A stretch of DNA of 43,181 nt, taken from positions 1 to 43,181 of the forward strand of contig NZ_LIKT01000031.1 in NCBI RefSeq assembly GCF_001294455.1, given 5' to 3'. Made by a program: the position numbers and the translations under genes. How positions within the stretch are numbered: position 1 is the stretch's first letter; every line of letters starts with the position of its first letter. Shown here piece after piece: positions 1 to 43,181 of this stretch. Source of the stretch: Phaeobacter sp. 11ANDIMAR09 (GTDB taxonomy: Bacteria; Pseudomonadota; Alphaproteobacteria; Rhodobacterales; Rhodobacteraceae). Below the pieces are notes generated by a model, which did no database searches, was not told where the DNA came from, and saw only the letters and a program-made list of their open reading frames with translations.

Positions 1-444
1 TTTCGGGGGGCAGGTCACCACGGGTGACTGAAGCTTTTGATCTCGATTAGCGCAGCGTTGTTGTCGACGCTGTTCTTACACAAAAAATGTCCAATCATCT
101 CACCCTTGCCGTCTATGCGCCGCCCACCGACATAGGACTGTCCATTGATTGACACAAACCACGGGATAGCCAAACGCGAAAGACAGCAAGAACGGATCAT
201 CCTCGAAGAACTTCTGCCACTTGTTTTCGTTGTGGTTCTGCGTCATCAGCTTTTCGAACTCGTGGATGGCAATCTCAAGCCGGGTCCGTGCTAGCTCTGA
301 AATCAGCTGCTCCGTGGCTTCAGGATCGATCCCGGCTTTGGAAAGACATTTGCGTAGTACCGTTGATGCCGCATCCGCGCGCAGGGGGTCAAACTGCGCA
401 CTGTCGAAGTTGACTGGTGATCTGTATTGCTGCAGTGTGGCCCG
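1..444 (-). pseudogene. Decayed DUF4263 / Shedu-like protein gene, cut by window edge
   Basis: Reading the minus strand from about 444 downward gives a coherent protein ending in an N-terminal DUF4263 (Shedu, SduA-like) pattern: a helix with EFEKLMTQNHNENKWQKFFE, then DDPFLLSFAFGYPVV. The reading then jumps frame near 150-162 and continues as SINGQSYVGGRRIDGKGEM, a phobic stretch, and NNAALIEIKS. The VGGRxIDGKG and ALIEIK elements are the usual core of this family, whose members include the nuclease of the Shedu anti-phage system. Damage seen: an in-frame TGA at 445-447, a frameshift near 150-162, and a stop at 15-17 directly after the EIK motif. No start codon fits the N-terminal frame. The rest of the gene, if any, lies beyond base 1. 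I infer a pseudogene. A sequencing error could explain one lesion, but hardly three. Confidence 0.6.
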
Positions 445-567
445 TCATTCCGGACATTTACGCAGATCAGCAGCTTTCCTGCAGTGAGTTTGATAAAGAG
501 TTCTTCTATTGGTATGATCACAAAAGAAGCTGTCAAAATGAACAAATGGAGCTGGTGTGATTAGCTG

Positions 568-1704
568 TTACCCGGCGTTTTCTGGAGACCATAAATGATA
601 GGAATTCTTCAGTTCTGCGATGGTTTTGACACCCAGTTGAGCCATTGTAAGACTGACTTCTTGGCTTAGAATTTCCCAGAGCGCACGAAGTCCTTCAATA
701 CCGCCTGCTGCGATTGCAAATAACAAGATCCGGCCGAGGAAAACAAAATCTGCCCCCATCACATAGGCTTTGACGATGTCTTCGCCTGTGCGAATGCCAG
801 AATCGAAGAAAAGTGGGAATTCTGGACCTAGTGTTTCGCGAATTTTTCGCAGGGCAAAGATCGCAGGTGGTGCGCTTTCCAGTTGGCGGCATCCATGGCT
901 GGAAACCTGGATTGCGTCGACACCAGCATCGCGTAGTCGCAAGGCGTCCTCAGGGTTTAGGACGCCTTTGACAACCAGTTGGCCGGGCCAAGCCTGACGG
1001 AGGGTATCAAGATATGCCCAATCTGTTGCTGCGCGGCTTTCTGTACGGTCAAAGATGTAGTTCTTGCCATCAAAGTTGGCCAATTTTGGGCTGCCCTTTG
1101 CAAGCGATGAAAGAGACCAGCCTGGATGCATTGCGAAATCCACAAACTGCCGAGGCCCGATGCGAAAGGGCATCTTGAAGCCATGGCGCAATTCACGCGG
1201 ACGTCGCCCGACTTCGGGAACATCTAGCGTTAAGATCAGTGTCCCATATCCAGCCTTTTGGGCGCGTTCTACAAGCTTCATTGTGCCGCTGCCGTCGCCA
1301 CTGAAATACAACTGGAACCAAGCGGTGCCGCCGGACGCTTTGTGGAGGGTCTCGAGGTCGGTAGACGCCACTGTCGATACCCCATGTGGCACCCGGTATT
1401 CGCGGGCGATTTTGGCCAGCATCAGATCAGCCCCAGGAGCGGCGAGGTTACACATGCCCATTGGGCTTATGCCAAAGGGACGCAACATCAGCCTGTCAAA
1501 CTGGGTCACTGACAGTTCTCTCTGAACCACATTGCATAGGACACGTGGGGTAAGTCTGATATCTTGCAGCGCCCTTTTGTTCAAAGTTGCGCCATGCTCT
1601 TGCCCCGCCGCTCCGTCTATATAGTCAAATACCATCCAAGGAAGACGTTTGCGCGCCAATCGGCGCGCATCCGCAGATGAGTGAATACCAGTGTCAAACA
1701 GCAT
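568..1704 (-). CDS. FMN-dependent L-2-hydroxyacid dehydrogenase (LldD family), candidate sulfolactate dehydrogenase
   Basis: A 378-aa flavoenzyme of the glycolate oxidase / L-lactate dehydrogenase family. Visible family residues are the N-terminal FDYIDGAAG segment, QLY (about residue 130), TLDVPEVGRRPRE, the lysine in VVKGVLNPEDA, and the catalytic His and Arg in SSHGCRQLE. A flavin-phosphate loop reads FFDSGIRTGEDIVKA then GADFVFLGR. The ATG at 1704 is chosen because it starts the conserved N terminus and lies 8 bases after the comE stop; an upstream ATG would overlap comE. It is the last gene of the sulfonate operon. Family knowledge: these enzymes oxidise L-2-hydroxyacids. Inference from context: the substrate is (R)-3-sulfolactate, which has the L configuration, and the product is sulfopyruvate for ComDE. 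It may be the enzyme called SlcD in roseobacters, but I cannot confirm that identity. Lactate or mandelate remain alternatives. Confidence 0.82.
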   Translation of the reverse strand: MLFDTGIHSSADARRLARKRLPWMVFDYIDGAAGQEHGATLNKRALQDIRLTPRVLCNVVQRELSVTQFDRLMLRPFGISPMGMCNLAAPGADLMLAKIAREYRVPHGVSTVASTDLETLHKASGGTAWFQLYFSGDGSGTMKLVERAQKAGYGTLILTLDVPEVGRRPRELRHGFKMPFRIGPRQFVDFAMHPGWSLSSLAKGSPKLANFDGKNYIFDRTESRAATDWAYLDTLRQAWPGQLVVKGVLNPEDALRLRDAGVDAIQVSSHGCRQLESAPPAIFALRKIRETLGPEFPLFFDSGIRTGEDIVKAYVMGADFVFLGRILLFAIAAGGIEGLRALWEILSQEVSLTMAQLGVKTIAELKNSYHLWSPENAG

Positions 1705-1712
1705 GTGGTGCC

Positions 1713-2267
1713 CTAGGCCCGCACTGTTTTCATAAACCTGTCTCGGATCACCACTGGATCCATGGTGATCACCGGCACCGGTATATTTCCGCTTTTGCAT
1801 TTGGCTACGATGATTGTCATCTGGTTGCCCTTGATGGCCTCCTGCAGAGCTTTTCCGGTATCTTCGGCAGCCACTTCAACGACGTTTTCGCAGCCACAGG
1901 CACGGGCTACAGCTGCGAGGGAGGTCTTTTTCCCCGCATAGGTTGGCTGATCGCCAGTCGATCCATAGCTGCCATTGTCGATGATCAAGAGGATATAGTT
2001 GTCTCGAGCGTTATTGGCTATCGTCGGTAGAGTGCCAAAATTGGTCAGAACCGAGCCATCCCCGTCGATAGAAATCACCTTTTTGTCTTGTGCCAATGCC
2101 AACCCAAATCCGATTGAGGATGAAAGGCCCATGGTGCCAAGCATGTAAAAGGTGCTTGGCTGATCGTCGATCATATGCAGCTCCTGGCTTGGCAGGCCAA
2201 TGTTGCAGACCACTAGTTGGTCGCGCAGAATGGGGGCAATGTCTTTCAGAATATCAGAACGGATCAT
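1713..2267 (-). CDS. comE: Sulfopyruvate decarboxylase, beta subunit (ComE)
   Basis: A 184-aa thiamine-diphosphate-binding half enzyme. The TPP motif begins with GDG at residues 69-71 (IDGDGSVLTN) and closes with DNG at 97-99 (LLIIDNGSYGSTGDQPT). The segment LGTMGLSSSIGFGLALA before it is also typical of the C-terminal domain of TPP decarboxylases. Its ATG (2267-2265) overlaps the comD TGA by 4 bases (ATGA), so the two subunits are translationally coupled. ComDE pairs convert 3-sulfopyruvate to sulfoacetaldehyde and CO2. In archaea this serves coenzyme M synthesis; in roseobacters it serves C3-sulfonate breakdown. The neighbouring DHPS genes argue for the catabolic role. Phosphonopyruvate decarboxylase is a related alternative, but that enzyme is usually one chain. 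Confidence 0.88.
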   Translation of the reverse strand: MIRSDILKDIAPILRDQLVVCNIGLPSQELHMIDDQPSTFYMLGTMGLSSSIGFGLALAQDKKVISIDGDGSVLTNFGTLPTIANNARDNYILLIIDNGSYGSTGDQPTYAGKKTSLAAVARACGCENVVEVAAEDTGKALQEAIKGNQMTIIVAKCKSGNIPVPVITMDPVVIRDRFMKTVRA

Positions 2268-2770
2268 TGGTCGCCGTAGCCTCCCCAGAAATTGGCATCG
2301 GTCAGAATTGCGACCGGCTTGTTGCACATGAATGTGTACTTCAGGATGTTGTCGAATTCATCCGCATCGGATTGCTTGTGAAAATGATAAGTTGGGATAT
2401 TCATCTGGGCGAGCAACGCCTTGGTGTGCACGGCCATTTCAACCTGGCAGGCGACGGGCTCTCGCAGCTCACCGCGATATGAGATCAGCATAGGCAGGGG
2501 CATCCGGTAGTACTGGATCAGGGTGGCCAGCGTATTGATGGTTACGCCGATGGCGGTGTTTTGCATGATGATGGCAGGTCGCTTTCCTCCCATCCAGGCC
2601 CCTGCACACAACCCCATGCCCTCGTCTTCTTTGTTTGAGGGGACGTGAAGAACACCTGGGCGGGCTTCGATCTCGTCGATGACGCCTGCTAATTGCTTAC
2701 ATGGGACTGTCGTGACGAAACTGATGTCATTTGCGACCAGATCATCAACAAGTTTTGTGTTGATAGACAA
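2264..2770 (-). CDS. comD: Sulfopyruvate decarboxylase, alpha subunit (ComD)
   Basis: A 168-aa N-terminal (pyrimidine-binding) half of a TPP decarboxylase. The pattern FVTTVPCKQLAGVIDEI, followed by NKEDEGMGLCAGAWMGGKRP, contains the glutamate that activates the TPP aminopyrimidine. IIMQNTAIGVTINTL and the proline-rich strand MPLPMLISYRGE follow. The start is a TTG at 2770-2768: on the minus strand a strong AAAGGAGA lies 7 bases before it, and the protein then begins like other ComD chains. An ATG-started reading from 2821 would add 17 unlikely residues and overlap uspA. The gene is 26 bases downstream of uspA and overlaps comE by 4 bases. It acts with ComE on sulfopyruvate in the cytoplasm. 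Confidence 0.86.
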   Translation of the reverse strand: MSINTKLVDDLVANDISFVTTVPCKQLAGVIDEIEARPGVLHVPSNKEDEGMGLCAGAWMGGKRPAIIMQNTAIGVTINTLATLIQYYRMPLPMLISYRGELREPVACQVEMAVHTKALLAQMNIPTYHFHKQSDADEFDNILKYTFMCNKPVAILTDANFWGGYGDQ

Positions 2771-2796
2771 AAGGGGGTCTCCTTTGGGGTGAAAAA

Positions 2797-3201
2797 TCAA
2801 CGCAGTACAATGACCGCGCATGATGCTTGGCGAACAATTCGGGCGGCGGTGGTGCCCAGAAAATAGTCTCGCAAGCCAGGTTTATGGGAACCAACAATGA
2901 TTGCATCGGCGCCTATCTCAGCGGCATAAGCCGTGATGGTGCGACTTGAATGCCCTTTGAGGATTACAGGCTTTACGTTTGCGACCCCATTGACCCGTGC
3001 CGCCAACATGCGCTTGGCGTCATTGTAAGCCTTTTGAACGAGATCGTCGTCGAGGTAGGTGCTGACAGATCCGCTGAGCGGCTCGTAGACATGCAGGGCA
3101 ATGATTTCAGCGCTTTTGCCACCTAGGCGTTGTGCTGTCTCAATTGCCTGTTCGGCAAATCCATGTTCCAGAGACAGGGCGAGGATTATCTTGTCATACA
3201 C
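2797..3201 (-). CDS. Universal stress protein, UspA family
   Basis: A 134-aa single UspA domain. It starts KIILALSLEHG, has the middle strand IIALHVYEP, and ends with IGADAIIVGSHKPGLRDYFL then GTTAARIVRQASCAVIVLR. The final part is the family's glycine-rich ATP-binding loop followed by the GT(T/S)A..I signature, so ATP binding is plausible. It lies 3 bases downstream of the zinc dehydrogenase and 26 bases before comD, inside the sulfonate operon. UspA proteins are recurrent partners of TRAP transporter operons (TeaD of the ectoine TRAP system is a studied case), where they modulate uptake. I infer a similar regulatory role here. The precise ligand is unknown. Confidence 0.85.
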   Translation of the reverse strand: MYDKIILALSLEHGFAEQAIETAQRLGGKSAEIIALHVYEPLSGSVSTYLDDDLVQKAYNDAKRMLAARVNGVANVKPVILKGHSSRTITAYAAEIGADAIIVGSHKPGLRDYFLGTTAARIVRQASCAVIVLR

Positions 3202-3204
3202 GGG

Positions 3205-4203
3205 TTAGCTCCTTTCCGGCGCGGTTTCAGGTTGCAAAAGAACCTTCGGTGCAGCAACAACATCGCTGCGAATGTCCGAAAAGGCGTTTGCGCCATCCGC
3301 AAGCGGTCTGATTTCGGTCCAATCCAGAGACCCAAGGCGTCCATCAAAAATGGCCTGTGCAGTCTGTTCAAAATCTTTGGCGGTGTAGGTATAGGTACCG
3401 ATAAAGGTGATTTCCTGTAGGGTCATCCGGCGAATATCCAAACCGCCGCCATCCTCTCCCAATCCGATATGTCCGATCACCCCGCCGGGACGAACACAGG
3501 AAGATGCGGTGGCCCGTGTTGCGGCATATCCGACACCATCTATGACGAGATCGAACAGATCACTATCCGGCGCGACAGCCAGGACAGACTGTGCGCAGAC
3601 ATCAGCCAGGTAAGCGCGTCGAAGCGGATTTGGTTCGACGATTGTGACGCTATCAACCCCCTGCGCTTTCAGGCTCAACGCTGCGCCCAGCCCAATGGCG
3701 CCGCCGCCCAAAACCAGAGCCGTGCTGCAGGAGCCAGAGAGGGTAGCCAAGGACAGTTTCACTGTATGCCATCCACAGGCGATGGGCTCGGCTAGAGCCG
3801 CTTTTGAAAGCGCAATGTCTTCCGGAACCGTCACCAGGTTTCTGTTTGGTATTGCAACCAGATCGGCAAATCCACCTTCGCGCGGCGGCATGGAGATAAT
3901 TTGCCGCTCTGGGCAGAGGTTGTCGCGTCCCTCCATGCAGGCAGCGCATGAACCGCAAGTCACCAGAGGATTTACTGTTACCCGCTCACCATTGCGCGCT
4001 CCGCCCTCAATGACTCCCGAAACTTCGTGGCCAAGGATTAAAGGCGCTGGCCGACGATTATCATGGCCAAGATAGGCATGCATGTCCGACCCGCAGATCC
4101 CCACACAGGCAATTCTTATCAGCTGGTTTCCCAGCTCAAGCGCAGGTTCCTGAACGTCTTGATAACTCAGCGCCTCGGGGCCTTGATAAACTAAAGCCTT
4201 CAT
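3205..4203 (-). CDS. Zinc-dependent alcohol dehydrogenase (MDR family), candidate DHPS 2-dehydrogenase
   Basis: A 332-aa medium-chain dehydrogenase. Catalytic zinc ligands are Cys37 (GICGSDMH) and His59-Glu60 (LGHEVSG). The structural zinc is bound by Cys83, Cys86, Cys89 and Cys97 in the lobe CGSCAACMEGRDNLC. The nucleotide-binding turn GGGAIGLGAAL lies near residue 165. Its ATG overlaps the SDR stop by 4 bases (ATGA). The family includes sorbitol and threonine dehydrogenases. DHPS-degrading bacteria carry two dehydrogenases besides HpsN, HpsO and HpsP, proposed to interconvert DHPS enantiomers through the 2-ketone. This gene and its SDR neighbour fit that pair by position, but which is which cannot be told from sequence. 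Confidence 0.85.
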   Translation of the reverse strand: MKALVYQGPEALSYQDVQEPALELGNQLIRIACVGICGSDMHAYLGHDNRRPAPLILGHEVSGVIEGGARNGERVTVNPLVTCGSCAACMEGRDNLCPERQIISMPPREGGFADLVAIPNRNLVTVPEDIALSKAALAEPIACGWHTVKLSLATLSGSCSTALVLGGGAIGLGAALSLKAQGVDSVTIVEPNPLRRAYLADVCAQSVLAVAPDSDLFDLVIDGVGYAATRATASSCVRPGGVIGHIGLGEDGGGLDIRRMTLQEITFIGTYTYTAKDFEQTAQAIFDGRLGSLDWTEIRPLADGANAFSDIRSDVVAAPKVLLQPETAPERS

Positions 4204-4961
4204 TTTGCTGTAAAACCTCCATCCACCATCAAAACTTGACCAGTCACATAGGCCGAGGCATCAGAGCATAAGAAGATAAGAGGTCCGTCCAAATCATCTA
4301 GCTCACCGTTACGACCAATACAGGTCTGTGCCGCATTGCCAGCCGCACGTGTGGGGTCTTCGAAAACAGCCGCTGTCAGTTCAGTCTGAAAGAAGCCGGG
4401 ACCTATTGCGTTGGCGGTAATGCCAAATGGCGACCAAGCCTCTGCCATAGCGCGGGTCAATTGCCCGATCCCTGCTTTGCTGGCCCCATAGGCAATACCA
4501 CCGGGGAAGGCCCGCGTGGTTTGTAACGATGCGAAGTTGACAATCCGACCCCAGCCCTTGTCCTTCATCGATGGAACCAGATGTTGGCTCAGGAAAAATG
4601 GGGACGTAAGATTCAAATTCAAAGTGGCATCCCACCCTTCGTAGGTGACGTCATCGGCGGCTTGTCGGGTGTTGACCCCGGCTGCATGAACCAAGATATC
4701 CGGGGCACCGAAGGGTTTAATCAGCTCATCCGCCAGGTCCGCCAATCTGTCACGGTCGGAAACATCGAATGTGATCGCTGCGGTGTCACCGTCAGCGCTT
4801 GCCCGCCAATCAGCCAGCGCAACCGATCGGCGGGCCACGCCGATCACACGTGCGCCTGCCTGAGCCAGAACCGTAGCTGCCTGACGACCTAGCCCCGAAC
4901 TGGCTCCGGTCACGCAGGCGACTTTACCGCGCACAGAAAACAGATTTTGCAGCTCAGCCAT
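4200..4961 (-). CDS. Short-chain dehydrogenase/reductase, candidate DHPS 2-dehydrogenase
   Basis: A 253-aa classical SDR. The cofactor loop TGASSGLG starts at residue 18, and HAAG is near 92. The catalytic residues are Ser145, Tyr158 and Lys162 (YGASK), and the C terminus has the usual VTGQVLMVDGGF. Arg44-Arg45 after the second strand (GVARRS) would suit NADP(H), though this is only suggestive. The start overlaps the hpsN stop by 8 bases and the stop overlaps the zinc dehydrogenase start by 4 bases, so the three dehydrogenases are tightly coupled. Together with the zinc enzyme it is a candidate for the HpsO/HpsP pair that racemises DHPS through the 2-keto form and so feeds the (R)-enantiomer to HpsN. 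The role is inferred from position. Confidence 0.84.
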   Translation of the reverse strand: MAELQNLFSVRGKVACVTGASSGLGRQAATVLAQAGARVIGVARRSVALADWRASADGDTAAITFDVSDRDRLADLADELIKPFGAPDILVHAAGVNTRQAADDVTYEGWDATLNLNLTSPFFLSQHLVPSMKDKGWGRIVNFASLQTTRAFPGGIAYGASKAGIGQLTRAMAEAWSPFGITANAIGPGFFQTELTAAVFEDPTRAAGNAAQTCIGRNGELDDLDGPLIFLCSDASAYVTGQVLMVDGGFTAK

Positions 4962-6261
4962 TTGCGGTCAGATCAAAAGTTTCACCTGGGAAGTATTTTG
5001 CCAACCGCACGTCGGCAGCGCGGGCATGTCCTTCCATGCCTTCCAGCCGGGAAATTCGCGCTGTGGCTTCGGCTACCGGTTTGGAGCCTTCGCGGGTGGC
5101 TCGCTGCCAAGTAACGATTTTCATATACTTGTGGACAGACAGGCCTCCCGTGTAGTTGGCCGCACCAGAGGTGGGTAATACATGGTTGGTCCCTGCTGCC
5201 TTGTCGCCATAAGACACCGTCGTTTCTTCACCAAGAAACAATGAGCCATAGCATGTCAGACGGTTTAGCCACCAATCCAGACCGTCAGCCTGAACCGTCA
5301 GATGTTCGGGAGCGTAATCGTCTGACGTGGCGGCCATCTCCTCGCGATCCGCACAGACGATGACCTCAGCATAGTCGCGCCAGGCTGCCGTGGCATTCTC
5401 ACGGTTCACCTGGGGTAAATCGTCAATCAGCTCTGGTACACGGGACATAACGTCTTGGGCTAGGTCCCGATCATCCGTGACCAACCAGACGGGTGAGTTG
5501 TAGCCGTGTTCTGCCTGACTAACGAGATCGGTGGCAACGATATGCGGGTCAGCAGTTTTATCCGCCAAGATGAGGCTATCTGTGGGTCCAGCGATCATGT
5601 CGATACCAACCCGACCAAAGAGGATGCGCTTTGCTTCCGCCACAAACTGGTTGCCTGGTCCAACCAGAATATTGGCCTTGGGCAGACCAAACAAACCAAA
5701 GGTCATTGCCGCCACGCCCTGTACGCCACCCATGGCCATAATCTTATCTGCCCCACAGATATGCGCGGCATAGACAATTGCCGGTGCAATCCCAGTGCCG
5801 GGACGAGGTGGAGAACAGCACGTGATATGCTTGCAGCCTGCGACTTTAGCAGTCGTCACTGTCATAATTGCGCTGGCCACATGGCTGTAGCGTCCTCCGG
5901 GCGCGTAACACCCGGCAGCATCCACAGGGATTGCCTTTTGACCTGCGACAAGCCCCGGCACGATCTCGTATTCCACATCTGCGACAGTGGATTTCTGTTT
6001 CTCTGCGAACCGCTTAACATTGTCGTGGGCGAACTGGATGTCAGCCTTCAGTTTGTCCGGAACCAAGGCGCAGGCGGCTTCGATCTCTTCCGCTGACAGC
6101 AAGACACTGCCGTTGTATTTGTCGAACTTGGCCGCATAGTCCAATGCAGCGGCATCGCCGCCTGTCTCGATGTCAGACAGGATCTTTACCACTGTGTCAT
6201 GCACATCCGACGCATCGGATTTCGACGTCAAGGTTGCTCTTTTGAGGTATTCACGAGCCAT
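4954..6261 (-). CDS. hpsN: Sulfopropanediol 3-dehydrogenase (HpsN)
   Basis: A 435-aa member of the histidinol dehydrogenase family. Zinc ligands of the family are present as Gln249 and His252 (SQAEHGYNSP), Asp353 (SYGDKAAGTNHVLPT) and His412 (EGMEGHARAADVR). The catalytic Glu-His pair is Glu319-His320 (YAPEHLTV). HpsN performs two NAD-dependent steps, (R)-DHPS to the aldehyde to (R)-3-sulfolactate. I prefer HpsN to true HisD because no other his gene is nearby, TRAP transporter and ComDE genes surround it, and the overall sequence has the HpsN character as I recall it from roseobacters (for example the GGLSVHKYMKIVTWQRATRE stretch). Its start is 9 bases after the TRAP large permease. Cytoplasmic. 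Confidence 0.9.
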   Translation of the reverse strand: MAREYLKRATLTSKSDASDVHDTVVKILSDIETGGDAAALDYAAKFDKYNGSVLLSAEEIEAACALVPDKLKADIQFAHDNVKRFAEKQKSTVADVEYEIVPGLVAGQKAIPVDAAGCYAPGGRYSHVASAIMTVTTAKVAGCKHITCCSPPRPGTGIAPAIVYAAHICGADKIMAMGGVQGVAAMTFGLFGLPKANILVGPGNQFVAEAKRILFGRVGIDMIAGPTDSLILADKTADPHIVATDLVSQAEHGYNSPVWLVTDDRDLAQDVMSRVPELIDDLPQVNRENATAAWRDYAEVIVCADREEMAATSDDYAPEHLTVQADGLDWWLNRLTCYGSLFLGEETTVSYGDKAAGTNHVLPTSGAANYTGGLSVHKYMKIVTWQRATREGSKPVAEATARISRLEGMEGHARAADVRLAKYFPGETFDLTANG

Positions 6262-6270
6262 TTTTGGATC

Positions 6271-7599
6271 CTATTTGTAGATATCGGGAAGCAGAGTTGT
6301 CGAAATCGCGGGCACATAGGCGATCAACAGAACAACCAAGAGCATGAAGAAGACAAAGGGGACTGCGCGTGCGGCAATCTTGAGGATCGATTCACCAGTG
6401 ATCCCGGACACAACAAAGAGATTAAGTCCAAGCGGTGGTGTGATAAAACCGACACCCAGTGCAGTGATCATCATGATACAAAACTGAATCTCATTCATCC
6501 CGATGTTGTCGGCCAAAGGCTTAAGGATCGGTGCGAGGATCACGATATTCGGTGTGGTCTCCATCACACAGCCAGCGGCTATCAATATGCCGATCATCAG
6601 CAAGATCAGTAGATAGGGATCCTCGGTCAACGAAGTTACTGCGGTCACAAACCCCTGTGGCACCCCCATGATCGCAAGGGCCTCCGCTAAAGGCGCAGAA
6701 AATGCGATGATCGGCAAAATGATCCCGTTCACCTTTGCTGAACTCACGAGCATTGCCGGGAAGTCTGCCAGTTTTAACGTGCCGAGTAGGAACCCCATGA
6801 TGATTGTGACGACGACTGCAGTTGCACCTGCTTCCGTGGGGGTCAGGCGGCCGGAAAAGATGCCATAGAAAATGATGCCGGGCACAATGAAGGCATACCA
6901 GTCCGAGGCCAGTGCTCGGCGGAGGTTCGTAAACCATTCGCCGATTCTTATGTTGCCGCCCCCTTCATATCCGTAGATCCGGTTCACCACGATATTGGTC
7001 ACAAGGATTGAGATCAGGATGGCCAAACCTGGGATCACAGCCGCCAGAAACAGGGTTGATGCTGAAATGCCCAACACAAGGCCGATGATGATATAGGCGA
7101 TGGAGGGCGGGATGAGGATGCCGGTGCAGGCCCCTGCTGCCACCAGGGCACAGGCATAGGGACGCGGGTAGCCGCTTTCGACAAGGCGGGCAATCGTCAT
7201 CCTCCCAACAGCAGCTGCACCCGCTGCGTCAGAGCCAGAGATCGCCGCAAACATACCGCACACGAGAACTGTGGCCGAACCAAAGCCACCTTTGGCCCAA
7301 CAGGTCAGCGCCTCGGCGACATTCAGGAATTTTCGACTTAGACCAGTGCGTACTAAAACGTCTCCGGTCAGGATAAACAGAGGAACGGCAGTCAATGCAA
7401 AGGCGTCGATGCCGGTGAACAGGCTCTCACCTACAAGGCTGAGCGGCAAATCACCTGACATAACCAACATCAAGATTGCCGCGGCTCCGATGGAGGCCCA
7501 GACCGGCACGGCCATTGCGATAAGCCCGACGAAAAGCAGAACAGGCAGATAAAAGTCCCAGCCGAGTTCGACCGTTTGTTGAAGATTGTTCCAGAGCAT
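6271..7599 (-). CDS. dctM: TRAP transporter large permease (DctM family)
   Basis: A 442-aa integral membrane protein with about 12 hydrophobic segments. Family features seen are the early MLVMSGDLPLSLVGESLFTG, FALTAVPLFILTGDVLVRTG, GGFGSATVLVCGMFAAISGSDAA and the later PLGLNLFVVSGITGESI. The start is placed at the ATG at 7599 because GAGGGA lies 7 bases upstream. The ATG at 7614, which overlaps the small permease stop, has no ribosome site. With the small permease and the periplasmic protein it forms a sodium-coupled TRAP importer. The operon context points to a C3 sulfonate (DHPS or sulfolactate) as substrate; the sequence alone does not show this. Confidence 0.9.
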   Translation of the reverse strand: MLWNNLQQTVELGWDFYLPVLLFVGLIAMAVPVWASIGAAAILMLVMSGDLPLSLVGESLFTGIDAFALTAVPLFILTGDVLVRTGLSRKFLNVAEALTCWAKGGFGSATVLVCGMFAAISGSDAAGAAAVGRMTIARLVESGYPRPYACALVAAGACTGILIPPSIAYIIIGLVLGISASTLFLAAVIPGLAILISILVTNIVVNRIYGYEGGGNIRIGEWFTNLRRALASDWYAFIVPGIIFYGIFSGRLTPTEAGATAVVVTIIMGFLLGTLKLADFPAMLVSSAKVNGIILPIIAFSAPLAEALAIMGVPQGFVTAVTSLTEDPYLLILLMIGILIAAGCVMETTPNIVILAPILKPLADNIGMNEIQFCIMMITALGVGFITPPLGLNLFVVSGITGESILKIAARAVPFVFFMLLVVLLIAYVPAISTTLLPDIYK

Positions 7600-7610
7600 T
7601 GTGTCGTCCC

Positions 7611-8123
7611 TCAATCAAACAGCTTGTCGCCTTCGTAGACGGGGGTGCCGTTACGAAGAGATCTGAGGTCCCGCAAAAGGGATTGCGAAAGCCGGAAAAT
7701 CATCAAAGAGAAACCCAAGGGAACTGCCGCAAGGAACCAGACTTTTGAGATCCGGAGGCCATCCGTTACCGACCCAAATTTGGCCGAGACCAAAACGGTT
7801 TCGAAGGACCAGTACAGCGCCACCAAAGCTACTGCGAACATCACCAGATCACCGAAGATATAGACAATCGCCTTAGGACGATTTCCGAGGTAATGCAGCA
7901 AGACGTCAATACGGATATGGGCCCGTTCTTTTACCGCAGCGGCCGCTCCGATCCAGGCTAGATAGATAAAGGAATACCGGACGATTTCTTCGCCCCATAT
8001 CGAAGAATATGAGAAAACCTCGCGCCGCAGCACTTCGATCGCCATGGTGACGACAAGCATCACGTAGAAGACCAAGAGGAGCCAGCGCTCGGCGTTCTCA
8101 TCAATATTTCTCAGAAATGACAT
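7611..8123 (-). CDS. dctQ: TRAP transporter small permease (DctQ family)
   Basis: A 170-aa membrane protein with four hydrophobic helices: about residues 15-35, 45-63, 85-107 and 127-147. The family pattern WGEEIVRYSFIYLAWIGAAAAVKERAHIRID is present between helices 1 and 2. It lies about 100 bases downstream of the binding-protein gene, behind a hairpin that could attenuate transcription, and 11 bases before the large permease start. It is the small membrane subunit of the TRAP importer and is required for transport in studied TRAP systems. Confidence 0.88.
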   Translation of the reverse strand: MSFLRNIDENAERWLLLVFYVMLVVTMAIEVLRREVFSYSSIWGEEIVRYSFIYLAWIGAAAAVKERAHIRIDVLLHYLGNRPKAIVYIFGDLVMFAVALVALYWSFETVLVSAKFGSVTDGLRISKVWFLAAVPLGFSLMIFRLSQSLLRDLRSLRNGTPVYEGDKLFD

Positions 8124-8182
8124 AACAGGCCTCGACGACTATTGCTCAAAGGGTCGGGGTCTTCACCAACGCCGGTTGTGGG

Positions 8183-8211
8183 AAAAAAGTGGGAGCCCAA
8201 TGCGGGCCCCC
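8183..8211 (-). terminator. Hairpin plus T-run between dctP and dctQ (attenuator-like)
   Basis: On the minus strand GGGGGCCC pairs with GGGCTCCC (8 bp with one G-T, loop of 5 bases) and is followed after two bases by six T. It lies just after the binding-protein gene and before the permease genes. Such partial terminators commonly let a periplasmic binding protein be made in excess over its membrane subunits. Confidence 0.6.
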
Positions 8212-8222
8212 AAGGGAGTGAC

Positions 8223-9371
8223 TTAGGCGTCGTGGACGAAGTACTTTCCTTGCGTACCTGCGGCCTCTTCCAGCTTTGCAAACGCATCCATGGATCCTGC
8301 GAGTTCTTTTTTGAACTCATCCCATTCAGGTCGCTGATAACCACCTGCCGCCTGCCATTCCGCCAGTTGATCAGCACTAAGGGAATGGAACTCCACACCA
8401 GATTTAGCCAATTCAGACATCGCATAGGCCCGCGCTGATGGGACTTTGGAAAGGTTCTGATGTGCGGTCATTTCAGAGCCCCACATCACGCCCTCTTGTA
8501 CCTCTGCAGGCAGGCTGCTGAACCATTCCAGATTGCAAGAATAAACTTGGCTGTCAGGCACGGCTTGGGTGAAGGTCACATGGCTGAGGATGTCTTTGAA
8601 GCCAAAGACGTAGAGCGCGCCAACTGAAGGGTCGAGCGCATCTGCCACACCCTGTTTGATCGCCGAGGGTGTCTCGCCCCAGGCCACCGGAGTTGGGTTC
8701 GCCCCCACAAGGCGGTAGTATTGCTGCAGCATCTTGGATCCGGGGACCCGGAATTTTACGCCGCTCAGATCTCCGGGAGACAAGACTGCACCAGCCCCAC
8801 CTTTGCGGACAGCCACTACACGGGGGTCAATGTTCACATAGAACAGCGCCTTAAACCCAGCGGCTTCGACCTTGGGGTGGACTTCGGTTTTCCAATGGTC
8901 AGAGTTCACTAGGTTGGTAAAGCGCTGATTGGAACCGCACAGATAAGGCATGTTGATTAGATCAACCGTAGAGGCGAAGGGTGCAAAATTGGAAAGCGAA
9001 TGCTGAGCAGCCTGAATGGTTCCACCTTGCACTTTTTGCACCAACGCCCCGCCAGCACCCAACTGCCCACCCGGAGCCAGTTTCACGTAAACCTTGCCAT
9101 TGGTGGCGTTTTGAATGTTCTCTTTGAGATCCAGCTGCATGATCGGATAGCTGCGTGATGCTCCTAACACATAGGCCGTGGCCAAGGTCATAATGTGATC
9201 AGCTGCCTTCTCGCGCTCGCGTTCTTCTTTATTCGTCTGCGCAACGGCCTCGGTAGACCAAAGCGTACCAGCTGCCCCAGCGACCAATGCTGCTGTAAAG
9301 CTGCCCGTCCCGGCCAGTTTTAGAAAATTCCGGCGTGACGCCGAGGCAAGTTCTTTGTTGTTCCGGTCCAT
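8223..9371 (-). CDS. dctP: TRAP transporter periplasmic substrate-binding protein (DctP family), Tat-exported
   Basis: A 382-aa protein with a twin-arginine signal: SRRNFLKLAG at about residues 12-21, then an alanine-rich hydrophobic core and a cleavage-like AVA near residue 44. The mature part has DctP features, including LGAGGALVQKVQGGTIQAAQ and the ligand-binding arginine region LSGVKFRVPGSKMLQQYYR followed by NPTPVAWGE. The start has a clear GGGAGGA 5 bases upstream and lies 21 bases after the small membrane protein. It would present the substrate to the two permeases. The substrate is inferred to be DHPS from the operon. Tat export suggests folding, or cofactor or ligand binding, before transport. 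Confidence 0.9.
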   Translation of the reverse strand: MDRNNKELASASRRNFLKLAGTGSFTAALVAGAAGTLWSTEAVAQTNKEEREREKAADHIMTLATAYVLGASRSYPIMQLDLKENIQNATNGKVYVKLAPGGQLGAGGALVQKVQGGTIQAAQHSLSNFAPFASTVDLINMPYLCGSNQRFTNLVNSDHWKTEVHPKVEAAGFKALFYVNIDPRVVAVRKGGAGAVLSPGDLSGVKFRVPGSKMLQQYYRLVGANPTPVAWGETPSAIKQGVADALDPSVGALYVFGFKDILSHVTFTQAVPDSQVYSCNLEWFSSLPAEVQEGVMWGSEMTAHQNLSKVPSARAYAMSELAKSGVEFHSLSADQLAEWQAAGGYQRPEWDEFKKELAGSMDAFAKLEEAAGTQGKYFVHDA

Positions 9372-9392
9372 GTTTTCCTCCCGATGGACAGT

Positions 9393-9584
9393 TCAGCGCT
9401 GTTGCTCTTTGGCAATTTTTTCAGCAGCTTCTCTTTGCAAGATTGCTGCGACAAATGAGATCGAGGCAGCGAGCAAAAATAGCATTTCGGACACATCCCC
9501 CAGGAATCCGCCCATACCCATCGACCCCAAGGCCACATTTGTTCCGAACAGGGCAAACAGACAAAGTGCTAGGATCAAGAGCAT
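9393..9584 (-). CDS. Small two-helix membrane protein, first gene of the sulfonate operon
   Basis: A 63-aa protein with hydrophobic segments at about residues 2-20 and 33-49, a glycine-rich hinge (GSMGMGGFLGD) between them and a charged tail (QREAAEKIAKEQQR). The ATG at 9584 has GGAGAA a few bases upstream and is preferred over the upstream ATG at 9623, which would place coding sequence close to the operator. It lies about 45 bases downstream of the predicted promoter and operators and 21 bases before the TRAP binding protein. I do not recognise a family. Position suggests an accessory of the TRAP importer, but this is inference only. Confidence 0.65.
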   Translation of the reverse strand: MLLILALCLFALFGTNVALGSMGMGGFLGDVSEMLFLLAASISFVAAILQREAAEKIAKEQQR

Positions 9585-9628
9585 TGGTTTCTCCGGGCAA
9601 ACAGCGAAAGGCTCGATTCGCACATGTA

Positions 9629-9644
9629 ATGTAAGCGCTTACAT
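9629..9644. promoter_or_regulatory. LacI-family operator 1
   Basis: Perfect 16-bp palindrome ATGTAAGCGCTTACAT with the central CG typical of LacI/GalR family operators. It covers the predicted -10 (TTACAT, 9634-9629 on the minus strand) of the sulfonate operon promoter, so binding would block transcription. The divergent LacI regulator gene begins about 100 bases away. Confidence 0.78.
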
Positions 9645-9657
9645 GTGCGCAATGCAA
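9629..9657 (-). promoter_or_regulatory. Predicted sigma-70 promoter of the sulfonate operon
   Basis: On the minus strand TTGCAT (9657-9652) and TTACAT (9634-9629) are separated by exactly 17 bases. The -35 lies at the edge of operator 2 and the -10 inside operator 1. It is about 45 bases before the first start codon (9584). Predicted from sequence only. Confidence 0.5.
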
Positions 9658-9666
9658 GCGCTTACA
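9653..9666. promoter_or_regulatory. LacI-family operator 2
   Basis: TGCAAGCGCTTACA, the same palindrome as operator 1 with one mismatch in the left arm. Its centre is 23 bp from that of operator 1, roughly two helical turns, so two repressor dimers could sit on nearly the same face of the DNA. It abuts a TTGACG (9667-9672) that may be the -35 of the regulator gene, which would give autoregulation. Confidence 0.72.
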
Positions 9667-9741
9667 TTGACGGCAACCAACCTAGACACTTAGGCTTTGG
9701 GATGGGGTGTAAAAATCTAAGAAATGCGATACTGAGCCAAA

Positions 9742-10770
9742 ATGACGACTGACGACAATAATATGGGCCGAACCCCAACCCTGGCTGATGTAGCAGGGCT
9801 GGCCGGTGTCTCGACAGCCACAGTGTCCCGCTGTCTGAACTCTCCAGACCAGGTTGTCGAAAGAACGCGTAAAAAGGTCGAGGATGCCGTTCTCAAATTG
9901 GGATACGCTCCAAATTTTAACGCACGTGCTTTGGCGGCCAAACGTACCAACACCATTGGTGCGATCATTCCAACGATGGAAAACGCCATTTTTGCGCGCG
10001 GCCTACAGTCGTTTCAAGAAGAACTGGGATGCAGCGGGGTAACTCTTTTGGTCGCGTCCTCTTCATATCGCACTGATTTGGAGGAAGAACAAATCCGCAC
10101 CCTGGTTTCACGCGGTGCCGACGGAATTCTGTTGATCGGCTTGCATCGAGACCCAAAGATTTATGAGTTTCTCAAACGTCAAAATGTCCCCGTTGTTGTC
10201 GCTTGGGTGTTTGATCCGAACGCCAAGGTTCCAACAGTTGGCTTCGACAATTTCTCAGCAATGAAGGCTTTGGCGGACAGGGTGATCAGCATGGGTCATC
10301 GTCGCCTTTCAACAATCACAGCTAGCCCTCAGGATAACGACAGGGCCAGTGAGCGTTTAAGGGGCATTTATGCCTCAATGATGGAAGCAGGCATTCCTAA
10401 AACGGAGTTGTCGATCGTTGAAGCCGAATATGGGATAGACGAAGGAGGTGCGGCGCTGGAACAGCTTTTGTGCCAGACGGTTCGGCCATCAGTAGTTATG
10501 TGCGGCAATGATGTTCTTGCTGTTGGGGCCATCGCCAAAGCACAGGAATTAGGATTGTGCGTCCCTGACGATATTTCGGTGACTGGATTTGACGATATTG
10601 AGATCGCGAAAATCTCATCGCCAGCGCTTACCACTGTTCATGTCCCGCACCGGCGAATGGGCAAGGAGGCAGCCAAAATGCTTATCAATCTAGTTAATGC
10701 TGCTAAGAACCAAAACAGCATTTTGATCGAGACATCTCTGGTAGTTCGTGCCTCATTGTCTGGTGCCTGA
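9742..10770 (+). CDS. LacI-family transcriptional regulator of the divergent sulfonate operon
   Basis: A 342-aa regulator. The N-terminal helix-turn-helix reads PTLADVAGLAGVSTATVSRC (residues about 11-30), followed by the hinge KLGYAPNFNARALAAKRTN. A periplasmic-binding-protein-like sensor domain fills the rest (IGAIIPTMENAIFARGLQSF, then GVCG-type core VVMCGNDVLAVGAIAKAQEL and VTGFDDIEIA). ATG 9742 is used; the in-frame ATG seven codons later is possible because neither has a strong ribosome site. It is divergent from the sulfonate operon across 157 bases that hold two matching palindromes. I infer repression relieved by an operon substrate or intermediate. Sulfonate operons elsewhere use other regulator families, so the inducer is open. 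Confidence 0.88.
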   Translation: MTTDDNNMGRTPTLADVAGLAGVSTATVSRCLNSPDQVVERTRKKVEDAVLKLGYAPNFNARALAAKRTNTIGAIIPTMENAIFARGLQSFQEELGCSGVTLLVASSSYRTDLEEEQIRTLVSRGADGILLIGLHRDPKIYEFLKRQNVPVVVAWVFDPNAKVPTVGFDNFSAMKALADRVISMGHRRLSTITASPQDNDRASERLRGIYASMMEAGIPKTELSIVEAEYGIDEGGAALEQLLCQTVRPSVVMCGNDVLAVGAIAKAQELGLCVPDDISVTGFDDIEIAKISSPALTTVHVPHRRMGKEAAKMLINLVNAAKNQNSILIETSLVVRASLSGA

Positions 10771-11002
10771 GGGGAGATCAAGGATTGAGAATTTAACGCC
10801 CTTGAAAGGCCGCTAGTTTGGCGAAGTTTCTATGGTGTGCACTAGCATCGAATGTCGGTTCTCCGCCCCTCATGTAGGGTAACGAAAACGGCCCTGACCG
10901 GCCATTGCAAAGAACTGCCGCAAAAGTCCCCTTTTCATAAAAACACCGCCTTCATCGAACACTGGCAGACTACATAGACATGATCTGTTTTTTTTGTGGA
11001 GG
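10771..11002. other. Spacer after lacI, no gene seen
   Basis: Together with the small ORF that follows, this makes a 430-base stretch without a confident gene. I found no clear terminator with a T-run, no tRNA and no convincing ORF. A short inverted repeat (GGCC..GGCC near 10893-10905) is too weak to call. Confidence 0.5.
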
Positions 11003-11128
11003 CTAAACAACCGCCACGGCGGCAAAAACTGCCACAATAACCATAGTGCAGAAGCCGATTAAGAGCACATTTTGAGTCTTGGCAGGCAATGGATTTTTGT
11101 TCCTTGTCACATCTAGCCGTTGTTCCAT
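11003..11128 (-). CDS. Putative 41-aa single-helix membrane protein
   Basis: An ORF starting MEQRLDVTRNKNPLPAKTQN, a soluble, positively charged N terminus, followed by one long hydrophobic helix (about residues 21-41, rich in V, A and I) running to the TAG stop. It lies 73 bases downstream of the DMT transporter on the same strand. A GGAAGA about 9 bases before the ATG is a weak ribosome site. The positive-inside charge pattern and clean helix make it look real, but it is short and I know no family. It could be a chance ORF. Confidence 0.4.
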   Translation of the reverse strand: MEQRLDVTRNKNPLPAKTQNVLLIGFCTMVIVAVFAAVAVV

Positions 11129-11201
11129 AGTCCAAGTCTTCCAAAAAATTGAGACCAACACGCGCCCAAACAGGCCGCCACCTGCCGACGCACACGAACA
11201 C

Positions 11202-12065
11202 TCATCTCTTTACGCCAAGCTGAACGACTACCCCGCCAAGGGTAATGAATGCGATCGCCACAAAGATTTCCCAACCAGGAGCGCCCATACCGAGTCCAAG
11301 CATCAGGAGTGTGGAAAGAACAGGGGCGGAATACCCAAGGATACCCAACAAAGCGGCATGCCCTTGGCGCATTCCCAGATCCCATAAAAAGAAGGCGCCA
11401 CCCGCAGGGCCAACTCCAAGAGCAATAATAACCCCTATGTCGCGCAACGACAATTCAGGCCAATGAGCATCCGTCGCAACCCACCATACTCCGCAGAGTA
11501 ATGACGAACCAAAACAGATTGTAGTGAGCGAGGCGATGGCATCGAACTGCTCATGCCGTCGAAGGTTCGAAAACAGAGCCCAGAGAACGGCACCAACAAA
11601 AGCAAGACCATAGCCCAGAGCCTCGGACGCTTGCAGCACCAGGCCGTCTTTCCCGACCAGCACCCCCACTCCGATAAACCCGAGTGCGGCCCCCAGATAG
11701 CCCGACCAACCACTGTGCAGCCGGAAGAATAGGTTACCGAGAACAATCAAGCATGCAGGCCAAAGGTAATTGATCAGTGACACAGGGATCGGATCAGCGT
11801 GATGGAAAGCCTCCAAGTAAACAAGATGGTAGGCAGACAACAGGACTGAGAATAGAGCCACATGTTTCGTCAGCAGGCGGGCGGGCGTTCTGCCGGTTAG
11901 TCGACAAATAGTCCAACCCATTGCAGCGGCAATGGCAAAACAGAAAGTTAGAACAAGATGCGGGGGCATCGAGGCCGACAGCGCGCCAAGCGCCCCCAGC
12001 GTACCCCAGGAGAGGATGGCCAGTGCGCCAAAGCCCGTGTGTCGCATTGAAAACAAGGCCGGCAT
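11202..12065 (-). CDS. DMT superfamily (EamA) transporter, YddG-like
   Basis: A 287-aa membrane protein with about ten hydrophobic helices in two EamA repeats. Notable segments are AYHLVYLEAFHHADPIPVSL with NYLWPACLIVLGNLFF in the first repeat, and GPAGGAFFLWDLGMRQGHAA in the second. These resemble the YddG-type aromatic amino acid exporters. The ATG overlaps the TGA of the upstream tRNA-binding protein by one base (TGATG), so translation is coupled. Likely an inner-membrane exporter of amino acids or similar metabolites. The substrate is not shown by sequence. Confidence 0.82.
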   Translation of the reverse strand: MPALFSMRHTGFGALAILSWGTLGALGALSASMPPHLVLTFCFAIAAAMGWTICRLTGRTPARLLTKHVALFSVLLSAYHLVYLEAFHHADPIPVSLINYLWPACLIVLGNLFFRLHSGWSGYLGAALGFIGVGVLVGKDGLVLQASEALGYGLAFVGAVLWALFSNLRRHEQFDAIASLTTICFGSSLLCGVWWVATDAHWPELSLRDIGVIIALGVGPAGGAFFLWDLGMRQGHAALLGILGYSAPVLSTLLMLGLGMGAPGWEIFVAIAFITLGGVVVQLGVKR

Positions 12066-12403
12066 CAGAAGACTTCGCTGCCCAGAACGGCATCGTCGGA
12101 AGGTTGCAACAGGATGGTATCGCCCGCTTCATTGGGCACACCCATGATCAGGATTTCAGATTTGAACCCGGCGATGTTTCGGGGCGGCATGTTGACAACG
12201 CAGACCACTTTGCGCCCCATCAGCTCTTCTTCGGAATAGTTCTTGATCTGGGCGCTGGACCAGCGTTGGCCCAGTTCCCCAAAGTCTACACAGACCTTGT
12301 AGGAGGGATTGCGGGCGCGGGGGAAATCCTTGACCTCGACGATCTTGCCCAGGCGCATTTCGATCTTGGCAAAGTCGTCATAGACGATCTGGTCTTTGTT
12401 CAT
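12065..12403 (-). CDS. CsaA/Trbp111-like tRNA-binding domain protein
   Basis: A 112-aa single OB-fold tRNA-binding domain, as in CsaA and the C-terminal part of some MetRS chains. Family signatures are FAKIEMRLGKIVEVKDFPRA, then VDFGELG, SSAQIKNY, GRKVVCVVNMPPRNIAGFKS and EILIMGV. The length matches stand-alone CsaA proteins. AGGACA lies 6 bases before the ATG. It follows the tartrate dehydrogenase gene by 24 bases and overlaps the DMT transporter by one base, so the three likely share a transcript. CsaA has been reported to have chaperone or export-related roles as well as tRNA binding. The exact job here is not evident. Confidence 0.88.
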   Translation of the reverse strand: MNKDQIVYDDFAKIEMRLGKIVEVKDFPRARNPSYKVCVDFGELGQRWSSAQIKNYSEEELMGRKVVCVVNMPPRNIAGFKSEILIMGVPNEAGDTILLQPSDDAVLGSEVF

Positions 12404-12427
12404 TTCTATGTCCTCACTTTACAGCGT

Positions 12428-13492
12428 TCATGTCAGTGCGTTCAGAATGGCGTCTTCGGACCCTTTGGTATCGGCGGTGCCACCCAGATCTCGGGTCTTG
12501 GTGTCGGGGGTTTCCAGCGAGACTTCAATGGCCCGCTCGATTTCGGCAGCAGCCTCTGCCTCACCCAAATGCTCCAGCATCATGGCGGCGGTCCACACGG
12601 CGGCAACCGGGTTGGCGACGCCCTTGCCCGCAATATCCGGGGCCGATCCGTGCACAGGTTCGAACATCGAGGGGTATGTGCCCTCGGGGTTGATTTTGGC
12701 CGAGGGTGCGATGCCGATGGACCCTGCGACCGCAGGCCCGAGATCCGACAGGATGTCACCAAACAGATTCGAGGCCACCACCACATCGAACCAGTCGGGG
12801 TGCAGCACAAAATGCGCCGTCATGATGTCGATATGGAACTGGGCGGTGTCGATGCCGGGGTGCTGATCAGCGGCGGCGGCAAAGCGTTCGTCCCAGAACG
12901 GCATGGTGTGGATGATGCCGTTGGATTTGGTGGCAGACGCGACATGTCCCCGCTTGCGGGTCTTGGCCAATTTGAACGCATAGTCCATGATCCGGTCGGT
13001 GCCGCGCCGGGTCAGGATGCTTTGCTGAACGGCGGCTTCGTGTTCGGTGCCCTGATAGACACGCCCGCCGATCTCGGAATACTCCCCTTCGACATTTTCG
13101 CGCACGACAATCATGTCGATATCTTCCGGCCCACGCCCTGCCAGCGGCGAGGTGATACCCTTGAGCAGCCGCACCGGGCGCACATTGGCATATTGATCCA
13201 GCTCGCGGCGTAGTGGGATCAGCAGCCCCCAGAGCGAGATATGATCCGGTACGCCGGGGAAACCAACCGCGCCCAGATAGATGCTGTCGAACGCTTTTAT
13301 CTGCTCAATCCCGTCCTCGGGCATCATCCGCCCGGTCTGGTGATAGCGTTCGCAGGACCAGTCAAATTCGGTCCACTCAATCAAGAACCCGTGTTTTACA
13401 GCCATGCGATCAATCACACGTTGGCCAACTGGCAGAACTTCTTTGCCGATCCCGTCACCGGGGATGGCTGCGATGCGATAGGTTTTTGTCAT
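12428..13492 (-). CDS. ttuC: Tartrate / D-malate dehydrogenase (isopropylmalate dehydrogenase family)
   Basis: A 354-aa beta-decarboxylating dehydrogenase. It begins RIAAIPGDGIGKEVLPVG, has VVRENVEGEYSEIGGR (the RENxEGxYS motif), the Lys-containing KSNGIIHTMPFW, and the metal-binding aspartates in VVVASNLFGDILSDLGPAV. The C-terminal FEPVHGSAPDIAGKGVANPV is the cofactor region typical of NAD-linked members. The pattern YANVRPVRLLKGITSPLAG fits tartrate dehydrogenase (TtuC) and its relative D-malate dehydrogenase better than LeuB. It lies 12 bases downstream of the broken succinate-semialdehyde dehydrogenase. A start with GGAGTCC upstream supports ATG 13492. Substrate choice between tartrate and D-malate is not resolvable here. 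Confidence 0.85.
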   Translation of the reverse strand: MTKTYRIAAIPGDGIGKEVLPVGQRVIDRMAVKHGFLIEWTEFDWSCERYHQTGRMMPEDGIEQIKAFDSIYLGAVGFPGVPDHISLWGLLIPLRRELDQYANVRPVRLLKGITSPLAGRGPEDIDMIVVRENVEGEYSEIGGRVYQGTEHEAAVQQSILTRRGTDRIMDYAFKLAKTRKRGHVASATKSNGIIHTMPFWDERFAAAADQHPGIDTAQFHIDIMTAHFVLHPDWFDVVVASNLFGDILSDLGPAVAGSIGIAPSAKINPEGTYPSMFEPVHGSAPDIAGKGVANPVAAVWTAAMMLEHLGEAEAAAEIERAIEVSLETPDTKTRDLGGTADTKGSEDAILNALT

Positions 13493-13504
13493 GGATGGAC
13501 TCCT

Positions 13505-14428
13505 TCAGGCGATGCCGCCGAAATGCAGGGTTTTGACCTCGAGGTATTCGTCGATACCGTGATGGGCACCTTCGCGGCCCAGACCGCTTTCCTTGATGCC
13601 GCCAAAGGGCGCGACCTCGGTGGCAAAGCCGCCGACATTGATGCCGATCATGCCGGTCTCGAGCTCTTCGCTGACGCGGAAGGTGCGAGTCAGATCGTTG
13701 GTGTAGAAATATGCAGCCAGCCCGAATGGTGTGGCATTGGCCGCCGTCAGCACCTCTTCTTCGGTCTCAAACCGGAATAGCGGCGCCACCGGACCAAAGG
13801 TTTCTTCCCCGGCGACGATCATGTCGGAAGTCACGCCGGTGACCACAGCAGGGCTGATGAAGCGGGTGCTTTCATCCTGCTGTTCGCCGCCAACAATGAC
13901 ACGACCGCCTTTGGCCGTGGCATCGTCGAGATGCGATTTGATTTTGGCAATGGCGGCCTGGTTGATCATCGGGCCGATCTCGACCCCGTTTTCGAACCCA
14001 TCGCCCAGTTTCATCTTTCCAACCACAGCCGCCAGTTTTTCGGCAAAGGCATCATAGACGCCGGCCTGAATGAAAATCCGGTTGGCGCAGACACAGGTCT
14101 GGCCGCCATTACGGAACTTCGAGGCCATGACGCCCTCAACGGCCAGATCCAGATCGGCATCGTCAAAGATGATGAAGGGAGCATTGCCGCCCAGTTCCAG
14201 GCTGAGGCGTTTCATGGTGCCAGCGCATTGCTCCATTATCAGTTTGCCTACTCGGGTCGAGCCGGTGAAGGACAGTTTGCGCACCGCTGTGCTTTGGGTC
14301 AGGGCGCCGCCCACACCAGCGGGATCGCCTGTGACGATGTTAATCGCACCCTTCGGGAACCCTGCGCGCTCAGCCAGCACACCCAAGGCCAGCGCAGTAA
14401 AGTGGGTGACTTTCAGGCCGAAAGGCAC
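13505..14428 (-). pseudogene. gabD: 5'-truncated NAD(P)-dependent succinate-semialdehyde dehydrogenase (GabD)
   Basis: The reading frame gives about 300 residues that match the C-terminal three fifths of GabD: VLAERAGFPKGAINIVTGDP, FTGSTRVGKLIMEQ, the catalytic Glu in LELGGNAPFIIFDDADLD, the catalytic Cys in GGQTCVCANR, then EETFGPVAPLFRF and APFGGIKESGLGREG near the end. A full GabD is about 485 aa, so roughly 180 N-terminal residues with the first part of the NAD-binding fold are absent. Homology stops close to 14390-14428, where the expected KPA..TP motif is scrambled, and a TGA lies five codons before the only start (GTG 14428). I infer a rearrangement that removed the 5' end. The remainder is open, so the loss is probably recent. 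Confidence 0.8.
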
Positions 14429-15132
14429 TGTAAAATGACGGCTTCAACCTCGTCACTCAGGTAAAGCGATTCATGTTTCTCTCCATCGGCGGAGAATACC
14501 TTCGCTCCTGCGGATCGCAATTTCTTAAGAAAGTTTATCCGGTTTTGAGAGAACTGACTTTCCAGGGTTGCTGGCGAGAATAATCGGTTATGAAAACTCT
14601 AGGCATCCTTTGGTGAGACATAGACACCTCGGGGTGTTGCTCTTGAGGTTTTTTGAATGTCGCTGGTGTGTGGTCCGCAAGCGTCCGTCGTCGCCCCTCC
14701 CCTTGAGTTCGCACACCAACCTGTCAGCCAAAGGCTAAGTTTGTCTGTGAACACCATGGCGAGAACTGCATCGGCGCTCAACCCTGTTCGAATTTTGGCT
14801 TGCAGCATTCCTACCGTCTGTGTGCCAGCCTCCCCTATAGGAAGAGCTTTCTTTTGCAATTGGGGAAGCAAATCGAGCCCGTCTGATAGTTGCCACGGAA
14901 ATCTGATAGACGCAGTTATCACGGAACATGCAGTGGCGTTAACCCGTCGCGGTGCCCTCTAGCGCCAAGGCCCGTCCCTCGGGTGACTGCGCAGCTTTTC
15001 AAGACCTAAAAGCTGCGCAGTCATCGCACTGAAGCATCTGAAGCAAGAGGGATGCATCAGAAATTTTACAAGGAGCGGCCCCTGAGTATAACAACTTGGA
15101 TTGGCCTTAAAATTTCGGTTCTTAGGCGCTGG
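14429..15132. other. 700-base region without a confident gene, at the gabD break
   Basis: No known family was recognised. On the minus strand one frame runs open from an ATG at 14922 to TAG 14599-14601 and, in the same frame, on to TGA at 14413-14415. The second part has an ordinary protein-like composition (for example FLKKLRSAGAKVFSADGEKH). It may be a decayed gene joined to gabD by the rearrangement. A perfect 15-bp inverted repeat lies at 14985-15022. No transposase motif or tRNA was seen. Confidence 0.45.
14985..15022. repeat. Perfect 15-bp inverted repeat with 8-base loop
   Basis: GACTGCGCAGCTTTT at 14985-14999 and its exact complement AAAAGCTGCGCAGTC at 15008-15022. It is about 110 bases downstream of the acyl-CoA dehydrogenase stop. 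There is no T-run after it on either strand, so a standard intrinsic terminator is not obvious. It may be a stabilising 3' hairpin, a dispersed palindromic repeat or the scar of a mobile element. Confidence 0.6.
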
Positions 15133-16278
15133 CTAGCGCGGGCCCGGGTTGGCGATGAGATCGCGAGAGATGACAAGCCGCTGAATATCGCTGGTGCCCT
15201 CATAGATCTGACTGACGCGTACATCGCGGCACAGCCGTTCGACCTGGTAATCCCGCAGGTAGCCATACCCGCCAAAGGTCTGCATCGCGGCGGAGCAGAC
15301 CTCTTCAGCCATTTCCGTTGCAAAGAGTTTCGCCATTGAGGCTTCGCGCAGCGCAGGCAGGTCTGCATCGCGACGTCGGGCGGCGTGATGGACCAACTGA
15401 CGCGCGGCTTCGACCTTGGTGGCCATATCCGCAAGACGGAAACCAACAGCTTGATGCTGGGCGATTTCCTTGCCAAAGGCTTTGCGCTCTTGGGCATAAT
15501 CGATGGCCAATTCCATCGCTTTGCGTGCCATTCCGACAGCCTGGGAGGCGATGCCGATGCGGCCTCCTTCCAGGTTTGCCAGGGCGATCTTATAGCCTTC
15601 GCCTTCGGCCCCCAGCAGATTTTCTTTGGGCACGCGCATATTCTCAAAGGACAGTTGGCAGGTGTCCGAGGAATGCAGCCCCAGTTTTTCTTCCACTCGG
15701 ACCACTTCATAGCCGGGGGTGTCGGTTTCAACGATAAAGGCGCTGATGCCCTTAGCTCCGGCCTCTTTGTCGGTCACGGCAAAAACGATGATCAGCTTGC
15801 CGTTCTTGCCGGATGAAATGAACTGTTTGGAGCCGTTCAGAACATAGTGATCACCATCGAGCACCGCAGTTGTGCGCAGCTTTGACGCATCCGATCCCGC
15901 CTGAGGCTCTGTCAGGGCAAAGCCGCCGATCCATTCCCCGCTGGCCAGTTTGGGCAGGTATTTTTCCTTTTGTGCGTCGGTTCCGTATTTCACGATCGGG
16001 CCACATCCCACGGAACTGTGCACGGATAGGATGGTGGAACAGGTGCCATCGCCAGCGGCGATTTCTTCCACCACGCTGGCATAGGTCACGGTGTCCAGTT
16101 CGATGCCGCCATAGGCCTCGGGGACAAGCATGCCCAAAAAGCCCAGATCGCCCATTTCGCTCAGCTGTTCGCGAGGGAAGGCGCCGCTGCGATCGCGCTC
16201 TTCGGCGCCGGGCCACAAACGGTCCTGGGCAAACTGAGCGGCCATGTCACGAATGGCGGTTTGGGTATCGTCAAGCAT
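15133..16278 (-). CDS. Acyl-CoA dehydrogenase
   Basis: A 381-aa flavoprotein of the short/branched-chain acyl-CoA dehydrogenase class. FAD-binding signatures are GGFALTEPQAGSDAS and the loop LNGSKQFISSG. The C-terminal domain has ERKAFGKEIAQHQAVGFRLADM and MQTFGGYGYLRDYQVERLCRD, ending with the catalytic glutamate in QIYEGTSDIQRLV. The start at ATG 16278 is chosen for the GGAGACCC just upstream; the ATG at 16308 would add ten residues with no ribosome site. The enzyme makes an alpha-beta double bond in an acyl-CoA and passes electrons to ETF. The divergent AraC-type gene 170 bases away may regulate it. The chain length or branching of the substrate is not clear. Confidence 0.88.
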   Translation of the reverse strand: MLDDTQTAIRDMAAQFAQDRLWPGAEERDRSGAFPREQLSEMGDLGFLGMLVPEAYGGIELDTVTYASVVEEIAAGDGTCSTILSVHSSVGCGPIVKYGTDAQKEKYLPKLASGEWIGGFALTEPQAGSDASKLRTTAVLDGDHYVLNGSKQFISSGKNGKLIIVFAVTDKEAGAKGISAFIVETDTPGYEVVRVEEKLGLHSSDTCQLSFENMRVPKENLLGAEGEGYKIALANLEGGRIGIASQAVGMARKAMELAIDYAQERKAFGKEIAQHQAVGFRLADMATKVEAARQLVHHAARRRDADLPALREASMAKLFATEMAEEVCSAAMQTFGGYGYLRDYQVERLCRDVRVSQIYEGTSDIQRLVISRDLIANPGPR

Positions 16279-16448
16279 CTTGGGTCTCCTGTCTGCCTGG
16301 GAGGGCATGTCAAATCCTTACCTGCGCGCGCTGAGGCGAGGTGCAGGCCCTAGCCTCAGCTGAATCCGGGTAGGTTCACGCAGGAGTGTAGTGTTGAAAT
16401 CAATTGCAGACGATGCCAGTTTGTTTCAAATAGCTGACAGGAAATACC

Positions 16449-17435
16449 ATGTCTGAGGTTGCCACCATCCCGCCTGCCTTTGTGAATGAGGCGATCGAGT
16501 CCGGGCGCATGGCCGGGGTGGACATGAGCGCATTGCTTAGACGGCTCGGCATACCAAACGATGATCTGCAACAATTGACAGCAGCGCAATTTGGCCAGAT
16601 CTGGCTGGAGCTGTCCTTTTGCATGCAGGATGAGTTCTTTGGGCTAGCTGCGCGGCCAATGCGCCCCGGTAGTTTTACCATGCTGGGCCATGCCACCCGC
16701 CATGCACCCAATCTGGAAGTGGCCATGGCGCGGGCGCTGCGGTTTTTGACCCTTATTCTGGAAGACCCGGCCGGCCAATTGCGCATCGAGGGCCGACAGG
16801 CCACTGTGGTGCTGTCGGAACAGGGACCGGCAAAATCAGCCTATTCTTACCGGTTGTATTTCACCATTCTGCATGCGCTGAATTGCTGGCTGATTGGCAC
16901 ACGTATTCCCATACGCCAAATTCAGTTTCCCTGTGCTGAACCTGCCTGGACCAACGATTATGGCGACTTTTTTGGTGTCCCTGTTCAGTTTGAGGCCGCC
17001 TGCGCCCAGATGACCATCGAGCGCAAATATCTGCGAAAACCGATCAACAGGTCCGATCGCGCGCTCAAGCGGTTCCTGAAATCCGCGCCCACCTCCTTTT
17101 TGACCGGGTATCGTCACGGTGATGGCATCAAGGCACAGATCGTCGAAGAGCTGTCGACAGGCACAATCGAGGCCTGGGGCAATATTGACGAGATGGCGCA
17201 AAAGCTGGGTATGTCGACGTCGACCCTGCATCGCAGGCTGAAAGACGAAGGTCAGAGTTTTGGCGAGATCAAGGAAGAGCGCCGCCGCAACCTGGCGATC
17301 TCGCTCCTCAAAAAAACCGATCTGCCGATTGCCGAGATCGCTCGCCAGGTTGGCTATGCGGAGCCAAGCGCGTTCTTCCGCGCCTTCAATCGCTGGTTTG
17401 GTGTGACACCGAATTCAATCCGCAGTCGCGGCTGA
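16449..17435 (+). CDS. AraC-family transcriptional regulator (arabinose-binding-like N terminus)
   Basis: A 328-aa regulator. Residues about 10-200 form the N-terminal sensor domain seen in OruR/ArgR-like AraC proteins, starting GVDMSALLRRLGIPNDDLQQ. The C-terminal 90 residues hold two helix-turn-helix units: MAQKLGMSTSTLHRRLKDEG and then LPIAEIARQVGYAEPSAFFR, ending with the AraC signature RAFNRWFGVTPNSIR. It is divergent from the acyl-CoA dehydrogenase gene, so it likely activates that gene in response to a fatty or branched acyl compound. That target is inference from position only. Confidence 0.88.
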   Translation: MSEVATIPPAFVNEAIESGRMAGVDMSALLRRLGIPNDDLQQLTAAQFGQIWLELSFCMQDEFFGLAARPMRPGSFTMLGHATRHAPNLEVAMARALRFLTLILEDPAGQLRIEGRQATVVLSEQGPAKSAYSYRLYFTILHALNCWLIGTRIPIRQIQFPCAEPAWTNDYGDFFGVPVQFEAACAQMTIERKYLRKPINRSDRALKRFLKSAPTSFLTGYRHGDGIKAQIVEELSTGTIEAWGNIDEMAQKLGMSTSTLHRRLKDEGQSFGEIKEERRRNLAISLLKKTDLPIAEIARQVGYAEPSAFFRAFNRWFGVTPNSIRSRG

Positions 17436-17661
17436 TCTCTTGGACAGTCGGGCAGAGATATGCGCCCCTGACCGATCTGTCAGTCTAGGGGCTGGGGGCT
17501 CCTGCAGGCGCCTGTCACGGTATTGAGAGGCTGCGCCAAAAGCCGCGCTGCAGGCTGCAGCAGGAGTTAAAGCAAACGTGACTCGCGCCGCCCCGTCGAC
17601 GGCTGTCATAGTGAACGGGCTGAAACTGTGGTGTTCAGCCTGGCACTCAAGGAACGCGATT

Positions 17662-19044
17662 ATGACACGGAAACCTGTTGCATTTCGATACTCTGGCATG
17701 GTTGCGGCTCTGGCCGGCTGCGCCTTGGTCGCGGGATCTGTCGTGCAGGCGCAGACATCGGCTCTGCCCAGCTATGTCATCAGCGAATATGGATCTTCGC
17801 CGCAATCCCCCTCTGGCGCGCTTTCCCCTGCGCTGGAGGCGGCGGTTCAATCGGTTTTTGTCACCAGTATGGCCAACAGGACATGGAGAGAGGATCAGAC
17901 CGAAGCGCTGGCGCAGATCGCGGCGTCTAAGGATCCGCGCTTGGTCTGGCTGATCAGTGACCTGATGCGGTTTGTGCCGGATCCCCGTCTGAGTGCAGAG
18001 CTGTCCGGTGCCGCCTCGGAGTTGCTGGGGAAGAATTTTGGCTCTGGCAACAGTTGGGGCAAGATAACCGATCATCTGATCGCCTGGGACATCCCGGCCC
18101 CACCGGATTATCTGCAGGCCAAACGGGCAATGTTTGTCACTGTCTTTGACGGTTGGGATAGGATTTTTGTCAAAGGCGATGTGGACTGGCGGCTGGTGTC
18201 CTGGGGGGGGGTGCTGATCGATGATCGTGCCTATGACACCACCGATGAGCCCTGCAATTGCATCCCAGCGGCGGATAATCCGCCGGTGACAACTGCACAG
18301 GAGGCCAGCTGGCTCGATGATGATGACATCGTGTTTGGCATCGAGGTGAATGGAGAGTATCGCGCCTATCCCCGGCAGATTATGGAAGTGCGGGAAATGG
18401 TGAATGATACGCTTGGCGGCCGTGATCTTGGAATCCCCTATTGCACACTTTGCGGAGCCGCCCAGGCTTATTTCACCGATCAATTGCCGATTGGGGTGGA
18501 TCGACCGATCCTGCGAACCTCGGGGCTTTTGAGCCGGTCCAACAAGGTGATGTACGATCTGAATACTTATTCAGTCTTTGACACCTTTCGCGGAGAGGCT
18601 CTGACGGGGCCGCTGGCGGAGAAGGGGCTGACGTTGGCCCAGGCCAATGTCATTACCAGTGATTGGGGCAGCTGGAAGGCGGCGCATCCTGAAACAACCG
18701 TATTGGCCGAAGAGCTGGCGCTGGGGCGCGATCCTGATTTTCGCAATGGTCGGGATGCAAACGGTCCGATCTTTCCCGTCGGCGATGTTGATCCGCGCTT
18801 GCCGATCCATGAGGATATCATTGGGGTGATCACAGGCAGCGGCCAGCCGGTGGCTTTTCAGCGCAGTGCCGCGCTGGTCGCGCTGCGCCAGGGCGCTAGC
18901 ATTTCGGTTGGGGATATTCAATTGGAATTGGATGCGGGTGGTATCAAGGCGGTGGATGCCAAGGGGGCAGGGGTCGGAAGCCATCAGGCTTTTTGGTTTG
19001 CCTGGTCACAATTCCATCCGCAGACAACGCTTTGGCCGGAATAG
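17662..19044 (+). CDS. Exported DUF3179 family protein
   Basis: A 460-aa protein with a Sec-type signal: a short basic start (MTRKPVAFRYSG), a hydrophobic core and VQAQ as a likely cleavage site near residue 31. The DUF3179 part has DDDDIVFGIEVNGEYRAYP, then GIPYCTLCGAAQAY with a CxxC pair, LRTSGLLSRSNKVMYDLNTY and SVFDTFRGEALTGPL, and ends in AFWFAWSQFHPQT. The start is set at ATG 17662 because AAGGA precedes it and the signal peptide then begins correctly. DUF3179 has no firmly established activity; the CxxC suggests redox or metal binding. It ends at a terminator shared with the convergent glycosyltransferase gene. Confidence 0.82.
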   Translation: MTRKPVAFRYSGMVAALAGCALVAGSVVQAQTSALPSYVISEYGSSPQSPSGALSPALEAAVQSVFVTSMANRTWREDQTEALAQIAASKDPRLVWLISDLMRFVPDPRLSAELSGAASELLGKNFGSGNSWGKITDHLIAWDIPAPPDYLQAKRAMFVTVFDGWDRIFVKGDVDWRLVSWGGVLIDDRAYDTTDEPCNCIPAADNPPVTTAQEASWLDDDDIVFGIEVNGEYRAYPRQIMEVREMVNDTLGGRDLGIPYCTLCGAAQAYFTDQLPIGVDRPILRTSGLLSRSNKVMYDLNTYSVFDTFRGEALTGPLAEKGLTLAQANVITSDWGSWKAAHPETTVLAEELALGRDPDFRNGRDANGPIFPVGDVDPRLPIHEDIIGVITGSGQPVAFQRSAALVALRQGASISVGDIQLELDAGGIKAVDAKGAGVGSHQAFWFAWSQFHPQTTLWPE

Positions 19045-19076
19045 GCATAAGCAGAAAGGCTTAAAAATATGGATCG

Positions 19077-19111
19077 AAAAAAGGGCTCATGCGCAGGGCG
19101 ATGCCCTGCGC
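19077..19111. terminator. Bidirectional terminator between convergent genes
   Basis: Perfect 9-bp stem GCGCAGGGC / GCCCTGCGC (19091-19099 and 19103-19111) with a 3-base loop. Downstream on the plus strand comes CTGCTTTTG. On the minus strand a run of six T (A-run at 19077-19082) lies a few bases beyond. It sits between the DUF3179 gene and the convergent TPR glycosyltransferase gene. Confidence 0.65.
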
Positions 19112-19121
19112 CTGCTTTTGA

Positions 19122-21347
19122 TCAGGGGGCCAAATGGGGCTGGGCATGCGATGCCACGGGCGGAACCGCATGCGGAATATACAGATCTGCGCTGGTCGAC
19201 TCCGAGACCTCCAGATGGGCGGGGGGCAGCCCCTGCAGGTAGCGCGCATAGGCCATGTCAAAGCCCTGTTCCAGAGATCGGGTGAACCCCTTGGTATCAA
19301 ACAGAGGGGTCGAAGTTCGATTGCGCTGCAGCTTGCCGCGTAGAGAGGCCAGCGCGTCCGGATCCGAGGCCAGTTCCAGTGCGCGTGCCTCATAGTTGGC
19401 GGCGGATTTGGCGATCAGTTCCGGCAGTCCCATCGCGCTGACCAGGCTGGCGCCAACCCGAGAGGCAAATTGGCGCCCCGGTAGGGTCAGCACAGGCACG
19501 CCTGCCCACAGCGCGTCGCTGGCAGTTGTATGGGCGTTGACCACAAAGGTATCGAGAAACAGATCGGCGACCTGGTGGCGCGCGAGGTGATCTTCTTGGG
19601 CGACGCGGGGCGCAAAAATCAAACGGTCAGGGTTCTGCCCGCGTTTGGCCGCCTCTTTGCGCAGATTTGCTTTGGAGGTTTCGCTGCAATCCAGCAGCCA
19701 GAGCACGCTGTCTTCAACCTGATCCAGCAAGCGCATCCAGATGTCGAATTCCACAGGCGTGATTTTGTAGCTGCTGTTGAAGCAGCAGAACACAAATCCA
19801 TTGTCGGGCAGGCCGCAGTCCTTGCGGGTGTATTGGCGACCTGACAGGGCCCGCTTGTCATCATTGACCTGATAACTATGCGGCAGGCGCAGCAGATGTT
19901 CTTCAAAATAGCGCTCGCTGCCAGAGGGGCAGGTGACATGGTCGCCAATTAAGTAATCTATGGCGGTACTGCCCAGGGTGGCGGGAAAGCCGAGATAGGA
20001 CATATGCAGCGAGGCCAGACGGTTGGCAAACAGCGGTGTTCGGTTTTCTCCGGTAAAGCCTTTTAGGTCGACTGCGATATCCAGGCTGTCCTGTTTGGCC
20101 AGGGCCGTTGCCTCGGCGTCGGAAAGCTGGCTGATGTCCTTGAAGCTGGTGACCGCCTGACGGACCCGGGCGCGCATCGCGTCTTCGGGCGCTTTGTCAT
20201 AGGAATAGGCAATGATGTCGAACCGGCTTTGATCATGAGCTTCAAACAGCCCGGCCATCAGTCGCATGGTTGCATGATCGTGGAAATCAGAGGAGAAATA
20301 CCCAATCCGAAGCCGCTCGGGCCGGTCTGCTCCCTGCTGTTCACCGGAAAGGGCGCGCGCAGGCTCTACCTTGGGCAGGGCTGCATTTGCATAGGCTTGA
20401 ATGCGCAGACGCAACAGGTCTGGATTATCCTCAAAGGTGAGAGAGGCAAAAGGCGAGCAGGGCTTGCCGGTGAGGCCAAGCTGACGGCGGGCCTGCTGAT
20501 ATTCATCCAGCCAGTTCCAGTCATTCAAATGCGCTTGGGCGTGCAGCTTGTCGGCGCGGGTGCGATCATCGCCGGGGGTTTCTTCCAGCATGGCTTCAAA
20601 GCGCAGGATTGCGGCCTCTTTTTCGCCGTCCAGAGATTGCAGTTGCGCCAGATTATACTGGGCACTGGCCAGATCCGGGGCGAGCACGGTGGCCCGTTCC
20701 AGCAGGGCTTTGGCTTGAACCATCTGACCAGTCTTCAGCAGAATATTGCTGTAGTTGAAGAGGAACACTGGATTCTCTGGCTCCAGCTCGACAGCCCGTT
20801 TCAACAGAGGTTCTGCCGCGCTCAGGCGCCCCAGCCCAACCAGGGTGTTTGCCTTGTTGCTGAGAGCGTTGAGGTTATCTGCGTCCAGAGACAGGGCCTT
20901 GTTATACAGCGCAAGGGCGTTGTCAGGGCGCCCCTGGGCATGATGGACCTCTCCCATGGCGGCAAAGGTCGAAGGGTCCTTGGGGTTCAGCTCGCAGGCC
21001 TTATTCAGGCATGTTGCCGCTTCGTCGAGATTGTTTGACTTCAGGTGGCATTTGCCAAGGGTGTTCCACAGGAAATGGGATCTTCTATGATGATTGAGAA
21101 GCGCGGCGCAGGTGGTGGCGACCTGGGCATAGTTGCCAGCACTGAAACTGTCTGCGAGCGTTTTTTGCTGTTCCAAAGTTGGGTTCAGGTCCCGCTGTAT
21201 ATCCGTTTGCAGGGCGTTTAAGGCAGCCTGAGCGCGGGTGTTTCTCGGAAACTTAGCGAGGATATCGCGGTAGATGCTGGCCGCGTCCTCATGCTTGTCT
21301 TTCCGTTCCAGTCGGTTTGCTTTGTTCATGGATGCAGCGATATTCAT
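19122..21347 (-). CDS. TPR-containing O-glycosyltransferase, SPINDLY/OGT type (GT41)
   Basis: A 741-aa soluble protein. Residues about 1-260 are tandem TPR repeats (for example CHLKSNNLDEAATCLNKACE and ALYNKALSLDADNLNALSNK). From about residue 340 comes the GT41 catalytic region: RIGYFSSDFHDHATMRLM with the conserved HxxHA-like histidines, DIAVDLKGFTGENR, MSYLGFPATLGSTAIDYLIG, then VFCCFNSSYKITPVEFDIWM whose lysine contacts the donor in OGT, and GVPVLTLPG. Members transfer sugars from nucleotide donors to Ser/Thr of proteins; bacterial ones often modify flagellin or other surface proteins. The gene is divergent from the GSCFA/SGNH pair across 259 bases. The acceptor cannot be inferred. Confidence 0.87.
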   Translation of the reverse strand: MNIAASMNKANRLERKDKHEDAASIYRDILAKFPRNTRAQAALNALQTDIQRDLNPTLEQQKTLADSFSAGNYAQVATTCAALLNHHRRSHFLWNTLGKCHLKSNNLDEAATCLNKACELNPKDPSTFAAMGEVHHAQGRPDNALALYNKALSLDADNLNALSNKANTLVGLGRLSAAEPLLKRAVELEPENPVFLFNYSNILLKTGQMVQAKALLERATVLAPDLASAQYNLAQLQSLDGEKEAAILRFEAMLEETPGDDRTRADKLHAQAHLNDWNWLDEYQQARRQLGLTGKPCSPFASLTFEDNPDLLRLRIQAYANAALPKVEPARALSGEQQGADRPERLRIGYFSSDFHDHATMRLMAGLFEAHDQSRFDIIAYSYDKAPEDAMRARVRQAVTSFKDISQLSDAEATALAKQDSLDIAVDLKGFTGENRTPLFANRLASLHMSYLGFPATLGSTAIDYLIGDHVTCPSGSERYFEEHLLRLPHSYQVNDDKRALSGRQYTRKDCGLPDNGFVFCCFNSSYKITPVEFDIWMRLLDQVEDSVLWLLDCSETSKANLRKEAAKRGQNPDRLIFAPRVAQEDHLARHQVADLFLDTFVVNAHTTASDALWAGVPVLTLPGRQFASRVGASLVSAMGLPELIAKSAANYEARALELASDPDALASLRGKLQRNRTSTPLFDTKGFTRSLEQGFDMAYARYLQGLPPAHLEVSESTSADLYIPHAVPPVASHAQPHLAP

Positions 21348-21606
21348 GGAATCCTATCTCATAGTAACGCAACGGGCGGCGGGTCATCTTTCTGAGACCT
21401 GAAAACCGCGGTTCTCCATGGATATCCCGAGTGAATTAAAATTGAGTTTCGACAAATTGAAAGATTCTACGGATAGGAAAAAGCAGACCTTTTTGTAGCG
21501 GGATTGAGTGATTTGAGGGCCGCGCACATGGGTTTCCTCGCGCAAGGCAATTGTTTTCCCGTCACAGCCCGCCTAGGCTGACAGAAACAAAAACAGGCAT
21601 GAGCAG

Positions 21607-22689
21607 ATGAGCGAGCAACACCCAAACCCCTATATCGGGTTGCCGGAAACGGCCTTTTGGAAAACGGCTGTGGCTGCGAAGAACCCGCTGCAGATTTCGC
21701 AGCTATGGCAGCCAAAGTTCCCGGTCGCACGCAAGCACAGGGTCATCACTGCCGGCTCTTGTTTTGCGCAGCATTTCAGTCGTGCCCTGGTCGCGCGCGG
21801 CTACGGATGGCTGGATGCCGAACCCGCGCCCAAACTGCTCACTGAAGAACAGGCGCAGGACTTCAACTATGGGATCTTTTCCTTCCGGACTGGCAATATC
21901 TATACGGCCAGAATGCTTCTGCAATGGCTGAGCTACGCCTTTGAACTCGAAGAGCCGCCTGTGGAAGGGTGGCAGAACGAGGGACGTTTTTACGACCCGT
22001 TGCGTCCGGGGATCGAGCCCAATGGCTTTGCTGATATGGACGATCTGTTGGCGTCGCGCAGGGCGGTACTCGCTGCGATCCGCAGGGCGGTTCTAGAGGC
22101 GGATGTCTTTGTTTTTACCATGGGATTGACGGAATGCTGGCGCCACCGCGATAGCGGTCTGGAATTCGCCATGTGCCCCGGGACGCTGGCAGGCAGCTTT
22201 GATCCGGAACAGCATGAGTTCGTCAATCAGCGGTTTGTGGGCATTCGCCGCGACATGCGGGCGGCTTTGAAAATCCTGCAAGATGCCAATCCCAAACTGA
22301 AAATACTGCTGACGGTCTCGCCTGTGCCGCTGACGGCGACGGCAACGGGCGGGCATGTGCTGACGGCGACCTCTCATTCCAAATCGGTTCTGCGGGCCGT
22401 GGCAGGCGAGCTGGCGGCAGAGTTCAAGGATGTGGACTATTTCCCCTCCTATGAAATCATTACCCACCCGGCCTATCGCGGCATGTTCTATGCGCCCAAC
22501 CAGCGCAGCGTTGTGCCGCAGGGCGTCAACCATGTGATGGAGAGCTTTTTTGCCTGCCAATTTGAGGCCTTTCCCTGGTTGGCCCGACAGGCCAAGCGCG
22601 AGGGGCAGAAACAGGCCGGGGGCAAGGCCCCCAGTGCCAGCGCCCGTGCGGTGAAATGCGATGAGGAGTTCCTCGATGCCTTTGGCTAA
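21607..22689 (+). CDS. GSCFA domain protein
   Basis: A 360-aa protein with the signature that names the family, ITAGSCFAQHFSRAL, near residue 50. Further family blocks are YGIFSFRTGNIYTARMLLQW, FVFTMGLTECWRH, ILLTVSPVPLTATATGGHVL and YFPSYEIITHPAYRGMFYAP. GSCFA proteins are related to SGNH-fold hydrolases, with the Ser in GSC as putative nucleophile, but their substrates are not established. The end overlaps the next gene by 14 bases, so the two are co-translated. With the SPINDLY-type glycosyltransferase across the divergent spacer this suggests glycan or glycoprotein handling. No signal peptide is seen, so a cytoplasmic place is likely. Confidence 0.85.
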   Translation: MSEQHPNPYIGLPETAFWKTAVAAKNPLQISQLWQPKFPVARKHRVITAGSCFAQHFSRALVARGYGWLDAEPAPKLLTEEQAQDFNYGIFSFRTGNIYTARMLLQWLSYAFELEEPPVEGWQNEGRFYDPLRPGIEPNGFADMDDLLASRRAVLAAIRRAVLEADVFVFTMGLTECWRHRDSGLEFAMCPGTLAGSFDPEQHEFVNQRFVGIRRDMRAALKILQDANPKLKILLTVSPVPLTATATGGHVLTATSHSKSVLRAVAGELAAEFKDVDYFPSYEIITHPAYRGMFYAPNQRSVVPQGVNHVMESFFACQFEAFPWLARQAKREGQKQAGGKAPSASARAVKCDEEFLDAFG

Positions 22690-23467
22690 ACCCACCGTCT
22701 CAAAAAAGAGCAAGACCGCCAGCCGCGCCTCGTCGGCCGCGCGGCTGCGGTTCTGTGTCTTTGGCGACAGCCACATTGCCTGCGTCAAACATGCCCTGGA
22801 TCAGGGGCTTCTGGACCTGGCGGGCGTCGATCTCGAGTTCTGGGGCGCGCCGGGGCCTCGGTTTCGCGATTTGCATCTCGAAGAGGGGCGCTTTGTCGTC
22901 ACCAGTGACGGAGCGCGCGAGCAGCTGGCCAAGATCAACCCGGAGCGTAGCTCCGGGTTGGGGCCGGAAGAGTTTGATGGGTTTTTGTTTATTGGCTGCA
23001 GGCTGCGCGCCTCTGAATATCTGGTGCCGATGCTGGCCAGCGTGCCGGGGGCGCCCGGGTATTTGAGCCAGGCCGTGCGCGATCTGATGTTGCCGCGTTG
23101 GCTGGAAAGCTGCCGTTGGTATCGCGCGGCTCGCGAATTTGCCAAACAGCGCCCGGTTTTCTTTTCCCCGGCGGGTTTTTTGAATGATGAGATCGTCAGC
23201 GAAGCGGAGGTCGCCCGCAGCGTCAATACTGCGGCAACCGCAGCAGAGCGGGAGGCGCTTTGGGCGCAAATCGCCGAAGCTATGCAGCGCGACAATATCC
23301 AGCTGATCCGCCAGCCAGAGGAGACGGTGACTCGTGGCGGCTTGACCTGTGCCGCCTTTGCAACTGATCTGGGCGATCAGGGCGACGACAGCGTGCATAA
23401 GAATGGCGCCTATGGGGCCTTGATCCTGCACCAGGCGCTGGCCGAGATGCGCGCCTTGCAGAAATAA
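22676..23467 (+). CDS. SGNH-hydrolase-like protein of unknown function
   Basis: A 263-aa protein. Near residue 30 it has CVFGDSHIACVKHAL, an SGNH-like nucleophile motif (GDS). Toward the C terminus GDDSVHKNGAYGALILHQAL provides a D-x-x-H pair as in the SGNH catalytic dyad. The middle has no motif I recognise. The ATG at 22676 is chosen because GAGGAG lies about 7 bases upstream. It overlaps the GSCFA gene stop by 14 bases. A basic, serine-rich start (KKSKTASRASSAARLR) is not a signal peptide. Together with its partner it could act on an acylated or glycosylated product, but the reaction is unknown. Confidence 0.7.
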   Translation: MPLAKPTVSKKSKTASRASSAARLRFCVFGDSHIACVKHALDQGLLDLAGVDLEFWGAPGPRFRDLHLEEGRFVVTSDGAREQLAKINPERSSGLGPEEFDGFLFIGCRLRASEYLVPMLASVPGAPGYLSQAVRDLMLPRWLESCRWYRAAREFAKQRPVFFSPAGFLNDEIVSEAEVARSVNTAATAAEREALWAQIAEAMQRDNIQLIRQPEETVTRGGLTCAAFATDLGDQGDDSVHKNGAYGALILHQALAEMRALQK

Positions 23468-23539
23468 CCCTGGGGCTTGAAATTGGGCTCTGTTGGCGTT
23501 AAATGCCGCAGACCCTGCTAGCAGAGAGACACTAAGGCA

Positions 23540-23737
23540 ATGGCCACACTCAATCCCGTTCAGTTCATCCAGCAAGTTCGCGCCGAGGTGAGCAAGGTCG
23601 TTTGGCCTACCCGCCGCGAAGTTCTGCTGACCACCGTCATGGTTTTCATCATGGCAGCCCTTACAGCCGTGTTCTTTGCTCTGGTTGATCTTTTGATCCG
23701 CTTTGGCTTGCAGGGCATTCTGGGCATGTTTGGCTAG
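23540..23737 (+). CDS. secE: Preprotein translocase subunit SecE
   Basis: A 65-aa single-helix form of SecE, the length usual in alphaproteobacteria. The conserved amphipathic stretch QQVRAEVSKVVWPTRREVLL precedes one transmembrane helix (about residues 31-53). SecE clamps SecY in the Sec translocon. It follows the SGNH-like gene by 72 bases, with no tRNA-Trp in the gap, and is separated from nusG by a 296-base spacer holding a terminator-like hairpin. Confidence 0.93.
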   Translation: MATLNPVQFIQQVRAEVSKVVWPTRREVLLTTVMVFIMAALTAVFFALVDLLIRFGLQGILGMFG

Positions 23738-23898
23738 GCAGTCCCTTGGGAGGCGCGGCTTGGTTTGCTTTGCCAGCCATCGCGAGATCCAGGATTTGCT
23801 GAGCATCCAGGTTGTGGGCCTTTAGGGGCGCACAAATCCCTTCCAGGCTCTTGATCTTGCCCCCATTGGCGGGTAGTTGAGCCGGAACCTCTGATGTG

Positions 23899-23932
23899 GG
23901 CGCGCGGCGATTCGTGTTGCGCGCCGATTTTT
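23899..23932 (+). terminator. Terminator-like hairpin between secE and nusG
   Basis: GGCGCGC (23899-23905) pairs with GCGCGCC (23919-23925), loop 13 bases, followed after GA by five T. It suggests secE and nusG are at least partly separate transcripts, with a nusG promoter in the following 100 bases. Confidence 0.55.
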
Positions 23933-24033
23933 GTTAAGCCACTCTATGTGCTTGCAATGGTTCACGTTGGAAATTCTAACTCACTGGTGGCGCAGATACT
24001 CTCTCGCCCGGTAAAACAAGGACGGTCAGGTTC

Positions 24034-24567
24034 ATGGCGAAACGGTGGTATTCGGTCAGCGTTCTTTCGAACTTCGAAAAGAAAATCGCAGAGCAGATTC
24101 GCACCTCGGTTGCCGAACAGGGGCTTGAGGACGAAATCGACGAGGTTCTGGTCCCCACCGAAGAGGTGATCGAGATCCGTCGCGGCAAAAAGGTCTCGAC
24201 TGAGCGTCGCTTTATGCCGGGTTATGTTCTGGTCCACATGGAAATGTCTGACCGTGGCTATCATCTGATTTCTTCGATCAACCGGGTTACCGGCTTCCTG
24301 GGTCCGCAGGGCCGCCCGATGCCAATGCGGGACGCCGAAGTCCAGGGCATCCTGGGCCGTGTTGAGGAGGGTGTCGAAGCACCACGTACCCTGATCTCCT
24401 TTGAGATCGGTGATAAGGTCAAGGTCAACGACGGTCCCTTTGAGGACTTCGACGGTATGGTCGAGGGTGTCGACGATGAGGCGCAGAAGCTCAAGGTTTC
24501 GGTCTCCATCTTTGGCCGCGAAACCCCGGTCGAACTGGACTACACTCAGGTGACCAAACAGAGCTGA
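24034..24567 (+). CDS. nusG: Transcription termination/antitermination protein NusG
   Basis: A 177-aa NusG. The N-terminal NGN domain begins KRWYSVSVLSNFEKKIAEQI and contains RRFMPGYVLVHMEMSD and VTGFLGPQGRP. The C-terminal KOW domain is IGDKVKVNDGPFEDFDGMVE (residues about 128-147) followed by the VSVSIFGRETPVELDYTQV end. NusG binds RNA polymerase, speeds elongation, and links to Rho or ribosomal S10. A dedicated terminator follows it, and a methyltransferase gene, not rplK, comes next, which is unusual for this locus. Confidence 0.96.
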   Translation: MAKRWYSVSVLSNFEKKIAEQIRTSVAEQGLEDEIDEVLVPTEEVIEIRRGKKVSTERRFMPGYVLVHMEMSDRGYHLISSINRVTGFLGPQGRPMPMRDAEVQGILGRVEEGVEAPRTLISFEIGDKVKVNDGPFEDFDGMVEGVDDEAQKLKVSVSIFGRETPVELDYTQVTKQS

Positions 24568-24592
24568 TCCTGTTCGCCGAGCTGGAATTTGA

Positions 24593-24626
24593 ACGCCGCG
24601 CAGCCCCCAAGGCTGGCGGCGTTTTT
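24593..24626 (+). terminator. Strong intrinsic terminator after nusG
   Basis: ACGCCGC-G-CAGCC pairs with GGCTG-GCGGCGT (24593-24605 with 24611-24622, one bulged G), loop of 5 bases, running into TTTTT. It starts about 25 bases after the nusG stop and closes the nusG transcript before the methyltransferase gene. Confidence 0.85.
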
Positions 24627-24897
24627 GTTTCAAACAAGGGGGAGGTGTGAGCTTGCCCTATTTGCATAAAGGGCGACACGGCCAGGACCTGCCTGCAGTC
24701 AGCCCCTGACGAAGCGTACTGAACGCTCCAAAGGTCCAGCCTAGCCCAATCAGTGATGAAAAGCATCTAGCTCCAAACTGGATTAGGGCCGATCACAGCT
24801 CCATCACTTGTTTGTATGCAGCACCTCTCACGGCGTGCTATGAGGGCTCATGTTGCACTGGGTGCAGTCTAATTTATTTGGAAGGGGGGGGCTAAGC
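24627..24897. other. Spacer between nusG terminator and methyltransferase gene
   Basis: Part of a 330-base stretch without a gene. No ORF, tRNA or repeat stands out. The ribosome site GGAAGGGGGG for the next gene lies at its end. It marks the left junction of the segment that separates nusG from rplK. Confidence 0.4.
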
Positions 24898-25710
24898 ATG
24901 TCGCTTCGGGGTCGATTTTTCTATAAGTCACGCAAGTTTTATGATGATGATTTTGATTGGAACACCTACACGGCGGACTCTTACGAGCGCAGGTTGGTTG
25001 GAGTTGTCGAGCAAGAAAATCAAGCGGTCGCTAAGTCTGGCGAATTGAGCTTTGATGGTGCCACCGGTCGTGTTGTTGCATCTGGTCGGCCTATTCACCC
25101 CAATCAGCAGGCAATTCTTGAGGCAATCGGGCAGCTCCAGCCCCGGTCTGTCCACGAGGTTGGCTGCGGTGCAGGAGATCATTTGGCCAATGGTAGGGCC
25201 CTGTACCCAGACATCAGTTTTTCAGGTGCGGACCGGGGACAGACGCAGTTGGATCTGGCTGCAAAGCGGCACCCTGAATTGGCCAAGAGCCTTTCTCTGC
25301 AGGATCTTACTATGCCGTTCTCCCACCACTGGCCACGCGCAGACTTTGTTTACAGTCAAACCGTGCTGATGCACATCCACACGGCTGTGAGCCACTTTGT
25401 TGCCTTGGCGAATATGGTTAATTCGGCAGACCGGTTTGTTTTGCTGATGGAGAACCAGCAATGCCACAACTTTGTCTCCGATATCGGGAACCTATGGAGG
25501 GGCGGACACTTTAGCTGGCAAACCATGCATATGTACCGGTTCGACGGTTCAACGGGAGCGCGGACAATTTTGTTGTCCAAAGAGGAGCGCGACCTTCCTG
25601 TCCTCACGAGTGATGATCAGCTACGTGAGGGGCTTGAGCCATCGAAGCGGCGACTTAAGCGGGCTGACGAAGGCAGTGCCCGGGGCATGTTTGGGGTGCC
25701 GATCGCCTGA
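24898..25710 (+). CDS. Class I SAM-dependent methyltransferase, inserted between nusG and rplK
   Basis: A 270-aa protein with SAM-binding motif I in SVHEVGCGAGDHLANGRALY (about residues 83-102), an acidic residue at the next strand (FSGADRGQTQLDLAAKRHPE), and a motif-IV-like ADFVYSQTVLMHIHTAVSHF. The start at ATG 24898 is chosen for GGAAGGGGGG upstream. No specific subfamily was recognised. By eye its base composition is more AT-rich than the ribosomal genes on both sides, and its codon choice is less biased. A gene at this place breaks the usual nusG-rplK pair, so horizontal acquisition or insertion is likely. The substrate is unknown; the neighbouring sugar-modifying genes elsewhere in the window make surface glycan methylation one possibility. 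Confidence 0.78.
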   Translation: MSLRGRFFYKSRKFYDDDFDWNTYTADSYERRLVGVVEQENQAVAKSGELSFDGATGRVVASGRPIHPNQQAILEAIGQLQPRSVHEVGCGAGDHLANGRALYPDISFSGADRGQTQLDLAAKRHPELAKSLSLQDLTMPFSHHWPRADFVYSQTVLMHIHTAVSHFVALANMVNSADRFVLLMENQQCHNFVSDIGNLWRGGHFSWQTMHMYRFDGSTGARTILLSKEERDLPVLTSDDQLREGLEPSKRRLKRADEGSARGMFGVPIA

Positions 25711-25841
25711 ATGAGCCGCCAAATTCAAAGAGGGGCGAGTATATCCAGGCTTTTGGTGTGCTTGTCCGCTTGCCAGCTGCATTATTCCCCTGTAAACGCC
25801 GCCTTATCGTCTTAGGGCGAGATTCTCTCGTGGGAGATTCG

Positions 25842-25855
25842 GAGATCGCGATCTC
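25842..25855. repeat. Perfect 14-bp palindrome in the rplK upstream region
   Basis: GAGATCGCGATCTC, 64 bases before the rplK start and 24 bases before a second, longer palindrome. It could fold in the mRNA leader or bind a dimeric protein. Confidence 0.5.
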
Positions 25856-25879
25856 TGGTCGGACCACGCAACATCCACT

Positions 25880-25899
25880 GGGTGAAACGCGTTTCACCC
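25880..25899. promoter_or_regulatory. Perfect 20-bp palindrome just before rplK
   Basis: GGGTGAAACGCGTTTCACCC, whose right end is 19 bases before the rplK ATG. In RNA it would fold to a stem of about 8 bp with a CGCG loop directly upstream of the ribosome site. There is no T-run, so it is not a terminator. The rplK-rplA mRNA is autoregulated by L1 in other bacteria, so a leader element is plausible, but I do not recognise the known L1 site. Confidence 0.55.
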
Positions 25900-25918
25900 G
25901 AGTTGAAAGGACAACCAA

Positions 25919-26344
25919 ATGGCTAAGAAGCTTGTTGGTTCGATGAAACTGCAGGTTCCTGCAGGTCAGGCAAACCCCTCCCCGCCAGTTGGACCCGCCC
26001 TGGGTCAGCGCGGCATCAACATCATGGAATTCTGCAAGGCGTTCAACGCCAAGACCGCAGATATGGAGCCAGGTGCGCCTTGCCCAACCGTGATCACCTA
26101 CTATCAGGACAAGTCCTTCACCATGGACATCAAGACGCCGCCTGCGTCTTATTACCTGAAGAAGGCTGCCAAAGTTAAATCCGGCGCCAAGACACCTTCG
26201 CGTGAAACCGTTGGTACCGTGACCGCTGCTCAGGTGAAAGAAATCGCCGAAGCAAAGATGAAAGATCTCAACGCCAACGATATCGAAGCGGCGATGAAGA
26301 TCATCCTGGGCTCCGCCCGCTCCATGGGCATCGAGGTGAAGTAA
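25919..26344 (+). CDS. rplK: 50S ribosomal protein L11
   Basis: A 141-aa L11. The N-terminal domain has [20 protein letters not shown], and the C-terminal rRNA-binding domain has [20 protein letters not shown] and [16 protein letters not shown]. It binds the GTPase-associated region of 23S rRNA. Its stop is one base before the rplA start, so the two are coupled. Confidence 0.97.
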
Positions 26345-26345
26345 G

Positions 26346-27044
26346 ATGGCAAAGCTCGGAAAACGTACCCGCGCCGCACGCGAAGCAGTTGCTGGCAAAG
26401 CCAACCTCACCGTTGCTGAAGCTGTTGCTCTGGTGAAAGCCAATGCAACCTCGAAGTTCGACGAGACCATCGAGATCGCTCTGAACCTCGGCGTTGACAC
26501 CCGTCACGCGGACCAGATGGTTCGTGGCGTTGTTGGTCTGCCAAACGGCACCGGCAAATCCATGCGCGTTGCAGTCTTTGCTCGTGGCCCCAAGGCTGAT
26601 GAAGCCAAGGCGGCTGGCGCAGACGTGATCGGCGCAGAAGACCTGATGGAAAGCATCCAGGCCGGCAATCTCGATTTCGATCGTTGCATTGCCACCCCTG
26701 ACATGATGCCCATCGTTGGTCGTCTGGGTAAGATCCTTGGCCCACGCAACCTGATGCCAAACCCCAAAGTTGGCACCGTGACCATGGATGTCAAAACCGC
26801 TGTTGAAGCGGCCAAAGGCGGCGAAGTTCAGTTCAAAGCTGAAAAGGGCGGTGTTGTGCACGCTGGCGTCGGCAAAGCCTCCTTTGACGAAGCCAAGCTG
26901 GCAGAAAACGTTTCGGCCTTCATTAGCGCCGTTGCCAAGGCCAAGCCTTCGGGCGCCAAGGGTGCCTACATGAAGAAGATCGTTCTGTCTTCGACAATGG
27001 GCCCTGGTGTGACTCTGGACGTGGATGCTGCTGTCTCTGAGTGA
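26346..27044 (+). CDS. rplA: 50S ribosomal protein L1
   Basis: A 232-aa L1 with the family core [20 protein letters not shown] and [20 protein letters not shown], the L1 signature. L1 forms the stalk at the E site and in many bacteria represses its own L11-L1 mRNA. The gene starts one base after rplK, with a ribosome site inside the rplK end, and is followed by a terminator. Confidence 0.97.
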
Positions 27045-27075
27045 GACCGGCAATCTGCCAATGTGAATAGGGACT

Positions 27076-27106
27076 GGGCGGCGCTGATGGCGTCGCCCAT
27101 TTTCTG
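27076..27106 (+). terminator. Terminator after rplA
   Basis: GGGCGGCGC pairs with GCGTCGCCC (9 bp with one G-T; 27076-27084 with 27090-27098), loop 5 bases, followed by ATTTTCTGTTT. It ends the rplKA transcript, about 30 bases after the stop codon. Confidence 0.75.
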
Positions 27107-27186
27107 TTTAGCAGGGGCGATCTGCTAAGGCAGGTGCAAGTTTTCCTGATGAGACCTTGCTTCTGCGCTGTAGAGCGATTTACCAC

Positions 27187-27215
27187 TTGGAAATTCCTCA
27201 AATTGGCAGTAATAC
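27187..27215 (+). promoter_or_regulatory. Predicted sigma-70 promoter for rplJL
   Basis: TTGGAA (27187-27192) and TAATAC (27210-27215) with a 17-base spacer, in the 409-base gap between rplA and rplJ and downstream of the rplA terminator. It would give a leader of about 230 bases. Confidence 0.45.
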
Positions 27216-27289
27216 GACCAAGAGATAAAGCGTGCGATTCGTCGTGCGCTTTATTTCATTTCGTCCAAGATGGTGGGTGACCTGTCGAT

Positions 27290-27450
27290 CGGGTCTTAAT
27301 TTCCCTCCTGAGACGGGTAAAGACAAATAAGATCGAGGGTTTTCATACTCTCGGGCGACGTTGGCTACCCCGTAAAACGGACTTGAACGTCAGGCAGTTT
27401 TGTCTGGCACATCAATGAGCCGGGGTGTTTACACCCCAGATTTGGAGAGA
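27290..27450 (+). promoter_or_regulatory. Probable L10 (rplJ) mRNA leader
   Basis: Long untranslated stretch before rplJ ending in the hairpin GGGGTG-TTTA-CACCCC (27422-27437), directly ahead of the GGAGAGA ribosome site. L10-L12 complexes bind structured leaders upstream of rplJ in many bacteria and repress translation. The place and the hairpin fit; I have not matched the full consensus. Confidence 0.5.
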
Positions 27451-27453
27451 ACT

Positions 27454-27972
27454 GTGGATAGAGCCCAGAAAGAGAAATTGGTCGAGGAACTCGGCCAGAT
27501 CTTCGAAAGCTCTGGCGTCGTGGTGGTTGCTCACTACGCCGGTCTGACAGTTGCTGAAATGCAGGACCTACGAGCGCGCGCAAGCGATGCTGGTAGTGCC
27601 GTGCGTGTTGCCAAAAACAGGCTCGCCAAAATCGCCCTCGAGGGTAAGCCGTGTGAAAGCATGTCTAACCTGCTGACAGGGATGACCGTTCTGACCTACT
27701 CCGAGGATCCTGTGGCTGCGGCCAAGGTTGCCGAGGATTTCGCCAAAGAGAACAAGAAATTCGAAATTCTTGGCGGCGCAATGGGTGAGAACGCTCTGGA
27801 CCGGGCTGGTGTTACAGCTGTGTCGAAAATGCCTTCGCGCGACGAGCTTATTGCTCAGATCGCAAGCTGCATCGGCGCACCTGCAAGCAACATCGCTGGG
27901 GCCATTGGCGCACCTGCAAGCAATATCGCAAGCATCCTTTCGACCATCGAAGAGAAGGCGGAAGCTGCGTAA
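27454..27972 (+). CDS. rplJ: 50S ribosomal protein L10
   Basis: A 172-aa L10 starting at GTG 27454, chosen because GGAGAGA lies just before it and the protein then begins [17 protein letters not shown] as in relatives. An upstream ATG at 27400 would read through the leader hairpin. Other family parts are [20 protein letters not shown] and [12 protein letters not shown]. The C terminus carries GAPASNIA twice, separated by 11 residues from start to start. L10 is the base of the L7/L12 stalk and with L12 represses its own mRNA. Confidence 0.95.
27871..27929 (+). repeat. In-frame tandem duplication inside rplJ
   Basis: A 26-base unit (ATCGGCGCACCTGCAAGCAA followed by CATCGC) at 27871-27896 recurs with two changes at 27904-27929, period 33 bases. 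It encodes the doubled IGAPASNIA of the L10 tail, a feature I associate with Rhodobacterales L10, so it is an old coding duplication. Confidence 0.7.
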
Positions 27973-28053
27973 GCGGTTGGCACTGAATGACTGGCGTGGG
28001 GAAATATCCCGCACGTTGGAACACATACACTGAAAACGGAAAGAGCTGATAAA

Positions 28054-28428
28054 ATGGCTGATCTGAAAGCACTCGCAGAAAGCATCGTGGGCCTGACCCT
28101 GCTGGAAGCACAAGAACTGAAAACCATCCTCAAAGACGAGTATGGCATCGAGCCCGCCGCTGGCGGCGCAGTTGTAATGGCAGCTGGCGGCGACGCCGGT
28201 GGCGACGCAGCTGAAGAGAAAACCGAATTCGACGTCGTTCTGAAGAACGCCGGCGCTTCGAAAATCAACGTGATCAAAGAAGTTCGCGGCATCACCGGTC
28301 TGGGCCTGAAAGAAGCCAAAGAGCTGGTCGAAGCTGGCGGCAAGATCAAAGAAGGCGTGTCGAAAGACGAAGCCGAAGAAGTCAAAGGCAAGCTGGAAGC
28401 AGCTGGCGCCGAAGTCGAGCTGGCCTAA
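28054..28428 (+). CDS. rplL: 50S ribosomal protein L7/L12
   Basis: A 124-aa L7/L12. The N-terminal dimerisation part has [20 protein letters not shown], then an Ala/Gly-rich hinge ([20 protein letters not shown]), then the C-terminal domain with [20 protein letters not shown] and [20 protein letters not shown]. It forms the stalk that recruits translation factors. It lies 81 bases after rplJ. Confidence 0.97.
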
Positions 28429-28436
28429 GCCACTAT

Positions 28437-28592
28437 GGAAAGCGCCCTATAGGGGGAGCTTTCCAAACGAATGTCAGGCTGGATCCGAAGAAATTCGGGT
28501 CCAGCCGAATCTGTCTTAGCAAGGGCCTTTGTTAATGGCCCTTTCTCAGGCGCGGTTCATGGGATCGGGAGGCCACCTTCGGGACGGTGGCC
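28437..28592 (+). promoter_or_regulatory. Four consecutive hairpins in the rplL-rpoB spacer
   Basis: H1: GGAAAGC/GCTTTCC (28437-28464). H2: 13-bp stem GGCTGGATCCGAA/TTCGGGTCCAGCC closed by a GAAA tetraloop (28477-28506). H3: AAGGGCC/GGCCCTT (28521-28543) followed by TCTC. H4: GGCCACC/GGTGGCC (28571-28592). In E. coli this spacer holds an attenuator and an RNase III site that lower rpoBC relative to rplJL expression. The same purpose is likely here, with H3 the best attenuator candidate and H2 the best processing stem. Confidence 0.65.
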
Positions 28593-28685
28593 ATGAATAG
28601 ATCCAACCCCGCTGTCTCGTATGGGCAAGATGCTGTGGCCCGGCAGCAGTCTTGACCGGTGAGAACTCGAAAGGTGACATCTGAC

Positions 28686-31600
28686 ATGGCTCAAACGTTC
28701 CTTGGCCAGAAACGTCTACGTAAATACTATGGCAAAATCCGCGAAGTGCTGGATATGCCGAACCTTATTGAGGTGCAAAAATCCTCTTACGACCTGTTTC
28801 TCCGTTCCGGAGATTCCCCAGAGCCGCTCGACGGTGAAGGGATCAAAGGCGTCTTCCAGTCGGTCTTCCCGATCAAGGATTTCAACGAAACCTCCGTTCT
28901 GGAATTCGTGAAATACGCGTTTGAAAAACCCAAATACGACGTCGAAGAGTGCATGCAGCGCGATATGACCTATTCAGCACCGCTGAAGGTCACTCTGCGT
29001 CTGATCGTGTTTGATATCGACGAAGATACCGGCGCCAAGTCGGTGAAGGACATCAAGGAACAGGACGTCTTCATGGGCGACATGCCTTTGATGACCCCCA
29101 ATGGCACCTTTGTCGTCAACGGCACCGAGCGTGTTATCGTTTCCCAGATGCACCGTTCGCCCGGCGTGTTCTTTGACCACGACAAAGGCAAGACCCATTC
29201 TTCGGGTAAACTGCTCTTTGCCTGCCGCATCATCCCGTATCGCGGCTCCTGGCTGGACTTTGAATTCGACGCCAAAGACATCGTCTATGCGCGGATCGAC
29301 CGTCGCCGCAAGCTGCCTGTGACCACCCTGCTTTATGCACTGGGGCTGGACCAGGAAGCCATCATGGATGCCTATTACAACACCGTAAACTACTCGCTCG
29401 ATAAGAGCCGTGGTTGGGTGACGCCTTTCTTCCCTGAGCGCGTCCGTGGCACCCGCCCGACCTTTGATCTGGTCGATGCGGCCTCCGGTGAGATCTTTGC
29501 CGAAGCTGGCAAAAAGGTAACACCGCGCGCGGTCAAGAAGATGATCGACGAGGGCGCGATCAACAATCTTCTGGTTCCATTTGAGAATATCATTGGCAAA
29601 TTTGTCGCCAAGGACATTATCAACGAAGAGAACGGTGCGATCTACGTTGAGGCCGGCGATGAGCTGACCATGGAATACGACAAGGATGGCGACATCATTG
29701 GTGGTACCGTCAAAGAGCTGATGGATGCCGGTGTTACCGACATTCCTGTTCTGGACATCGACAACGTCAATGTTGGCCCCTACATGCGCAACACCATGGC
29801 GGCGGATAAAAACATGGGTCGCGACACCGCGCTTATGGATATCTACCGTGTGATGCGCCCAGGCGAGCCGCCCACCGTCGAAGCAGCTTCGGCGCTGTTT
29901 GACACCCTGTTCTTTGATTCCGAACGCTATGATCTCTCGGCCGTTGGCCGGGTGAAAATGAACATGCGTCTGGCTCTGGACGCCGAAGACACTCAGCGGA
30001 CCCTGCGCAAGGAAGACATTGTCTCCTGCATCAAGGCCCTGGTGGATCTGCGTGACGGCCGTGGTGGTATCGATGACATCGACCATCTGGGCAACCGTCG
30101 TGTGCGTTCTGTTGGCGAGCTGATGGAAAACCAGTACCGCGTTGGTCTGCTGCGCATGGAGCGCGCGATCAAAGAGCGGATGTCTTCTGTCGAGATCGAC
30201 ACTGTGATGCCACAGGATCTGATCAATGCCAAACCAGCCGCAGCTGCGGTACGTGAATTCTTTGGCTCTTCGCAGCTGTCGCAGTTCATGGACCAAACCA
30301 ACCCGCTGTCGGAAGTCACCCACAAACGCCGTCTCTCGGCGCTTGGGCCTGGCGGTCTGACCCGTGAGCGTGCCGGTTTTGAAGTGCGAGATGTTCACCC
30401 GACCCACTATGGCCGGATGTGTCCAATTGAAACGCCGGAAGGTCCAAACATTGGTCTGATCAACTCCCTGGCGACCTTTGCCCGTGTGAACAAATATGGC
30501 TTCATTGAGACGCCCTACCGCGTTGTGAACGAAGGTCAGGTGACTGACGAAGTGCACTACATGTCGGCGACCGAAGAAATGCGCCACACTGTGGCACAGG
30601 CCAACGCTTCGCTGGATGAAAACGGTAAGTTCACCAATGATCTGGTCTCGACCCGTCAGTCTGGTGACTACACGCTGGCGCCAAGCGAAAGCGTTGATCT
30701 GATCGACGTTTCGCCCAAGCAGCTGGTATCGGTTGCGGCTTCGCTTATTCCGTTCCTGGAAAATGACGATGCGAACAGGGCTTTGATGGGCTCGAACATG
30801 CAACGTCAGGCGGTTCCACTTCTGCGCGCCGAGGCCCCATTGGTTGGCACCGGTATCGAAGAAGTTGTGGCCCGCGATTCTGGTGCGGCGATCATGGCGA
30901 AACGCGGCGGTATCATCGACCAGGTCGATGCCCAGCGTATCGTTATCCGCGCTACATCTGATCTCGAACTGGGTGACGCAGGCGTAGACATCTACCGCAT
31001 GCGCAAGTTCCAGCGTTCGAACCAGAACACCTGCATCAACCAGCGTCCGCTGGTGCGTGTGGGCCAGGAAGTCCGCAAGGGCGAAGTTATTGCTGATGGC
31101 CCCTCCACCGATATCGGTGAACTGGCGCTGGGTAAAAACGTCGTCGTGGCCTTCATGCCCTGGAACGGCTACAACTACGAAGACTCCATTCTGATCTCCG
31201 AGCGTATCGCCCGTGATGACGTCTTTACTTCGATCCACATCGAAGAATTCGAAGTCGCCGCCCGTGATACCAAGCTGGGCCCAGAAGAGATCACCCGTGA
31301 CATCCCCAACGTTGGTGAAGAAGCGCTGCGCAACCTCGACGAGGCTGGCATCGTGTACATCGGCGCTGATGTTGAACCCGGTGATATCCTGGTCGGCAAG
31401 ATCACACCAAAGGGCGAAAGCCCGATGACGCCAGAAGAAAAACTGCTGCGCGCCATCTTTGGTGAGAAAGCCTCGGACGTGCGTGACACCTCCCTTCGGG
31501 TGAAGCCCGGTGACTACGGCACAATCGTCGAAGTCCGCGTCTTCAACCGTCACGGTGTGGAAAAAGACGAACGTGCGCTGCAGATCGAGCGGGAAGAAGT

Positions 31601-32822
31601 TGAGCGTCTGGCGCGTGACCGCGACGATGAGCTCGCGATCCTGGACCGCAACATCTACGCCCGTCTGCGCAGCGTGCTGCTGGGTAAAACCGCCGTCAAA
31701 GGCCCCAAAGGTGTGCGCACCGGTGCCGCCGTCGACGAAGATACCCTGTCGCAACTGAGCCGTGGCCAGTGGTGGATGATCGCCCTCGAAGAAGAAGAGG
31801 ACGCCAAGATCGTCGAGGCTCTGAACGAGCAGTACGAAGCGCAGAAACGCGCTCTGGATGCCCGTTTTGAAGACAAGGTCGAAAAAGTCCGCCGTGGTGA
31901 CGATCTGCCACCCGGTGTGATGAAGATGGTCAAAGTCTTTATCGCCGTGAAGCGTAAGCTTCAGCCTGGTGATAAAATGGCTGGTCGTCACGGCAACAAA
32001 GGTGTGATCTCGAAAGTGGTTCCCATGGAGGACATGCCGTTCCTTCAGGATGGTACCCCTGTCGATTTCTGTCTGAACCCGCTCGGCGTTCCCTCGCGGA
32101 TGAACGTTGGTCAGATTCTTGAAACGCATATGGGCTGGGCCGCACGCGGTCTGGGCATCCAGGTGGATGATGCGCTGCAGGAATTCCGTCGCTCCGGCGA
32201 TCTGACCCCTGTTCGCGACGCGATGAAGCATGCCTATGGCGAAAACGTCTATGAAGAAGGTCTGGCGGACATGTCCGAAGACGATCTTCTTGAGGCGGCA
32301 GGCAATGTGACCCGCGGTGTGCCAATTGCGACACCTGTCTTTGACGGTGCCAAAGAGGCTGACGTGAACGACGCGCTGGTGCGCGCTGGGTTCGACTCCT
32401 CTGGTCAGTCGGTTCTGTATGATGGTCGTACCGGTGAGCAGTTTGCCCGCCCAGTGACCGTCGGCATCAAGTATCTGCTGAAACTGCATCACCTGGTTGA
32501 CGACAAAATCCACGCCCGTTCCACAGGCCCATACTCGCTGGTTACCCAGCAGCCATTGGGTGGTAAGGCGCAGTTTGGTGGTCAGCGTTTCGGGGAAATG
32601 GAAGTCTGGGCTCTGGAAGCTTACGGCGCCGCCTATACCCTGCAGGAAATGCTCACCGTTAAATCGGATGACGTTGCCGGTCGGACCAAGGTCTATGAAT
32701 CGATCGTCAAGGGCGAGGACAACTTTGAAGCGGGCGTACCCGAAAGCTTCAACGTTCTGGTCAAAGAAGTCCGTGGCCTCGGCCTGAACATGGAACTCCT
32801 GGATGCGGAGGAAGAGGAGTAA
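28686..32822 (+). CDS. rpoB: DNA-directed RNA polymerase subunit beta
   Basis: A 1378-aa RpoB, the alphaproteobacterial length. The start at ATG 28686 gives [20 protein letters not shown]; the ATG at 28659 adds nine residues without support. The rifampicin pocket (about residues 525-555) reads [20 protein letters not shown] then [11 protein letters not shown]. Asp, His and Ser at the positions of E. coli D516, H526 and S531 are wild type. Other conserved blocks are [58 protein letters not shown] and [20 protein letters not shown]. It ends 54 bases before rpoC. Confidence 0.98.
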
Positions 32823-32876
32823 GGGCGCCCGCCCTTACTTCCCTCCACCCTTCCGCACAAATTTGAGGAAACACAA

Positions 32877-35800
32877 ATGAACCAGGAAATCACCAACAAC
32901 CCGTTCAACCCGTTGACGCCCACAAAAGTCTTTGATGAAATCAAAGTCTCTTTGGCGTCGCCGGAACGGATCCTGTCTTGGTCCTATGGCGAAATCAAAA
33001 AGCCAGAAACCATCAACTACCGGACCTTCAAGCCTGAGCGCGATGGTCTGTTCTGTGCCCGTATCTTTGGCCCGATCAAAGACTACGAATGCCTGTGTGG
33101 TAAATATAAGCGCATGAAGTATCGCGGCGTTGTCTGCGAGAAATGTGGTGTTGAAGTTACCCTGCAGAAAGTGCGCCGCGAGCGCATGGGCCATATCGAA
33201 CTGGCCGCCCCAGTTGCGCATATCTGGTTCCTCAAGTCGCTGCCATCGCGCATCGGCCTGATGCTGGACATGACCCTGCGCGATCTGGAACGGGTGCTGT
33301 ACTTTGAAAACTACGTCGTTATCGAGCCAGGTCTGACTGATCTGACCTATGGCCAGATGATGACCGAAGAAGAGTATATGGACGCTCAGGATGCCTATGG
33401 CATGGATGCTTTCACCGCCAATATCGGTGCAGAAGCGATCCGCGAAATGCTGGCGGCCATCGATCTGGACTCCGAGGCAGAGCACCTGCGCGCCGAACTG
33501 GCTGAAGCCACCGGCGAGCTGAAGCCCAAGAAGATCATCAAACGTCTGAAAGTTGTGGAATCCTTCCTGGAATCCGGCAACCGTCCAGAGTGGATGATCA
33601 TGACCGTGATCCCGGTTATCCCACCAGAACTGCGCCCGCTGGTGCCGCTGGATGGGGGCCGTTTTGCGACCTCGGATCTGAACGATCTGTACCGTCGTGT
33701 GATCAACCGGAACAACCGTCTGAAGCGTCTGATTGAACTGCGCGCCCCTGACATCATCGTCCGTAACGAAAAGCGGATGCTGCAGGAATCTGTCGATGCG
33801 CTGTTTGACAACGGCCGCCGTGGTCGTGTGATCACCGGTGCCAACAAGCGTCCGCTGAAATCGCTCAGCGACATGCTGAAAGGTAAGCAGGGTCGCTTCC
33901 GTCAGAACCTTTTGGGGAAACGCGTCGACTTCTCCGGCCGTTCGGTCATTGTGACCGGTCCTGAGCTGAAGCTGCATCAATGTGGCCTGCCCAAAAAGAT
34001 GGCGCTCGAACTCTTCAAGCCCTTCATCTATTCGCGCCTGGAGGCCAAAGGTCTGTCCTCCACCGTGAAGCAGGCGAAAAAGCTGGTGGAAAAAGAGCGT
34101 CCTGAAGTCTGGGATATCCTGGATGAGGTGATCCGCGAACACCCTGTCATGCTGAACCGTGCGCCGACGCTGCACCGTTTGGGCATTCAGGCGTTTGAAC
34201 CCACGCTGATCGAAGGCAAGGCGATCCAGCTGCATCCGCTGGTCTGCTCGGCCTTTAACGCTGACTTTGATGGCGACCAGATGGCTGTTCACGTTCCACT
34301 GAGCCTTGAGGCCCAGCTGGAAGCCCGTGTTCTGATGATGTCCACCAACAACGTTCTGTCGCCTGCAAACGGCGCGCCAATCATCGTTCCTTCGCAGGAT
34401 ATGATCTTGGGTCTCTACTATGTGACCCTGGACCGTGAAGGCATGATCGGTGAAGGTAAGGTCTTTGGTGACATCGAAGAAGTACAGCACGCTCTGGACG
34501 CTGGTGAAGTTCACCTGCACAGCCGTGTGACCGCGCGCCTTCCTCAGATCGACGAAGAAGGCAACGAGGTTCTGACCCGCTTTGAAACCACCCCTGGCCG
34601 GATCAAGCTGGGCGCATTGCTGCCAAAGAACGCCAAGGCGCCATTTGAGCTGGTCAACCGTCTGCTGCGGAAGAAAGAAGTGCAGCAGGTCATCGATACC
34701 GTCTACCGCTACTGTGGTCAGAAAGAGTCGGTGATCTTCTGTGACCAGATCATGACCATGGGTTTCCGCGAGGCCTTCAAGGCCGGGATCTCCTTTGGTA
34801 AGGATGACATGGTCATTCCGGAAACCAAATGGCCCATCGTCAACGAGACCCGCAGCCTGGTGAAGGACTTTGAACAGCAGTACATGGACGGCCTGATCAC
34901 TCAGGGCGAAAAGTACAACAAAGTTGTTGATGCCTGGTCCAAGTGTAACGATCGCGTCACTGATGCGATGATGACCACGATTTCGACCTCCAACCGGGAC
35001 GAAGATGGGTCCGAAGCAGAGCCGAACTCAGTCTATATGATGGCTCACTCCGGTGCGCGTGGTTCGGTTACGCAGATGAAACAGCTGGGCGGTATGCGTG
35101 GTCTGATGGCCAAGCCAAACGGCGACATCATCGAGACACCGATCATCTCGAACTTTAAAGAAGGCCTGTCGGTTCTGGAGTACTTCAACTCCACCCACGG
35201 TGCCCGTAAAGGTCTGTCGGATACGGCTCTGAAAACCGCGAACTCGGGTTACCTGACCCGTCGTCTGGTTGACGTCGCACAGGACTGCATCGTGCGCGAT
35301 CGTGACTGCGGCACCGAAAACTCGATCACGGCTTCGGCTGCGGTCAATGACGGTGAAGTGGTGGCAAGCCTTGGCGAGCGCATCCTTGGTCGTGTTGTGG
35401 CAGAGGACGTCAAACGCCCCGGCTCCGACGAGATCCTGGCCTCTGCGGGTCAGCTGATCGACGAGCGCCTGTCCGACACCATCGAAGAAGCTGGTGTTCA
35501 GACCATGCGTATTCGCTCACCTCTGACCTGTGAGGCCGAAGAAGGCGTCTGCGCCATGTGTTATGGTCGTGACCTTGCACGCGGCACCATGGTCAACACC
35601 GGTGAAGCTGTCGGCATTATCGCCGCGCAGTCGATTGGTGAACCTGGTACACAGCTGACGATGCGGACCTTCCACATCGGCGGCGTTGCTCAGGGTGGTC
35701 AGCAGTCCTTCCAGGAAGCCAGCCATGAAGGTAAGATCGTCTTTGAAAACGAAAACACTCTGAAGAACTCCGATGGAGATGTTCTGATTGTTGGTCGTAA

Positions 35801-37118
35801 CATGAAGATGATCATCCAGGACGAGCACGGTGAAGAACGCGCCAGCCACAAGCTGAGCTATGGTTCCAAACTCTTCGTCAAGGCGGGTCAGCAAATTGCC
35901 CGTGGCGACAAACTGTTTGAATGGGATCCCTATACCCTGCCAATCATCGCCGAAAAGGCCGGTACGACCAAATATGTCGATCTGGTTTCGGGTATCGCTG
36001 TGCGCGATGAAACCGATGAAGCAACCGGTATGACCCAGAAAATCGTGATCGACTGGCGCGCCGCCCCCAAAGGCAGCGAACTCAAGCCAGAGATCATTCT
36101 GGTGGATGCCAATGGCGAGCCTATGCGTCTCGACAATGGTAACCCTGTGACCTACCCGATGTCCGTGGATGCTGTTCTCTCTGTTGAGGACAACGAAGCG
36201 GTTCAGGCTGGTGACGTTGTCGCGCGTATCCCGCGTGAAGGCGCCAAGACCAAGGACATTACCGGTGGTCTGCCACGGGTTGCAGAACTGTTCGAAGCCC
36301 GTCGTCCCAAGGATCACGCGATCATCGCCGAATTGGATGGTTACGTGCGCTTTGGCCGCGACTACAAGAACAAGCGTCGCATCGCCATTGATCCTGCGGA
36401 TGAGTCGCTGGATGCCGTTGAATACATGGTGCCCAAGGGTAAGCACATTCCTGTTCAGGAAGGTGACTTTGTCCAGAAGGGTGATTACATCATGGACGGC
36501 AACCCAGCACCGCATGACATCCTGGGCATCATGGGTGTCGAAGCCCTGGCGAACTACATGATCGACGAAGTGCAGGACGTCTATCGCCTGCAGGGTGTGA
36601 AGATCAACGATAAGCACATCGAAGTCATCGTGCGCCAGATGCTGCAGAAGTGGGAGATCTCGGACTCGGGTGAAACCACGCTGCTCAAAGGTGAACATGT
36701 CGACAAGGCCGAATTCGTCGCAGCCAATGAAAAGGCGCTGTCGCGCAACAAACGCCCTGCCAAGGGCGCGCCGATCCTGCTTGGGATCACCAAGGCATCG
36801 TTGCAGACACGTTCCTTCATCTCGGCGGCCTCCTTCCAGGAGACCACCCGGGTTCTGACCGAAGCCTCGGTTCAGGGTAAGAAGGACAAACTGGTTGGTC
36901 TGAAAGAGAACGTCATTGTTGGTCGCCTGATCCCAGCCGGGACCGGTGGTGCAACCCAGCGCGTGCGTCACATCGCGCAGGGCCGTGACAATGTGGTTCT
37001 TGAGGCCCGTCGCGAAGAAGCCGAAGCCGCCGCCGCATTGGCCGCGCCTGTGGTCGAAGACGACCTGGCAAGCGACACCTTCGACAATCTGGTGGATACA
37101 CCAGAAAGCCGCGATTGA
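32877..37118 (+). CDS. rpoC: DNA-directed RNA polymerase subunit beta'
   Basis: A 1413-aa RpoC. The N-terminal zinc site is [20 protein letters not shown]. The catalytic magnesium loop is [16 protein letters not shown], at about residues 458-473. The second zinc site includes RDCGTEN and [11 protein letters not shown] (near 885-895). The bridge/trigger region has [20 protein letters not shown] and [18 protein letters not shown] gives the ribosome site before ATG 32877. A strong terminator closes the operon 35 bases after the stop. Confidence 0.98.
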
Positions 37119-37152
37119 TTTCAGACCCCTGAGGGCTCTGATGGTTAAGACT

Positions 37153-37187
37153 GAAACCCCCGCAGTTCGCTGCGGGGGTTTCTTTTT
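37153..37187 (+). terminator. Strong intrinsic terminator after rpoC
   Basis: Perfect 13-bp stem GAAACCCCCGCAG / CTGCGGGGGTTTC (37153-37165 with 37170-37182), TTCG tetraloop, followed by TTTTT. A textbook rho-independent terminator ending the rplJL-rpoBC transcript. Confidence 0.95.
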
Positions 37188-37274
37188 GTGCCGGGGGCAA
37201 GCATAGGCTATCTACCCTGAGGGCAGACCGCCAAAAGCCATTTTGTTTTGGCACGTCAGAGGGCAGGGGGAAGA

Positions 37275-38081
37275 ATGACGCAGCGCATGAACATGGTCGG
37301 GCTGGTACGCTTTTCGGTGCTGACGCCCACCTATTACTCTGAACGGTTTTCCAATCTGAAACAGACAGCCCGGCATCTGTTTGACGAAGACCGCATGGAG
37401 CTGCGCTTTAGTATCTTTGAAAAGCTCTGCCTGCCGTCACTGGTGCAGCAAACTGATGGCGATTTTGATCTTGTGGTGCTGACCGCCAAAGCAATGCCAG
37501 AGATCTATCTCAACCGCTTACAGGATCTATTGGCCCCCTATGACAACATGCACCTGCGCCCGGTTGGCACCCGCAATCACTATCGGCTGTTGAAACAGGG
37601 GTATGACTCAATTCCGGTAAATGACGCCAGCCACCGTATCCTGTTTCGGCTGGATGATGATGACGCGGTGGATCTCGATTTTGTCCGCCGCACCCGGGCG
37701 CTAGCAACCGGGCTTTTGCCGCTGCAGCCTGCCGAAACTTCGTTTGTGATTGCCCATAACCGCGGATTCTATTTGCAGGCCACCCCGGAGGGGGCAGAGA
37801 TCTTTGATGCCATCGAACAGGCGCCATTGTCGGCGGGCACCGCGCTGGTGACGCCTCTGGGCAGTGGCGCCAACCCCTATAAGTTCAACCACCGCAAACT
37901 GGCGCGCCATTTCAATCTTTACTCAGATATGCAGGCGCCCGCCTACATCCGCACGATCCATGGCGACAATAAATCCGAGCCGGCGCAGAGCGGGATCACC
38001 CGACGCATGGAACCCGCCGAGATGGATGCCTGTTTGAAAGCCCATTTTGGGCAGAGCCTAGACGCGCTAAGGGCGCTGTGA
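37275..38081 (+). CDS. Putative rhamnosyltransferase-like glycosyltransferase
   Basis: A 268-aa cytoplasmic protein of the family annotated as putative rhamnosyl transferase. It starts MVGLVRFSVLTPTYYSERFS, continues FSIFEKLCLPSLVQQTDGDF, and has the donor/metal motif RILFRLDDDDAVDLDF (DDDD at 127-130). C-terminal blocks are HNRGFYLQ and YIRTIHGDNKSEP. GGGGGAAG just before ATG 37275 decides the start. It is paralogous to the gene at 38947-39756: both share E..CLP.L..QTD.DF, DDDDA, NRG, PEG and an APxxxR..HG/NG end. It lies after the rpoC terminator and is coupled to the DMT transporter that follows. Sugar and acceptor are unknown. Confidence 0.78.
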   Translation: MTQRMNMVGLVRFSVLTPTYYSERFSNLKQTARHLFDEDRMELRFSIFEKLCLPSLVQQTDGDFDLVVLTAKAMPEIYLNRLQDLLAPYDNMHLRPVGTRNHYRLLKQGYDSIPVNDASHRILFRLDDDDAVDLDFVRRTRALATGLLPLQPAETSFVIAHNRGFYLQATPEGAEIFDAIEQAPLSAGTALVTPLGSGANPYKFNHRKLARHFNLYSDMQAPAYIRTIHGDNKSEPAQSGITRRMEPAEMDACLKAHFGQSLDALRAL

Positions 38082-38950
38082 GGATGACAGCCAACCAAAG
38101 AGGCGCGTTTTTGATGATGGGGGCGATGGCCGCCTTTACCTTTAATGATACCTTGATCAAGGCGATTGGCACCAGCCTGCCCCTGTCCCAGATTCTGGTT
38201 CTGCGGGGGGCGATGGCCTCGCTGTTGATCTATGCCTTTGCCCGCTATCAGGGCAGCCTGCACCTGCGGCTTGACCGTCGGGACTGGGGCTTGGTGGCCC
38301 TGCGCTGTCTGGCTGAAGGTGGCGCGACTTTTTTGTTTCTCACGGCTCTGATGCGGATGCCCATCGCCAATATCACAGCTGTTTTGCAGATGTTGCCCCT
38401 CACTGTGACCCTGGGCGCGGCCCTGTTGTTTCAGGAGGCCGTGGGATGGCGGCGGATGCTGGCGATCCTGGTCGGTTTCTGCGGCATGCTGTTGATTGTG
38501 CGCCCCGGCCCCGAGGGCTTTGACGCGGCCTCGCTCTATGCGCTGGGGGCCGTGGCCTGTGTCACCCTCCGGGACCTGGTGACGCGTCGCATGTCGGCGG
38601 CTGTACCCTCGATGACGGTGACAGTTCTGGCCTCTCTATCCGTGCTGATGTTTGGCATTGGCTACAGTTTCTTTCAGGACTGGGCGCCTGTTTCGGCAGG
38701 GCAGCTGAGCCTGCTCGCCGGGGCGGCCTGCATCATCTTGCTGGGCTATCTGTGTTCGGTGATGGCCATGCGTGTGGGTGATGTGGCCGTGGTTTCCCCC
38801 TTTCGCTACACTGGTTTGCTCTGGGCGCTGATCCTAGGCTGGTTGGTTTTTGGCGACTGGCCGGATGTGCTCACCCTGATGGGGGGCAGTTTGGTGGTGG
38901 GCGCTGGTCTGTTCACCCTGTACCGCGAGCGCCAGCAGGCCCGCCGCTAG
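38078..38950 (+). CDS. DMT superfamily (EamA) transporter
   Basis: A 290-aa membrane protein with ten hydrophobic helices in two EamA repeats. The first has GAMAAFTFNDTLIKAIGTSL and QILVLRGAMASLLIYAFARY, the second LLGYLCSVMAMRVGDVAVVS then PFRYTGLLWALILGWLVFGD. This pattern (PFRYTxLLWA) is common in roseobacter EamA transporters related to S-adenosylmethionine or metabolite carriers. The GTG at 38078 overlaps the upstream stop (GTGA) and has AAGGG before it; ATG 38084 is an equally possible start. It ends with a 4-base convergent overlap with the second glycosyltransferase gene. Substrate unknown. Confidence 0.85.
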   Translation: MRMTANQRGAFLMMGAMAAFTFNDTLIKAIGTSLPLSQILVLRGAMASLLIYAFARYQGSLHLRLDRRDWGLVALRCLAEGGATFLFLTALMRMPIANITAVLQMLPLTVTLGAALLFQEAVGWRRMLAILVGFCGMLLIVRPGPEGFDAASLYALGAVACVTLRDLVTRRMSAAVPSMTVTVLASLSVLMFGIGYSFFQDWAPVSAGQLSLLAGAACIILLGYLCSVMAMRVGDVAVVSPFRYTGLLWALILGWLVFGDWPDVLTLMGGSLVVGAGLFTLYRERQQARR

Positions 38951-39756
38951 GCCTTTGGGGCAAAGATCTGGCGCACCTCGTCCTGACGCAGGGCAAACCG
39001 CGCCTCAAAAGCCGCCGCAAGCGCGTCATCAATCGGGGTGACAGGCACGGGTTTTACCTTTTTCTGCCGTGAATCATTATAGCCATTGTGGCTGCGTACA
39101 AACATCGGCGCATCGCTGATGGTGACCGTGGGCATAAAGCGCAGGATCTTTTCGTGGGCAAAGTTCATGATCGTCAATGGACAGTTCCCGCGCACATACA
39201 TCCCCAGGGAGGCGACATAATAGGGCCGGTGGATCTCGGTGGCGGCGATACCTTCGGGGCCCAGCTCGGCGATGTAGCCGCGGTTGAAATCCACCGCCAG
39301 AGTTTTGTTTTTGGCCACCAGCCCAGGACAGTCGTCTAGCGTCTGGCGAAATCGCTCGACGAAATCCACCGAGATGGCGTCATCGTCGTCATGGCGAAAC
39401 TGTAGGCAGGGGGCTTTGGGATCGCGCCGGGCCCGGTTCAGGATTTCCTTCATCACCTCGCGCTGCTTGCGCGGTGGTTCGGCATGAATGGTGATCTGGG
39501 GAATATCAGCGCAAAGATCGCGCAGCCGCGAAACGTGATGCGCGGGTAGGCTGTCCCCGATAACTATGATCAGCTCAAAGTCCTGATCGGTTTGTTCGCG
39601 CAGGCAGGGCAGGGCGATGGCTTCCATCAATTGAAACCGCTCCTCCAGGCGCTTTTCAGCGTAGAGGAAGGCAATGCGCTCTTCTATCGAGGCGTGCTCA
39701 ACCTGAAAACCGCCAATGGCGGGATAGGAGAAGCGGCAAAGACCAATAACCTGCAT
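38947..39756 (-). CDS. Second putative rhamnosyltransferase-like glycosyltransferase
   Basis: A 269-aa paralogue of the protein at 37275-38081. It starts MQVIGLCRFSYPAIGGFQVE, then FQLMEAIALPCLREQTDQDF, RLRDLCADIPQITIHAEPPR, and the donor motif LQFRHDDDDAISVDFV (DDDD at 123-126). The end has FNRGYIAELGPEG, MNFAHEKILRFMP and APMFVRSHNGYNDS. The start at ATG 39756 has AGGACA upstream; the ATG at 39807 lies in the spacer. It converges on the DMT transporter with a 4-base overlap and points away from the rpsL promoter. No signal peptide or membrane helix. Sugar and acceptor unknown. Confidence 0.78.
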   Translation of the reverse strand: MQVIGLCRFSYPAIGGFQVEHASIEERIAFLYAEKRLEERFQLMEAIALPCLREQTDQDFELIIVIGDSLPAHHVSRLRDLCADIPQITIHAEPPRKQREVMKEILNRARRDPKAPCLQFRHDDDDAISVDFVERFRQTLDDCPGLVAKNKTLAVDFNRGYIAELGPEGIAATEIHRPYYVASLGMYVRGNCPLTIMNFAHEKILRFMPTVTISDAPMFVRSHNGYNDSRQKKVKPVPVTPIDDALAAAFEARFALRQDEVRQIFAPKA

Positions 39757-40121
39757 GTACGATGTCCTGAAAAGCTGTATAGGGGAACTGCCTGCACAAC
39801 TATGCATGGCAGCGAAGGGCGCGCAAGCTGCTCTGCCTTAGCGGACTTGCCGCGCTGCAGTTGACAAGCCCCGCGACTCCCCATATACGCGCGCCTATCC
39901 GGCAACTCGGGGGTCGCCCCTATAGCCGAAATCTATATTGTTGTGGACCAAGGTTCGGGAACTTTTATCACCCGGATCCTCTGAAAAACCACCGCGTCGC
40001 TTACCTCGGAATGGAAGCGATTGCGGTTTTTGCGCTTGCGGACGCTCAAGCGCATGAAGACCTAGCCGTATGCTCATCCGAGCATGCATGACCAAAGTTG
40101 CGAAACGGGGAAAGAACCGGA
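39757..40121. other. Promoter and leader region of the str operon
   Basis: A 365-base gap holding the rpsL promoter (39861-39889), a leader of about 225 bases with two small hairpins (TGCGCTTG/CAAGCGCA at 40031-40054 and ATGCTC/GAGCAT at 40070-40085), and nothing that looks like a gene. Confidence 0.6.
39861..39889 (+). promoter_or_regulatory. Predicted sigma-70 promoter of rpsL-rpsG-fusA
   Basis: Consensus -35 TTGACA (39861-39866), spacer of exactly 17 bases, and -10 TATACG (39884-39889). It lies about 230 bases before rpsL, downstream of the divergent glycosyltransferase start, and is the best promoter match in the window. Confidence 0.72.
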
Positions 40122-40493
40122 ATGCCAACGATCCAACAGCTGATCCGCAAGCCGCGCCAGCCAAAAATCAAACGCTCCAAGTCGATGCACCTGGAGCAGT
40201 GCCCGCAGAAACGCGGCGTATGCACACGTGTTTACACCACCACACCTAAGAAACCAAACTCCGCGATGCGGAAAGTTGCCAAGGTTCGCCTGACCAACGG
40301 TTTCGAAGTGATCTCCTACATCCCGGGTGAAAGCCACAACCTTCAGGAGCACTCTGTGGTTCTGATCCGTGGCGGCCGTGTAAAAGATCTTCCAGGTGTT
40401 CGTTACCACATCCTGCGCGGTGTTCTGGATACCCAGGGCGTCAAAGACCGTAAACAACGTCGTTCGAAGTACGGCGCGAAGCGTCCTAAGTAA
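40122..40493 (+). CDS. rpsL: 30S ribosomal protein S12
   Basis: A 123-aa S12 starting [20 protein letters not shown]. The decoding-centre loops [19 protein letters not shown] and [13 protein letters not shown] keep the lysines whose change gives streptomycin resistance, so the protein looks wild type. First gene of the str operon, 15 bases before rpsG. ATG 40122 gives the standard N terminus. Confidence 0.97.
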
Positions 40494-40979
<486 letters not shown>

Positions 40980-41000
40980 TTTCCAAAGGACATTAGACCA

Positions 41001-43118
41001 ATGGCACGCGAGTATACACTCAACCATTACCGTAACTTCGGCATCATGGCGCACATCGATGCAGGTAAAACCACCTGCTCCGAGCGCATCCTGTACTATA
41101 CAGGCAAGTCCCACAACATTGGTGAGGTGCACGACGGTGCGGCCACCATGGACTGGATGGAGCAGGAGCAGGAACGCGGTATTACCATTACTTCGGCTGC
41201 GACCACCACTTTCTGGGAACGCACCGAAGATGGCGCCACGGCTGACACGCCCAAGCACCGTCTGAACATCATCGACACCCCTGGCCACGTTGACTTCACC
41301 ATTGAAGTTGAGCGTTCGCTGGCGGTTCTCGATGGTGCTGTCTGTGTTCTGGACGCCAACGCTGGTGTTGAACCCCAGACCGAAACCGTGTGGCGTCAGG
41401 CTGATCGCTACAAGGTTCCACGTATGGTTTTTGTCAACAAGATGGACAAAATCGGCGCGGACTTCTTCAACTGCGTTCACATGATCGAAGACCGTACAGG
41501 GGCAAATGCTGTTCCTGTTGCCTTCCCTATCGGTGCCGAAACCGAGCTGGAAGGTCAGGTTGACCTGGTCACCATGGAAGAATGGCTGTGGCAGGGTGAA
41601 GACCTTGGTGCCTCCTGGATCAAAGCGCCTATCCGTGACAGCTTGAAAGAGCTGGCTGACGAATGGCGCTCCAAAATGGTCGAGGCTGCCGTCGAAATGG
41701 ACGACGACGCCATGGAAGCCTACCTGGAAGGCGAAGAGCCCGACGTTGAGACCCTGCGCAAACTGCTGCGCAAAGGTACTCTCGAGATGGCCTTTGTTCC
41801 TGTTCTGGGTGGTTCTGCCTTCAAAAACAAAGGTGTTCAGCCGCTGCTCAACGCTGTGATCGACTATCTGCCCAGCCCGCTGGACGTTGTTGATTACATG
41901 GGTTTTGCACCAGGTGACGAAACAGAAACCCGTAACATTGCCCGCCGCGCGGATGATGAAATGGCGTTCTCTGGCCTGGCGTTCAAAATCATGAACGACC
42001 CCTTTGTTGGCTCGCTGACCTTCACCCGGATCTACTCCGGTGTCCTGAACAAGGGCGACACCCTGCTGAACTCGACCAAAGGTCGTAAAGAGCGTGTTGG
42101 CCGGATGATGATGATGCACTCGAATGACCGTGAAGAGATCACGGAAGCATTTGCGGGCGACATCATCGCGCTGGCGGGTCTGAAAGACACCACCACAGGT
42201 GACACGCTCTGTGCTGCCAACGAGCCGGTGGTTCTGGAAACCATGACCTTCCCCGATCCGGTTATCGAGATCGCGGTTGAGCCAAAGACCAAAGCGGACC
42301 AAGAGAAAATGTCTCAGGGTCTGGGTCGTCTGGCGGCTGAAGATCCATCCTTCCGTGTGGAGACCGACATTGAGTCCGGTCAGACCATCATGAAGGGCAT
42401 GGGCGAACTTCACCTGGACATCCTGGTTGACCGTCTCAAGCGGGAATTCAAGGTTGAGGCCAACATTGGTGCGCCTCAGGTTGCCTACCGTGAGACCATC
42501 GGTCACGAAGTTGAACATACCTACACCCACAAGAAACAGTCTGGTGGTTCCGGTCAGTTCGGCGAAGTGAAGATGATCATCTCGCCCACCGAAGCAGGCG
42601 AAGGTTACTCCTTCGAATCCCGCATCGTTGGTGGTTCGGTTCCAAAAGAATACATCCCAGGTGTCGAAAAAGGCATCAACTCGGTGATGGATTCTGGCCC
42701 GCTCGCCGGCTTCCCCGTGATCGACTTCAAAGTTGCTCTGATCGACGGTAAGTTCCACGACGTGGACTCCTCGGTTCTGGCCTTTGAAATCGCGGCACGT
42801 ATGTGTATGCGTGAAGGCATGCGCAAAGCTGGCGCCAAGCTGCTTGAGCCAATCATGAAAGTGGAAGTGATCACACCAGAAGAATACACTGGTGGTATCA
42901 TTGGCGATCTGACCTCCCGTCGTGGTCAGGTTTCCGGCCAGGAACCACGTGGCAACGCGATTGCGATCGACGCAAACGTGCCGCTGGCCAACATGTTTGG
43001 TTACATCAACACCCTTCGTTCGATGAGCTCGGGCCGCGCCCAGTTCACCATGCAGTTCTCGCATTACGATCCCGTACCGCAGAACATCTCGGACGAAATC
43101 CAGGCAAAATTCGCGTAA
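41001..43118 (+). CDS. fusA: Elongation factor G
   Basis: A 705-aa EF-G. GTPase motifs: G1 [10 protein letters not shown] (about residues 17-26), switch [17 protein letters not shown]3 [16 protein letters not shown]4 [10 protein letters not shown]. Later domains show [20 protein letters not shown] and [12 protein letters not shown], and the C terminus has [20 protein letters not shown]. It catalyses translocation on the ribosome. It follows rpsG by 21 bases and is followed by a hairpin and a ribosome site that should belong to tuf. Confidence 0.98.
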
Positions 43119-43131
43119 GCGACAAGATATT

Positions 43132-43160
43132 GGAAGGTTCGCAATTTTCGCGGACCTTCC
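43132..43160 (+). promoter_or_regulatory. Hairpin between fusA and the next gene
   Basis: GGAAGGTTCGC (43132-43142) pairs with GCGGACCTTCC (43150-43160), 11 bp with one G-T and a 7-base loop. There is no T-run after it, so it is more likely an mRNA processing or stabilising element than a terminator. Confidence 0.6.
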
Positions 43161-43169
43161 TCAATCACA

Positions 43170-43177
43170 AAGGAGGC
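43170..43177 (+). promoter_or_regulatory. tuf: Ribosome-binding site of the next gene (expected tuf)
   Basis: AAAGGAGG near-perfect Shine-Dalgarno ends 4 bases before the window edge. In the str operon the gene after fusA is normally tuf (EF-Tu), whose start codon would lie just outside. Confidence 0.6.
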
Positions 43178-43181
43178 CATC

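Follow-up and report, generated by a model that had tools for sequence, protein, structure and literature searches.

Gene organization

The window analyzed here is a 43,181-nucleotide stretch of Phaeobacter sp. 11ANDIMAR09 (contig NZ_LIKT01000031.1, positions 1 to 43,181). It contains a LacI-family gene that is divergent from eleven closely packed genes on the minus strand (9584 to 568), the same run that a sequence-only reading had described. The features are as follows.

9742 to 10770, plus strand: hpsR, LacI-family regulator (Pfam LacI HTH and Peripla_BP domains)
9653 to 9666: candidate HpsR operator 2, TGCAAGCGCTTACA, one mismatch from a palindrome
9630 to 9643: candidate HpsR operator 1, TGTAAGCGCTTACA, perfect palindrome
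9393 to 9584, minus strand: small ORF, 63 aa (translation; two predicted helices)
8223 to 9371, minus strand: hpsK, TRAP solute-binding protein, DctP (PF03480, NF037995)
7611 to 8123, minus strand: hpsL, TRAP small permease, DctQ (PF04290)
6271 to 7614, minus strand: hpsM, TRAP large permease, DctM (PF06808, TIGR00786)
4954 to 6261, minus strand: hpsN, predicted R-DHPS 3-dehydrogenase (best solved match 8wwe)
4200 to 4961, minus strand: hpsO, predicted SDR-type R-DHPS dehydrogenase (best solved match 8wwf)
3205 to 4203, minus strand: hpsP, predicted zinc-type S-DHPS dehydrogenase (best solved match 8wwd)
2797 to 3201, minus strand: hpsQ, universal stress protein (PF00582)
2264 to 2821, minus strand: comD, predicted sulfopyruvate decarboxylase alpha subunit (TIGR03845)
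1713 to 2327, minus strand: comE, predicted sulfopyruvate decarboxylase beta subunit (TIGR03846)
568 to 1800, minus strand: slcD, predicted FMN-dependent sulfolactate dehydrogenase (PF01070, FMN_dh; position)

None of the twelve reading frames has an internal stop, and successive genes are spaced by -88 to +99 bases when the longest-ORF starts are used. The larger overlaps, at comD, comE and slcD, probably arise because the starts were called further upstream than the true ones. In Alisedimentitalea, the annotated homologues of these genes encode 168, 184 and 379 aa, lengths that would be matched by starts at codons 18, 21 and 33, respectively. HpsM has an alternative ATG start at codon 6. Among the 66 relatives for which full context was available, 29 share the order of all eleven named genes, and because the order recurs in so many relatives it is not a product of chance. 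The genes hpsN, hpsO and hpsP are adjacent and are accompanied by transporter and regulator genes, the arrangement that marks an hps operon. All three TRAP subunits (DctP, DctQ and DctM) are present. Profile and solved-structure matches bear out the families named in the sequence-only reading (HpsN, ComD/ComE and a TRAP importer).

Predicted DHPS dehydrogenases

The HpsN protein invites confusion with histidinol dehydrogenase, as the NCBIfam hisD model scores it above cut-off and public records carry that name: all 20 plasmid homologues among the matches listed, of 155 records, are annotated as histidinol dehydrogenase. Were this name correct, the cluster would serve another alcohol or hydroxy acid. 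The best solved-structure match, however, is 8wwe (776 bits), while the highest-scoring chain of a histidinol dehydrogenase reaches 277 bits. HpsN enzymes are distinguished by a G-R-Y-A/S-H motif whose final His binds the sulfonate, a catalytic Glu-His pair and a zinc-ligand Asp, according to passages of PMC11382572. The protein encoded at 4954 to 6261 carries this signature: its GRYSH motif (residues 123-127) stands where the HisD motif would be, and it has E319, H320, D353, K354 and H360. In a tree built without HpsN of R. pomeroyi or Cupriavidus, it falls in a 28-row clade (support 100/100) separate from HisD; the earlier reading would have been abandoned had it grouped with true histidinol dehydrogenases. 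A separate, true hisD is found elsewhere in the genome (contig C37). Based on the bit scores, the motif residues and the tree, we reject the histidinol dehydrogenase assignment, which has next to no chance of being correct.

The best solved matches of all three dehydrogenases (8WWE, 8WWF and 8WWD for HpsN, HpsO and HpsP, respectively) are assayed DHPS dehydrogenases. HpsO matches 8wwf with 435 bits, followed by a protein labelled gluconate 5-dehydrogenase with 391 bits; it has the Ser145-Tyr158-Lys162 triad and the R-selective Gln147. HpsP matches 8wwd with 452 bits (next match: 103 bits) and has His59, Glu60 and Glu139, in the numbering of the published Roseobacteraceae HpsP. The sequence-only reading had these two enzymes racemizing DHPS. 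This older model, in which the pair acts through a C2 ketone and HpsN is the only route to sulfolactate, is kept in a 2024 paper that still assigns HpsNOP to epimerization, and the R. pomeroyi annotation labels HpsO and HpsP as 2-dehydrogenases (PMC4334477). In published assays, however, purified R. pomeroyi HpsO converts R-DHPS and a Roseobacteraceae HpsP converts S-DHPS to sulfolactaldehyde, in each case at C3 and with strict enantioselectivity, and the residues named in those assays are also present in HpsO and HpsP here. Racemization is thus unlikely, as each of the assayed enzymes oxidizes a single enantiomer. It is even less probable that the operon serves mainly for sulfolactate or another C3 sulfonate in the cell and that DHPS is a secondary substrate. 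Sulfolactate could enter the pathway, since SlcD and ComDE act below DHPS, but the operon includes three DHPS dehydrogenases and, in passages of PMC4334477, the homologous R. pomeroyi TRAP transporter is assigned to DHPS.

SlcD, ComDE and HpsQ

An FMN-dependent sulfolactate dehydrogenase, SlcD, went unnamed in the sequence-only reading and fits the gene at 568 to 1800. The product is related to lactate dehydrogenase models, all of which score below cut-off. The name is given from the position of the gene and from published annotation rather than from a specific model, and sulfolactate is the predicted substrate. ComE scores 242.5 bits against TIGR03846 (cut-off 221.5), while ComD, at 144.6 bits, is slightly below the cut-off of TIGR03845 (147.95).

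HpsQ resembles TeaD, the universal stress protein associated with the TRAP transporter TeaABC, in that a Usp gene lies within a TRAP operon. It may differ in the Usp ATP-binding pattern, G-2x-G-(8-10x)-G-S/T: in what is a weak test, this pattern was found in 0 of 63 HpsQ sequences.

Pathway genes elsewhere in the genome

The operon had been called self-contained. This is too strong, as cleavage of the C-S bond is encoded outside of it. Xsc and sulfite export had been expected elsewhere, and a profile search of the genome found xsc above the model cut-off on another contig, where it adjoins tauE and pta (xsc-tauE-pta), so that both xsc and a TauE-type exporter are accounted for. A search for xsc, cuyA and suyAB had also been proposed: besides the xsc described above, a cuyA-cuyB cluster is present on a further contig, while a suyB-type gene was missing, with 0 matches in the genome to PF04295 (which we take to be the Pfam family covering SuyB). 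The genome also encodes a second HpsN-like protein, on contig C9. Beyond papers on this pathway itself, literature searches on cysteinolate, CuyB and HpsR brought up only unrelated work and papers that treat cysteinolic acid as a solute of algae. A plasmid of Alisedimentitalea has xsc three genes ahead of the same LacI gene.

HpsR and its candidate operators

The same divergent LacI gene is found at 69 of 80 hpsN loci. The two candidate operators between hpsR and the small ORF are 23 bases apart, and the palindromic pair is kept in 66 of 70 regions. They are the only two sites in the whole genome (9630 and 9653) with at most one mismatch to the operator palindrome. At up to two mismatches there are eight sites, compared to nine for a reversed control pattern, so these weaker sites carry no meaning and a genome-wide HpsR regulon using the same operator was rejected. 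It does not appear that xsc shares the operator. A promoter scan of 9371 to 9900 found no sigma-70-like sites. The published passages on the hps pathway available to us contain no description of the operator pair.

A small membrane protein gene beside the TRAP genes

The 63-aa ORF is present in 55 of 55 hpsR-hpsK intergenic regions and in 0 of 15 hpsR-hpsN regions, and synonymous changes predominate only in its own frame. This conserved membrane-protein gene travels with the TRAP genes. The AlphaFold2 model has helices at residues 2-21 and 25-62 (mean pLDDT 80.7). The protein had no Pfam match at E <= 0.1 and no relative in a scan of viral contigs, and we found neither a description nor a name for it in the available published passages on the hps pathway. 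We tentatively suggest that it could be an unrecognized fourth TRAP subunit with two helices, which would bind HpsL/HpsM and so tune or stabilize uptake, making a four-gene unit under the twin operators of HpsR; the odds are against this.

Relationship to published hps operons

In Ruegeria pomeroyi DSS-3, SPO0590-0598 are annotated in the same order as hpsR (SPO0590, LacI family), the TRAP genes hpsKLM, hpsN, hpsO, hpsP, hpsQ (SPO0597, UspA stress protein) and slcD (SPO0598), according to passages of PMC4334477. The LacI and UspA genes, which had been thought to form an undescribed arrangement, are therefore already annotated there as hpsR and hpsQ and are common in roseobacters. Unlike the Phaeobacter locus, the DSS-3 operon, as given in those passages, has no comDE between hpsQ and slcD. 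The small ORF seems to be unannotated in DSS-3, because the tags SPO0590 and SPO0591 are consecutive. Passages of PMC11382572 report an hps-slcD-comDE cluster, with the Xsc pathway, for Ruegeria sp. ANG-S4. The order of its locus (L040) agrees throughout with that described here, for the eleven named genes as well as for the small ORF, and protein identities are 50-90%. The hpsRNOUPsuyAB cluster of Cupriavidus pinatubonensis JMP134 shares hpsN, hpsO and hpsP, but the MFS importer HpsU and the sulfolyase SuyAB replace the TRAP transporter, SlcD and ComDE (passages of PMC11382572). The operon arrangement is thus already in print, and the small membrane-protein gene beside the transporter is one extra over it.

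Proposed model

The locus is predicted to be the ComDE/Xsc variant of the roseobacter hps operon, through which 2,3-dihydroxypropane-1-sulfonate (DHPS) is catabolized (probability roughly 0.94). The proposed model is as follows. HpsR, bound to the two palindromes, probably represses hps transcription and would be released by DHPS or a product. DHPS would be imported by HpsKLM. By analogy with the published homologues, HpsO would convert R-DHPS and HpsP would convert S-DHPS to sulfolactaldehyde, and HpsN would take R-DHPS to R-sulfolactate in two NAD+-dependent steps. SlcD would oxidize sulfolactate to sulfopyruvate, which ComDE would decarboxylate to sulfoacetaldehyde. The oxidation of DHPS by way of sulfolactate and sulfopyruvate to sulfoacetaldehyde, which the sequence-only reading had also proposed, follows from the gene families and the published pathway. 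Xsc, encoded with the exporter and phosphotransacetylase genes, would then form acetyl phosphate and sulfite, and the cuyA-cuyB cluster may provide a second exit via cysteate.

No new principle comes from the operon itself. Algae and marine bacteria exchange sulfur and carbon to a major extent as DHPS, and for this reason the correct labelling of HpsN matters. Through the operator pair, regulation by HpsR can be approached directly, and the small membrane protein is a possible addition to TRAP transporters that experiments could test.

Operon organization and published relatives

The genome (4.7 Mb in 101 contigs) carries its DHPS (2,3-dihydroxypropane-1-sulfonate) operon on contig C31, where a LacI gene is divergent from eleven minus-strand genes. 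The features discussed are as follows:

9742-10770, + strand: hpsR, LacI-family regulator
9653-9666: palindrome, second copy
9630-9643: palindrome, first copy
9584 to 568, - strand: small ORF, hpsK, hpsL, hpsM, hpsN, hpsO, hpsP, hpsQ, comD, comE, slcD
9393-9584, - strand: small ORF
4954-6261, - strand: hpsN

Pfam and NCBIfam matches identify the transporter proteins DctP, DctQ and DctM, a histidinol dehydrogenase (HisD)-family protein, a short-chain dehydrogenase (SDR), a zinc alcohol dehydrogenase, a universal stress protein (Usp), an FMN-dependent hydroxy acid dehydrogenase and both sulfopyruvate decarboxylase subunits (ComE above its NCBIfam model cut-off, ComD 3 bits below its own). Roseobacter sp. 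MED193 is the nearest named relative among the fetched loci (HpsN 99% identical).

Two other frames lie in the window. An aldehyde dehydrogenase frame (13505-14428) matches profile positions 165-460 of 461 only, and its N-terminal part seems to be absent. The gene at 19122-21347 encodes a TPR protein of 741 aa that carries a glycosyltransferase family 41 domain; O-GlcNAc transferases are proteins of this type.

The sequence-only reading correctly recognized a DHPS operon but considered its LacI and UspA genes undescribed. Both are listed in the updated R. pomeroyi annotation, which gives SPO0590 hpsR (LacI family), hpsK, hpsL, hpsM, hpsN, hpsO, hpsP, SPO0597 hpsQ (UspA stress protein) and SPO0598 slcD (PMC4334477). 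According to PMC11382572, hpsNOP, slcD, comDE and xsc are carried by Jannaschia sp. CCS1, Ruegeria sp. ANG-S4 and Granulosicoccus antarcticus; the ANG-S4 locus (L040) shows the complete operon order found in the window. The LacI and UspA genes have therefore already been described, and the operon is ordinary, well studied and not new. Candidate hpsO, hpsP and hpsN genes are reported from 609 genomes in 126 genera (PMC11131964). Among the best 80 HpsN loci of the genome collection, which holds more, all eleven named genes occur in the window's order in 31 (29 of the 66 with enough flank on both sides). Gene counts over all 80 loci, some of which are truncated at contig ends, are 74 for hpsO, 77 for hpsP, 69 for the LacI gene, 62 for the Usp gene, 58 for comD, 55 for hpsK and 50 for slcD.

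DHPS dehydrogenases

Compared with solved structures, the 4954-6261 protein is most similar to 8wwe (776 bits) and also matches Cupriavidus HpsN 8v35 (519 bits), with the top histidinol dehydrogenase chain at 277 bits. The SDR is most similar to 8wwf (435 bits; runner-up, labelled gluconate 5-dehydrogenase, 391 bits) and the zinc enzyme to 8wwd (452 bits; following chain 103 bits). PMC11131964 identifies 8wwe as R. pomeroyi HpsN, 8wwf as HpsO of the same species and 8wwd as an HpsP named DsHpsP. HpsN of the window has GRYSH at 123-127, E319, H320, D353, K354 and H360; HpsO has S145, Q147, Y158 and K162; and HpsP has H59, E60 and E139. All of these are residues whose importance is demonstrated in PMC11131964 and PMC11382572.

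The sequence-only reading would have been overturned by placement of this HpsN among true histidinol dehydrogenases. A 62-row tree was built from the window's protein and every third of the 80 hpsN loci (27 in all), from a second HpsN-like group represented by this genome's copy and 15 of 16 other loci (L173, whose frame is over-long, was dropped), and from eight rows of a third group and ten of HisD; published HpsN sequences themselves are not among the rows. The window's HpsN falls within a 28-row HpsN clade (support 100/100), and the ten HisD rows form a separate clade (100/100). The tree program warned of long branches joining the third group and HisD. A single row, L172, keeps the second group from being monophyletic. 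The third HisD-family group of this bacterial family (L194, L197-L203) has GKFPM in place of GRYSH in 8/8 rows and is a clade of its own.

In public plasmid records, the HpsN relative is named hisD, histidinol dehydrogenase, in all 20 matches listed of 155 (rows H1-H20; L205 is NZ_CP123586.1). For the closest HpsN relatives among these listed records, the label is a misannotation.

Sulfur route

Xsc and sulfite export were expected to be encoded outside the operon, and xsc (927 bits against a cut-off of 676) does lie elsewhere in this genome. A MocR-type regulator gene precedes it, and genes for a TauE-type exporter and pta come immediately after it. The genome also has cuyA (526 bits, cut-off 450) together with cuyB (270, cut-off 190). 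PF04295, which presumably covers SuyB, had no match across the whole genome. In an Alisedimentitalea scapharcae plasmid, xsc lies three genes ahead of the same LacI gene. A route from DHPS to acetyl phosphate and sulfite via Xsc is therefore likely in this genome. DHPS would be converted to sulfolactaldehyde, sulfolactate, sulfopyruvate, sulfoacetaldehyde and finally acetyl phosphate and sulfite. The racemisation by the SDR and zinc enzyme proposed from sequence contradicts the assays of PMC11131964, although epimerisation is still written in the later PMC11382572.

Second sulfonate cluster

The same genome has a second sulfonate cluster on contig C9 (L101:296-7936, L204:7750-12111). It comprises a LysR-family regulator gene adjoining an NMT1-type ABC importer, and genes for an FAD/GcvT-type oxidoreductase, a GbdR-like AraC regulator, CuyA, a DegT-type aminotransferase and CuyB. 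It also encodes a second HpsN-like protein, in which the GRYSH motif is present. An integrase-core (transposase-type) frame (L101:8148-8822) immediately follows the HpsN-like gene. By analogy with HisD acting on histidinol, the cluster may oxidise cysteinolate to cysteate, and its aminotransferase may be the one termed unknown in PMC11382572. Among 16 relatives picked from a longer list, cuyA or cuyB is beside the HpsN-like gene in 11 and neither is in 5; 4 of the 16 have the aminotransferase. One relative has a trimethylamine-methyltransferase family gene (MTTB; L175:7698-9236) inside a cuyB-cuyA-HpsN-like-aminotransferase cluster. Together with the FAD/GcvT-type gene, this is a hint that the substrate is an N-methylated aminosulfonate.

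Candidate operators and small membrane protein

The intergenic region that separates hpsR from the nearest gene of the operon contains the 14-base palindrome TGTAAGCGCTTACA (9630-9643) and a second copy (9653-9666) with a single mismatch. This region was compared with those of 69 loci that have a LacI gene, giving 70 regions from related organisms, which are hence not independent. With up to 3 mismatches allowed, two sites 21-23 bases apart occur in 66 of the 70 and one site in the other 4. First-order Markov shuffles (n=1400) gave one site in 13 and two in none. Where hpsN directly follows hpsR (n=15), two sites are present in 13 regions and one in 2. Across the whole genome, only the 9630 and 9653 sites were found at ≤1 mismatch; at 2 mismatches there were 8 sites versus 9 for the reversed control, which is no excess. 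We infer that HpsR binds the palindrome pair.

The small ORF (9393-9584) encodes 63 aa. Relatives, identified through a motif taken from the first sequences, are present in 55/55 regions with hpsK beside hpsR and 0/15 without. Single-change codons over all sequence pairs, which are not independent, number 26885 synonymous versus 8762 non-synonymous in frame, compared with 6193 versus 30052 and 3746 versus 33485 in the shifted frames. The stop codon lies 19-33 bases ahead of hpsK in 54/55 regions and overlaps it by 1 base in one. A match occurs in 38 of 198 genomes of the family, one copy each. Four genomes in which it was not beside a listed full-length hpsN were fetched (G145, G098, G123 and G183, the last with the ORF seen by profile search alone), and hpsK, hpsL and hpsM adjoin it in all four. 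In G145 hpsN is simply truncated where the contig stops, and the G098 contig breaks off within hpsM; the hpsR-small ORF-hpsKLM block is separate from hpsN in G123 and G183. The small ORF therefore tracks the transporter, not the dehydrogenases.

An AlphaFold2 model of the protein has helices at 2-21 and 25-62 (mean pLDDT 80.7, pTM 0.48). It is a hypothetical protein in four plasmid records, and the literature found on this pathway gave no name for it, a search by its own name being impossible. What is added to this well-studied operon is modest, namely a model for its operators and one small membrane protein, the latter worth a deletion test.
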